From the NCBI RefSeq assembly GCF_014596745.1, contig NZ_JABTCF010000019.1:1-45097 (forward strand): DNA of 45,097 bases, read 5' to 3'. Each line of letters begins with the position of its first letter. Position 1 is the stretch's first letter. Positions 1-45,097 of the stretch are shown piece by piece. This DNA is from Maribacter aquimaris. Lineage in GTDB: Bacteria; Bacteroidota; Bacteroidia; Flavobacteriales; Flavobacteriaceae. The notes beneath the pieces are model-generated. The model was not told the origin of the DNA and did not search any database. It worked only from the letters and a program-made list of their open reading frames with translations. The translations under genes and the position numbers were made by a program.

Positions 1-491
1 AGAACCCTAACCGACATGAAATCGAAAACGAGAAGAAACAAGACCTGCAAGGTGTTGTCGACGAAGGAGACCTCCTTGTAGGTCTGAACTCCTCCGGAGA
101 AAAAAAACTTGGTACCCAAGGGGATAACGGTAAAGAAAAAGAAAACCATACGAAATCAGACCTACAAGGTTCTGGAAACCTTGCGGGTCACCCAGAGGAT
201 AAGAACCCTAACAGACATGAAATCGAAAACGAGAAGAAACAAGACCTGCAAGGTGTTGTCGACGAAGGAGACCTCCTTGTAGGTCTGAACTCCTCCGGAG
301 AAAAAAAACTTGGTACCCAAGGAGATAACGGTAAAGAAAAAGAAAACCATACGAAATCGGATCTACAAGGTTCTGGAAACCTTGCAGGTCTCCCCGAGGA
401 TAAGAACCCTAACCGACATGAAATCGCAAACGAGAAGAAACAAGACCTGCAAGGTGCCGTCGATGAAGGAGACCTCCTTGTAGGGCTGAAC
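1..491 (+). repeat. 201-bp (67-codon) tandem repeat in frame with hemF
   Basis: Copies begin at 1, 202 and 403; the third stops after about 89 bases, at 491, where the HemF sequence takes over. The unit is 201 bases, exactly 67 codons. Copies 1 and 2 differ at seven codons, six of them synonymous in the hemF frame (for example CGA/AGA, GGG/GGA, TCA/TCG, GAC/GAT, GCG/GCA, CCA/CCC). Each unit contains two DLQG motifs (unit residues 14 and 53), so the unit may itself be an old duplication. The array may continue to the left of the window. Confidence 0.95.
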
Positions 492-1406
492 AGATCCGTA
501 ACCCGAGACAAATTCTACAAATACATCCAAGAATTACAAGAGACTATCACCAAGGGACTCGAAGATATTGATGGCAAGGCGAAATTCCAAGAAGATCTTT
601 GGAAACGGCCCGAAGGTGGGGGTGGCCGTACCAGGGTCATCGAAAATGGAGCTGTCTTTGAAAAAGGCGGGGTGAATATTTCCGCTGTACATGGGGCTTT
701 ACCTGAAAGTATGCAAAACTACTTTGGTGTTAAGGATGCCGATTTTTTTGCTTGTGGACTTAGCTTGGTTCTTCATCCTAAAAATCCAATGGTACCTACG
801 GTACATGCCAATTGGCGCTATTTTGAAATGTACGATAAAGCCGGGAATATTGTAGACCAATGGTTCGGTGGGGGACAAGACTTAACTCCGTATTACTTGT
901 TTGATGAAGATGCCACGCATTTTCATTCGGTATGTAAAAAAGCATGTGATGCCCATCACCAAGATTTTTACACACAGTTCAAAAAGAAGTGTGACGATTA
1001 CTTCTGGAACACTCACCGAAATGAGGCCCGTGGGGTTGGTGGACTCTTTTTCGATTATTGTAAAGCGGATGGGTCCATGGATATAAACGATTGGTATAAT
1101 TTTGTAACCGAGATCGGAAACAGCTTTTTAGAAGCTTATGTACCAATCGTTATAAAAAGAAAGAACCTTGAATACAGTCAATCACAAAAGGATTGGCAAG
1201 AGATTCGACGCGGACGATACGTTGAATTCAATTTGGTACATGACAAGGGAACCCTATTCGGCTTAAGGACCAATGGTCGTATAGAAAGCATATTGATGAG
1301 TCTACCTCCACAGGTACAATGGCGGTATGACCATCATCCAGAGCCGGATAGTGAGGAAGAACGACTCCTAAAGGTGTTGGCCCAACCTAAAAATTGGATT
1401 GAATAG
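1..1406 (+). CDS. hemF: Oxygen-dependent coproporphyrinogen III oxidase with N-terminal tandem-repeat extension (5' end outside window)
   Basis: HemF oxidatively decarboxylates coproporphyrinogen III to protoporphyrinogen IX in the cytoplasm. The enzyme part starts near base 507 (DKFYKYIQELQ) and spans about 299 residues, the full family length. It carries WFGGGQDLTPYY (visible residue 287 on), NEARGVGG (about 340), and GRYVEFNLVHDKGTLFG (404 on). No ATG, GTG or TTG lies in frame between base 3 and base 671, and no stop does either, so the frame runs unbroken from the left edge (first whole codon at base 3). The GTG at 672 cannot be the start, because it would remove the conserved GGGGRTRVIENGAVFEKGG region. 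The first 163 or so visible residues are a Lys/Glu/Asp/Asn/Gly-rich 67-residue repeat, probably disordered. This extension is not part of the HemF family as I know it. The enzyme call is firm; the fusion is read directly from the frame, but its true start is unseen. Confidence 0.9.
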   Translation, partial: NPNRHEIENEKKQDLQGVVDEGDLLVGLNSSGEKKLGTQGDNGKEKENHTKSDLQGSGNLAGHPEDKNPNRHEIENEKKQDLQGVVDEGDLLVGLNSSGEKKLGTQGDNGKEKENHTKSDLQGSGNLAGLPEDKNPNRHEIANEKKQDLQGAVDEGDLLVGLNRSVTRDKFYKYIQELQETITKGLEDIDGKAKFQEDLWKRPEGGGGRTRVIENGAVFEKGGVNISAVHGALPESMQNYFGVKDADFFACGLSLVLHPKNPMVPTVHANWRYFEMYDKAGNIVDQWFGGGQDLTPYYLFDEDATHFHSVCKKACDAHHQDFYTQFKKKCDDYFWNTHRNEARGVGGLFFDYCKADGSMDINDWYNFVTEIGNSFLEAYVPIVIKRKNLEYSQSQKDWQEIRRGRYVEFNLVHDKGTLFGLRTNGRIESILMSLPPQVQWRYDHHPEPDSEEERLLKVLAQPKNWIE

Positions 1407-1413
1407 TTTTATC

Positions 1414-2028
1414 ATGGGAAAAAATATCTTTTTAATCGCATTACTTTCAATTTTCGCTTTTACGTCCTGCAAAAGGTCAAAACGTACCAAAAGCGATATC
1501 GATATTGAGTTTACCCAAGATACCTTGGAGGTCGGTTATACGTATTGGTGGCCCGAATCAGGTCCATTTTTAGGACAATGCGGCGAGGAACTATCCTTGG
1601 TTTTCAGTGGAACTATAACTCAAATCCAAGAACCTACCGATGAAGCAGGACCCTTGTATAATTCACAAAAAGGATTCATTCAAATTGACGAAGTATATAA
1701 GTTCAAAGACTTGGGAGCTAATACCTATGCCCATCAACAGTTCTTTGTTTCCGATTGTTTTGAAGGATTAAACTTGAACGTAGACGACAAAGTACTCGTT
1801 TTCTGTTATGATTACGAAAATAACCTGAGTATTCCTGGGGGTAAATCCATTTTAAAACTAAAATCGATGGATGACCCTCTTATAACATCCATTAAAAAGT
1901 ATATCGATTCCGACCAGAATCCGACCAAAATCAAAAAGGATAGGGAATTATGGGAGCAATATGGTCTTGGTTCTGCCCTGAATAGGATATTGGAGTGTGC
2001 CGAATCAGAACAGGTCAATGCCAAATAA
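1414..2028 (+). CDS. Putative lipoprotein of unknown function
   Basis: A 204-residue protein that I cannot assign to a family. It begins with a charged N-terminus, a hydrophobic stretch (IFLIALLSIFAF) and a lipobox-like FTSC, so it is probably cleaved and lipidated at Cys18, then followed by a basic KRSKR segment. The rest is acidic with several cysteines (QCGEE, SDCFEG, VFCYD, LECAES), compatible with a folded periplasmic or outer-membrane-anchored domain. The ATG at 1414 is preferred over an in-frame TTG at 1399 that overlaps the end of hemF, because it places the signal peptide at the terminus. It follows hemF by 7 bases, so the two are probably co-transcribed. Its 3' end overlaps the convergent helicase gene by 14 bases. 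Confidence 0.75.
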   Translation: MGKNIFLIALLSIFAFTSCKRSKRTKSDIDIEFTQDTLEVGYTYWWPESGPFLGQCGEELSLVFSGTITQIQEPTDEAGPLYNSQKGFIQIDEVYKFKDLGANTYAHQQFFVSDCFEGLNLNVDDKVLVFCYDYENNLSIPGGKSILKLKSMDDPLITSIKKYIDSDQNPTKIKKDRELWEQYGLGSALNRILECAESEQVNAK

Positions 2029-4651
2029 CACTTTGCTTTGTTTTCTCCCCTTGGGCGTTGGACATATGAAACATTCGAGCCTTTAAAAGCGCTTTTCTTC
2101 CCTGCAAATGTCGCGTGTAGAGCAACTTCGCATTTCCAACTGTCCTTTTCCAGTGCTTTAAAAACAACGTTGCATGTTCCTTGTTTTCCCCAAAGCGATC
2201 AGGGACCACCAAATAGCGCTGAACACCCATAAACCTTCTTAACCAATCCCCCCTTAAAAGTAAGTAACGGGGATTTTCAATCGGTGCAATAACCTGTTCC
2301 AGCGCATTTATGAAAAAGGTGCTTTCGTAGGTTGACATACCCTTGGGTACACAAGAAACCGTGCCCCTTACATCCAAGGAAACCACAATTTCCATATCGG
2401 CCATATTACTGGTCAAAAATCCAAGTTCATTCATGGTGTAAAGGACCGCCCAGCCTATTTTTTGCACATCTTTATGCATACGACCATGGTTGATGTATAA
2501 TTTAAACACCCTAAAGGCCTTAACACCAAAACCAAATAGCAAGGCTGAGATAAGTGTATATATAAACTTCATCCACCCTCCGTGAAGTAAAATATTCAAA
2601 TGCTTTAAGATGAATTCCGGGACAAAGTAGCCTAATGCGATTGACAATTCCAGAAATCCCAATAAAACCATATCCCGATAGTGTAGTCTTTTTTGTACCT
2701 GATAGGAATTCCCACCCTTATAGAATGATTTAAGTTCTTTGACCAGCCCGGTACCTCTGCCAATTGCTTTCTGCCAATTTTCCCGAATGTTATTTCTGTT
2801 TCGGGCAAGGTCAGCACTCTTTCGATTGGCTTTTTCAACTTCACCCCACTCTTTGGGTATTACGAAATCCAGACGATCCATTCCATTGGTTATACGCAGG
2901 GGTTTTGTATTCGATATCCCCATAAAGGCGGTAAACCGCCTATTTAACGTTTCAAGATCCTTCCCCCCTTCCTCATCCGAAGGATCCAAGCAAACCAGAT
3001 GCCAGATTACGGCAGTCTTATCCGGGTTAGGGGCATAGCTTCTAATCGCCCTACCCCGCATTTGGTTTGAGGTTACAAACGAACCTACCGATGATGCTAA
3101 AATCAAGGTATTGATTGCCGGTGCATCCCAACCTTCCCCTAAAAGGGATTTGGTGCCTATCAGTGTTCGTACCTTACCTTTTTGAAAAAGATCCGTTATG
3201 ATTCCAACCAGTGTTTCGGATACTTTGTTCTTCACTTTAATGGCAACAAAATTCAAATCAACGGCGATAGGCTTATGCGTAAAATTGGAACCCCCTAGGC
3301 TGTCACAAATGATTTTAAACACAACCTTACTTACGATGACCAAACTCCCCGTAAGAACAGCCATCGAGGATGGATCATGAAGAGCGATCCTTAATCGGTG
3401 AAATATAGGCAATACCCCTAATTTACTTATCCCCGACACACTGTCATCGGCTGTTTCCAGATATTCTTTCCGAATATAATCCGTAAGTACCACAGTACGT
3501 AAATGCGCTCCCATTTCCACTTCCGCCGCGGTAGCAATTTGCACTATGCTATTGAGTTTACCCGGACTGTTCGAAAGCGTACGGTAAAAAGATCCATTCC
3601 CGATAAGATCCACCCGATGGGTCTTTAAAACGCCTATTTTCCGCAATCTTTTTTCCAATGCCTTAAGACCTTCATCCTTGGCAGTTCCATGATTGCGTTC
3701 CTCAAATAAAATATAATTGAGAAGTATGGCAGCCCAATCATTCGTAAAAGCTGGGAATTCTATGCTATCTTTCCTTTCAAAGCCCAAAACCTTTAACTTT
3801 TGTCGTGGGATTTCCATACCAATGGCATGTAAAAATATCAACAGGGCTGAAAAAAAGGAAGGCTGTTGATAGATTTCGGGTAAAGAATCCCCTGTGTTCA
3901 CATAAAACCGGTGATTCATCAATCGATCAATCAACCAAGTATCGGTTTTTAAACCTTGAACCATTTCGGCAACCTTAAGCCTAAAGTCAACTATAAAATC
4001 TATCGTCAATTGATTGGGAAGTGAAAAATGCACAAAATCCTGATGGGGACATAAATCCCCCTCTTTTACCAAATTGGGTATAGCTATTTCATCATCAACC
4101 TCACCACAGAGGTCAAAATACCTTTTTACCTCGGCCTGACTACTATCAAAAGGGGGCGTGGCCGTTAGTGCTACAACCATAAGTTCTTGATCCTGTTTTA
4201 GGGCAAATAGGCACTTCCACCATTCATTTTTAAGATGATGTGCCTCATCGAGCACAATGGTCTTTATTCCCTGCTTTTTAAAAAATCCAAGGAATTCAGA
4301 TTCAGAAGCCATTCTTTTATAAAAAGCATGCAATCCTTGATAAGTGCTTAAGGTAATGTCCGAAGGCTTGTCAATAGAAAACGATACGTTCCCAAAATCC
4401 CCATTTTCGGTGAAATATTCCTGCAGTCTTTCTTCCCACTGGTTTCTAATGGTCAATGTTGGCGCCAAAATCAAGGTTCTATTCCCGATTTGTCTCAATA
4501 TTTCAAGTCCGAGAAGGGTTTTTCCCGATCCTGGCGGGGCAATCACATGAAGGTGGTTGTCTGCCATATGGGTGGAAAGATTCCTTAAAAAAAACCCTTG
4601 ATACCGCCGCCAGGGAAATCTAAATTTTAAACTTTGAAAACTCGCTACCAA
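2015..4651 (-). CDS. DEAD/DEAH-box superfamily 2 helicase with a hydrophobic segment pair
   Basis: An 878-residue SF2 helicase. Visible motifs are a Q-like WRRYQ (14-18), Walker A APPGSGKT (38-45), DEAH (135-138), motif III-like LTATPP (162-167), and a C-terminal helicase domain with GEGWDAPAINTL and the motif VI-like QMRGRAIRS (about 525-535). After the helicase core come two hydrophobic stretches (about 661-676 and 694-712) and a further domain of about 170 residues that I do not recognise. The start is TTG at 4651; an in-frame stop lies 11 codons upstream with no ATG or GTG between, and the next internal ATG (about residue 29) lies just before Walker A. The gene sits between hemF and hemB in the opposite direction, with no visible link to heme synthesis. 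The substrate, DNA or RNA, cannot be told. Confidence 0.85.
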   Translation of the reverse strand: MVASFQSLKFRFPWRRYQGFFLRNLSTHMADNHLHVIAPPGSGKTLLGLEILRQIGNRTLILAPTLTIRNQWEERLQEYFTENGDFGNVSFSIDKPSDITLSTYQGLHAFYKRMASESEFLGFFKKQGIKTIVLDEAHHLKNEWWKCLFALKQDQELMVVALTATPPFDSSQAEVKRYFDLCGEVDDEIAIPNLVKEGDLCPHQDFVHFSLPNQLTIDFIVDFRLKVAEMVQGLKTDTWLIDRLMNHRFYVNTGDSLPEIYQQPSFFSALLIFLHAIGMEIPRQKLKVLGFERKDSIEFPAFTNDWAAILLNYILFEERNHGTAKDEGLKALEKRLRKIGVLKTHRVDLIGNGSFYRTLSNSPGKLNSIVQIATAAEVEMGAHLRTVVLTDYIRKEYLETADDSVSGISKLGVLPIFHRLRIALHDPSSMAVLTGSLVIVSKVVFKIICDSLGGSNFTHKPIAVDLNFVAIKVKNKVSETLVGIITDLFQKGKVRTLIGTKSLLGEGWDAPAINTLILASSVGSFVTSNQMRGRAIRSYAPNPDKTAVIWHLVCLDPSDEEGGKDLETLNRRFTAFMGISNTKPLRITNGMDRLDFVIPKEWGEVEKANRKSADLARNRNNIRENWQKAIGRGTGLVKELKSFYKGGNSYQVQKRLHYRDMVLLGFLELSIALGYFVPEFILKHLNILLHGGWMKFIYTLISALLFGFGVKAFRVFKLYINHGRMHKDVQKIGWAVLYTMNELGFLTSNMADMEIVVSLDVRGTVSCVPKGMSTYESTFFINALEQVIAPIENPRYLLLRGDWLRRFMGVQRYLVVPDRFGENKEHATLFLKHWKRTVGNAKLLYTRHLQGRKALLKARMFHMSNAQGEKTKQSVIWH

Positions 4652-4830
4652 ATGACAATCGATTAATTTTGATAATGGTAGTTATTCAACGCAAAAGCAT
4701 ATATTTTATTGGGTCAAAGGCCTTTTCTAAAACACATTTTCTTTACTTTGTATATTATTTGGGTCGTATGTAATTATATGACTTCATTGGCAAAATACTA
4801 TTCGATTAATTTTATTATAAAAAGCTGATT

Positions 4831-5820
4831 ATGTATCCTATTATTAGAAATAGAAGACTGCGCGCATCAGAATCCATCAGAAGATTGGTTCGTGAAACGA
4901 TTATAACCCCAGATGACTTTTTAGTCCCTTTATTTGTCGTCGAAGGCAAGAACGTAAAAGAAGAAATCCCTTCAATGCCCAACTACTTTCGGTTTAGTCT
5001 GGACAATCTTGAAAAGGAAGTGAAAGAACTTTGGAAAATGGGACTTTGTTCCGTACTCCTTTTCGTAAAGGTTCCGGAAAATTTAAAGGACAATAAAGGT
5101 ACAGAAGCGTTGAATGCCGAGGGATTGATGCAACGTGCAATAAAAACAATCAAGAATGCCTGTCCTGAAATGTTGGTCATGACCGATGTAGCCCTTGACC
5201 CGTATTCCTCTTATGGCCATGATGGGGTGGTGTCTGGCGGACAAATACTGAACGATGAAAGCGTTGAGATTTTGGCCGAGATGAGTCTATCGCACGCTGT
5301 TGCCGGAGCTGATTTCGTTGCGCCAAGCGATATGATGGATGGCCGTATCCTCGCCATTCGTGAGGCCCTGGAAGATGAAGGTTATCTAAACACCGGGATT
5401 ATGAGTTATAGCGCCAAATACGCCAGCGCCTTTTATGGCCCATTCCGGGATGCGTTGGATTCAGCCCCTGTTGACATCAAGAATGTACCCAAAGACAAAA
5501 AATCCTATCAAATGGACTTTGCCAATCGGTTTGAAGCCATACGTGAAACCCAATTGGATATTGACGAAGGTGCGGATATCGTCATGGTGAAACCTGGACT
5601 TGCCTATTTGGATATTGTCCGTGAAATACGAAATGAGGTTGAGGTCCCAGTGGCCGTCTATCAAGTTTCAGGCGAATATGCGATGGTGAAAGCTGCTGCT
5701 GAAAAAGGTTGGTTAGACCACGATGCAGTTATGATGGAACAACTAACCGCCATAAAAAGGGCAGGTGCCAATATCATCGCCAGTTATTTTGCCAAAGACG
5801 TTATTAAATTAATCAATTAG
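4831..5820 (+). CDS. hemB: Delta-aminolevulinic acid dehydratase (porphobilinogen synthase)
   Basis: HemB condenses two 5-aminolevulinate molecules into porphobilinogen, an early common step of tetrapyrrole synthesis in the cytoplasm. The 329-residue length is typical. The two Schiff-base lysines are visible: Lys196 in MSYSAKYAS and Lys254 in IVMVKPG. The metal-site segment reads DVALDPYSSYGHDG (119-132). The cysteines of zinc-dependent enzymes are replaced by Ala/Asp, which marks the magnesium-dependent (non-zinc) type. It is divergent from the helicase, with a 179-base intergenic region in which I see no perfect TAnnTTTG element. Together with hemF it makes this a heme locus. Confidence 0.97.
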   Translation: MYPIIRNRRLRASESIRRLVRETIITPDDFLVPLFVVEGKNVKEEIPSMPNYFRFSLDNLEKEVKELWKMGLCSVLLFVKVPENLKDNKGTEALNAEGLMQRAIKTIKNACPEMLVMTDVALDPYSSYGHDGVVSGGQILNDESVEILAEMSLSHAVAGADFVAPSDMMDGRILAIREALEDEGYLNTGIMSYSAKYASAFYGPFRDALDSAPVDIKNVPKDKKSYQMDFANRFEAIRETQLDIDEGADIVMVKPGLAYLDIVREIRNEVEVPVAVYQVSGEYAMVKAAAEKGWLDHDAVMMEQLTAIKRAGANIIASYFAKDVIKLIN

Positions 5821-5839
5821 TGAAATTGATCTAAAATCA

Positions 5840-7168
5840 ATGAACAAATTCATAATTATACTAATCGGTTTATTAATCTTTAAAGCCCATTCACAGGAAG
5901 GCACCCCCATTCCTTTACATATAAATACGGATGAAGGACTACCCTATGCGTCGCTTTCAAATATGGGGATGGATTCTACCTTAATCTACACAAGGGTTGA
6001 TTCTATTATAACAAATGGTATAAATAATTCAGCCTTTCCCGGCGCCCAAGTATTGGTGGCCAAAAACGGGGCTATCGTATTTCATGAGGCCTTTGGCTAC
6101 CATACGTACGATAGTATTCAGCCAGTCTCAAAAGATGATATCTACGATTTAGCTTCTGTCACCAAAGTAATAGGACCTTTACCTGCCATAATGAAATTGG
6201 TAGATGAAGGCAAACTTGATTTGGATGTGCCCTTTAGCAACTACTGGACGGACTGGAAACACAGAAAGAACAAAAAAGACCTCACCTTACGCGAAATATT
6301 GGCGCACCAAGCTGGACTTACCCCTTACATTGTTTTTCTAAGTAAAGTAATCAAGAAAAACGGTAGTTTAAAAAAGAGATTCATCCATAACGAACCAAAT
6401 TCAAGATTCCATAATCAGGCGTACGAGCATTTGTATGTAAAAAACCGATTTAACCGTAAAATGTATCGCATAATCAAAAGGTCCAAGGTTAGCGATGAAA
6501 AAAAATATAAATATTCAGGTCTTGCGTTTTTGATTTTTCCTGAACTTATAAAACAGTTGACCGGGTCTTCCTATGAAGAATATTTATCCCGTAATTTTTA
6601 TACCCCTTTGGGAGCATCCACTTTAGGCTTTAACCCCAAAACAAAGCACTTCACAAATAAGATCGTCCCTACGGAACTGGATACGATCTTTAGGCATTCG
6701 CTGACCCAAGGTTGGGTGCACGATGAAAATGCCTCCCTTTTGGGCGGCGTATCAGGCAATGCCGGTTTGTTCGGAACAGCGATGGATTTGGCAAAAATGA
6801 TGCAGATGTATCAGAATTATGGTACTTTCAACGGTCATCGGTTTATCTCCGAAGCCACCATGAAAGCGTTTACCCGCATACAATATCCTGAAAATGACAA
6901 CCGTAGGGGCTTGGGCTTCGACAAGCCCTTGATAAGGAACGACACCCTTGATCTTGCAGCGGCATATCCAGCTCCTGAAGTAAGCCCTGAAAGCTTCGGA
7001 CATAGTGGTTTTACAGGGACTTTCATATGGGCCGACCCGAAAAACCAATTGGTATTTATTTTTCTTTCCAATCGCGTGAATCCAACCCGTGAAAATCGAA
7101 ATCTATATAACCTAAATATCAGGGGAGCGGTGCAACAAGTCTTTTATCAATCGATAATCCCTGATTAA
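5840..7168 (+). CDS. Serine hydrolase, beta-lactamase/class C penicillin-binding fold
   Basis: A secreted 442-residue serine hydrolase with an N-terminal signal peptide (FIIILIGLLIF, cleavage probably after AHS). The three active-site motifs of the fold are present: SVTK (106-109, nucleophile and lysine), YSG (225-227) in place of YxN, and HSG (388-390) in place of KTG. Such proteins are esterases, DD-peptidases or amidases; the substrate is not readable. From memory, the sequence resembles the C-terminal serine-hydrolase half of the fused GH3 glucosaminidase/beta-lactamase proteins of Bacteroidota, but no GH3 domain is encoded here. It starts 19 bases after hemB and is probably in the same transcript. 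Confidence 0.85.
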   Translation: MNKFIIILIGLLIFKAHSQEGTPIPLHINTDEGLPYASLSNMGMDSTLIYTRVDSIITNGINNSAFPGAQVLVAKNGAIVFHEAFGYHTYDSIQPVSKDDIYDLASVTKVIGPLPAIMKLVDEGKLDLDVPFSNYWTDWKHRKNKKDLTLREILAHQAGLTPYIVFLSKVIKKNGSLKKRFIHNEPNSRFHNQAYEHLYVKNRFNRKMYRIIKRSKVSDEKKYKYSGLAFLIFPELIKQLTGSSYEEYLSRNFYTPLGASTLGFNPKTKHFTNKIVPTELDTIFRHSLTQGWVHDENASLLGGVSGNAGLFGTAMDLAKMMQMYQNYGTFNGHRFISEATMKAFTRIQYPENDNRRGLGFDKPLIRNDTLDLAAAYPAPEVSPESFGHSGFTGTFIWADPKNQLVFIFLSNRVNPTRENRNLYNLNIRGAVQQVFYQSIIPD

Positions 7169-7207
7169 CATACAATTATTACTATTTTAGTCAGATAAAT
7201 CAAACCT

Positions 7208-8329
7208 ATGGGAATACTGTTTTTTTACGCCTTTATCTCTATATTCTTTTCCTTTCTATGTTCCATATTGGAAGCGGTACTGTTGAGTATTACCCCAACA
7301 TTCATCAATCTTAAGAAAAAGGAAGGGAAGTCGTATGCCGGAACCCTAGAAACCCTAAAAAAGGATGTTGACAAACCTTTGATTGCCATTTTAACCCTAA
7401 ATACGATTGCACATACCGTGGGCGCGATCCTTGTGGGTGTACAGGCGAAAGTAGCTTATGCGGAAATGTACGGAAGCACACATCGAACCATTTTGGGAAT
7501 GGAATTTACCGAAGACCTCATGGTTGGTGTTGTATCTACCCTAATGACCATTTTAATATTGGTCGCTTCTGAAATCATTCCAAAGACCATTGGTGCCACC
7601 TATTGGAAGGAATTATCGAATTTTACATCTAAAGCCCTTACCATAATGGTACTTGCTTTAAAATGGACGGGGCTATTATGGGTGTTACAGCTATTCACCA
7701 AACTGGTTGGAGGAAAAGGACATCACGGTAGTGTACTCAATAGGGAAGATTTTACGGCAATGGCAGACATCGCCCATGAGGAAGGTGTATTTCAGGAGTC
7801 GGAATCGATAATCATCAAGAACCTCCTGAAATTCGACGAAATTTTGGCCAAGGATGTTATGACGCCCCGAACCGTCATGAAAATAGCACCGGAAAATAAA
7901 AGTATCAAGGAATTTTTTGACGAAAACCCAAAACTTCGATTTTCCCGAATTCCGATTTATAAGGATAAGGTCGATAATATTACCGGCTTTGTTCTAAAAG
8001 ATACGGTACTGGAGGAAATGATCAATGAAAATGGAAACTCCCCTTTATCAAATATAAAAAGGGACATTTTAGTAGTAAATCGCGACAAACCGATTCCCGA
8101 CCTTTTTGAAACATTCATATCCCAAAAACAGCATATCGCTTTGGTGGTTGATGAATATGGTTCCGTTAGTGGTATGGTTTCTATGGAAGACGTTATTGAA
8201 ACCCTTCTCGGACTTGAAATCATGGATGAAAGTGACAATGTGGATGATCTGCAGCATCTGGCACGGGAAAATTGGAAAGTGAGGGCCAAGCGCCTAGGCC
8301 TGATCGATGATAATGCCACATTCGAATAA
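7208..8329 (+). CDS. CNNM/DUF21 membrane protein with paired CBS domains (CorC/HlyC-like)
   Basis: This family sits in the inner membrane and is linked to divalent cation (Mg2+/Co2+) efflux. Residues 1-165 hold hydrophobic segments of a DUF21 domain (FFYAFISIFFSFLCSI at the start; GVVSTLMTILILVASEIIPKTIG later, with the family's EIIPKT signature). A linker (REDFTAMADIAHEEGVF) leads into two CBS repeats (about 205-340; DVMTPRTVM, DKVDNITGFV, VVDEYGSVSGMVSMEDV). At 373 residues it lacks the C-terminal CorC/HlyC domain that many relatives carry, ending soon after the second CBS domain. Its stop codon overlaps the ogt start by one base (TAATG), so the two are translationally coupled. Confidence 0.9.
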   Translation: MGILFFYAFISIFFSFLCSILEAVLLSITPTFINLKKKEGKSYAGTLETLKKDVDKPLIAILTLNTIAHTVGAILVGVQAKVAYAEMYGSTHRTILGMEFTEDLMVGVVSTLMTILILVASEIIPKTIGATYWKELSNFTSKALTIMVLALKWTGLLWVLQLFTKLVGGKGHHGSVLNREDFTAMADIAHEEGVFQESESIIIKNLLKFDEILAKDVMTPRTVMKIAPENKSIKEFFDENPKLRFSRIPIYKDKVDNITGFVLKDTVLEEMINENGNSPLSNIKRDILVVNRDKPIPDLFETFISQKQHIALVVDEYGSVSGMVSMEDVIETLLGLEIMDESDNVDDLQHLARENWKVRAKRLGLIDDNATFE

Positions 8330-8802
8330 TGGAATCGGCATTTGTACACACCCCTTTGGGCATTGCCAAGTTGGAAGGCGATGAAAAAGGATTGGCATCC
8401 GTGAGCCTATTGAATGAGGAAGTCAGTACTACCTCCACAATTCCCGAAGTTCTAGAAGATGCCGTTTACCAACTCCAGGAATACTTCAATGGCCAAAGAG
8501 AGGCTTTCAGTTTAACCTTGAATGCCGAAGGAACCGATTTTCAAAAAAAAGTATGGACCGAGCTTCTTGAAATTCCTTACGGAAAAACGATAAGCTATTT
8601 AGCACTATCCCAAAAACTGGGTGATTCAAAAGCCATTAGGGCAGTTGCGGCAGCCAATGGGAAAAATCCATTATGGATTATCGTTCCTTGCCATAGGGTT
8701 ATCGGCAGTGATGGTTCTTTGACGGGATATGCTGGCGGACTTCATCGTAAAAAATGGTTGTTAAACCATGAGAGTCCGGCCAAACAACAATCCTTATTCT
8801 AA
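8329..8802 (+). CDS. ogt: Methylated-DNA--[protein]-cysteine S-methyltransferase
   Basis: This suicide enzyme removes alkyl groups from O6-alkylguanine in DNA onto its own cysteine. The active-site motif PCHRV (120-124, acceptor Cys121) is intact. It is preceded by the helix-turn-helix region with the arginine finger (KAIRAVAAAN) and followed by GYAGGLHRKKWLL. The length of 157 residues suits an Ogt type without an Ada regulatory domain. It overlaps the upstream DUF21/CBS gene by one base. I see no Ada box or other damage-responsive site; expression probably follows the upstream genes. Confidence 0.95.
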   Translation: MESAFVHTPLGIAKLEGDEKGLASVSLLNEEVSTTSTIPEVLEDAVYQLQEYFNGQREAFSLTLNAEGTDFQKKVWTELLEIPYGKTISYLALSQKLGDSKAIRAVAAANGKNPLWIIVPCHRVIGSDGSLTGYAGGLHRKKWLLNHESPAKQQSLF

Positions 8803-9051
8803 AACTTACCGACTGCTTGGTCGGTTCTCCCGACAATTCTTCCAAGATTTAAGCCATTTGTGTATTTCACCGACCCAAAGACACCTTAAATTGATTTTTA
8901 GTGCCTTAAAAGGCTTTAAAATGCCTCACGACACAAACTACTGGGTCGGTTTTGGGTGATTTTACCACTTTTGCCCTATTACCCCCTATTTCTGGTCAAA
9001 ACCACCAGATTTGGGCTTAAAAACATTTCCGATAATTTGTATCTTTAATCC
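8803..9051. other. Intergenic region with inverted repeats
   Basis: Two inverted pairs are visible after ogt. ACCGAC (8808-8813) pairs with GTCGGT (8820-8825) around a 6-base loop. ACCGACCCA (8869-8877) faces TGGGTCGGT (8942-8950) at a distance of 64 bases. Neither is followed by a T run that would make a clear intrinsic terminator. No coding potential was seen apart from short shadow frames. Confidence 0.5.
9040..9047 (+). promoter_or_regulatory. Putative -7 element for the PolB-like exonuclease gene
   Basis: TATCTTTA ends four bases before the ATG at 9052 and differs from TAnnTTTG only at the last base, the same variant as in the small-RNA array. Transcription would begin at or within a base or two of the start codon, so the mRNA could be leaderless. 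A TTG lies 26 bases upstream, a little farther than usual. Confidence 0.4.
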
Positions 9052-9765
9052 ATGCTTCACAAAATCCAATTAGAAAATATCCTGTTTTTAGATATCGAAA
9101 CGGTACCTGAAGTAGCCGATTACCAAGAATTGGACGATGCTAAAAAAGAATTGTGGGAACACAAATCCCAATACCAACGAAAAGATGAATTTACTGCGGA
9201 AGAATTCTATGACCGTGCAGGTATTTGGGCCGAATTCGGAAAGATCGTCTGTATCTCCGTAGGATATTTTCATATGACAGGAAATCTAAGGGAGTTCAGG
9301 GTAACCAGTTTCCAAGGTGAAGAACCCCAATTGCTTGAGGATTTCAAAACCCTATTGAACACCCATTTTAAATATCCGAAGCATTTGCTTTGCGCCCATA
9401 ATGGCAAGGAATTCGATTTTCCTTATATCGCACGGCGGATGATTATTCACCGTATAGACCTTCCCCATAAATTGGACCTCTTTGGTAAAAAACCTTGGGA
9501 AGTACCCCATTTGGATACCATGGAACTATGGAAGTTCGGGGATTACAAACATTATACCTCCCTAAAACTAATGGCCCATATCTTGGGGATCCCCTCACCA
9601 AAGGAAGATATTGATGGTAGTATGGTTCGCGATGTTTTTTATGAGGAAAAGGATGTCGATAGGATCGTAACCTATTGCGAACTCGATGTCGTAACCACAG
9701 CACAGGTTTTTTTGCGATTACGCAATAACGATTTATTGGCAGATTCCGAAATCAAGAAGGTTTAA
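9052..9765 (+). CDS. Predicted 3'-5' exonuclease related to PolB proofreading domain (DnaQ-like fold)
   Basis: A 237-residue RNase H-fold exonuclease. The three Exo motifs are visible: DIE (14-16), HNGKEFD (116-122) and YCELD (208-212), giving a full DEDD(y) catalytic set. It matches the stand-alone PolB-like exonuclease family (Pfam DNA_pol_B_exo2), which has no polymerase domain. The natural substrate is not known; DNA or RNA 3' ends are likely. The start at 9052 places the first motif at the usual distance from the N-terminus. The next gene is convergent, 65 bases away. Confidence 0.88.
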   Translation: MLHKIQLENILFLDIETVPEVADYQELDDAKKELWEHKSQYQRKDEFTAEEFYDRAGIWAEFGKIVCISVGYFHMTGNLREFRVTSFQGEEPQLLEDFKTLLNTHFKYPKHLLCAHNGKEFDFPYIARRMIIHRIDLPHKLDLFGKKPWEVPHLDTMELWKFGDYKHYTSLKLMAHILGIPSPKEDIDGSMVRDVFYEEKDVDRIVTYCELDVVTTAQVFLRLRNNDLLADSEIKKV

Positions 9766-9830
9766 TGGTAGAACAGCCTAGTAGGTGCCTAAAATATGGA
9801 TACCCCCTTTTCTAAAGCTGCCATCGGAAC

Positions 9831-10805
9831 TCAACTATTATACTTCAATTGGATGTATACCGGAAAATGGTCGCTATAACCTCCCAAATACTTACGGCCT
9901 GCATACGTTCGAAAAGGTGTTCCCTTGTACTTTCCTTTCCATTCTGTCAATAAATGCTCATCAAAAATATTGGCATGGGCAAAGCTGTGGGTTCCCTTCT
10001 CGTAATTAAAGAAATTATGGGAAACGATAATCTGGTCGAACAAACTCCAACTCCGTCTATAATTGGCACTACCCCTATTGGGCGACCCTAATTTCTCCAT
10101 AGGATTATACAAGCCTGTACCATCGGTCAATAATTGGATACTATTGGAACTTGGGTCATCATTAAAATCCCCCATGATAATGAAGTTAGGTTCCGGATGT
10201 TGCGCTTCAATTTGTTCCATTTTAAGCTTAATGGTCTTGGCAGCCTCTACCCTTTTGTAATCCGTGGCTACATCACCGGTTCTACGGGAAGGCCAATGAT
10301 TGACGAACACATGAACAAGCTCCTCGTTGAGTTTGCCATGAACATATAGGATATCCCTAGTCGTATCCCTTACCCCTTCTGCATTATACACCAATAAGGG
10401 AATGGGTTCTGAATGCAATACTTCAAAATGGTCATTATGGTACAATAAGCCGGTATCAATCCCCCTTTCATCGGGAGAGTCGTAGTGTACATAACCATAG
10501 TCTATATCCTGTAAAGGCCCTGCATTGATCAAATCCTGTATTACGGTTTCATTTTCGACCTCAGCAATACCCACCAAAGCAGGAGGCCGTTCTGTGGATG
10601 CCAATCCGATTTCAGAAATGGTCTTTGCCAATTTTAAAATTTTCCTCTTATATCTCTTCGGGGTCCATTTTTTGAAACCTTTGGGTGTAAAATCAACATC
10701 CAAGGTATCTGGATCGTGCATTGTATCAAAAAGATTTTCGAGATTATAGAATGCTATTGTATGAAGACCTTGTTTCTTTTTCTTCTTGAAAAGTGAAAAT
10801 ACCAT
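9831..10805 (-). CDS. Endonuclease/exonuclease/phosphatase (EEP) family protein
   Basis: A 324-residue protein of the Mg2+-dependent EEP superfamily, which includes DNase I, ExoIII and phosphodiesterases. Seen are the N-terminal FYNLENLFD, GIAEVEN (metal-binding glutamate), the VNHWPSR strand, GDFNDDPSS (catalytic Asp/Asn) and the C-terminal SDHFPVY. The order and spacing fit a complete domain. The N-terminus (MVFSLFKKKKKQG) is basic and only mildly hydrophobic, so secretion is doubtful. The substrate cannot be deduced. It is divergent from hflX, with 76 bases between the two starts. Confidence 0.88.
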   Translation of the reverse strand: MVFSLFKKKKKQGLHTIAFYNLENLFDTMHDPDTLDVDFTPKGFKKWTPKRYKRKILKLAKTISEIGLASTERPPALVGIAEVENETVIQDLINAGPLQDIDYGYVHYDSPDERGIDTGLLYHNDHFEVLHSEPIPLLVYNAEGVRDTTRDILYVHGKLNEELVHVFVNHWPSRRTGDVATDYKRVEAAKTIKLKMEQIEAQHPEPNFIIMGDFNDDPSSNSIQLLTDGTGLYNPMEKLGSPNRGSANYRRSWSLFDQIIVSHNFFNYEKGTHSFAHANIFDEHLLTEWKGKYKGTPFRTYAGRKYLGGYSDHFPVYIQLKYNS

Positions 10806-10857
10806 GCATTTAAGTTAAGGGAATCAAATTTACGAAAATAGCTTGGTCAGTATTATG

Positions 10858-10865
10858 TAAATTTG
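10858..10865 (+). promoter_or_regulatory. -7 promoter element of hflX
   Basis: TAAATTTG is a perfect TAnnTTTG match 16 bases before the hflX ATG. No TTG at the usual distance is clear; the nearest upstream TTG (10843-10845) is only 12 bases away. Confidence 0.55.
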
Positions 10866-10881
10866 CATATTAAATTAGACT

Positions 10882-12093
10882 ATGTTAGAAAAGAAAGCGA
10901 TAGAATACGAAAAAGTTGTCCTTATCGGGGTCATCAATAAGGAACAAGATCAAGAAAAGGTGAATGAATATCTTGATGAACTTGAATTTCTTACCTACAC
11001 TGCTGGGGGAGAGGTCATGAAGCGCTTTGTACAGCGTGTCGATGTCCCGAATCCAAAGACCCTCATCGGTAGTGGTAAGATGCAGGAGGTAGAGGACTAT
11101 GTGGAAAAAAATGATATAGGCTCCATTATCTTTGATGATGAGCTTTCCCCTGGACAACAACGTAATATTGAAAAACAATTGCGTTGTAAGATTCTGGATC
11201 GTACCAGTCTTATCCTTGACATATTTGCACAACGGGCCCAGACAAGTTATTCCAGAACCCAGGTAGAGTTGGCGCAATATGAATATCTACTTCCCCGTCT
11301 TACTGGATTATGGACACACTTGGAGCGTCAAAAAGGGGGTATCGGAATGCGTGGGCCGGGTGAAACGGAGATTGAAACCGATAGGCGTATAGTTCGTGAC
11401 CGTATTTCATTATTGAAGAAAAAATTGTTGAAGATAGACCGGCAGATGGAAACACAAAGAGGCAATAGAGGCGCTCTTGTACGTGTTGCCCTTGTTGGGT
11501 ATACCAATGTAGGTAAGTCAACATTAATGAATGTCATTAGTAAAAGTGATGTCTTTGCGGAAAATAAACTTTTCGCCACATTAGACACTACCGTACGGAA
11601 AGTCGTCATTGGGAATCTTCCGTTTTTACTCAGTGATACGGTAGGATTCATTCGAAAATTACCCACCCAGTTGGTCGAAAGTTTCAAAAGTACCTTGGAC
11701 GAGGTTCGGGAAGCAGACCTTTTACTGCATGTAGTGGACATCTCACACCCTAACTTTGAGGAACACATAGCCTCTGTAAACAAGATTTTGGATGAAATTG
11801 ACAGTGCAGACAAAAAAACCATTATGGTTTTCAATAAAATAGACCAATATCACCATCAAACCATAGATGATGATGACCTGGTAACCGAACGAACCACAAA
11901 GCATTTCACTATTGAGGATTGGAAACGGACATGGATGCAACGCATGGGGGAAGATGCATTGTTCATTTCAGCACTGAACAAAGAAAACCTTGATGAATTC
12001 CGGAAACGGGTATATGATGTCGTCAGGGATATCCATGTAACGCGATTCCCCTATAACAATTTTCTTTATCCAGAACATTTAGACCAATATTAA
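10882..12093 (+). CDS. hflX: GTPase HflX
   Basis: HflX is a ribosome-binding GTPase that splits stalled or heat-damaged 70S ribosomes. The N-terminal HflX domain carries ELSPGQQRNIEK and the glycine-rich GGIGMRGPGETEIETDRR linker. The G domain has G1 GYTNVGKST (206-214), G3 DTVGF and G4 NKID. The length of 403 residues is normal for Bacteroidota. It is the last protein gene before the small-RNA array, whose first repeated base lies 22 bases past the hflX stop. No terminator of its own is evident before the array. Confidence 0.97.
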   Translation: MLEKKAIEYEKVVLIGVINKEQDQEKVNEYLDELEFLTYTAGGEVMKRFVQRVDVPNPKTLIGSGKMQEVEDYVEKNDIGSIIFDDELSPGQQRNIEKQLRCKILDRTSLILDIFAQRAQTSYSRTQVELAQYEYLLPRLTGLWTHLERQKGGIGMRGPGETEIETDRRIVRDRISLLKKKLLKIDRQMETQRGNRGALVRVALVGYTNVGKSTLMNVISKSDVFAENKLFATLDTTVRKVVIGNLPFLLSDTVGFIRKLPTQLVESFKSTLDEVREADLLLHVVDISHPNFEEHIASVNKILDEIDSADKKTIMVFNKIDQYHHQTIDDDDLVTERTTKHFTIEDWKRTWMQRMGEDALFISALNKENLDEFRKRVYDVVRDIHVTRFPYNNFLYPEHLDQY

Positions 12094-12150
12094 GCCGTTA
12101 AAACCATTGGAAGTAGTGCCGTTCATCGGAGAAATCATACCGTTAATTTT

Positions 12151-12189
12151 TTCACAACATTTTAGGTCGGGTTCACAACATATTTTAGG
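12151..12189 (+). promoter_or_regulatory. Tandem direct repeat upstream of small RNA 1 (possible activator site)
   Basis: TTCACAACATTTTAGG (12151-12166) is followed by TTCACAACATATTTTAGG (12172-12189), about two helical turns apart on one DNA face. The pair recurs at the same place in units 2-4 (for example 12469-12484 and 12490-12507), with TTCACCACA in the first half-site. A single TTCACAACA recurs 37 bases before the promoter of the fifth RNA (13434-13442). Confidence 0.55.
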
Positions 12190-12209
12190 CGAAATCGTCT
12201 AGGCAGACT

Positions 12210-12217
12210 TATCTTTA
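12210..12217 (+). promoter_or_regulatory. Putative -7 element, small RNA 1
   Basis: TATCTTTA, one base from TAnnTTTG, conserved at the same place in units 1-4. Confidence 0.6.
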
Positions 12218-12221
12218 CATC

Positions 12222-12388
12222 ATAATTAAGTGATAGCATTGACCCCAAATCAATTCAAGAACTTAATCGAAAAACCAGTGTGAGTTCCCCAAACGAGCAC
12301 TGATCCTACTAATAGCTACCTGATGAATATCAGAACTGGTATTAACCTACTTAAGAAAAAGCCCTTCCCAAAAAAAAGGGCTTTTTTT
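12222..12388 (+). ncRNA. Putative small RNA, array copy 1 (type A)
   Basis: The inferred transcript is about 167 nt, from a few bases after the -7 element to the end of the terminator T run. Hairpins readable by eye: TTAAGT (12226-12231) with ACTTAA (12261-12266), enclosing ATTGA (12238-12242) with TCAAT (12250-12254) and a CCCCAAA loop; CAGTG (12276-12280) with CACTG (12298-12302) around TTCCCC; CTGAT (12320-12324) with ATCAG (12329-12333). Alternatively ACCAGT (12274-12279) pairs with ACTGGT (12335-12340). A conserved CCTACTTAA (12346-12354) sits just before the terminator; its ACTTAA could also pair with the 5' TTAAGT. No ORF, so non-coding. The function is unknown to me; whether it matches 6S-Flavo or another Rfam model must be tested. 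Confidence 0.7.
12359..12388 (+). terminator. Intrinsic terminator of small RNA 1
   Basis: Stem AAGCCCTT (12359-12366) with AAGGGCTT (12376-12383), loop CCCAAAAAA, followed by a run of T. Confidence 0.85.
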
Positions 12389-12527
12389 ATACCTTAAATC
12401 CTCACGTTATTTTAGTGTAACAACACCTATGAAGTGCCGTTCATCGGAGAAATCATACCGTTAATTTTTTCACCACATTTTAGGTTGGGTTCACAACATA
12501 TTTTAGGCAAAATCATCTAGGCAGACT

Positions 12528-12535
12528 TATCTTTA
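12528..12535 (+). promoter_or_regulatory. Putative -7 element, small RNA 2
   Basis: TATCTTTA, exactly 318 bases after the copy in unit 1. Confidence 0.6.
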
Positions 12536-12539
12536 CATT

Positions 12540-12706
12540 GTAATTAAGTGATAGCAATGACCCCAAATCAATTCAAGAACTTAATCGAAAAACCAGTGTG
12601 AGTTTCCCAAACGAGCACTGATCCTACTAATAGCTACCTGATGAATATCAGAACTGGTATTAACCTACTTAAGAAAAAGCCCTTCCCAAAAAAAAGGGCT
12701 TTTTTT
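12540..12706 (+). ncRNA. Putative small RNA, array copy 2 (type A)
   Basis: Nearly identical to copy 1. Differences include TACATTGTAATT for TACATCATAATT at the 5' end, GCAATGA for GCATTGA (which places one mismatch in the inner first stem), and GTTTCCC for GTTCCCC in the second loop. CCTACTTAA is at 12664-12672, 136 bases from the start of the -7 element as in all other copies. It ends at its own terminator. Confidence 0.7.
12677..12706 (+). terminator. Intrinsic terminator of small RNA 2
   Basis: Same hairpin as in unit 1: AAGCCCTT (12677-12684) with AAGGGCTT (12694-12701) and a T run. Confidence 0.85.
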
Positions 12707-12845
12707 ATACCTTAAATCCTCACGTTATTTTAGTGTAACAACACCTATGAAGTGCCGTTCATCGGAGAAATCGTACCGTTAATTTTTTCACCACATTTTA
12801 GGTTGGGTTCACAACATATTTTAGGCAAAATCATCTAGGCAGACT

Positions 12846-12853
12846 TATCTTTA
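12846..12853 (+). promoter_or_regulatory. Putative -7 element, small RNA 3
   Basis: TATCTTTA, 318 bases after the copy in unit 2. Confidence 0.6.
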
Positions 12854-12857
12854 CATT

Positions 12858-13025
12858 GTAATTAAGTGATAGCATTGATCCCAAATCGATTCAAGAACTT
12901 AACTAGAGAATTAAAGGTTTCCCCAAGCCTTTTTTAACCTACAAATGACTACCGAAGTTTATTCGGACCAAATTTTACCATCCTACTTAACTGAAAAAAG
13001 CTCTTTCCCAAAAAGGGCTTTTTTT
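12858..13025 (+). ncRNA. Putative small RNA, array copy 3 (type B)
   Basis: The 5' hairpin is kept, but its inner stem reads ATTGA/TCGAT, a U-G wobble in place of a U-A pair. After ACTTAA the sequence differs from type A while keeping the architecture: AAAGG (12913-12917) with CCTTT (12928-12932) around a TTTCCCCAAG loop, then CTACC and a hairpin CCGAA (12952-12956) with TTCGG (12962-12966) where type A has CTGAT/ATCAG. CCTACTTAA is at 12982-12990, again 136 bases from the -7 element. The conserved C-rich loops and replaced but intact stems suggest selection on structure. Confidence 0.7.
12998..13025 (+). terminator. Intrinsic terminator of small RNA 3
   Basis: AAGCTCTTT (12998-13006) with AAAGGGCTT (13012-13020), including one G-U pair where units 1 and 2 have C-G; T run follows. 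Confidence 0.85.
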
Positions 13026-13164
13026 ATACCTTAAATCCTCACGTTATTTTAGTGTAACAACACCTATGAAGTGCCGTTCATCGAAGAAATCGTACCGTTA
13101 ATTTTTTCACCACATTTTAGGTTGGGTTCACAACATATTTTAGGCAAAATCATCTAGACGGACT

Positions 13165-13172
13165 TATCTTTA
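13165..13172 (+). promoter_or_regulatory. Putative -7 element, small RNA 4
   Basis: TATCTTTA, 319 bases after the copy in unit 3. Confidence 0.6.
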
Positions 13173-13176
13173 CATC

Positions 13177-13345
13177 ATAATTAAGTGATAGCATTGACCC
13201 CAAATCGATTCAAGAACTTAACTAGAGAATTAAAGGTTTCCCCAAGCCTTTTTTAACCTACAAATGACTACCGAAGTTTATTCGGACCAAATTTTACCAT
13301 CCTACTTAACTGAAAAAAGCTCTTTCCCAAAAAGGGCTTTTTTTT
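13177..13345 (+). ncRNA. Putative small RNA, array copy 4 (type B)
   Basis: Body nearly identical to copy 3, but the 5' end reads TACATCATAATT as in copy 1, a mosaic pattern. CCTACTTAA is at 13301-13309, 136 bases from the -7 element. It ends at its own terminator. The spacer that follows units 1-3 is absent after this last unit. Confidence 0.7.
13317..13345 (+). terminator. Intrinsic terminator of small RNA 4
   Basis: AAGCTCTTT (13317-13325) with AAAGGGCTT (13331-13339), then a T run. Confidence 0.85.
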
Positions 13346-13470
13346 ATGGGATAAAACTACAGGTCCTAAACAATTGGAAAATTCGGTAAACTTGCCATAC
13401 ACTTTAACAAGTTATGCTACAAATCCAGTAGGATTCACAACAATAATTTACTTTTCAATATCAATGCCAT

Positions 13471-13478
13471 TACATTCG
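13471..13478 (+). promoter_or_regulatory. Putative -7 element, fifth small RNA
   Basis: TACATTCG lies 37 bases after a TTCACAACA box, almost the spacing of the array units (38), and 136 bases before CCTACTTAA. It differs from TAnnTTTG at one base. Inferred by position. Confidence 0.4.
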
Positions 13479-13482
13479 TAGT

Positions 13483-13651
13483 GTATTTATGATTTATTAT
13501 CGCGTCCCAATCGGATTATGAGTTAACCTATAAATAAGTATTTGGAATTAGTCCGTTCAAAATTGACAACTAGGATACAATGTTTGACTAACTAATTCGA
13601 TCAAAACCTACTTAATAAAAAAGTCCTGACGAATTCGTCAGGACTTTTTAT
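13483..13651 (+). ncRNA. Putative fifth, diverged member of the small-RNA family
   Basis: The body shares little sequence with units 1-4 but keeps the frame of the design: a TTCACAACA box upstream, a -7-like element, a GTCCCAAT C-rich stretch near the 5' end, an AAATA/TATTT hairpin in the middle, TTTGA/TCAAA near the 3' end, CCTACTTAA at 13607-13615, and a strong terminator. The distance from -7 element to CCTACTTAA is 136 bases, identical to the array. TTTATTA near the 5' end (13492-13498) can pair with TAATAAA after CCTACTT (13613-13619), which would close the molecule. A relative of the array RNAs by inference. Confidence 0.5.
13621..13650 (+). terminator. Perfect palindromic terminator between fifth RNA and DUF3078 gene
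   Basis: AAGTCCTGACG (13621-13631), loop AATT, CGTCAGGACTT (13636-13646), with a T run on the right and an A run on the left, so it can serve both strands. On the minus strand it follows the DUF3078 stop by 21 bases. Confidence 0.9.
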
Positions 13652-13671
13652 TATTATAAATCTATTGGGGA

Positions 13672-14601
13672 TTAAAAGGCGTAGTTCAGGCCAAATAACC
13701 AATACGTCTGTAATTTATCATCAATATTATCGAAAGTAGCGGCAGCATCAGGTGTTGGTCCGTTCAAAGCATAATTAAGCGCTTCCTGCTTATTATCCCT
13801 TAGTCCAAACTCAAAACCTAGTCCAATCCCATTCCAAATGGTGTAACCGAAAGAGTTGATCCAAGTCCAGTTGGACAAATCTGACGATTTATAGCTTTGG
13901 AACATAGAAAGATTGGTCTTGAAGTTTACTTTACCTATTTTTCGGGTGTAATCGGCAACGATCTTGGCACCAAGGGAAGATTCGAAAATATCATCCTCAC
14001 TACTGAAAACAAAATTATAGTTTAAAGGGTGGATCACCACTACCAAATCGGTAATTGGTGTCCATGTAGCACCAACACCTATATCCAAATACCCTGGATC
14101 GTTGAAGTTGCTTAAAATGGTAGTTCTGTATTCCGCTAAGGTTGATATGGCGAATTTTTCACTGATTTTTCGCCCGTAAAGTGATGTAATGTTAAATACA
14201 TCCGTAGCTTGCTTAAAGCTATCATCGTCAGCAGGGTCATCCTTGTCATCGAATTTCACCCAACCCAAGTTGATGTTTCCAGAGTTTCTCCAGAAAAACT
14301 TCTCTTGGTTAAGATTGGCAAAACCATTGATCGTAACCCCAATATTACCGGCATCGGAATTGGCGGCATCTTTTGAATACCAATTGTTGAAACTGGAAAG
14401 GTTGGCCCCAATAGTCCCAAATGCCCCTTTTTTCCAACCTGGAAGGGCATTGATTTGTGCTTGTAGGGCGTCTACCCTACCTTGAATTGCAGCTATCGAA
14501 TCCTTTTTAGGTCCTTGCAAGGCCTTAAGTTCATCGGCAGTCTGCGCGTAAGTAGCCGATAAGGCCAAAAACGCAGTTAATGTTACTACTAAATTTTTCA
14601 T
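13672..14601 (-). CDS. DUF3078 family outer-membrane beta-barrel protein
   Basis: A 309-residue secreted protein with a clear signal peptide (MKNLVVTLTAFLALSATYAQ). A short coiled-coil-like segment (KKDSIAAIQGRVDALQAQIN) is followed by alternating hydrophobic strands and a C-terminal aromatic residue (LFGLNYAF), as in outer-membrane barrels. I recognise it as DUF3078, which in flavobacteria often lies beside the suf genes. The function is unknown. A full promoter lies just upstream, so it can be transcribed apart from suf. Confidence 0.8.
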   Translation of the reverse strand: MKNLVVTLTAFLALSATYAQTADELKALQGPKKDSIAAIQGRVDALQAQINALPGWKKGAFGTIGANLSSFNNWYSKDAANSDAGNIGVTINGFANLNQEKFFWRNSGNINLGWVKFDDKDDPADDDSFKQATDVFNITSLYGRKISEKFAISTLAEYRTTILSNFNDPGYLDIGVGATWTPITDLVVVIHPLNYNFVFSSEDDIFESSLGAKIVADYTRKIGKVNFKTNLSMFQSYKSSDLSNWTWINSFGYTIWNGIGLGFEFGLRDNKQEALNYALNGPTPDAAATFDNIDDKLQTYWLFGLNYAF

Positions 14602-14632
14602 AATGCTTAGTGTTTAATTATGTTATGAAGCG

Positions 14633-14661
14633 CAAAAATAAGCATTGTTAACAATAAACAA
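14633..14661 (-). promoter_or_regulatory. Promoter of the DUF3078 gene
   Basis: On the minus strand, TATTTTTG (plus coordinates 14633-14640, CAAAAATA) is a perfect TAnnTTTG, with TTG (14659-14661) 18 bases upstream. It lies 31 bases before the DUF3078 start. Confidence 0.7.
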
Positions 14662-14677
14662 TTACCGTTATCAACAA

Positions 14678-15184
14678 TTATCCCTTTTTATACAATGGCA
14701 CGGAAGAGCAAGCCTCACCGTACATAACGCTTTTTGCAACCGGTAATAATTTTGAAGTTATAAACAAATATGCATTTTGCGGAACAGGTTTGTTACTGCA
14801 CCCTTTGATTATTACAGGCCGGCCCTCGTAGGCAGAAACATCAAGGTCCTCAATAATGGATTGATACAGGGAAGTTTCCAAGGTTTCCAGGTTTCCTTGC
14901 ACCACTCTTTTTGCATAAGGATGTAGCTTGGTACTAATAAGCATATAGGCCCATCCTGGGATGATGGCATCGGTAGAACAGTCTACCGCAATGTATTTAT
15001 CTTGATACTGTTTCCAATCGTGTTCGGCAATACTAGCCCGGAAATCCTTTTCCCTCAATACAAAACCTTCGTAAAGCCAGTCCTTGATATCCAGGAAAAC
15101 GCGTTCCCCAATAGGGTAATAATCTTCCAAGTCAATGGTCTTCAATTGACTTTGGGCCACACGGTTGACAATTTCCTTTTCCAT
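14678..15184 (-). CDS. DUF2480 family protein
   Basis: A 168-residue soluble protein that I recognise as DUF2480, a family of unknown function found in Bacteroidota. It has no signal peptide. The sequence includes AVDCSTDAIIPGWAYMLI and IIKGCSNKPVPQNAYLFI, two related segments each with one cysteine followed by an aromatic-rich strand, suggesting internal duplication or a paired metal or cofactor site (inference). It lies 43 bases after the DUF59 gene at the end of the SUF cluster, and the steady association points to a role around Fe-S assembly. Confidence 0.8.
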   Translation of the reverse strand: MEKEIVNRVAQSQLKTIDLEDYYPIGERVFLDIKDWLYEGFVLREKDFRASIAEHDWKQYQDKYIAVDCSTDAIIPGWAYMLISTKLHPYAKRVVQGNLETLETSLYQSIIEDLDVSAYEGRPVIIKGCSNKPVPQNAYLFITSKLLPVAKSVMYGEACSSVPLYKKG

Positions 15185-15227
15185 GGACTATACGTTTTAA
15201 AAATAGATGTATCCTAAAAAGGCGCTA

Positions 15228-15554
15228 CTAAAGTAATCCCAATTCCAATTTTGCCTCTTCACTCATTAAATCCTGGGTCCAAGGGGGATCAAAGGTTATT
15301 TCGACGATGGCATTCTTTACGGCATTCAGCGATTTCACTTTCTCCTCTACTTCAACAGGAAGGGTTTCTGCCACAGGGCAATTCGGTGAGGTAAGGGTCA
15401 TTAAGATCTTGACATCCCTAACCTCATTGACAAAAACATCATAAATCAATCCCAGTTCATAAATATCAACGGGAATCTCAGGATCATAAATTGTTTTTAA
15501 TACCTGTACTATTTTCTCGCCCAATTCTTGGGTGTTTATTGCTGCTTCGCTCAT
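15228..15554 (-). CDS. DUF59/MIP18 family Fe-S assembly protein (SufT-like)
   Basis: A 108-residue DUF59 protein. The family, which includes PaaD, SufT and eukaryotic CIA2, helps mature Fe-S proteins. The core ILKTIYDPEIPVDIYELGLIY, with the DPEIPV motif, and LTSPNCPVAETLP with the conserved cysteine are present; the C-terminus holds DPPWTQDLMSEEAKLELG. The length is that of the single-domain form. It starts 10 bases after the sufE stop, so it is part of the suf transcript. Confidence 0.9.
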   Translation of the reverse strand: MSEAAINTQELGEKIVQVLKTIYDPEIPVDIYELGLIYDVFVNEVRDVKILMTLTSPNCPVAETLPVEVEEKVKSLNAVKNAIVEITFDPPWTQDLMSEEAKLELGLL

Positions 15555-15564
15555 TTTTCTAGAT

Positions 15565-15987
15565 TTAGTTCAATTGTGTCTGGTACGCAATGGCATACAT
15601 CTTCAATTGTTTCACCATACTCACCAAGCCATTTGCCCGGGTTGGGGACAAATGCTCTTTCAATCCAATCTCATCTATAAATTTGGTATCGGAATCTATT
15701 ATATCCTGAGGTTTCTGATTGCTAAATACACGAATCAAAATGGCGATTATCCCTTTGGTGATTATGGCATCACTATCAGCCGTAAATACCAACTTATCCC
15801 CTTCCAATTCCGCGTGTACCCAAACCTTACTTTGACAACCTTTAATGATATTGCCATCGATTTTGTACTTCTCGTCTATCAAAGGAAGGGATTTACCCAA
15901 CTCTATCATGTATTCATAGCGCTGCATCCAATCCTCGAACATTGAGAATTCATCTACTATTTCCTCCTGAATTTCCTTTATACCCAT
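15565..15987 (-). CDS. sufE: Cysteine desulfuration protein SufE
   Basis: SufE accepts persulfide sulfur from SufS and passes it to the SufBCD scaffold. The 140-residue length is typical. The acceptor cysteine is Cys51 in NIIKGCQSKVWVHAE, matching the family's GCQS motif. It is encoded downstream of sufS, in the usual order of flavobacterial clusters; there is a gap of about 80 bases between sufS and this gene. Confidence 0.95.
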   Translation of the reverse strand: MGIKEIQEEIVDEFSMFEDWMQRYEYMIELGKSLPLIDEKYKIDGNIIKGCQSKVWVHAELEGDKLVFTADSDAIITKGIIAILIRVFSNQKPQDIIDSDTKFIDEIGLKEHLSPTRANGLVSMVKQLKMYAIAYQTQLN

Positions 15988-16066
15988 TACCTGATTTTAT
16001 ACAAAAATACAATAAGTATTATACCTTTTCAATACTATGCCAAGACCAGCTGCTTTGCTACTTTGT

Positions 16067-17293
16067 TCAAAGCAACATTGCCTTGGCCCGTTTTATTCCG
16101 GCAACCAAAACATCGACCTCATCCTTGGTATTATAAAAACTTAAACTGGCACGTACGGTACCCGGAATCTTATAGAAGTCCATTATTGGTTGGGCACAAT
16201 GGTGTCCTGTACGAACAGCGATTCCCAATTTATCCAGAATGGAGCCCATATCATACGGGTGTATCCCCTCTATATTAAAGGAAATCACGGATGTTTTAGA
16301 TTTTGACGTCCCGTAAATACGTAATCCCTCGATGGTCAACAATTGCTCGGTTGCATAGTGAAGAAGTTCATGTTCATAAGCTGCAATCTCCTTAAAACCA
16401 ATGGCATTCATATAATCCAAGGCTGCACCAAAGGCGATTCCTCCACAAATATTGGGTGTACCCGCTTCAAACTTATGGGGTAAATCGGCATATGTGGTTT
16501 TTGCAAAGGTGACTTCGGCAATCATTTCACCACCTCCTTGATAGGGAGGTAATTTATTGAGCCATTCTTCCTTGCCGTACAACATACCCTCTCCTGTAGG
16601 GCCACACATTTTATGGGCGGAAACGGTATAAAAATCAACATCCAATTCCTGTACATCCGCTTTAATGTGGGGTGCGGCCTGTGCACCGTCTATCAATACC
16701 GCAGCACCCACTTCATGGGCTGCATCGATTATTGTTTTGATCGGATTTACCGTTCCCAAGGCGTTAGACACGTGGTTACAGAAAACCAATTTGGTTTCCC
16801 CTGACAATAATTTATAGTATTCATCCAAAAGCAATTCCCCCTCCTCACTCATGGGAATTACCTTTAAGATTGCCCCGGTGCGTTCGCACAGCATCTGCCA
16901 AGGAACGATATTGGAATGGTGTTCCATGGCCGAAACGATAAGTTCATCCCCTGCCTTTAAAATAGACGAAAAGCCATTTGCCACTAGATTGATACTATGC
17001 GTGGTTCCTGAAGTGAAAATGACCTCATAGGGCTTCGCCGCGTTAAAATGCTTTTGGATCTTAATACGCGCCTGTTCGTATTTATCGGTCGCTTCTTGCG
17101 ATAACGCATGTACACCCCGATGTATATTGGCATTGTAATTACTATAATAATCTACAATGACATCGATTACCTGTTGTGGTGTCTGCGAAGTTGCCGCATT
17201 GTCAAAATAGACCAAAGGATTCCCATTGACCTTACGGTTCAGAATCGGAAAATCTTTTCGGATTGTTATTGGATTAAAAGTCGTTTTTTCCAT
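16067..17293 (-). CDS. sufS: Cysteine desulfurase SufS
   Basis: A PLP-dependent class V aminotransferase-fold enzyme that takes sulfur from cysteine for Fe-S cluster building. Visible are the N-terminal YFDNAATSQTP, EHHSN with the catalytic histidine, the PLP lysine in SAHKMCGPTG (Lys228) and the active-site loop RTGHHCAQP (Cys366). I place the start at the ATG at 17293, giving MEKTTFNPITIRKDFP and 408 residues. A TTG four codons earlier would overlap sufD. From this ATG the gene begins one base after the sufD stop (TGAAATG), a sign of translational coupling. Confidence 0.95.
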   Translation of the reverse strand: MEKTTFNPITIRKDFPILNRKVNGNPLVYFDNAATSQTPQQVIDVIVDYYSNYNANIHRGVHALSQEATDKYEQARIKIQKHFNAAKPYEVIFTSGTTHSINLVANGFSSILKAGDELIVSAMEHHSNIVPWQMLCERTGAILKVIPMSEEGELLLDEYYKLLSGETKLVFCNHVSNALGTVNPIKTIIDAAHEVGAAVLIDGAQAAPHIKADVQELDVDFYTVSAHKMCGPTGEGMLYGKEEWLNKLPPYQGGGEMIAEVTFAKTTYADLPHKFEAGTPNICGGIAFGAALDYMNAIGFKEIAAYEHELLHYATEQLLTIEGLRIYGTSKSKTSVISFNIEGIHPYDMGSILDKLGIAVRTGHHCAQPIMDFYKIPGTVRASLSFYNTKDEVDVLVAGIKRAKAMLL

Positions 17294-17294
17294 T

Positions 17295-18611
17295 TCACAA
17301 ATCAAAACCCAAACGGACTCCCAGCTTTTCGGCTATAAGTCGGTTTATACTTGTTTTTAGCTCGGAAATACGAACACTTTCCAACACATTATTGGCAAAA
17401 GCGTACATCAACAAAGCCCGGGCCTCTTTTTTAGGGATACCACGCGATTGCAAATAGAATAGTGCATCCTCATCCAATTGCCCAATGGTACAACCATGGG
17501 AACATTTAACGTCATCAGCAAAAATCTCCAATTGTGGTTTAGTGTTTATCGTTGCCTTGTCGCTGATCAAAATATTATTGTTCTGCTGAAAGGCATTGGT
17601 CTTTTGGGCAATCTTATCAACAATGATCTTTCCGTTGAAGACCCCTGTGGAATTTTCCCCATAAACCCCCTTATAGTCTTGATGACTTTCGCAGTTTGGT
17701 TCAATATGATGAACCAAAGTATGATGGTCTACATGTTGTTTATCCCCCAAAATGGTAATCCCTTTCATGGTAGAATCGATATACTCCCCATTCTGGTAGA
17801 AGTTCAGGTTGTTTCTTGTGAGTTTACCCCCGAAAGAAAAGGTATGTACTTTTACTACGCTATTACTTTTTTGATTGATATAGGTATTGTCGATCAAAGA
17901 AGCGGTTTTGGCATCGTTCTGTATCTTGTAATAATCGATAATGGCATTTTTTGCCGCAAAAATCTCGGTTACCACATTAGTCAATACCTCATTCGTTGTT
18001 AAACTCTGATGCCTTTCGATGACCTGAAGCTCAGCATTCTCCTCAGCAATAATCAAATTCCTGGGCTGAATCATCAAGGACGCCTCGTTACCTGTAGAGA
18101 AATGTACGATTTCCACCGGTTTTTTGGGCATCTTGTTCTTTGGAATATAAATAAAGGCCCCTTCCCTACTAAATGCAGTATTCAACGTGGTCAAGGAATC
18201 ATCCTTGGAAGCCACCTTATTAAAATACACATCGATATACTGCTTGTACATGGGTTTGGTCAAAGCCGCACTCATTAAACAAATATCGACCCCGTCGTGG
18301 GTCGTTTCAGAAAGAAAAGAAGAATAAATACCATCGACAAAAACAATTTTGAAGGTATCGATCTCTTGAAGAAAATACTTCTTCACTTGTTTATTTTCCA
18401 AGGCATTTACCTCTTTTGGGAAAATACTGAAATCTATTTTTTGAAGACTTTTCAAGGAAGTATACTTCCAAGCTTCCTCTTTTTTGGTGGGAAACCCTTT
18501 CTCCTCAAAGTTCTTGAACGCTTCAGACCTGATATCATGCACTGGGTGCTCAACATCGATATTGTTCTCGAACGCCATGAAAGAAGAAATCAATTTATCT
18601 TTTAAATCCAT
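17295..18611 (-). CDS. sufD: Fe-S cluster assembly protein SufD
   Basis: SufD is a right-handed beta-helix protein that pairs with SufB and SufC in the SufBC2D scaffold and is linked to iron uptake into the nascent cluster. The N-terminus (FPTKKEEAWKYTSL) and the conserved C-terminal core (EIFADDVKCSHGCTIGQLDEDALFYLQSRGIP, shortened here to its key parts DVKCSHG and QSRGI) are present. The ATG at 18611 (MDLKDKLISSF) gives 438 residues, the usual size; an upstream GTG at 18635 is less likely. It is followed by sufS after one base. Confidence 0.93.
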   Translation of the reverse strand: MDLKDKLISSFMAFENNIDVEHPVHDIRSEAFKNFEEKGFPTKKEEAWKYTSLKSLQKIDFSIFPKEVNALENKQVKKYFLQEIDTFKIVFVDGIYSSFLSETTHDGVDICLMSAALTKPMYKQYIDVYFNKVASKDDSLTTLNTAFSREGAFIYIPKNKMPKKPVEIVHFSTGNEASLMIQPRNLIIAEENAELQVIERHQSLTTNEVLTNVVTEIFAAKNAIIDYYKIQNDAKTASLIDNTYINQKSNSVVKVHTFSFGGKLTRNNLNFYQNGEYIDSTMKGITILGDKQHVDHHTLVHHIEPNCESHQDYKGVYGENSTGVFNGKIIVDKIAQKTNAFQQNNNILISDKATINTKPQLEIFADDVKCSHGCTIGQLDEDALFYLQSRGIPKKEARALLMYAFANNVLESVRISELKTSINRLIAEKLGVRLGFDL

Positions 18612-18668
18612 ATCAATTCTATTGGTAGTTGGCACTTACATACTGCCGACCGTACTGCTTACTGCTGT

Positions 18669-19421
18669 TTATACCGCTGTCTCTTGTTTGAGCCAATCGT
18701 ATCCTTTTTCCTCTAACTCATGGGCCAATTCCTTAGTGCCCGATTTTACGATTTTACCTTGGTGCAATACATGCACAAAATCAGGGACTATATACTCGAG
18801 AAGACGCTGGTAATGCGTGATTACGATTACCGCGTTATCCTTGTTCTTTAATTTATTCACCCCATTGGCCACAATACGCAGGGCATCAATATCGAGACCG
18901 GAGTCGGTTTCATCCAAGATAGCCAACTTGGGTTCTAACATGGCCATTTGAAAAATCTCGTTCCGCTTCTTCTCCCCACCTGAAAAACCTTCATTCAAAG
19001 AACGGGACAAAAATTTACGGTCAATCTCCAATAACTCGGCTTTATCCCGTATCATTTTCAACATATCCTTTGCTGGCATATCGTCTAAACCTTTTGCCTT
19101 GCGACCTTCATTGATGGCCGTTTTCATAAAATTGGTGACGGACACCCCAGGAATCTCAACAGGATACTGAAAAGAAAGAAAGATACCTTTATGAGCCCTT
19201 TCCTCAGGAGACGAATCTTCCAGGTTTTCACCCTCAAGAACCACACTGCCCTCAGTTACCTCATATTCCTCTTTACCTGCAATGACCGAAGCCAAGGTGC
19301 TTTTTCCCGATCCGTTGGGACCCATTATGGCATGTACTTCCCCTGCTTTGACCTCAAGGTTTATGCCTTTTAGAATTTCGTTATTTTCAATACCTGCATG
19401 CAGGTTGCTAATTTTTAACAT
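18669..19421 (-). CDS. sufC: Fe-S cluster assembly ATPase SufC
   Basis: An ABC-type ATPase of 250 residues that drives conformational change in the SufBC2D complex. Walker A GPNGSGKST, Q-loop SFQYP, signature FSGGEKKRNE and Walker B LAILDETDSGLDID are intact, as is the switch histidine in VITHYQRLL. The SDSGLDID-like D-loop and FSGGEKKRNE are specific to SufC. It lies 19 bases after sufB and about 57 bases ahead of sufD. Confidence 0.97.
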   Translation of the reverse strand: MLKISNLHAGIENNEILKGINLEVKAGEVHAIMGPNGSGKSTLASVIAGKEEYEVTEGSVVLEGENLEDSSPEERAHKGIFLSFQYPVEIPGVSVTNFMKTAINEGRKAKGLDDMPAKDMLKMIRDKAELLEIDRKFLSRSLNEGFSGGEKKRNEIFQMAMLEPKLAILDETDSGLDIDALRIVANGVNKLKNKDNAVIVITHYQRLLEYIVPDFVHVLHQGKIVKSGTKELAHELEEKGYDWLKQETAV

Positions 19422-19440
19422 CTTCTACTTTTTATAAATT

Positions 19441-20886
19441 TTATCCAACTGAGCCTTCTAGGCTTATTTCCAATAATTTTTGTGCTTCTACGGCAAATTC
19501 CATAGGTAGTTTATTCAAAACCTCCTTACTGAAACCATTTACGATCAATGCTATGGCCTTTTCGGTATCGATACCACGTTGATTACAGTAAAAAATCTGG
19601 TCTTCACCTATCTTACTGGTTGTGGCCTCATGCTCAATTTGAGCCGTTTTATTCTTTACTTCGATATAGGGGAACGTATGTGCTCCACAATCGTTACCCA
19701 TTAATAAGGAATCGCATTGTGAAAAATTCCTGGCATTCTTTGCACGACTGTTCACCTGTACCAAACCGCGATAGCTGTTCTGCGATTTACCTGCAGAGAT
19801 TCCTTTTGATATGATCGTACTTCGGGTATTCTTGCCAATATGAATCATCTTGGTACCTGTATCGGCCTGCTGATAATTATTGGTTACTGCGATGGAATAG
19901 AATTCGCCGATTGAATTATCCCCTTTTAGGATACAGGATGGGTATTTCCAAGTAACGGCAGATCCCGTTTCGACCTGTGTCCAGGAAATTTTTGAATTTC
20001 TATGGCAAATTCCCCTTTTGGTAACAAAATTGAAAACCCCTCCTTTACCTTCCTTATCACCGGGATACCAGTTTTGTACCGTTGAGTATTTTATTTCTGC
20101 ATCATCCAACGCAATCAACTCGACCACAGCGGCATGCAATTGGTTTTCGTCTCTCGAAGGAGCTGTACAACCTTCCAGATAACTAACATAACTACCTTCA
20201 TCAGCAATGACCAATGTTCTTTCGAACTGACCGGTTCCTGCTTGGTTGATCCTAAAATAAGTTGACAATTCCATCGGGCAACGAACACCTTTTGGAATAT
20301 AACAGAAAGATCCATCGGAGAAAACCGCTGCATTTAGGGCCGCATAGAAATTATCTTTTTGGGGCACTACAGAACCCATATACTTTTTCACAAGTTCCGG
20401 ATGTTCTTTAATAGCTTCGGAAATGGAACAAAAAATGATTCCTTTTTCCGCCAAGGTCTTTTTAAAGGTCGTTGCCACGGAAACAGAGTCCATAACAATA
20501 TCCACCGCAACCCCTGCCAATTTTTTTTGTTCATCCAAAGAAATCCCGAGCCTCTTGAAGGTATCCAATAATTCAGGATCAACCTCATCCAAACTATCGT
20601 ATTTAGGTTTACTGTTTGGGGCAGAGTAATAGGATATTGCCTGAAAATCAGGTTTTGGATAGGTAATATTGGCCCATTTGGGTTCTTCCATGAGCTTCCA
20701 AGCCTTAAAGGCTTCCAATCGCCATTGGGTCATCCATTCGGGCTCCTCTTTCTTTTTGGAAATCGCAATGACAATCTCCTCATTCAGTCCGACAGGGAAA
20801 GTATCCGATTCAATATCCGTATAGAAACCATATTCATATTCCTTGGTCTCGAGTTCCTTCTTTAATTCCTCTTCGGTATATGCCAT
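19441..20886 (-). CDS. sufB: Fe-S cluster assembly protein SufB
   Basis: SufB is the scaffold on which the cluster forms, in complex with SufC and SufD. Family landmarks are RMGISLDEQ-like [11 protein letters not shown], the [15 protein letters not shown] segment, [10 protein letters not shown], and near the end [22 protein letters not shown] and [12 protein letters not shown] (quoted only in key parts: [15 protein letters not shown]). The 481-residue length is normal for the long SufB type. It begins 8 bases after the sufA stop. Confidence 0.97.
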
Positions 20887-20894
20887 ATTTTATT

Positions 20895-21224
20895 TTATAA
20901 TGAAAAGCTTTCCCCACACCCACAGGTACGCTGTGCATTGGGGTTGTTAAAAACAAAACCTTTCCCGTTCAATCCTCCGGAATATTCCAAAACCGTTCCG
21001 GCGAGATATAAAAAGCTTTTTTTATCGACTATTATCCGTACTCCGTTATCCTCAAAAACCTTGTCGGTATCGGCTATTGATTTATCAAAATCCAATTCGT
21101 AAGAAAGTCCACTACACCCTCCACTTTTAACGCCGACCCTAACATAATCCTTGGCAGCATCAAAGCCACCCTCTGTCATTAGGCCAATCACCTTTTGTTT
21201 AGCTGTTTCTGAAACTTGTATCAT
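20895..21224 (-). CDS. sufA: HesB/IscA family A-type Fe-S carrier (SufA-like)
   Basis: A 109-residue A-type carrier that delivers Fe-S clusters to target proteins. The three ligand cysteines are Cys37 (SGGCSGLSY), Cys101 and Cys103 (CGCGESFSL at the C-terminus). It is the first gene of the suf operon and sits behind a good promoter. I see no IscR-like or Fur-like site by eye. The distinction between IscA and SufA cannot be made from sequence alone; the name follows the gene context. Confidence 0.92.
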   Translation of the reverse strand: MIQVSETAKQKVIGLMTEGGFDAAKDYVRVGVKSGGCSGLSYELDFDKSIADTDKVFEDNGVRIIVDKKSFLYLAGTVLEYSGGLNGKGFVFNNPNAQRTCGCGESFSL

Positions 21225-21250
21225 TATTTGTTTTGATTCTAAATAGTTTA

Positions 21251-21280
21251 CAAATATAAGTTATAAGTAGGGTTCTACAA
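21251..21280 (-). promoter_or_regulatory. Promoter of the suf operon
   Basis: On the minus strand TATATTTG (plus 21251-21258, CAAATATA) is a perfect -7 element, with TTG (21278-21280) 19 bases upstream. The -7 element lies 26 bases before the sufA ATG. It probably drives sufA-B-C-D-S-E, DUF59 and DUF2480. Confidence 0.8.
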
Positions 21281-21362
21281 TAAAACCTAACATTATTATA
21301 ACGTATACATTCATAAGGGTTATCTATTGCAACCCTGGGCCGTAAGAAACCCACATGTCAAA

Positions 21363-21394
21363 TTGTGCCCTTTTCAATAAAAAAAATAGCTTTG
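21363..21394 (+). promoter_or_regulatory. Promoter-like element pointing into the 3' end of the glucan phosphorylase gene
   Basis: TTG (21363-21365), 21 bases, then TAGCTTTG (21387-21394), a perfect match to the Bacteroidota consensus on the plus strand. No plus-strand gene follows. An inverted repeat GAAGTATT (21406-21413) with AATACTTC (21434-21441) lies just downstream, before the phosphorylase stop codon. Confidence 0.35.
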
Positions 21395-21454
21395 CATCAG
21401 TAGGTGAAGTATTCAAAATACCCACGAACCAATAATACTTCAAATGGGCTGGAT

Positions 21455-23098
21455 TTATTTGTAAAGTTCCTCGTAATACTGCCTGGCCATACGGTTACTA
21501 CCGAACTCTGGCAGCACGTCATCAATGCTATTGAATACTATTTCCTGCCATTTCTTAGGCTTTTCATAATACGTGGGCAACACCTTATTCTCAAGAATAT
21601 CATACAAATTTTCGCTGTCAATCTTATCTTGATCCCACGTAGGTAAATTTTGATCTATCACTGGAAAAACAAAGGAGTTTATACCATCTCTGGAGAATTC
21701 CGGCATCCAACCATCGTTTGACGAGACATTCACTGAACCGTTCATGGCCGCAGTCATCCCGCTAGTCCCTGACGCTTCCCTTGTAATTCTTGGAGTATTC
21801 AGCCAAATATCGGATCCGCATTTCAATTTACGTGACAATTCGATTTCGTAGCCTACCAACACCGCCAAGTTCGATTTCTGTTTGGAATAATGCACTAAAT
21901 GATTGAAAATATCAATGGCATAAAAATCGTATGGATAGGGTTTTCCAGCCCAAATGATCTGTACGGGATATTTTTCATTATTGACTAGTCTTTCAAAACG
22001 TTCTAGGTCATTGAGCAACAAATCGGCCCTTTTATACCCTGCAAATCGTCTTGCCCAAACCATCGTCAATACATTGGGATCAAAAAGTTTATTGGTTTGG
22101 TTTAAAACCGCATTAAACAAATCTTTTTTCAGTTCAACCTTTCTTTTTGTATATAATTTAGCATCCTTTTTCTGATGCGCCTCTTCAATAACCTCATCTT
22201 GCCAGAACTTTTGGTTCTGGGCATTGGTTATGGGGATGATCTCACTGATACCGGAATAGTCCTTCCACATATCTCGGGATACCTTGGCGTGCAACTTGGA
22301 TACCGCATTTGATTTTTTGGCCATTCTTAAGGCAGAAACCGTATAATTGATCATTCCACCGTTGACCATCTCTTGCTGTAGTTCTGGCTCAGAAAGATAT
22401 CTTCCAAAGAAGCCACAACGATTCAAATGACGTCCATCGCGCTCCTCATTACCCGCCTTTTCAGGGGTATGTGTTGTAAATACCATTTGGTCTTTTTTCA
22501 CACCCTTGTCACGTAGGTAATAAAATGCAGGCAAGGCATGCCCTTCGTTGAGATGGTACATATCGGCACCTCCCAAGGCCTCAACTATTTTAGCCCCACC
22601 AATTCCCAAAACGATACTTTGGGAAATACGGGTCAAATAATTGGAATCGTATAAATGATTGGTGATCGTCTTGGACAAATAATCATTTCCTTCAACATCG
22701 GTGGTTAACAAATACATGGGCACCGTACCGAATATCTCCGGTTTTAAAACCATAGCCCGGACCTTGACCGAAGGATTGTCGTGTAATTTAACTTCAACTT
22801 CAATACCGGAATCTTCTAGAAACGTATAGTTCTTTTCGATAAAATTGGTGCTCATGGTTTGATCCCCATTCCTCCCTTGGTCATAATAACCATATTTCCA
22901 TAGCATTCCGATGCCAATCACATTCTGTTTGAGCTCATAAGCCGATCGCATATGCGATCCCGCTAAAAATCCGAGCCCACCAGAATATATCTTAAGGGCT
23001 TGGTGAATCCCAAATTCCATACTGAAATAGGCAACTTTCTTATTAAATTCCTTGGCTGGGGTGTATGGCTTATGCCATTGGTTATATTCAGAGGTCAT
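21455..23098 (-). CDS. glgP: Alpha-glucan (glycogen/starch) phosphorylase
   Basis: A GT35 enzyme that releases glucose 1-phosphate from storage glucan. The short 547-residue alpha-glucan family type is seen. Landmarks are AYFSMEFGIHQALKIYSGGLG near the start (key part SMEFGIH...YSGGLG), HLNEGHALPAFYYL, FTTHTPEKAGNEERD, VWARRFAGYKRADLLL, and EASGTSGMTAAMNGSVN, which includes the PLP/phosphate-binding region. The start is the ATG at 23098; a TTG two codons earlier is less likely. No glycogen synthase lies next to it in this window. Confidence 0.92.
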   Translation of the reverse strand: MTSEYNQWHKPYTPAKEFNKKVAYFSMEFGIHQALKIYSGGLGFLAGSHMRSAYELKQNVIGIGMLWKYGYYDQGRNGDQTMSTNFIEKNYTFLEDSGIEVEVKLHDNPSVKVRAMVLKPEIFGTVPMYLLTTDVEGNDYLSKTITNHLYDSNYLTRISQSIVLGIGGAKIVEALGGADMYHLNEGHALPAFYYLRDKGVKKDQMVFTTHTPEKAGNEERDGRHLNRCGFFGRYLSEPELQQEMVNGGMINYTVSALRMAKKSNAVSKLHAKVSRDMWKDYSGISEIIPITNAQNQKFWQDEVIEEAHQKKDAKLYTKRKVELKKDLFNAVLNQTNKLFDPNVLTMVWARRFAGYKRADLLLNDLERFERLVNNEKYPVQIIWAGKPYPYDFYAIDIFNHLVHYSKQKSNLAVLVGYEIELSRKLKCGSDIWLNTPRITREASGTSGMTAAMNGSVNVSSNDGWMPEFSRDGINSFVFPVIDQNLPTWDQDKIDSENLYDILENKVLPTYYEKPKKWQEIVFNSIDDVLPEFGSNRMARQYYEELYK

Positions 23099-23312
23099 AT
23101 TCAATTTTTAACCAAAATTAATCAATATCACCTGTTATAGGGATTCTAACCAAGGAAAATTTATAGTTCCAGAGTCGGAATCCTTGGTGTTTTCCAATGT
23201 CCGGACCATTAAAAGACCCTTTAACATGTTGTTTATGAGGTTTTTAAGAAACACACAACAACAGTATCTGGTTCTTTTGTTCCCAAAATAATGATTCCTA
23301 TAATATCCTTCT

Positions 23313-23320
23313 TATTTTTG
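23313..23320 (+). promoter_or_regulatory. -7 promoter element of thiL
   Basis: TATTTTTG, a perfect TAnnTTTG, ends only four bases before the thiL ATG (23325). Transcription would start at or just after the A of the ATG, which suggests a leaderless mRNA or a start farther in. No TTG at the usual distance. Confidence 0.45.
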
Positions 23321-23324
23321 CAAA

Positions 23325-24374
23325 ATGCTGGAGAACAAGAATCAAGAGAAAACAGATTTGGAATCATTGGGGGAATTCGGTTTGATTGACCACCTTACCC
23401 AACAATTCACTATTGAACAAAAATCAACAATAAAAGGCATCGGTGATGATGCGGCCGTACTGGATTTTAAGGATAATAAGACCGTAATCTCTACCGATCT
23501 TTTGATTGAGGGGGTTCACTTTGACCTCAGTTATATGCCCTTGAAACATTTAGGCTACAAGGCGGTAATGGTCAACCTTTCAGATATTTATGCAATGAAT
23601 GCAAAGGCGACCCAAATAACGGTATCCTTAGCGGTTTCGAACCGATTTCCGCTAGAGGCTTTGGAAGAGCTTTATGCCGGTATTGCCATGGCAGCAAAAA
23701 TTTATAATGTCGATTTGGTCGGGGGAGACACCACCTCATCACAAACCGGACTTATCATTAGTATTACCGCAATCGGAGAGGCAAAAGAAAAAGATATCGT
23801 ATATCGCTCCGGGGCCAAGGAAAATGACCTTTTAGTAGTATCGGGCGATCTTGGCGGAGCCTACATGGGCTTACAAGTGTTAGAACGGGAAAAAGCGGTT
23901 TATAAGGTAAACCCGAACAACCAGCCCGATCTAGAACCGTATTCCTATATTGTGGAACGACAATTGAAACCCGAGGCCCGTAGGGATGTTTTCGATTTGT
24001 TTCGGAAATTGGAGGTGCACCCAACGGCTATGATCGATATCAGTGACGGACTTTCTTCCGAAATCCTACACCTGTGCAAGAACAGTAAATTGGGTTGTAA
24101 TTTGTATGAAGATAAGATTCCTTTAGACCCAACGGTCATCTCAGCCTGTGAGGAATTTAATATAGACAGCACCCTAGTGGCACTTAGCGGTGGGGAGGAT
24201 TATGAATTGTTATTCACTTTAGACCAAAAAGAATTCCCGAAAATAAAGGGCAATCCTAACCTAACAGTCGTGGGGCACATGACTGCTGAGAACGAAGGTG
24301 CGCACTTAGTTTCCAGGAATAACTCTAAAATTCCATTAACCGCTCAGGGTTGGAATTCATTTGCCAAAACATAA
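23325..24374 (+). CDS. thiL: Thiamine-monophosphate kinase
   Basis: ThiL phosphorylates thiamine monophosphate to the active cofactor thiamine diphosphate. It has the PurM/AIR synthase-like fold. Visible are IKGIGDDAAVLDF, STDLLIEGVHFDL (Mg-ATP site), GYKAVMVNLSDIYAMNA, VGGDTTSS, and later ALSGGEDYELLFT. The length of 349 residues is normal. It is convergent with the small zinc-ribbon gene: the stop codons are directly adjacent (TAA then TTA) with no intergenic base. Confidence 0.95.
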   Translation: MLENKNQEKTDLESLGEFGLIDHLTQQFTIEQKSTIKGIGDDAAVLDFKDNKTVISTDLLIEGVHFDLSYMPLKHLGYKAVMVNLSDIYAMNAKATQITVSLAVSNRFPLEALEELYAGIAMAAKIYNVDLVGGDTTSSQTGLIISITAIGEAKEKDIVYRSGAKENDLLVVSGDLGGAYMGLQVLEREKAVYKVNPNNQPDLEPYSYIVERQLKPEARRDVFDLFRKLEVHPTAMIDISDGLSSEILHLCKNSKLGCNLYEDKIPLDPTVISACEEFNIDSTLVALSGGEDYELLFTLDQKEFPKIKGNPNLTVVGHMTAENEGAHLVSRNNSKIPLTAQGWNSFAKT

Positions 24375-24593
24375 TTAGGCTGCGTGATCCGCAGTACAAT
24401 GTCTTCTTTGGTATATAGATTTTAAGGTATCGTTGATTTCTTGACGCTCAGGGGTCAAGACAGAAAGATCTCCGGTTTCACTTGTGGTCACTTCTTTACC
24501 ACAATGAATACATTCATACTCCTTGATGTGTTGGGTGACTTTTTTGGTGACAGCATAATGGTGTCCGAAAATCTGGCAAATTACTTTCTTCAT
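24375..24593 (-). CDS. Small zinc-ribbon-like protein (DUF1660-like)
   Basis: A 72-residue protein with CQIFGHHY near the N-terminus and YECIHCGKEVT in the middle. The Cys-His and CxxC pairs suggest a small zinc-binding ribbon, similar in layout to DUF1660 proteins (inference from memory). The function is unknown. It shares no gap with convergent thiL, so no terminator separates them. A real gene is likely, given conserved-looking metal ligands and a normal ATG. Confidence 0.65.
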   Translation of the reverse strand: MKKVICQIFGHHYAVTKKVTQHIKEYECIHCGKEVTTSETGDLSVLTPERQEINDTLKSIYQRRHCTADHAA

Positions 24594-24807
24594 GATGTAG
24601 GTTTTTTAGGCGTGCATTCTTCCGATTTGAGGAAAAGGATAAATGCTGAATACTTTGATTAGGTCTTTTGTAAAAAGCGGTTCATGAATCACTTTATGCT
24701 ATAACGTCTTATTCCTGTTATTTATTGGGATTAACCAAATTATTTATCTGTAAATTCGACGAAATACACTTTAATCGTCAAAAAGTTCATTTTTAACGTT
24801 GAAACAC

Positions 24808-24840
24808 TTGGTTCTGCTCTTCGATTAAATAGTATCTTTG
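24808..24840 (+). promoter_or_regulatory. Promoter of brnQ
   Basis: TTG (24808-24810), 22 bases, TATCTTTG (24833-24840), a perfect -7 element. The expected leader is only about 12 bases before the ATG at 24859. Confidence 0.75.
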
Positions 24841-24858
24841 CGCCCGAAATTCCGACCC

Positions 24859-26124
24859 ATGAACAAAACCAAGGAAACCCTAGTCACGGCTTTTGCCCTT
24901 TTCTCACTTTTCTTCGGAGCAGGAAATTTAATACTACCTCCATTACTCGGGTTTAAGTCGGGTGATTTTTGGTGGCTCGTTACCCTTGGGTTTTGTATTT
25001 CTGCCATATGCATTCCTATCATGGGTATTTTTGCCCATGCCCGCCTACAAGGTACCCTCTACGATTTCGGCAAGAAGGTATCCCCAAAATTCGCTTTGGT
25101 ATTCGCCCTACTCATATATGCCATCGCTGCAGGACTACCCTCCCCACGTACAGCCTCCGTGACCCATGAAATTGCCATTCAGCCTTATTTTGACACCCCC
25201 TATATCCTAACGAGTGTTATTTATTTTACCTTGGTCTTTGTCTTTGTAATGAACCGATCAAAGATCCTGGACATTCTCGGTAAATTTTTGACCCCTGCCA
25301 TTATTTTTATTCTATTGTTGATTATTGGCATTACCATATTTTCATACCCGATGGATTTTGGCGATACCGTTTTCCCTAATCCTTTTACCGCTGGAGTTTT
25401 GGAAGGGTACCAAACCTTTGACGCCATAGGCGCGGTGGTAGTAGGTGGCGTAATCATTGTTTCCATCAATCTAAAAAACAAGGAGGATTCCTTTCAAGAG
25501 AAAAGAGCCCTTGTACGAAGGGCTGGTTGGATCGCAGGATTTGCATTGCTATTGATTTATGCCGGACTCATTTTTACCGGTGCACTAATGCACAAAGAAT
25601 TTGATGCTGATGTTTCACGCACGGCCATTTTAAACGGAATCAGTTTAAAAACCTTGGGCAACACAGCCAATCTGTTTTTGGGGATCTTGGTAAGTTTGGC
25701 CTGCTTTACCACAGCGGTAGGTATTGTTACCGGAACGGCCGATTTTATAAAATCAAGGTTTGACGATTCCCAAAAGGCTTTTACAATAACAGCCATATTG
25801 GGTTGTGTACTGGGCGTGGGCGTGGGGCAGTTCAATGTTGACTATATCATAGATGTCGCCTTACCCACACTCATGTTCATTTACCCCATAACCATCATTT
25901 TGATTGTATTGAATGTACTGCCCGAAAAATACACCTCTCCTTTGGTCTTTAAGGTGGTCGTTGGCACTACTTTTCTATTCAGTATTCCTGATTTTATAGG
26001 TAGTATTGGATATGGTGATTCTATTTCCACCATAAAGGAACTTATTCCTTTGAGTGTTTACAGTATGGGGTGGGTGTTACCGGCTATTATGGCTTTTATT
26101 GGGGTGAATGTGATAAAGAAATAA
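24859..26124 (+). CDS. brnQ: Branched-chain amino acid transporter, LIVCS family
   Basis: A 421-residue inner-membrane carrier that imports leucine, isoleucine and valine with Na+ or H+. It has about twelve hydrophobic segments. The N-terminal ALFSLFFGAGNLILPPLLG (key part FFGAGNLILPP) is the family signature, and AIAAGLPSPRTASVTHEI follows. The ATG at 24859 (MNKTKETLVTAFALF) is preferred; a TTG at 24838 overlaps the promoter. It stands alone, in its own transcription unit. Confidence 0.95.
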   Translation: MNKTKETLVTAFALFSLFFGAGNLILPPLLGFKSGDFWWLVTLGFCISAICIPIMGIFAHARLQGTLYDFGKKVSPKFALVFALLIYAIAAGLPSPRTASVTHEIAIQPYFDTPYILTSVIYFTLVFVFVMNRSKILDILGKFLTPAIIFILLLIIGITIFSYPMDFGDTVFPNPFTAGVLEGYQTFDAIGAVVVGGVIIVSINLKNKEDSFQEKRALVRRAGWIAGFALLLIYAGLIFTGALMHKEFDADVSRTAILNGISLKTLGNTANLFLGILVSLACFTTAVGIVTGTADFIKSRFDDSQKAFTITAILGCVLGVGVGQFNVDYIIDVALPTLMFIYPITIILIVLNVLPEKYTSPLVFKVVVGTTFLFSIPDFIGSIGYGDSISTIKELIPLSVYSMGWVLPAIMAFIGVNVIKK

Positions 26125-26259
26125 GGATGTCCTCCTCCATATTGGACTTATCCCATATTTCAACCAAAAATTCGAAAGGACCTATAGGGCACGGTAAGCA
26201 AAATAACCCGAGGCTTATTCAAAAATTGGGATAATTTTATTTTGGGAAACGACTTGCCC

Positions 26260-26267
26260 TATATTTG
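26260..26267 (+). promoter_or_regulatory. -7 element for the small membrane protein gene
   Basis: TATATTTG, a perfect TAnnTTTG, 23 bases before the ATG at 26291. No well-spaced TTG. Confidence 0.5.
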
Positions 26268-26290
26268 TAAATCCAAAAAAGGACTAAAAA

Positions 26291-26530
26291 ATGGAACATT
26301 TTACACTTGCCAGGGTTATACATATCATTGCTGTGGTTTTATGGATAGGCGGTGTTAGCATGGTCACGACAGTGATCATTCCTGCCATTAAGAAAATGAA
26401 ATCCAAAGAAGACCGCATTAAAACCTTTGAACAGATTGAAGGTAGGTTTGCCCTTCAGGCCAAAATCACTACCTTAATAACAACAGCCGGTGCAGTTGCC
26501 GGCAGCCATGGTTGGTTTTGGGTAAAGTAA
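26291..26530 (+). CDS. Small membrane protein, possibly truncated
   Basis: A 79-residue protein with one clear membrane helix (VIHIIAVVLWIGGVSMVTTVII), a basic-acidic loop, and a second hydrophobic stretch (ITTLITTAGAVAG) that ends abruptly at GSHGWFWVK. I recall related proteins of about 150 residues with four helices and a similar N-terminal half, in which case this is a broken or shortened copy. The downstream 99 bases show no continuation in another frame. The good promoter argues that it is still expressed. The function is unknown. Confidence 0.55.
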   Translation: MEHFTLARVIHIIAVVLWIGGVSMVTTVIIPAIKKMKSKEDRIKTFEQIEGRFALQAKITTLITTAGAVAGSHGWFWVK

Positions 26531-26629
26531 AACTTCTTTAATAGCGTAAAGGAATCAAGCTTCATTTCAGCCCGCTATGATTAGCCAATAATAATCACTT
26601 ATTTTTAAGACGTAAGCAATCCACCCCCT

Positions 26630-28081
26630 ATGCCTAGTACAACCGTTACCATTATTCTTCTATCCTTATATGTTATCGGTCTTATCGTAATCGGCATACG
26701 CAATAGGAAAAGTGAAACCAGTGAGGATTTTTTTCTGGCCTCCCGAAAATTACCGGCTTGGTTGTTGGCGGTGACTTTTGTGGCATCGTGGTGGGGAGGT
26801 GGTTCTGCCATTGACTTAGTTGACCATGCCCATAAAAACGGACTTAGTTCCTTCTGGATTTATGGGGTGCCTGTACTTTTGGCAACGGCCCTCATGTTCC
26901 TATTCGCCAAAGGAATCCGCAATGTAGGCTCTATCTCCCAACCTCAACTTATGGAGCAACGCTACAACAACAAAGTATCCCTCTTGCTTACCATTTTTAT
27001 CATCATTTTTATGGTGATTGGTTCTGCAGTTCAGGTTATTGTAGTGGGAAAATTTTTTCATGCTTTTTTTAATATCAGCTATGAGACCGGTGCCATACTG
27101 GGTACATCGATTGTATTGATATACTCCCTTTTTGGCGGGTTTAAAGGAGTTGTCCTTACGGATTTATTACAGTTTGTATTTTTTCTATTGACTGGAATAC
27201 TGCTGTTTGATATCACCTACAATCAATCTGGAGGAATCGAAGCCGTAAAAGCCACGGCCATTGCGAACGAAAAGGTTGGTTATAGCTCATTTTTCAACAA
27301 TGTGGGCGACAATCTGGCCTATGTAATTACATTTGGGACCTCTTGGATGATCCAAGCAAATATTTGGCAACGTATTTCTGCCGCTAAAAAGGCCATAGAC
27401 GCTAAGAAAATGATGGTTATTAGTTTCTTAGCCTTTATTCCCCTATATCTTATGGTAACCTATACAGGCATGTTCGCCTCGGTACTTTATGAAACCGTAC
27501 CTAAAAGTGGCATCGTTCCCGATCTGATCAGCAACATTCCCAATCCTATAATCAGTGCGGTTCTCTTTGTGGGATTAAGTGCCGCAATCATGTCCACAAT
27601 GGATTCTCTTATCAATACCGGGGCACTTTCCTTAACGGTTGATGTGTACCAACGGCATATAAATCCCAATGCGAGTCCGGCCCATAATGTAACGATAGGT
27701 CGAATTTCGACCTTTCTCCTTGGTGCCTTGGCACTACTTATTGCCCTGAAGATACAATCGGTTTTACGAATTTCTTGGATCGGTTCCGATTTTCTTACCA
27801 GCGGGGCATTCATCCCTTTGATCTTAGGGTTTTTATGGGCGAAGGGGACCTCAAAAGCAGCCATTATCTCTATGTTGTTCGGGTTGTTGTTTTCAACCTA
27901 CAATCTTTTGGTCGCACTTGGCATCGACTTGCCTGTAGCTTGGAAAACAGCATCAACAGAACAAGCGTTGATCGGCATCTCTATTTCGTTCTTCTTATAT
28001 ATTGCATTCAGTTTTCTGACGCAGGGTGATATGGAAAAAAGCAAAAAATTCATTGCTAAAGCCAATATCTTGAACAAATAA
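26630..28081 (+). CDS. Sodium:solute symporter family transporter
   Basis: A 483-residue membrane protein with about thirteen hydrophobic segments. SSS landmarks are EDFFLASRKLPAWLLAVTFVAS near the N-terminus, YSLFGGFKGVVLTDLLQF (the family's GGF.gvv.tD motif), SAAIMSTMDSLINTGAL, and a long run of helices after. Substrates of the family include sugars, proline, pantothenate and iodide; nothing here decides among them. It lies 99 bases after the small membrane protein, with no clear promoter of its own. Confidence 0.92.
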   Translation: MPSTTVTIILLSLYVIGLIVIGIRNRKSETSEDFFLASRKLPAWLLAVTFVASWWGGGSAIDLVDHAHKNGLSSFWIYGVPVLLATALMFLFAKGIRNVGSISQPQLMEQRYNNKVSLLLTIFIIIFMVIGSAVQVIVVGKFFHAFFNISYETGAILGTSIVLIYSLFGGFKGVVLTDLLQFVFFLLTGILLFDITYNQSGGIEAVKATAIANEKVGYSSFFNNVGDNLAYVITFGTSWMIQANIWQRISAAKKAIDAKKMMVISFLAFIPLYLMVTYTGMFASVLYETVPKSGIVPDLISNIPNPIISAVLFVGLSAAIMSTMDSLINTGALSLTVDVYQRHINPNASPAHNVTIGRISTFLLGALALLIALKIQSVLRISWIGSDFLTSGAFIPLILGFLWAKGTSKAAIISMLFGLLFSTYNLLVALGIDLPVAWKTASTEQALIGISISFFLYIAFSFLTQGDMEKSKKFIAKANILNK

Positions 28082-28109
28082 TATGGTTGGGGAAAAGTAC
28101 GGCGTAACT

Positions 28110-28226
28110 CTAATTTACCTGTTTTTTCAAAAACACTTCCAATACCTGCTTATAAACCGCCACAAGTTGTGCCCCTGTTAGGCCACTTATTTCATTAAAA
28201 ACAATGGTAGGTAGTGAGTGCCTTAC
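28110..28226 (-). pseudogene. C-terminal remnant of an unidentified protein
   Basis: On the minus strand a frame of 38 codons reads VRHSLPTIVFNEIS followed by GLTGAQLVAVYKQ and ends KKQVN-stop at 28110. It has a protein-like helix and strand pattern but no start codon, and an in-frame stop lies directly upstream. It resembles the C-terminal end of a thioredoxin/DsbA-type domain (inference). Most likely the tail of a gene whose front is lost. Confidence 0.35.
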
Positions 28227-28307
28227 TTATGCCTGAAGACGCTCCAGTGATTAAGGCCCTGCAGCCAATTTATTTATTGGATTTGCATAAATCGAGGTTT
28301 CATATTC

Positions 28308-28340
28308 AATTCAACGCAGGTGTAAAGCCTGCGTTGAATT
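28308..28340. terminator. Perfect inverted repeat, probable bidirectional terminator
   Basis: AATTCAACGCAGG (28308-28320), loop TGTAAAG, CCTGCGTTGAATT (28328-28340), followed on the plus strand by TTATTT. It lies 4 bases after the stop of the AhpD-like gene (minus) and 227 bases past the symporter (plus). Confidence 0.65.
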
Positions 28341-28344
28341 TTAT

Positions 28345-28905
28345 TTAGGCATTCACTGATCTCTTCCAAGCAAATTTTTCAAAAGGCTTATCTACAGGAG
28401 TGTTTGCAATGTGATTGGTGTAATTACTGATTATTTTTTGAGACAACCCCAAGATGATTTCCAACACTTGTCTCTCTCCATAACCAGCGGCATAAAATGC
28501 TTGTAATTCTTCCGGCGTAACGTGTCCGCGATTACGAACGATTATTAGCGTCATTGTACGTAAGGCCTCTAATTTTGGATTCTCAAGAGGTGTCTCATTA
28601 CGTAAAGACTCCGTAATGGTGTCATCTACCTTCATCATTTTCGCAATTGCAGTATGGGCAGGCACACAGTAATGACAGGCGTGTTCTACATTTATGGTTT
28701 GCCAGACTACAGTCAGTTCTTCCTTATCAAATGAAGAATCCGTAAACAATTTGTGTAGGGTTTGATAGCCTTCCAAAATACCTGGCGCCCCTGCTAATAC
28801 TCCGTGTAAACCAGGAATCATTCCATTCGCTTTTAAGGATTGACCTAATAATTCCTTGCTTCCTTCTGGAGCAGTTTCAATGTTGTTGATTTTCAATGTT
28901 GTCAT
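28345..28905 (-). CDS. Carboxymuconolactone decarboxylase family protein (AhpD-like)
   Basis: A 186-residue protein of the CMD/AhpD fold. The redox motif EHACHYCVPAHT is present (Cys77, Cys80, His84), as in AhpD-type alkylhydroperoxidases, so peroxide or thiol chemistry is likely rather than muconolactone decarboxylation. The ATG at 28905 gives MTTLKINNIETAPEG; a TTG five codons upstream is less likely. It is co-oriented with the TetR gene just upstream, and a palindrome between them nearly equals the palindrome at the TetR gene's own promoter. This indicates direct control by that regulator. Confidence 0.88.
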   Translation of the reverse strand: MTTLKINNIETAPEGSKELLGQSLKANGMIPGLHGVLAGAPGILEGYQTLHKLFTDSSFDKEELTVVWQTINVEHACHYCVPAHTAIAKMMKVDDTITESLRNETPLENPKLEALRTMTLIIVRNRGHVTPEELQAFYAAGYGERQVLEIILGLSQKIISNYTNHIANTPVDKPFEKFAWKRSVNA

Positions 28906-28937
28906 AATTTTAAATTTCAATTGTTATTAAATTATTT

Positions 28938-28953
28938 CTAAGCTATCGCTTAG
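28938..28953. promoter_or_regulatory. Putative TetR operator upstream of the AhpD-like gene
   Basis: Perfect palindrome CTAAGC-TATC-GCTTAG. It matches, with few changes, the site at 29558-29577. It lies between the TetR stop and the AhpD-like start. Confidence 0.65.
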
Positions 28954-28972
28954 TTTTGTTGTAAAAAAAATG

Positions 28973-29536
28973 TTATATGTTCCTAAACGTCATTTCTATA
29001 TAATCCTCGAGTTCTTCTTTACTGTTTACCCTTGATGCTGCCGCAAGGCCGTGTTTGGCCAATAATAAATAATTGGCCTGTTTGCGTATGGTTACTTCAT
29101 CTTTAGAGGAATCCAACCTTAATTTTTCGATGAAAATCGCTTTTAGCCCCTCCATGAAATCCACAATTTCCTTACGGATCACATCATCCTCTTTCTCGGC
29201 AAACTCATTATATGTATTTGTCACAAGGCACCCTTTCTGATTTCCCAATTCTTGTGATGCCCTAATGGAGTCATAAAAGAATTCCTTGATGTCTTCTACA
29301 CCACGGGTAGCGGTTTTCAGTTTATTGAAAATCGCACTTACCTTTTGTTTATAACACTTCAAGCTTTCTTGAAAAACACCATGTTTACTCCCAAAACTGG
29401 AATAGATAGAGAATTGATTGATTCCCATTTCCTTCTCCAACATTCTGACAGAAGTCCCTTCATATCCGTTATGCCAAAACAAATGCATGGCTTTTTCAAT
29501 AACCTCCTCCTCTATGTATTCTTTCTTTCTTGCCAT
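28973..29536 (-). CDS. TetR/AcrR family transcriptional regulator
   Basis: A 187-residue regulator. The N-terminal helix-turn-helix (about residues 8-50: YIEEEVIEKAMHLFWHNGYE, then TSVRMLEKEMGINQFSIYSSFGSK) fits the family; the C-terminal helical part should bind a ligand. The start is the ATG at 29536 (MARKKEY). It probably represses itself and the downstream AhpD-like gene through two similar palindromes, one overlapping its own -7 element. In similar pairs the inducer is often an electrophile or quinone (known for related systems; inference here). Confidence 0.9.
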   Translation of the reverse strand: MARKKEYIEEEVIEKAMHLFWHNGYEGTSVRMLEKEMGINQFSIYSSFGSKHGVFQESLKCYKQKVSAIFNKLKTATRGVEDIKEFFYDSIRASQELGNQKGCLVTNTYNEFAEKEDDVIRKEIVDFMEGLKAIFIEKLRLDSSKDEVTIRKQANYLLLAKHGLAAASRVNSKEELEDYIEMTFRNI

Positions 29537-29554
29537 TGCATTTGTAATACGATA

Positions 29555-29577
29555 CAAAACTAAGCAATCGTTTAGTT
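29555..29577 (-). promoter_or_regulatory. TetR gene promoter with overlapping operator
   Basis: On the minus strand TAGTTTTG (29555-29562) is a perfect -7 element. The imperfect palindrome AACTAAGC-AATC-GTTTAGTT (29558-29577) overlaps it, so a bound repressor would block the promoter. Confidence 0.65.
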
Positions 29578-29945
29578 ATAAAAAACAATTTAACGATTCT
29601 TTTTGATTTCAAAACATTCACCACAAGGTTAACACCTCATTTTAAGCTTATTATATGTATCGGAGCCCATGAACAATTCGGTCTATTTATTGATTATTAT
29701 GAAAGATTAAATCTCTGTCAGATTCAAATGGATGCTTTATAAAAACGCAATGGGATGGAAACCGTCCGATTACAATAACAGAAGCAACCAAATCACATTA
29801 TTGAACAATATTACCCTTTTGTCCTATATCCTATTTATAGCATGTAAATATTGGTCAAATTCCAGCGTAATAAAGCACTAAAAACCTTCCATAGGCCGAA
29901 ATATGATTTAAACTCCCCACTTGGGGACGGATGTATTAGACGCGT
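29578..29945. other. Intergenic region of 368 bases
   Basis: No gene, RNA or repeat family recognised. A short palindrome TCCCC-ACTT-GGGGA lies about 30 bases beyond the SulP stop codon and could be a weak transcription end for that minus-strand gene, but no T run follows. The sequence is AT-rich with stops in all frames. Confidence 0.4.
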
Positions 29946-31613
29946 TTACGGATTCTGTTCATAATTGGATGGTGGGCGTTCCAAGATCTCCCGGGCTTTT
30001 TTTGTTGCCCCACTGAAACTATCGAAAATCAAGTCTTCCTTAATCAAATCGGTCAACTGGTATTTTTTGAATTTCGCTTTCACCTCCGGATTAAGTCCGG
30101 ATAAGAGAATCGTAATGTCCTTGTTTCTCAAAATCTTTATGGTATCCTTTAAGTTATGCAATCCCGTCTGGTCAATAAATGAAACATGGCGCATTCTAAT
30201 AATAAGGACCTTACACGTTAACCCAATCTCTTCAATCGCCTCCGAATATCTTCTTGCCGATGCAAAAAACAAAGGCCCGCTAATTTCATAGATATTCAAA
30301 GCAATAGGAAGGTCCGAATAGTTCTCGATCACATCGCTGTCTACAAAATCATCAATCCGTTTTTCACTGATATCCGCCATTCTCTTCATGAATAAAATGG
30401 CCGACAGGACAACCCCTACCTCTATGGCCAATGTCAAATCGAAGAATACGGTAATGAAAAAGGTGGTTAATAAAATGAGTGTATCAAAATAGGAACCTTT
30501 CAGAATAGAGGCGAAAGATCTCCATTCGCTCATATTATAAGCCACAACCATCAAAATACCCGCCAAGCAAGACATCGGGATCAGTTTCGCCCATTGTCCT
30601 AGAAATAGCATGATCAACAACAAAGTGATTGCGTGTACCATTCCTGATATCGGAGTCCTACCTCCATTCTTCACATTCGTTGCAGTACGTGCAATGGCCC
30701 CGGTTGCAGGAATACCCCCAAAAAACGGAGTTACGATATTAGCTATACCTTGTGCAATCAATTCTGTGTTAGACCGATGTTTGCCCCCGATCATACCATC
30801 GGAAACGACGGCTGATAGCAAGGACTCTATGCCTCCCAATAAGGCAATGGTAATGGCAGGTGCGATGTAATTCTGTAATTCATTCCATTGGAAATTAGGA
30901 ATGGTAATATGAAAATTATTGGGAATGGCCCCAAAAAAAGTTTCAATGGTAGACACATCGAGTTTCAATATATGAACCAAAGGTGTTATAAGGATGATAG
31001 CCAAAAAGGAACCTGGCAGCTTTGTTGTAATCTTTTTTGAGAAAATGGTAATTAAAATGGTAATTGCGGTCAATGAGAATGCTATCCAATTTATTTGATC
31101 AAGGTTGGCAAAGTAGACCAGCCATTTCTCATGAAATTCGGAAGGCACTTTGTCTATAGGCAACCCTAAAGCGTCCTTGACCTGTGTCGAAAAAATAACC
31201 AAGGCGATACCACTTGTGAAACCAACTACCAATGGATGGGGAAAATATTTCAATAAAGCCCCAAGTTTCAATAAACCGAAAAGAATCAATATGACGCCCG
31301 CAAGGATTGTTGAAATGACCAAACCATCGATGCCGTATTGTTCAACAATGCCATAGACTATTACAATAAAGGCCCCCGTTGGCCCACCAATCTGAACCCG
31401 ACTGCCCCCCAGTAACGAAATTAAAAATCCAGCAACTATTGCCGTGATCAATCCTTTTTCCGGCGACACCCCAGAGGCGACGGCAAAAGCAATGGCCAAT
31501 GGTAAAGCCACGATACCCACGACGATACCTGATAAAATATCATTTGATATTTGTTTTCTGTCCAATCCAGATTTTAAAACCGAAAAGAATTTTGGTTTAA
31601 AAACATTCTTCAT
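29946..31613 (-). CDS. SulP family anion transporter with STAS domain
   Basis: A 555-residue inner-membrane transporter of the SulP (SLC26-like) family, which carries sulfate, bicarbonate or other anions. The N-terminal signature is seen (SGIVVGIVALPLAIAFAVASG, given in part: ALPLAIAFA), along with GGSRVQIGGPTGAF and GLINTPFFGG-like VTPFFGGIPATGAIARTATN. The last 115 residues form a STAS domain (IYEISGPLFFASA...FIDQTGLHNL). The ATG at 31613 is preceded by a good promoter. The anion cannot be decided; no carbonic anhydrase lies next to it. Confidence 0.93.
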   Translation of the reverse strand: MKNVFKPKFFSVLKSGLDRKQISNDILSGIVVGIVALPLAIAFAVASGVSPEKGLITAIVAGFLISLLGGSRVQIGGPTGAFIVIVYGIVEQYGIDGLVISTILAGVILILFGLLKLGALLKYFPHPLVVGFTSGIALVIFSTQVKDALGLPIDKVPSEFHEKWLVYFANLDQINWIAFSLTAITILITIFSKKITTKLPGSFLAIILITPLVHILKLDVSTIETFFGAIPNNFHITIPNFQWNELQNYIAPAITIALLGGIESLLSAVVSDGMIGGKHRSNTELIAQGIANIVTPFFGGIPATGAIARTATNVKNGGRTPISGMVHAITLLLIMLFLGQWAKLIPMSCLAGILMVVAYNMSEWRSFASILKGSYFDTLILLTTFFITVFFDLTLAIEVGVVLSAILFMKRMADISEKRIDDFVDSDVIENYSDLPIALNIYEISGPLFFASARRYSEAIEEIGLTCKVLIIRMRHVSFIDQTGLHNLKDTIKILRNKDITILLSGLNPEVKAKFKKYQLTDLIKEDLIFDSFSGATKKAREILERPPSNYEQNP

Positions 31614-31638
31614 AATCTACGTCCTAATAAAATTCGTT

Positions 31639-31666
31639 CAAACTTAAATCAAAAATCCTTGTCCAA
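31639..31666 (-). promoter_or_regulatory. Promoter of the SulP gene
   Basis: On the minus strand TAAGTTTG (31639-31646) is a perfect -7 element with TTG (31664-31666) 17 bases upstream, 25 bases before the ATG. Confidence 0.65.
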
Positions 31667-31778
31667 TACACAGGCCTTAGCTTAGACTTTGTATGTACCG
31701 ACCAAATATTCATTGTTACCCTTCTATTCTGTTATAGCTTTCCAATACACGATACCTTAACGCTACAACAACCCCTAT

Positions 31779-32350
31779 CTAATCCATTTGAAATACGTGC
31801 ATTACAGGTAGGGCCTTGTTATCAAAATCAAATAGTGCCTGGTTTTCCCAAGGTGAAGCCGCTGTGGACTCATTTCCTTTCCAAGCAATAAGCTCGCCCC
31901 CCCAGTAACAAAAACCTATTCCATGCTCCACTTCATTTGTCATAGTCCTTATTTGTTCCATAAAACTTTTTTGACCCGTTGCTGTCGCAGGATAATCCGG
32001 TAGTATCAATTGATCATTCGATCCTACGATAATATCCGTCCAATCATTCCAATCCAACGTAAAGGGATAGGCTGTTTCGGCTATGGGGACATCCTTAGAA
32101 AAGGTTTTACCCATAAACGCAAGCGAATGGTATTCACTCCGTTTGACTTTAGTATGTCCAGAAAATTGCGCTCTTTCCCTTCAAGGTTATAGAATACGGA
32201 ATTTGTTTCCGATATTTCAGGATAACTTGAAATGTCAACCGCAGCAATGGTATTTGAATCTGTATACGACGTATCGAGCGAATGCACCTCATCCTTGGCG
32301 CAGGACACAAACACCAAAAAAGGCAATACAAATTGAATACTTTTATTCAT
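31779..32350 (-). pseudogene. GH53 endo-beta-1,4-galactanase, internally deleted and frameshifted
   Basis: The N-terminal piece (32350 down to 32084) has a lipoprotein signal (lipobox VSC), AAVDISSYPEI and NGVNTIRLRLWVKP, the start of a GH53 barrel. The C-terminal piece (about 32114 to 31779) is in another frame: AETAYPFTLDWNDW, with the nucleophile glutamate, then GQKSFMEQI, GFCYWGGELIAWKG and WENQALFDFDNKALPVM. They meet near 32100, and roughly 200 residues of the middle, including the acid/base glutamate, are missing. GH53 enzymes cut galactan side chains of pectin. The gene cannot make an active enzyme. Confidence 0.85.
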
Positions 32351-32512
32351 TGCTCAAATAACAGAAAGCAGTCTAACCCCGTTGATCGGAATCCCCTACC
32401 TATGGTCGCTGGAGTATCAAAAATGGGTGTAACCACCTTACTTGCATCTGCGTATTGGATATTGGTCCAAGCATACTGCCCAATCACATTGCATAAAGTA
32501 ACACACTTATGA
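32347..32512 (-). pseudogene. C-terminal remnant of an unidentified protein upstream of the GH53 pseudogene
   Basis: On the minus strand a frame without start reads, in part, NVIGQYAWTNIQYADASKVV and PIFDTPATIGRGFRSTGLDC, ending LLFEQ. Its TGA overlaps the GH53 ATG (ATGA), as in an operon. I do not recognise the family. It appears to be the last 54 or so codons of a gene whose front was lost beyond the aminopeptidase gene border. Confidence 0.4.
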
Positions 32513-32515
32513 CAA

Positions 32516-33808
32516 CTAAGCCTTCATCAATTCCTCTATCTCCTCTATCTCGATAGGGATATTGGCCATAAGGTTGAAAGGTTCCCCTTTTTCTTGGATA
32601 ACCACATCATCCTCAATTCGAATACCCATATTCTCTTCCGGAATGTAAATGCCCGGTTCAACGGTAAAGACCATATTGGCCTTCATAGGGGATTTTAAGG
32701 GTCCATAATCATGGGTGTCCAATCCGATATGGTGACTGGTACCGTGCATAAAATACTTTTTATAGGCTGGCCAATTTTTATCCTCGTTTTGCACATCGGC
32801 CTTGTCCAATAAGCCCAAGCCCAATAGTTCCGAGGTCATGATATTACCAACTTCCTTATGATACTCAGCCCAATCGGTACCGGGCACCAACATATTCGTC
32901 GCTTCGTTTTTTACTCTTAATACGGCTTGGTATACTGCTTTCTGACGATCGGTAAACCTTCCATTTACCGGAATGGTCCTCGTGAGGTCACTGGAATAAT
33001 TGGCATATTCGGCAGCAACATCCATCAACAACATATCTCCATCCTTACACTGCTGATTGTTCACGATATAATGAAGTACATTGGCATTGGCGCCCGAAGC
33101 TATAATCGGGGTATAGGCAAAACCTTTAGAGCGGTTACGGATAAACTCATGCAGAAGTTCAGCTTCAATTTCATATTCCCAAACACCCGGTTTTATAAAG
33201 CCCAATAATCTTCTAAATCCTTTTTCGGTAATATTGCAGGCTGTTTGCATCAGGTCGATTTCCTCAGGTTCCTTAACCCCTCTTATTTCCTGTAAGATTG
33301 GATTGCTTTTCGCCACTTTATGTCCTGGGAACTTCTGTTTGCAATCCCGGATAAAACGATCTTCACGGGTTTGGGTTTCCACGGACTGTCTGTAGTGTTC
33401 ATTGGTATTGAAATATATCGTATCGGCCTCGGTCATTAAATTAAAAAAGACCTTGTCAAACTCACCCAACCAATAAATGGTCTCAATTCCTGATATTTCC
33501 GTTGCTTTTTCCTTGGTCAGTTTTTCACCTTCCCAAACTGCAATATGATCATTGGTCTCACGTACAAAAAGGACCTCCCGAAGTTTCTTGTCATGGGCAT
33601 CCGGAAAAAGCAATAAAATGCTCTCTTCCTGATCGGCTCCGCTTAAATAAAAAATATCGCGATGTTGCTCAAAAGGCAAGGTACTATCCGCACTTACGGG
33701 ATAGATATCGTTGGAATTAAATACTGCAATACTCGAAGGCTCCATTTTGGCCATGAATTTCCTGCGATTCTTAATAAAAAGTTCACTGCTGATCTGTTCG
33801 TATTTCAT
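32516..33808 (-). CDS. pepP: Xaa-Pro aminopeptidase (M24B)
   Basis: This dinuclear metallopeptidase removes an N-terminal residue that precedes proline. It is 430 residues long. The N-terminal AMP_N domain (about 1-160) is followed by the pita-bread catalytic domain. Metal ligands are visible: the first Asp in LLMDVAAEY, the second in SSDLTRTIP, His in GTSHHIGLDTHD, Glu in FTVEPGIYI and Glu in GIRIEDDVV. No signal peptide, so cytoplasmic. It is divergent from the BNR-repeat gene. Confidence 0.93.
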   Translation of the reverse strand: MKYEQISSELFIKNRRKFMAKMEPSSIAVFNSNDIYPVSADSTLPFEQHRDIFYLSGADQEESILLLFPDAHDKKLREVLFVRETNDHIAVWEGEKLTKEKATEISGIETIYWLGEFDKVFFNLMTEADTIYFNTNEHYRQSVETQTREDRFIRDCKQKFPGHKVAKSNPILQEIRGVKEPEEIDLMQTACNITEKGFRRLLGFIKPGVWEYEIEAELLHEFIRNRSKGFAYTPIIASGANANVLHYIVNNQQCKDGDMLLMDVAAEYANYSSDLTRTIPVNGRFTDRQKAVYQAVLRVKNEATNMLVPGTDWAEYHKEVGNIMTSELLGLGLLDKADVQNEDKNWPAYKKYFMHGTSHHIGLDTHDYGPLKSPMKANMVFTVEPGIYIPEENMGIRIEDDVVIQEKGEPFNLMANIPIEIEEIEELMKA

Positions 33809-33827
33809 GTGGAATGTATTTGGACCA

Positions 33828-33835
33828 CAAAATTA
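33828..33835 (-). promoter_or_regulatory. -7 element of the aminopeptidase gene
   Basis: TAATTTTG on the minus strand (plus CAAAATTA), perfect TAnnTTTG, 19 bases before the ATG. A TTG lies 22 bases upstream. Confidence 0.6.
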
Positions 33836-33971
33836 ATAATTCCGATATGGAAAGGGTCAATTTCTAAATTTAATTATCTTAGTAAGGATAAATAAATCTC
33901 GGTGTCCCTATATATTCAACCTCGTTGGGGTTTTTTCAGTTGTGGGGGATCTTTTCAATTATGCACTTCCT

Positions 33972-36900
33972 ATGAACCCAAGACCCAACATACTTCTCCT
34001 TGTTTTTTTGCTTACTTTCATTTGCAATGCCCAGACCGAATCCGAAACATTCAAAAACCTGAAATTCCGGTTTATCGGCCCTGAAGGAAACCGGACCATT
34101 GCCATTGCCGGAGTACCCGGAAATACTATGATCAATTATATCGGTGCCGCTTCCGGAGGTTTGTGGAAAACCTCGGATGGAGGGGTAACATGGAAATCGA
34201 TTTTCGATGATCAGGATGTTTCATCAGTCGGTTCCTTAGCTATAGCCCCTACCAATCCCAATGTCATTTGGGTGGGTACAGGGGAAACTTTTATAATACG
34301 GCCTGCCCATGCCATGGGTGATGGTATCTACAAGTCTGAAGATTCAGGCAAGACATGGAAGAATATGGGCCTTGAAAAAACAGGCCGAATTGGTCGTGTG
34401 GTCGTTCACCCCACCAATCCCGACATCGTTTACGCCGCTGCCCTTGGACATACCTATGGACCCCAGCAGGAGCGCGGTGTGTACAAGACCGTTGATGGTG
34501 GCAAAAATTGGAAGCGCATACTTTTTATTGACGAAAACACCGGGGCTGCGGACATTGCCTTGGACCCTAAAAATCCAGATAGGTTATTGGTCGGCATGTG
34601 GTCTATCCTAATAAACACTTGGGGACTGAACAGTGGTGGTCCCGGTGGCGGCATCTACCGATCCCTTGACGGGGGTGATACTTGGCAAGCACTCTCAGAG
34701 AAAGGATTACCGGGAGGAAAGAATAATCCCGTTGGTAAAACGGGTGTTGCGATTTCGCATTCAGACCCCAATGTAGTCTACGCTCTTTTTGAAATTGATA
34801 GTCCATCCCTCTATAAATCGAATGACTTTGGTGAAACATGGACACTGCAAACGCGCAACCACGATATCAATGAGCGCGCACCCTACTATACCCGTATGGC
34901 AGTTTCCACCAAAGACCCCAATGAAATCTATTTTGCGAATGTAAAGTTCAGTACTTCGAAAGATGGTGGTAAAACCCTTAAAGGGGGCTATAAGGCAGGT
35001 GGTGACAACCATGATATTTGGATAGACCCCACTAACGCGGACCGTATATTGGTTGCCCATGACGGAGGTGCAAGTATAAGCCTTAATCACGGAAAAACCT
35101 TTCAAAGGGTTGTACTGCCCATCGCCCAAATGTACCATGTGGCCGTAGATGACCAAATACCTTATAACGTCTATGGAAACCGACAGGATGGATATTCCTA
35201 TAAAGGTCCCAGCAATAGCCTGCAAGGATATATACCAATTGGTCTATGGAAAGGGGTGGGCGGATGTGAAAGTGGATTCGCCCAACCGGACCCCTTTGAA
35301 AACGATATTGTCTGGTCGGGTTGTTATGATGGTGGACTCCAAAGGTATAATGCCAAAACAGGACATTCACAAGATGTCCGAGTATGGCCTGAATCAGGTT
35401 ATGGTTGGGCCCCTTCAGAAATGAAATACCGTTGGCATTGGAATTTTCCCCTTGCCTTTTCACCCCATGTAAAACATCGGGTATATGTAGGGAGTCAATA
35501 TGTGCACAAAAGTGATGATAATGGTCAAAGCTGGCAGGTAATCAGTCCAGACCTTACCCTAAACGATAAATCGCACCAACAAAGTTCGGGAGGCATCGCC
35601 AAAGATAATCTAATGACCTTCGACGGATCCACCTTATATGCCATAGGGGAATCCGGATTGGAAGCCGGACTTATCTGGGTAGGAACCAATGACGGTCAAG
35701 TACAGCTTACACGAAACGGGGGTGAAAATTGGACCAACATGACCCAAAACATCCCCAACCTTCCAAAATGGGGTACCATATCCAATATAGAAACCTCACG
35801 GTATAAAAAAGGGGCTGTATACCTTAGTGTTGACTTACACCAAATGGGTGATTTTAATCCTTATATCTACAAAACAGAGGATTATGGGCAACATTGGAAG
35901 TTGATAAGTGGCAACATTCCAAAATCCGTACATAGTTTTGTGCATGTCATCAAAGAAGACCCAAAAAGGGAAGGTATGCTTTACGCTGGGGTCGATAATG
36001 GTTTGTATATCAGTCAAGACGATGGGGAACATTGGATGCGACTTCGCAATAACCTTCCCCCTGCACCGGTATATTGGCTTGAAATTCAGGAACGCTTTGA
36101 TGATTTGGTTGTAGGCACCTACGGTAGGGGCTATTACATCCTTGATAATATTTCACCCCTGCGTGAATTCGATTTGGATGCCAAGGATAAAAAAGCCCAT
36201 TTGTTCAGTTTACGACAAGCGTATCGATTTCAAGAGCGGGAAAGTATAAAAACCGATGGCCCTAGTAACAACGCCGGACAAAACCCTACGTATGGGGCCG
36301 ATATCAACTATTATTTAAAAGATAGTACAGATCAAAAGGTGGAAATACAAATATTGGATGCCAACAATGAAATCATACGTACGTTAAAAGGTGAAAATGA
36401 CAAAGGCATACATAGGACCGTATGGAATTTACGCTACGAACCCACGTACAAGCCCAAATTGAAGTCGACCCCACCCGGAAGACCTTGGGTACAACTCAAT
36501 GGGGAAGGATGGCGCCCATTGGTTACATGGGATTTAGATCTTTGGCGTGGGCAATTCGGACCACGGGTAGTGCCCGACACCTATAAAGTAAAACTCATTA
36601 TTGGGAAGGACGAATATGTCCGTGAATTAAAAGTTCTTAAGGACCCTTCTTCCGAGGGTACTTTGGAAAGTATTCAGGAACAAGTGGCTTTTTCGTTGGA
36701 ATTAAGGGATGCCATGAACTATGCCGTTACCATGATCAACGATATTGAAACGATACGGGCCGAGTTGAATGAGGTCATTCCCAGCTTGAAACGTGAAAAC
36801 GATATTCAACGTGCGACAGAGCTTCGGGAAATGGCCCAAAATATAGCAGGTACACTGTATGACATACAATTAACCGGTGCCCGTGAAGATGCCTTTAGGT

Positions 36901-37133
36901 CTCCAATGAAACTATATGGAAGATTGAGTGCCCTGGCAAGCGATATTGGTTCCAATGGGGTAGATTTTAAACCGACCGACCAACAACGCGAGGTCTATGC
37001 CATTTTCAACAAGCGTTTGGAAAACGTAAATGAAAAGTTTAAAAAGTTCATCAAGGTTGATGTAAAACAATTGAACTCCCAATTGAAAAAGAGCAAATAT
37101 CAAATACACCTTAACAAGAAAATAAAATCCTAG
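33972..37133 (+). CDS. Large secreted BNR/sortilin-type beta-propeller protein
   Basis: A 1053-residue protein with a signal peptide (NILLLVFLLTFICNAQ). Residues 25 to about 730 hold many BNR/Asp-box repeats of the pattern S-x-D-x-G-x-T-W (LWKTSDGGVTW, IYKSEDSGKTW, VYKTVDGGKNW, IYRSLDGGDTW, LYKSNDFGETW, VHKSDDNGQSW, YKTEDYGQHW, YISQDDGEHW), typical of sortilin-like propellers. The last 300 residues are a helical region with an Ig-like strand part (VEIQILDANNEIIRTLKG). Such proteins are often labelled glycosyl hydrolases, but no sialidase catalytic set is evident, so binding is as likely. The ATG at 33972 is preferred over a GTG ten codons upstream because it starts the signal peptide. Confidence 0.9.
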   Translation: MNPRPNILLLVFLLTFICNAQTESETFKNLKFRFIGPEGNRTIAIAGVPGNTMINYIGAASGGLWKTSDGGVTWKSIFDDQDVSSVGSLAIAPTNPNVIWVGTGETFIIRPAHAMGDGIYKSEDSGKTWKNMGLEKTGRIGRVVVHPTNPDIVYAAALGHTYGPQQERGVYKTVDGGKNWKRILFIDENTGAADIALDPKNPDRLLVGMWSILINTWGLNSGGPGGGIYRSLDGGDTWQALSEKGLPGGKNNPVGKTGVAISHSDPNVVYALFEIDSPSLYKSNDFGETWTLQTRNHDINERAPYYTRMAVSTKDPNEIYFANVKFSTSKDGGKTLKGGYKAGGDNHDIWIDPTNADRILVAHDGGASISLNHGKTFQRVVLPIAQMYHVAVDDQIPYNVYGNRQDGYSYKGPSNSLQGYIPIGLWKGVGGCESGFAQPDPFENDIVWSGCYDGGLQRYNAKTGHSQDVRVWPESGYGWAPSEMKYRWHWNFPLAFSPHVKHRVYVGSQYVHKSDDNGQSWQVISPDLTLNDKSHQQSSGGIAKDNLMTFDGSTLYAIGESGLEAGLIWVGTNDGQVQLTRNGGENWTNMTQNIPNLPKWGTISNIETSRYKKGAVYLSVDLHQMGDFNPYIYKTEDYGQHWKLISGNIPKSVHSFVHVIKEDPKREGMLYAGVDNGLYISQDDGEHWMRLRNNLPPAPVYWLEIQERFDDLVVGTYGRGYYILDNISPLREFDLDAKDKKAHLFSLRQAYRFQERESIKTDGPSNNAGQNPTYGADINYYLKDSTDQKVEIQILDANNEIIRTLKGENDKGIHRTVWNLRYEPTYKPKLKSTPPGRPWVQLNGEGWRPLVTWDLDLWRGQFGPRVVPDTYKVKLIIGKDEYVRELKVLKDPSSEGTLESIQEQVAFSLELRDAMNYAVTMINDIETIRAELNEVIPSLKRENDIQRATELREMAQNIAGTLYDIQLTGAREDAFRSPMKLYGRLSALASDIGSNGVDFKPTDQQREVYAIFNKRLENVNEKFKKFIKVDVKQLNSQLKKSKYQIHLNKKIKS

Positions 37134-37204
37134 TACGTGATTTTACCGGTTGGCCTATTCCTAACCCAATATTTTGTCCCAATTAAAGTGAAAATCCATG
37201 CTTG

Positions 37205-37774
37205 TTATTCGATAACCGCAAAAGGTTGTAGCTCCTTAGCGCCCATCCTAATGATATTCACATCCAAGGATATGGGTTTTAAGGGTTGGTCTATGGAATC
37301 CCTTGGGCTATTCACAATAGCATAGACAACGTCCATACCTTTGATGACTTTTCCGAACACCGTATAATCACCATCCAATCGGTGCACCCCTTCCTTATTT
37401 TGAACGATATAAAACTGACATCGGGCAGAAAGTTTGTCGGGGTTGTTGTCCCTTCCTGCACCGAGTGCACCATAATCGTGTAGTAGTTTTTCGTTGAACT
37501 CCGGTTCTAGGAGATATTCAGGATCATTGAACCCTGCTGGAGTATCAGGGCACCCACCCTGTGCCACAAAATCGGGAATTACCCTATTGAAGGTAAGTGA
37601 ATCCCAATACCCGTCTTTTGCCAATTGCAAAAAACTTTGTTTGTGATTTGGGGTTTCATCGTAAAGCCAGACCAAAATTTCCCCTTTGGGTGTGTTTATC
37701 TGTCCGACTTCATAGCTCTTCTGGGTTCCGCAGGAAGACAGCACAAATAATATCGGTAAAATCAGTTTATACAT
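37205..37774 (-). CDS. Cyclophilin-type peptidyl-prolyl isomerase lipoprotein
   Basis: A 189-residue PPIase that speeds cis-trans change at proline bonds, probably in the periplasm. The start at 37774 gives MYKLILPILFVLSSCG, a lipoprotein signal with the lipidated Cys at 15. The cyclophilin core has FNRVIPDFVAQGGCPD (catalytic Arg), LGAGRDNNPDKLSARCQFYIV and GVHRLDGDYTVFGKVIKGMDV. The insertion EFNEKLLHDYGALGAG is as in bacterial secreted forms. An upstream in-frame start at 37840 would bury the signal and is unlikely. Confidence 0.92.
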   Translation of the reverse strand: MYKLILPILFVLSSCGTQKSYEVGQINTPKGEILVWLYDETPNHKQSFLQLAKDGYWDSLTFNRVIPDFVAQGGCPDTPAGFNDPEYLLEPEFNEKLLHDYGALGAGRDNNPDKLSARCQFYIVQNKEGVHRLDGDYTVFGKVIKGMDVVYAIVNSPRDSIDQPLKPISLDVNIIRMGAKELQPFAVIE

Positions 37775-38009
37775 GTTTTGAATTTTTTGGAAGATAAAAA
37801 AAAGCGGTAACAAAACCGTTACCCCACCTTTTGATTTCACTTCTTAATGGCACATCGATTGGTGGATAGTCCCCATAACCGGAAATCAATTAAGACCTGC
37901 GAAACTTTAGGATTTTTGGCAACCCTTTGAATGACAAGGAAAATAATACACCATGCCTTGTAGTTGACGCTTTGAAACCCTAAATTTAGTGACCCATAAA
38001 AACCATTCC

Positions 38010-38993
38010 ATGCGCACTACCCTTAAACTATTTTTATTCACTTTTGGTTTTACGATGATTGCCTTTGCACAGGAAAAAACGAATTCGCCCCAAAAAATAA
38101 GGGCGCTGATCATCGATGGGCAAAACAACCACGATCAATGGCCCAAAACCACCTTTATGTTGAAAAGGTATTTCGAAGAATCCGAATTGTTCGATGTGCA
38201 GGTAGAACGTACCGCTTTTACATGGAAGGGGGAGGAATACCTAACGGATTATACCATTTCAGGTACAGGTGATTCCGAAATTGTCGAAAAACCCATAACC
38301 GACCCTGATTATAAACCTGATTTTCACAAATACGACGTTGTCATCTGTAATTTCGGGTGGAATGCCGCGCCTTGGCCTGAGGAAACCCAAAAGTCTTTTG
38401 AGGCCTATATTAATAATGGCGGTGGTTTGGTGGTTTTCCATGCTGCGGATAACTCTTTTCCCAATTGGCAAGCCTACAATGCCATGATCGGACTTGGAGG
38501 ATGGGGAGATCGTACCGAAAAAGATGGACCTTATGTTTATTACAATAAAAAAGACGAGTTGATAAGGGATATGTCCCCAGGAAAAGGGGGTGCCCACGGA
38601 CCCCAACATGAATATCACATCCAGATTAGGAATACCGAACACCCAATTACGAAAGGTATGCCCAAGATATGGCTTCACACAAAGGATGAACTGTACCAAC
38701 AATTACGGGGTCCGGCCGAAAACATGGAAATCTTGGCCACTACTTTTGCCTCAGGGGAATTTAAGGGTTCCGCACGGCACGAACCGGCATTGATGGTACT
38801 TAATTATGGCAAGGGTCGTATTTTTCATACCATCATAGGGCATGCCGATTATTCCGTACAATGTGTTGGTTTTATCACGACCATGCTACGAGGAGCCGAA
38901 TGGGCGGCTACAGGAAAGGTTTCCCTGCCAATCCCAAATGATTTTCCTTCGGCAGAACAATCAAAAAATCGCGATTTTACGGCAAAAAATTAA
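38010..38993 (+). CDS. ThuA domain-containing secreted protein
   Basis: A 327-residue protein with a signal peptide (LKLFLFTFGFTMIAFAQ). The ThuA domain (glutamine-amidotransferase-like fold) starts at KIRALIIDGQNNHDQWP and includes YDVVICNFGWNAAPWPEE, NNGGGLVVFHAADNSFPNW and GKGRIFHTIIGHADYS. ThuA proteins are tied to carbohydrate use, some to ketosugar interconversion, but the exact reaction is not clear. The ATG at 38010 puts the signal peptide first; a GTG seven codons earlier is less likely. Confidence 0.88.
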   Translation: MRTTLKLFLFTFGFTMIAFAQEKTNSPQKIRALIIDGQNNHDQWPKTTFMLKRYFEESELFDVQVERTAFTWKGEEYLTDYTISGTGDSEIVEKPITDPDYKPDFHKYDVVICNFGWNAAPWPEETQKSFEAYINNGGGLVVFHAADNSFPNWQAYNAMIGLGGWGDRTEKDGPYVYYNKKDELIRDMSPGKGGAHGPQHEYHIQIRNTEHPITKGMPKIWLHTKDELYQQLRGPAENMEILATTFASGEFKGSARHEPALMVLNYGKGRIFHTIIGHADYSVQCVGFITTMLRGAEWAATGKVSLPIPNDFPSAEQSKNRDFTAKN

Positions 38994-39065
38994 ATATTTC
39001 CCTCGAAACAAAAGAATGGTATATATTTTTCTTCAAAGGCCCCAAAACCTTTAAAATAATCCAAA

Positions 39066-39081
39066 CCGACCCATCGGTCGG
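39066..39081. repeat. Inverted repeat in the intergenic region after the ThuA gene
   Basis: CCGACC-CATC-GGTCGG, perfect 6-base arms. A similar core (ACCGACCC / GGGTCGGT) recurs at 8869-8950. No T run. Confidence 0.5.
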
Positions 39082-39189
39082 ATGTACACGGTACAATACA
39101 ATTCCATAAAAGGTTTGCATAGGATAAGCGACCAGGAATATCCGTCTAGAGTCACTTATTCGGAGCCAATACCGTGGGCGGGAAACACG

Positions 39190-39209
39190 AACAGACCCGT
39201 GGGTCTGTT
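39190..39209. repeat. Perfect inverted repeat between the ThuA and aspartoacylase genes
   Basis: AACAGACCC-GT-GGGTCTGTT, 9-base arms, followed by only one more T. It could end either convergent transcript; a weak terminator candidate. Confidence 0.5.
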
Positions 39210-39273
39210 TAATGGGAAGGGCTCCAGGAACAAATACATTACGAAAGTGTCTTTTTTTCCAATAATCCTCTGA

Positions 39274-40245
39274 TCAAAGCGGCCTTCCAACATGAAAAAG
39301 GGCATCCCCCTGATTAACTACCGCTTGGTGGTTCACACTAAACACAAAACCATCGAAAGGTGCTCTTATTTTTTTATTTCGCTGGGCATAAGTATCGGTG
39401 ACAACACCCATTTCCTGACCTTTTCGCACTTCCCTACCATTGGTTATTTTTGGTATGAACATACCCGCCGTAGGGGCCCGAAGCCATTTACGATCACTCA
39501 ACATAACCGTTCCCGTTCGTTCAACATACATGGGGTCAATTTTGGAAATCATCTTAAAATGTTTTAAAACATTCAGGATTCCCTGTATCCCCTGTAAAAT
39601 GGAATAATCATCGAACCGCATACTTTCCCCAGCCTCAAATACAATGGTCGGTTTACCCATTTGAAAAGCTGCATTCCTAAACGACCCTTTGATCAATCGG
39701 GAAGAAAATGAAAATGGGGCATTAAAAATCTCCGCTAATTTCTTGCTGTTTTCATCATTCTTGGTAAAACGTATTTGTGGAAAATTATGGCGTTGGGCAC
39801 CCCCAGTATGTAAATCGATGGCAAAATCCATTTGATCCATGATCTCAGAAATATAATGATATGCCATACGACTCGCCATAGAACCCGACTTAGTCCCAGG
39901 AAAGCTACGGTTAACATCCTTACCATCGGGCACATCACGGGAAAAGTGTATAAAACCGAAAATATTTAAAATGGGTACTGCTATTACGGCCCCGATATCA
40001 ATTCTAAACTTTTTCTCCTGGATCATTCGACGTACGATCTCAATGCCGTTGATCTCATCGCCATGTAAACCCGCCTGAATCAACAAGGTCGGACCGGCAT
40101 GTTTCGCATTGAACACATATACCGGTATATCGATAAGCGTTCCTGTGGGTAGTCTATCTATACTTATTTTCACGAGTTTATCTTCGCCCGGGAAAACAGT
40201 CTCACCACCGATCTCGATATTTCTATTATCTTTTTCTTGGAACAT
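39274..40245 (-). CDS. Succinylglutamate desuccinylase/aspartoacylase family protein
   Basis: A 323-residue zinc hydrolase of the AstE/aspartoacylase group (M14-like). Zinc ligands are seen in AGLHGDEINGIEI (His and Glu) and a later His in DLHTGG. The C-terminal 80 residues resemble a lipoyl/biotinyl-like barrel (GREVRKGQEMGVVTD, APFDGFVFSV, VVNQGDALFHVG). Its start overlaps the end of the upstream rimK by 20 bases, so the two are translated together. That suggests an enzyme that acts on RimK products or related N-acyl/glutamyl amino acids. Confidence 0.88.
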   Translation of the reverse strand: MFQEKDNRNIEIGGETVFPGEDKLVKISIDRLPTGTLIDIPVYVFNAKHAGPTLLIQAGLHGDEINGIEIVRRMIQEKKFRIDIGAVIAVPILNIFGFIHFSRDVPDGKDVNRSFPGTKSGSMASRMAYHYISEIMDQMDFAIDLHTGGAQRHNFPQIRFTKNDENSKKLAEIFNAPFSFSSRLIKGSFRNAAFQMGKPTIVFEAGESMRFDDYSILQGIQGILNVLKHFKMISKIDPMYVERTGTVMLSDRKWLRAPTAGMFIPKITNGREVRKGQEMGVVTDTYAQRNKKIRAPFDGFVFSVNHQAVVNQGDALFHVGRPL

Positions 40246-41113
40246 TCTTTTCTACAAACAAGATTATTTCTTTGGCAATATTCACTCCAGTGGCCGCTTC
40301 GATACCCTGCAAACCAGGCGATGCATTGACTTCGATAAGCAATGGTCCTTTTCTGGAACGAATGATATCAACCCCTGCAACGCCCAAACCCAAATGCTTG
40401 GTTGCCCCCAATGCCATATGTTGTTCTTTTGGGGTAGGCACTATCGTTTCCGTAGAACCTCCGCGATGTACATTGGATCGAAAATCCTCTACATGGCTAC
40501 TTCGTTTCATGCTAGCCACTATTTTTTGGCCCACCACAAAAATCCGGATATCCTCACCATTCGATTCCTCGATAAACTTTTGGATTAGGATACTGGTATC
40601 CATCTTATAAAAGGTATCGATGATCGATTTTGCCGATTTTTTACTTTCTGCCAAAATTACCCCCAACCCCTGTGTACCTTCCTGAAGTTTGATAATAACC
40701 GGAGGTCCACCCAAAAGTTCGATTTGCTCCTCAATATCATCGGGATTAATGGAAAACAGGGTTTCTGGGATAGGTATGTGCTTACGCGATAAGATCTGAA
40801 GGGTACGCACTTTATTTCTTGCCCTTGTAATACCTATGGAATGGGCCGTGCTGAACACCCCGCTCATTTCAAGTTGTTTTACAATGGCAACCCCATGTTT
40901 GGTCACCTTGGCCCCAATTCGAGGAATAATGGCGTCAAAGGCATTCGTGATATCCTCATTATGATAATACACCTTAGGTTTACCCGAACCCAATTTTACC
41001 GAACATTTGGTATGGTCTATCAATTCAATATAGTGCCCACGATTTTCGGCCTCATCCGCAATGCGCTTTGTTGAATACACATTCATACTCACTGATAGAA
41101 GTCCAATATCCAT
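40226..41113 (-). CDS. rimK: RimK family alpha-L-glutamate ligase
   Basis: An ATP-grasp ligase of 295 residues that adds glutamate to a carboxyl terminus, in E. coli that of ribosomal protein S6. The N-terminal RimK domain is followed by ATP-grasp elements: PVIIKLQEGTQGLGV, IQKFIEESNGEDIRIFVVG, RSNVHRGGSTE and LIEVNASPGLQGIEAATG (Mg2+-binding Glu/Asn). Length and motif order match RimK well. The gene is the first of a two-gene operon with an aspartoacylase. No RimB-type retropepsin-like protease gene lies beside it. Confidence 0.93.
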   Translation of the reverse strand: MDIGLLSVSMNVYSTKRIADEAENRGHYIELIDHTKCSVKLGSGKPKVYYHNEDITNAFDAIIPRIGAKVTKHGVAIVKQLEMSGVFSTAHSIGITRARNKVRTLQILSRKHIPIPETLFSINPDDIEEQIELLGGPPVIIKLQEGTQGLGVILAESKKSAKSIIDTFYKMDTSILIQKFIEESNGEDIRIFVVGQKIVASMKRSSHVEDFRSNVHRGGSTETIVPTPKEQHMALGATKHLGLGVAGVDIIRSRKGPLLIEVNASPGLQGIEAATGVNIAKEIILFVEKNVPRKR

Positions 41114-41429
41114 ATACTACTATTTTTACCACGGGTAAGATCGTTGAAAAAAAAGAAACTGCCTAATTAAAAAAATAACCCGAAAAATAAGGCCACTTTC
41201 ACAAGATATTTCACAAAATAAGGCCAACAAAGAAATTTAATCCCTAAAAAATCCAAAATCCAAAACTTTATGCTGTTTAAGAAAGTGCTTAAAATCGGGC
41301 GTTTCAGGCATTATTCCTTAAACAGAGTTTTTTGGTGCTTAAAATGAGTCTAAATAAGCATACTTATGTCCTCCAAAACTTGTTCATAATTCCACGGAAA
41401 TGTAAATTTGCAGCCAAAATCAACAACCA
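41114..41429. other. Control region between rimK and sdhC
   Basis: This AT-rich region holds several repeats: AAATAAGGCCA twice (41185-41195 and 41216-41226), TTTCACAA twice (41197-41204 and 41209-41216) and GTGCTTAAAAT twice (41285-41295 and 41335-41345). It also holds an inverted pair CTGTTTAAG (41273-41281) with CTTAAACAG (41317-41325), followed by GTTTTTT, which could be a terminator on the plus strand. The sdh promoter is at its right end. No ORF. Confidence 0.6.
41380..41410 (+). promoter_or_regulatory. Promoter of the sdhCAB operon
   Basis: TTG (41380-41382), 20 bases, TAAATTTG (41403-41410): a full consensus match. It lies 19 bases before the sdhC ATG. Confidence 0.85.
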
Positions 41430-42107
41430 ATGAGCGGGTTCTTTAATTCTTCGATAGGTAGAAAGTATGCGATGGCGCTTTCTGCTTTTTTTCTTATTAT
41501 TTTCTTAGTCATTCATTTAGCGGTAAACATCACATCCGTTTTCAGTGAGGATTTGTTCAATCAACTATCCCATTTCATGGGTACTAATCCATTAATTCAA
41601 TTTGGATTACAGCCTATTTTGATAATTGGTGTCGTCTTCCATTTTGTGATGGGGTTTGTTCTTGAGATAAAGAACAAAGGCGCGAGAAACATTAAATACT
41701 TTAAGAACAATGGGGCTGCCAATTCCACTTGGATGAGTCGTAACATGATTTACAGCGGCTTGGTTATCCTAGCTTTTCTCGTATTGCATTTTATAGATTT
41801 CTGGATTCCGGAATTGAACACCAAGTATGTTCAAGGTGATATGTCTGGCCTTTTGGGGGATGGGGAAGGATTTCGTTATTTCGAAGAACTTCAACATAAA
41901 TTCGTTAACCCTGCCAGGGTGGGCGCTTATGTAGTTGCCTTTATTTTGTTGGCGCTGCATTTATTACACGGATTCACCTCTGCTTTCCAATCTGTTGGGG
42001 CAACCATGGGAAGAAGAAAAGTAATGCAAAATATTGGCAAGGCATATTCAATTCTAATTCCATTAGGATTTATCGTTGTTGCTCTTTTCCATCATTTTAA
42101 CCATTAA
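41430..42107 (+). CDS. sdhC: Succinate dehydrogenase cytochrome b subunit
   Basis: The membrane anchor of complex II, 225 residues with five hydrophobic helices, of the single-subunit di-heme type (as in Bacillus and Bacteroides), so no sdhD is expected. Candidate heme-ligand histidines lie in LVIHLAVN, VVFHFVMGF, LVLHFIDF and ALHLLHGF. It passes electrons between the SdhB clusters and menaquinone. It is the first gene of the operon, 12 bases ahead of sdhA. Confidence 0.95.
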   Translation: MSGFFNSSIGRKYAMALSAFFLIIFLVIHLAVNITSVFSEDLFNQLSHFMGTNPLIQFGLQPILIIGVVFHFVMGFVLEIKNKGARNIKYFKNNGAANSTWMSRNMIYSGLVILAFLVLHFIDFWIPELNTKYVQGDMSGLLGDGEGFRYFEELQHKFVNPARVGAYVVAFILLALHLLHGFTSAFQSVGATMGRRKVMQNIGKAYSILIPLGFIVVALFHHFNH

Positions 42108-42119
42108 TACCATTTACTT

Positions 42120-44135
42120 ATGTCTGTATTAGACTCAAAAGTGCCTGAAGGCCCAATTAAGGACAAGTGGACTACCTATAAGGACAAAATAAATCTTGTA
42201 AACCCTGCGAACAAGCGTCATATCGACATTATTGTTGTTGGTACCGGATTGGCAGGAGGTTCCGCCGCTGCAACCTTAGCGGAGCTAGGATACAATGTTA
42301 AAGCATTTGCCTATCAAGATTCTCCCCGTAGGGCCCATTCAATCGCAGCACAAGGTGGTATTAATGCCGCTAAAAATTATATGGGTGATGGCGATTCCGT
42401 TTATCGTCTGTTCTACGATACCGTAAAAGGAGGGGATTATCGTTCCCGTGAGGCGAATGTTTATCGTTTGGCCGAGGTGTCAGCCAATATTATTGACCAA
42501 TGTGTAGCCCAAGGGGTGCCATTTGCACGTGATTATGGCGGTTTGTTGGATAACCGTTCTTTTGGAGGGGTTTTGGTTTCCAGGACATTTTATGCCAAAG
42601 GACAAACCGGTCAACAATTATTGCTAGGTTGTTATTCAGCCATGAACCGACAAATTGCACGAGGTAAGATCGAGATGTACAACCGACACGAAATGCTCGA
42701 TGTTGTTAAGATCGACGGCAAGGCACGTGGTATTATTGCCCGTAATTTGATTACAGGTGAACTCGAACGTCATTCTGCACATGCCGTGGTAATTGCCACA
42801 GGTGGTTATGGTAATGTATACTTCCTTTCAACCAATGCTATGGGATCCAACGCAACCGCTGCTTGGAAAATACATAAAAAGGGTGCTTTCTTTGCCAACC
42901 CTTGTTTTACACAAATCCACCCAACATGTATTCCTCGTTCAGGGGACTACCAATCCAAATTAACCTTGATGTCAGAATCATTGCGTAATGATGGTAGAAT
43001 TTGGGTACCAGCAAAATTGGAAGATGCTAAAGCAATTCAACAAGGTAAATTAAAACCTACACAAATTGCTGAAGAGGATAGAGATTATTATTTAGAACGT
43101 CGTTACCCAGCCTTTGGCAACCTTGTACCTCGTGATGTTGCCTCAAGGGCCGCCAAAGAACGTTGTGACGCCGGTTACGGGGTAAATGCCACAGGAGAGG
43201 CTGTTTATTTAGATTTTGCCACTTCTATTGAGCGTTATGGCAAAGAGCAAGCCAAAATCCATGGTATTACCAATGCCTCCAAGGAAAAGATCACTGAATT
43301 GGGTGAAGCTGTTATAGAGGCCAAATACGGTAACCTTTTCCAAATGTACGAGAAGATCGTAGATGAGAATCCCTATAAAACCCCAATGATGATCTATCCT
43401 GCTACCCACTATACTATGGGTGGGGTTTGGGTCGATTACAACTTAATGACCACGGTTCCCGGTTTATATTGTATCGGTGAGGCCAACTTCTCCGATCACG
43501 GTGCCAACCGATTGGGAGCTTCTGCCTTAATGCAAGGTTTAGCCGATGGTTACTTTGTACTTCCTTATACCATTGGTGATTATTTATCGGATGATATTAG
43601 GACCGGGGCAATACCAACCGATACCAAGGAATTCGATGAGACCGAAAAAGAGGTTCGGGAACGTATCGATTTCTTTTTGAACAACAATGGGACTAAAACT
43701 GTCGACCATTTCCACAAACGCCTAGGAAAAGTAATGTGGGATAAAGTAGGAATGTCCCGTAACGCCAAAGCCTTAAAAGAAGCTATGGCCGAAATCAAGC
43801 AGATACGTGAAGAATTCTGGAAAGACGTCAAGGTTCCCGGTGGAGCCAATGAAATGAACCCGGAATTGGAAAAAGCAGGTCGTGTGGCTGATTTCTTGGA
43901 ACTTGGTGAATTGTTCGCAAAAGACGCCCTTATCCGAGAGGAATCCTGTGGTGGTCATTTCCGTGAAGAATCCGTTGAAATGGATGGGGAACAAGAAGGG
44001 GAAGCAAAACGTAACGATAAGGATTATGCCTTTGTTTCCGCTTGGGAATACAAAGGGGAGCCCGCAGACGCCGTATTGCACAAAGAGGAATTGGAATTTA
44101 AGGATATAGAATTAAAACAACGTAGTTATAAATAG
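42120..44135 (+). CDS. sdhA: Succinate dehydrogenase/fumarate reductase flavoprotein subunit
   Basis: The catalytic subunit, 671 residues, that interconverts succinate and fumarate. Visible are the FAD dinucleotide fold [17 protein letters not shown], the covalent flavin histidine in [21 protein letters not shown], the catalytic arginine region [26 protein letters not shown] and [13 protein letters not shown]. The long form (about 670 residues) is typical of the class with a single cytochrome b subunit. It lies in the TCA cycle and the respiratory chain. Confidence 0.97.
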
Positions 44136-44212
44136 TAATACGCTGTTAGTGGGAAGTTTCTAAACGACTTTTCCCCTCTATCACAAAACGTATTGCTTAA
44201 TACTCATATAGT

Positions 44213-44962
44213 ATGAATCTGACGCTTAAAATTTGGAGACAAAAAGGACCACAGGATAAAGGCAAGATGGTCGATTACAAGGTGTCTGAAATTTCAGAAC
44301 ATATGTCCTTCCTGGAAATGATGGATGTTTTGAATGAACAGCTTGTAAATTCTGGCGAAGAACCTGTAGCATTTGACCATGATTGCCGTGAAGGTATTTG
44401 TGGCATGTGCTCCTTACATATAAATGGAGAAGCCCACGGCCCTGACAGGGGTATCACTACCTGTCAATTGCACATGAGAATGTTCAAGGACGGTGACACC
44501 ATAACCATTGAACCATGGAGAGCCAAGGCATTTCCCGTTATCAAGGATTTGGTAGTGGATAGAACTGCCTTTGAGCGTATTCAACAGGCCGGTGGTTATA
44601 TTTCAGTGAACACTTCAGGAAACACCCAGGATGCCAATTCCATTCCTATTCCAAAACACGCTGCTGATGAGGCTATGGATGCCGCAGCCTGTATCGGATG
44701 TGGCGCATGTGTGGCTAGTTGTAAAAACTCTTCCGCCATGTTGTTCGTCGGAGCAAAAGTTTCACAATTTGCACTTTTGCCCCAGGGACAAGTTGAAGCC
44801 GTAGACCGAGTCAAGAATATGGTAGCCCAAATGGATTTGGAAGGCTTTGGAAACTGTACCAATACCGGTGCTTGTGAAGTTGAATGTCCTAAGGGAATCA
44901 CCTTGGAGAACATTGCCAGAATGAACCGCGAATTGGTGAAAGCGAACCTTATAAAGTTCTAA
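44213..44962 (+). CDS. sdhB: Succinate dehydrogenase/fumarate reductase iron-sulfur subunit
   Basis: The electron-transfer subunit, 249 residues. The N-terminal plant-type ferredoxin domain has the [2Fe-2S] motif [12 protein letters not shown] with the later Cys in TTCQLHM. The C-terminal domain has the [15 protein letters not shown] motif and [15 protein letters not shown] for the [4Fe-4S] and [3Fe-4S] centres. It follows sdhA by 77 bases. A strong terminator lies 67 bases after its stop, closing the operon. Confidence 0.97.
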
Positions 44963-45029
44963 TCACCTTTCTTTTATTGTCTAGTCCTAAATAACCGTTA
45001 CAGGTTTATGGATTAAAAATAGTTTAATT

Positions 45030-45064
45030 AAGCTCAACGAGGATATCCTCGTTGAGCTTTTTTG
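45030..45064 (+). terminator. Intrinsic terminator of the sdhCAB operon
   Basis: Perfect palindrome AAGCTCAACGAGGAT / ATCCTCGTTGAGCTT (45030-45044 and 45045-45059), continuing into a T run. Strong stem. Confidence 0.92.
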
Positions 45065-45097
45065 ATTTATACGTTCTCATTTGTATTTTTTGTTGTT

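Follow-up and report, generated by a model that had tools for sequence, protein, structure and literature searches.

What is the run of repeated units that begins 3′ of hflX and stops short of a convergent DUF3078 gene, and what might it do for its host? The window, meaning the whole 45,097-nt stretch of Maribacter aquimaris DNA analyzed here, is the entire contig C11. Tandem Repeats Finder reports a period of 318 with 3.5 copies and 91% matches at 12115-13221, which is more than chance would give. The initial annotation described four small-RNA units. All four are confirmed by repeat finding and by their boxes, lying at 12115-13345, but that description has to be amended in that the bodies are of two types and a diverged fifth unit follows at 13413-13652. 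Units 1-4 each consist of operator boxes, a −7 element, a non-coding body of about 167 nt, and a terminator, and each carries TTCACMACA-N12-TTCACAACA, TATCTTTAC, and GGGCTTTTTTT (Table 1). Body A belongs to units 1-2 and body B to units 3-4, with an identity of 97.5% within each pair and 79-84% across pairs, the divergence being in the middle of the body. In unit 5, the intact half-site is at 13434. The RNA starts previously placed at 12222, 12540, 12858, and 13177 come out the same when recomputed from the position of the sigma-A −7 box, and from the computed starts to the terminators the RNAs of units 1-4 would be 167-169 nt long. The longest open reading frame overlapping 12215-13655, allowing an ATG, GTG, or TTG start, has 44 aa. 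A separate 201-bp tandem repeat of 2.4 copies is found at 1-491, at the contig edge.

Table 1. Features of the array and its neighbors, with the related type III loci elsewhere in the genome
Feature	Position	Strand	Evidence
hflX, 403 aa, conserved upstream neighbor	10882..12093	+	Pfam GTP-bdg_N, GTP-bdg_M, MMR_HSR1; synteny
Unit 1 distal half-sites CCGTTCATC (12119) and CCGTTAAT (12140), 21 bp apart	12119..12147	+	Same in units 2-4 at 12437, 12755, 13074
Unit 1 proximal operator TTCACAACA-N12-TTCACAACA	12151..12180	+	Operator scan, promoter alignment
Unit 1 −7 element TATCTTTAC	12210..12218	+	TA..TT invariant in promoter alignment
Unit 1 predicted sRNA, type I, body A	12222..12388	+	Fold z −5.26; covariance-model match, itself a training sequence
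Unit 1 predicted loops	Hairpin 1 CCCCAAA 12243-12249; hairpin 2 12287-12291; terminator at end	+	Predicted fold
Unit 2 operator	12469..12498	+	Operator scan
Unit 2 predicted sRNA, type I, body A	12540..12706	+	−7 at 12528-12536; covariance-model match
Unit 3 operator	12787..12816	+	Operator scan
Unit 3 predicted sRNA, type I, body B	12858..13025	+	−7 at 12846-12854; covariance-model match; fold z −2.74
Unit 4 operator	13106..13135	+	Operator scan
Unit 4 predicted sRNA, type I, body B	13177..13345	+	−7 at 13165-13173; covariance-model match
Unit 5 operator, half-site 1 degenerate TATGCTACA, half-site 2 TTCACAACA	13413..13442	+	Sequence match
Unit 5 predicted sRNA, type II, diverged, 3′ end approximate	13483..13652	+	−7 TACATTCGT at 13471-13479; terminator 13618-13649; fold z −4.55 (13478-13652)
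DUF3078 protein gene, conserved convergent neighbor	13672..14601	−	PF11276; synteny
Predicted type III RNA loci, same genome	L191:5200-5377; also L047, L048, L060, L061	− (L191)	Core ×5, each behind an operator

The promoter can be read against two published descriptions, each taken from partial text: the sigma-A −7 box lies at −12 to −5 in Flavobacterium psychrophilum (PMC9723704), and the sites bound by LytTR dimers are 9-bp repeats with 12 bp between them (PMC2766830). The array promoter consists of 9-bp direct repeats 12 bp apart, placed 58-59 bp before the −7 element. Units 1-4 have this LytTR-type arrangement intact, and unit 5 has it with one degenerate half-site. From 113 matches, 105 were kept after dropping units without 100 upstream bases, and merging of duplicates left 87 non-redundant units with the consensus TTt.tcgga.aAAa..aaCC.tT.aTaTTTTTCACAACA, 12 bases, TTCACAACAatAATTTAG, ~20 bases, TA..TTTACAtT. 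Within it, a strong direct-repeat pair is preceded by a weaker one, each with its repeats 21 bp apart; the two sets fall at −88/−67 and −58/−37, the distal pair being the less uniform. Since units 1-4 carry an identical operator at identical spacing, the idea that the copies are under separate control is disfavored; the companion idea of a high RNA dose is plausible from the layout.

The exact TTCACMACA-N12-TTCACAACA occurs at eight places in this genome, four of them in the array. Relaxing the match to 3 mismatches gives 42 sites versus 19 for the reversed control, only about a twofold excess. A −7-like element was sought at offsets 52-63 in the 26 non-array operator loci and is present in 11, always at offset 58 or 59, with five of the 11 representing one RNA family; the other 15, which include L035 with an exact box match, do not have it. 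A tighter pattern, NWAATTTAG followed by 17-23 bases and the −7, scored 0 in the genome and 0 in the control; the array units read ATATTTTAGG there. Generic consensus scanning of 12000-13700 finds 3 sigma-70-like promoters versus 6.0 in shuffles, no excess, the sigma-70 hexamers being the wrong promoter type for the array. The same kind of scan over the same interval finds 1 terminator, that of unit 5, versus 1.3 in shuffles, again no excess. For units 1 and 3, the predicted folds do show the terminator hairpins, and the scan may have passed over them on account of a 9-nt loop in unit 1 and a paired T run in unit 3.

The initial annotation could not assign the RNA to a known family and named 6S-Flavo and Flavo-1 as the ones to exclude. 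At the sensitivity used, that assessment holds, with 0 Rfam matches at gathering score in the window and 0 in 29 further loci (17 + 12). A permissive scan of 12080-13680 at E = 10 returned 43 rows, all under the gathering score with a lowest E of 0.015, and neither 6S-Flavo nor Flavo-1 is among them; we judge these rows to be chance. Rfam includes LhrC, the Listeria family taken up below, and no LhrC row appears in that scan.

The next point of interest is how far the units extend beyond this genome. Of 60 near genomes, 18 including the own one were matched by DNA search, five of them by short promoter or terminator stretches only. A chance match on the window's minus strand near 16133 was set aside. 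A covariance model, R1, made from the −7 box and the first ~100 nt of 23 sequences in 13 genomes, matches 10 of 12 same-genus genomes, although by construction all ten are training sources. In the family it matches at least 37 of 397 genomes, representing 26 of the 237 genera, a lower bound given the stricter filters applied. Six of the 37 are training sources (G000, G008, G009, G012, G022, G029) and 31 are not; 25 have two to five matches and 12 have one. Seeking the unit after hflX in related genomes, as had been proposed, finds it in many genera, the typical location being between hflX and the DUF3078 gene. Operator matches at up to 4 mismatches are present in 37 of 37 distinct hflX-DUF3078 intergenic regions, loci that mostly entered the set through RNA or promoter matches, and 34 have two or more. 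The five operators here are the most in any compact region, and one other region has five spread over 6.9 kb. Another location accounts for 26 of the 105 distinct units, at loci without a detected hflX or DUF3078 gene; eight of these adjoin a gene like the Pfam DJ-1_PfpI gene of L157, and six are near a small lipoprotein-like gene or its neighbor, which from its sequence alone we take to be ileS. The orthologous array of M. polysiphoniae (G007, in L009 and L131) is partly a run of N, a gap or mask, leaving its copy number unreadable.

These distributions bear on whether the units might be a REP/MITE-like repetitive element in which the promoter and terminator signals are incidental. Near-identical tandem copies over a short stretch would fit such an element, but promoter spacing, stems, loops, and terminators are kept at the same site over 26 genera with divergent sequence between them, and the RNA 5′ pattern has no exact match in viral contigs. 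We regard the repetitive element as highly improbable, and the original view that this is a gene array and not a passive repeat is well supported. A viral origin was set aside on the same absence of exact matches in viral contigs.

The candidate for the factor that reads the operator is encoded on contig C21. Its domains are Response_reg and LytTR by Pfam, its gene (L191:5452-6210) adjoins a TPR-HisKA_2 histidine kinase gene, and two exact operator places sit between the two genes. Also between them, in L191 at about 4600-5060, are two long near-identical repeats. Matches to the regulator at E = 1e-45 or better are found in 96 of 397 genomes, with 71 at 78% identity or more (one being a 193-aa fragment), and all 37 R1-positive genomes fall within these 71. 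Of the 30 best-scoring orthologue loci, 29 have an operator (3 mismatches at most) with a −7 at 57-59 on the downstream side of the regulator gene. An operator with a −7 is likewise found there in 7 of 8 additional core loci and in 9 of the 12 loci with a diverged regulator (57-78%). Counting both strands, the 30 regulator loci (224 kb) contain 41 sites at the 3-mismatch limit, versus 0 for the 30 hflX loci of regulator-less genomes (251 kb; one more at 4 mismatches).

In the 1.5 kb that follow hflX, with up to 4 mismatches allowed, 24 of 30 genomes that bear the regulator but have no R1 match contain the operator, versus 0 of 30 regulator-less genomes, 10 of which carry a distant paralogue at 36-45% identity. 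Two of the other 4 regulator-bearing genomes also have it, for a total of 26 of 34 without an R1 match. Among 15 genomes taken beyond the two sets of 30, the result is 2 of 3 for those with an 80-87% regulator and 0 of 12 for those with a 57-78% regulator, and because the latter have no operator there, the array after hflX is a later addition. An HflX tree, made by a quick method, splits regulator-bearing from regulator-less genomes by one branch with an SH-aLRT of 99; it excludes partial and identical HflX rows and the 57-78% genomes, and it counts RNA-bearing rows as regulator-bearing, several of them (e.g., G002, G003, and named records) by assumption. Because the regulator-bearing genomes are one clade, the presence/absence correlation counts as one event, and we do not count the joint presence of RNA and regulator (Fisher p 1e-32) as independent evidence. 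That the operator sits next to the regulator gene is stronger evidence by sequence comparison, and a single-clade event does not explain it; the most likely activator of the array is this conserved LytTR response regulator.

In 29 of 30 genomes, the promoter behind the regulator precedes a second multicopy RNA family, here called type III, with the core CATTTTCATATAGTGTTC and about 100 nt to the terminator as read. Type III loci have 0 Rfam matches at gathering score. With up to 1 mismatch allowed, the core occurs in 79 of 397 genomes, namely, the 71 that bear the regulator and eight others with one match each, which among the matches listed has one mismatch in six; the reversed control gives 0. 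Type III RNAs also occur in tandem arrays: G382 has three at a spacing of 231-232 bp and G379 has four at 244-247 bp. In L284 at 2404-3982 on the minus strand, from a genome with a 76% regulator, the regulator gene is followed by five operators, of which the last four are spaced at 230-237 bp, and these operators precede other RNAs with CCCAAAT or CCCAGAT.

It could be that the boxes are bound by some other factor, either a LytTR paralogue or an unrelated regulator, with the regulator gene simply lying near one target. The link between regulator and box is drawn from sequence, several genomes also encode paralogues at 36-45% identity, and the repeat sets at −88/−67 and −58/−37 could serve two factors. 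We consider this unlikely in view of how regularly the operator is found beside this particular regulator, in core and diverged loci alike, and of a type III core that is present in 71 of 71 genomes with a regulator of at least 78%.

The survey of what lies downstream of operator sites, from which sites with fewer than 200 bases downstream were dropped, also turns up short coding sequences. A conserved 35-aa open reading frame is found behind three operators (L018, with MEAQINHAPIEEEIQVYKNDFFSGVVLLTKKLFML, L033, and L036), its leader carries CCCAAATC or CCCCAAAC, and it is possibly a small protein of the same regulon. L046 near 1600-1850 has adjacent frames of 32 and 33 aa, both with LNEIL, behind one operator.

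The predicted fold of the type I RNA has two hairpins whose loops show CCCCAAA and CCCC, with an outer stem UUAAGU/ACUUAA closing the first. Covariation was tested on a hand-written structure of 11 pairs against 500 shuffles. Three measures lie beyond 500 of 500 shuffles: cells pairing, at 81.7% versus 74.4% shuffled; cells changed on both sides, at 23 versus 8.4; and the covariation score, at 0.307 versus 0.172. The other two of the five measures do not exceed the shuffles, with double-change pairs at 4 versus 4.4 and further pair types at 13 versus 14.7, and sliding the structure by +1 to +3 columns gives more double-change pairs (6-7) than the true register (4). RNAalifold alone retains the outer stem and part of the terminator only. 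Two of the 25 RNAs, L016 and L029, have insertions and were excluded from sets A2 and A3. The one at L029:1593-1715, from a same-genus genome, has the palindrome CCCGATAGTTATCGGG inserted in hairpin 1, a natural disruption of the loop. Redundant unpaired C-rich sites in each RNA are seen by alignment and predicted fold only, and the C-rich loops are likely to be the working parts.

We asked how the C-rich element is distributed among transcripts. When the first 100 nt of each transcript are considered, 85 of 103 type I RNAs carry CCCAAATC, as do 1 of 23 type III RNAs, a family that otherwise lacks it, and 32 of 129 others (24 of 107 once thinned). It is in 0 of 669 gene 5′ flanks, these flanks coming from the same loci and not from a random sample of the genome. 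The 129 others include 60 at hflX or DUF3078, many of which are type II or diverged type I RNAs. Divided by location, CCCAAATC occurs in 19 of 60 at hflX/DUF3078, 6 of 53 at the regulator, 2 of 8 at own-genome operators, and 5 of 8 elsewhere; the shorter CCCAA occurs in 45 of 60, 22 of 53, 5 of 8, and 5 of 8, respectively, and in 67 of 669 flanks. Of the 69 operator-driven transcripts outside the hflX locus, 32 contain CCCAA and 13 contain CCCAAATC, against the flank figures of 67 and 0 of 669.

Sequence comparison establishes the array, its promoter architecture, its conservation, the hairpins, and the operator beside the regulator. The best full explanation, to which we give a probability of roughly 0.6, is that this is a five-gene small-RNA array thrown by a LytTR two-component switch and acting in trans through C-rich loops. 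Each of the five genes, four of type I and one of type II, would have its own activator-dependent sigma-A promoter and its own terminator. A two-component signal would make the LytTR regulator active, its dimer would occupy the 9-bp repeats 12 bp apart that end about 42 bp before the start, and all of the small-RNA promoters would fire at once, with a dose that scales with copy number. The RNAs would then work in trans by means of the repeated unpaired CCCCAAA(UC) elements in their hairpin loops. From the comparative picture, we infer transcription, binding by the LytTR regulator, dose, partner, and targets.

To our knowledge, FopS is the nearest multicopy family in the phylum. FopS/GibS of Bacteroides thetaiotaomicron is likewise a multicopy small-RNA family in Bacteroidota, and the partial text of its description (PMC11697453) gives 14 FopS members with canonical sigma promoters, bound by RbpB and repressing SusC-like mRNAs. 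That text nowhere uses the word "tandem," and we set the family apart from the array by description. Rfp18 of F. psychrophilum is likewise a structured small RNA, conserved in a Flavobacteriaceae genus, and it too is compared by description, the partial text (PMC9723704) being without the term "LytTR." The LytTR regulons of SilA and AgrA likewise have 9-bp direct repeats with a 12-bp separation upstream of activated promoters, and SilA's own site has 10-bp repeats with an 11-bp spacer, again by partial text (PMC2766830). Unlike in those regulons, many promoters here precede apparent small RNAs, and the regulator gene adjoins a TPR-HisKA_2 kinase gene. LhrC1-5 of Listeria monocytogenes, as far as the partial text extends (PMC4132741), is likewise multicopy, dependent on a two-component system (LisRK), and endowed with redundant C-rich loop sites. 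Multiple copies behind related promoters are a further trait that the array shares with LhrC; it differs in the LytTR-type operator, in CCCCAAA loops where LhrC has UCCC, and in phylum. A search of open-license PMC papers, by title or start of abstract, for LytTR with flavobacterial or Bacteroidetes small RNAs and for Zobellia or Maribacter small RNAs found no LytTR system with mostly small RNAs among its conserved targets. The recurrence of the promoter beside one conserved regulator gene in relatives points to an undescribed small-RNA control system whose overall design would resemble that of LhrC/LisR. Small-RNA control in Bacteroidota is little mapped, and the present result supplies a candidate regulator, an operator that can be searched for, and RNA families located in dozens of genomes.

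What the loops bind is the remaining objective, and the LhrC precedent supplies one answer. If the RNAs are LhrC-like antisense RNAs, the C-rich loops would be redundant seeds that pair with G-rich mRNA starts and block translation, with LytTR setting only the dose. Alignment and predicted fold give each RNA two loops with CCC(C), and LhrC, in the portion of the paper available, binds G-rich sequence before the start codon via three UCCC sites that lie in both loops and in the segment joining them (PMC4132741). The loop complement GATTTGGGGT is also commoner than its reversed control, 31 versus 9 in this genome and 18 versus 7 in G009, but the count takes in sense copies on the opposite strand, three of which are in this array. 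Among the 30 of 49 such places examined, 22 are inside open reading frames and 8 are intergenic, two of the latter being the small RNAs themselves, and a clear set of start-site targets was not found among the 30. Nor do antisense seeds predict the sense element in the other operator-driven transcripts. Antisense pairing keeps a real but minority share of our expectation.

The other answer takes its model from Csr/Rsm-type small RNAs, which titrate a protein by a repeated loop motif shared with regulated mRNA leaders. Here, the loop element is common to part of the other operator-driven transcripts. The loops would bind a shared partner that reads the same element in co-regulated leaders, making the array a Csr-like sink; we hold this tentatively, at somewhat short of even odds. 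The sink has only a slight edge over antisense pairing, because some of the other operator-driven transcripts also contain the sense element; the 60 other sites at hflX or DUF3078, which are partly diverged type I or type II RNAs, take a little away from that edge. A wider proposal is doubtful: that in a marine Flavobacteriaceae clade the LytTR output is largely non-coding, comprising multicopy small RNAs (types I to III, together with others found next to the regulator) as well as 32-35-aa peptides, all from one promoter type of rigid spacing, with a common CCCCAAAUC in many RNAs as the site of a putative RNA-binding partner, in a Csr-like circuit working on C-rich loops.

Two further sites came out of these searches. 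Among the 30 places examined, one intergenic loop-complement site recurs in both genomes (L326 and L319), where a conserved ACCCCAAATC is on the dnaA-like strand between genes that, from their sequence, we take to be dnaA and a thioesterase gene. In L332 near 1501 (G000:C3:97726), AACCCCAAATCTTACCATAACTTAACC is located in the own genome away from the array and resembles type I modules.
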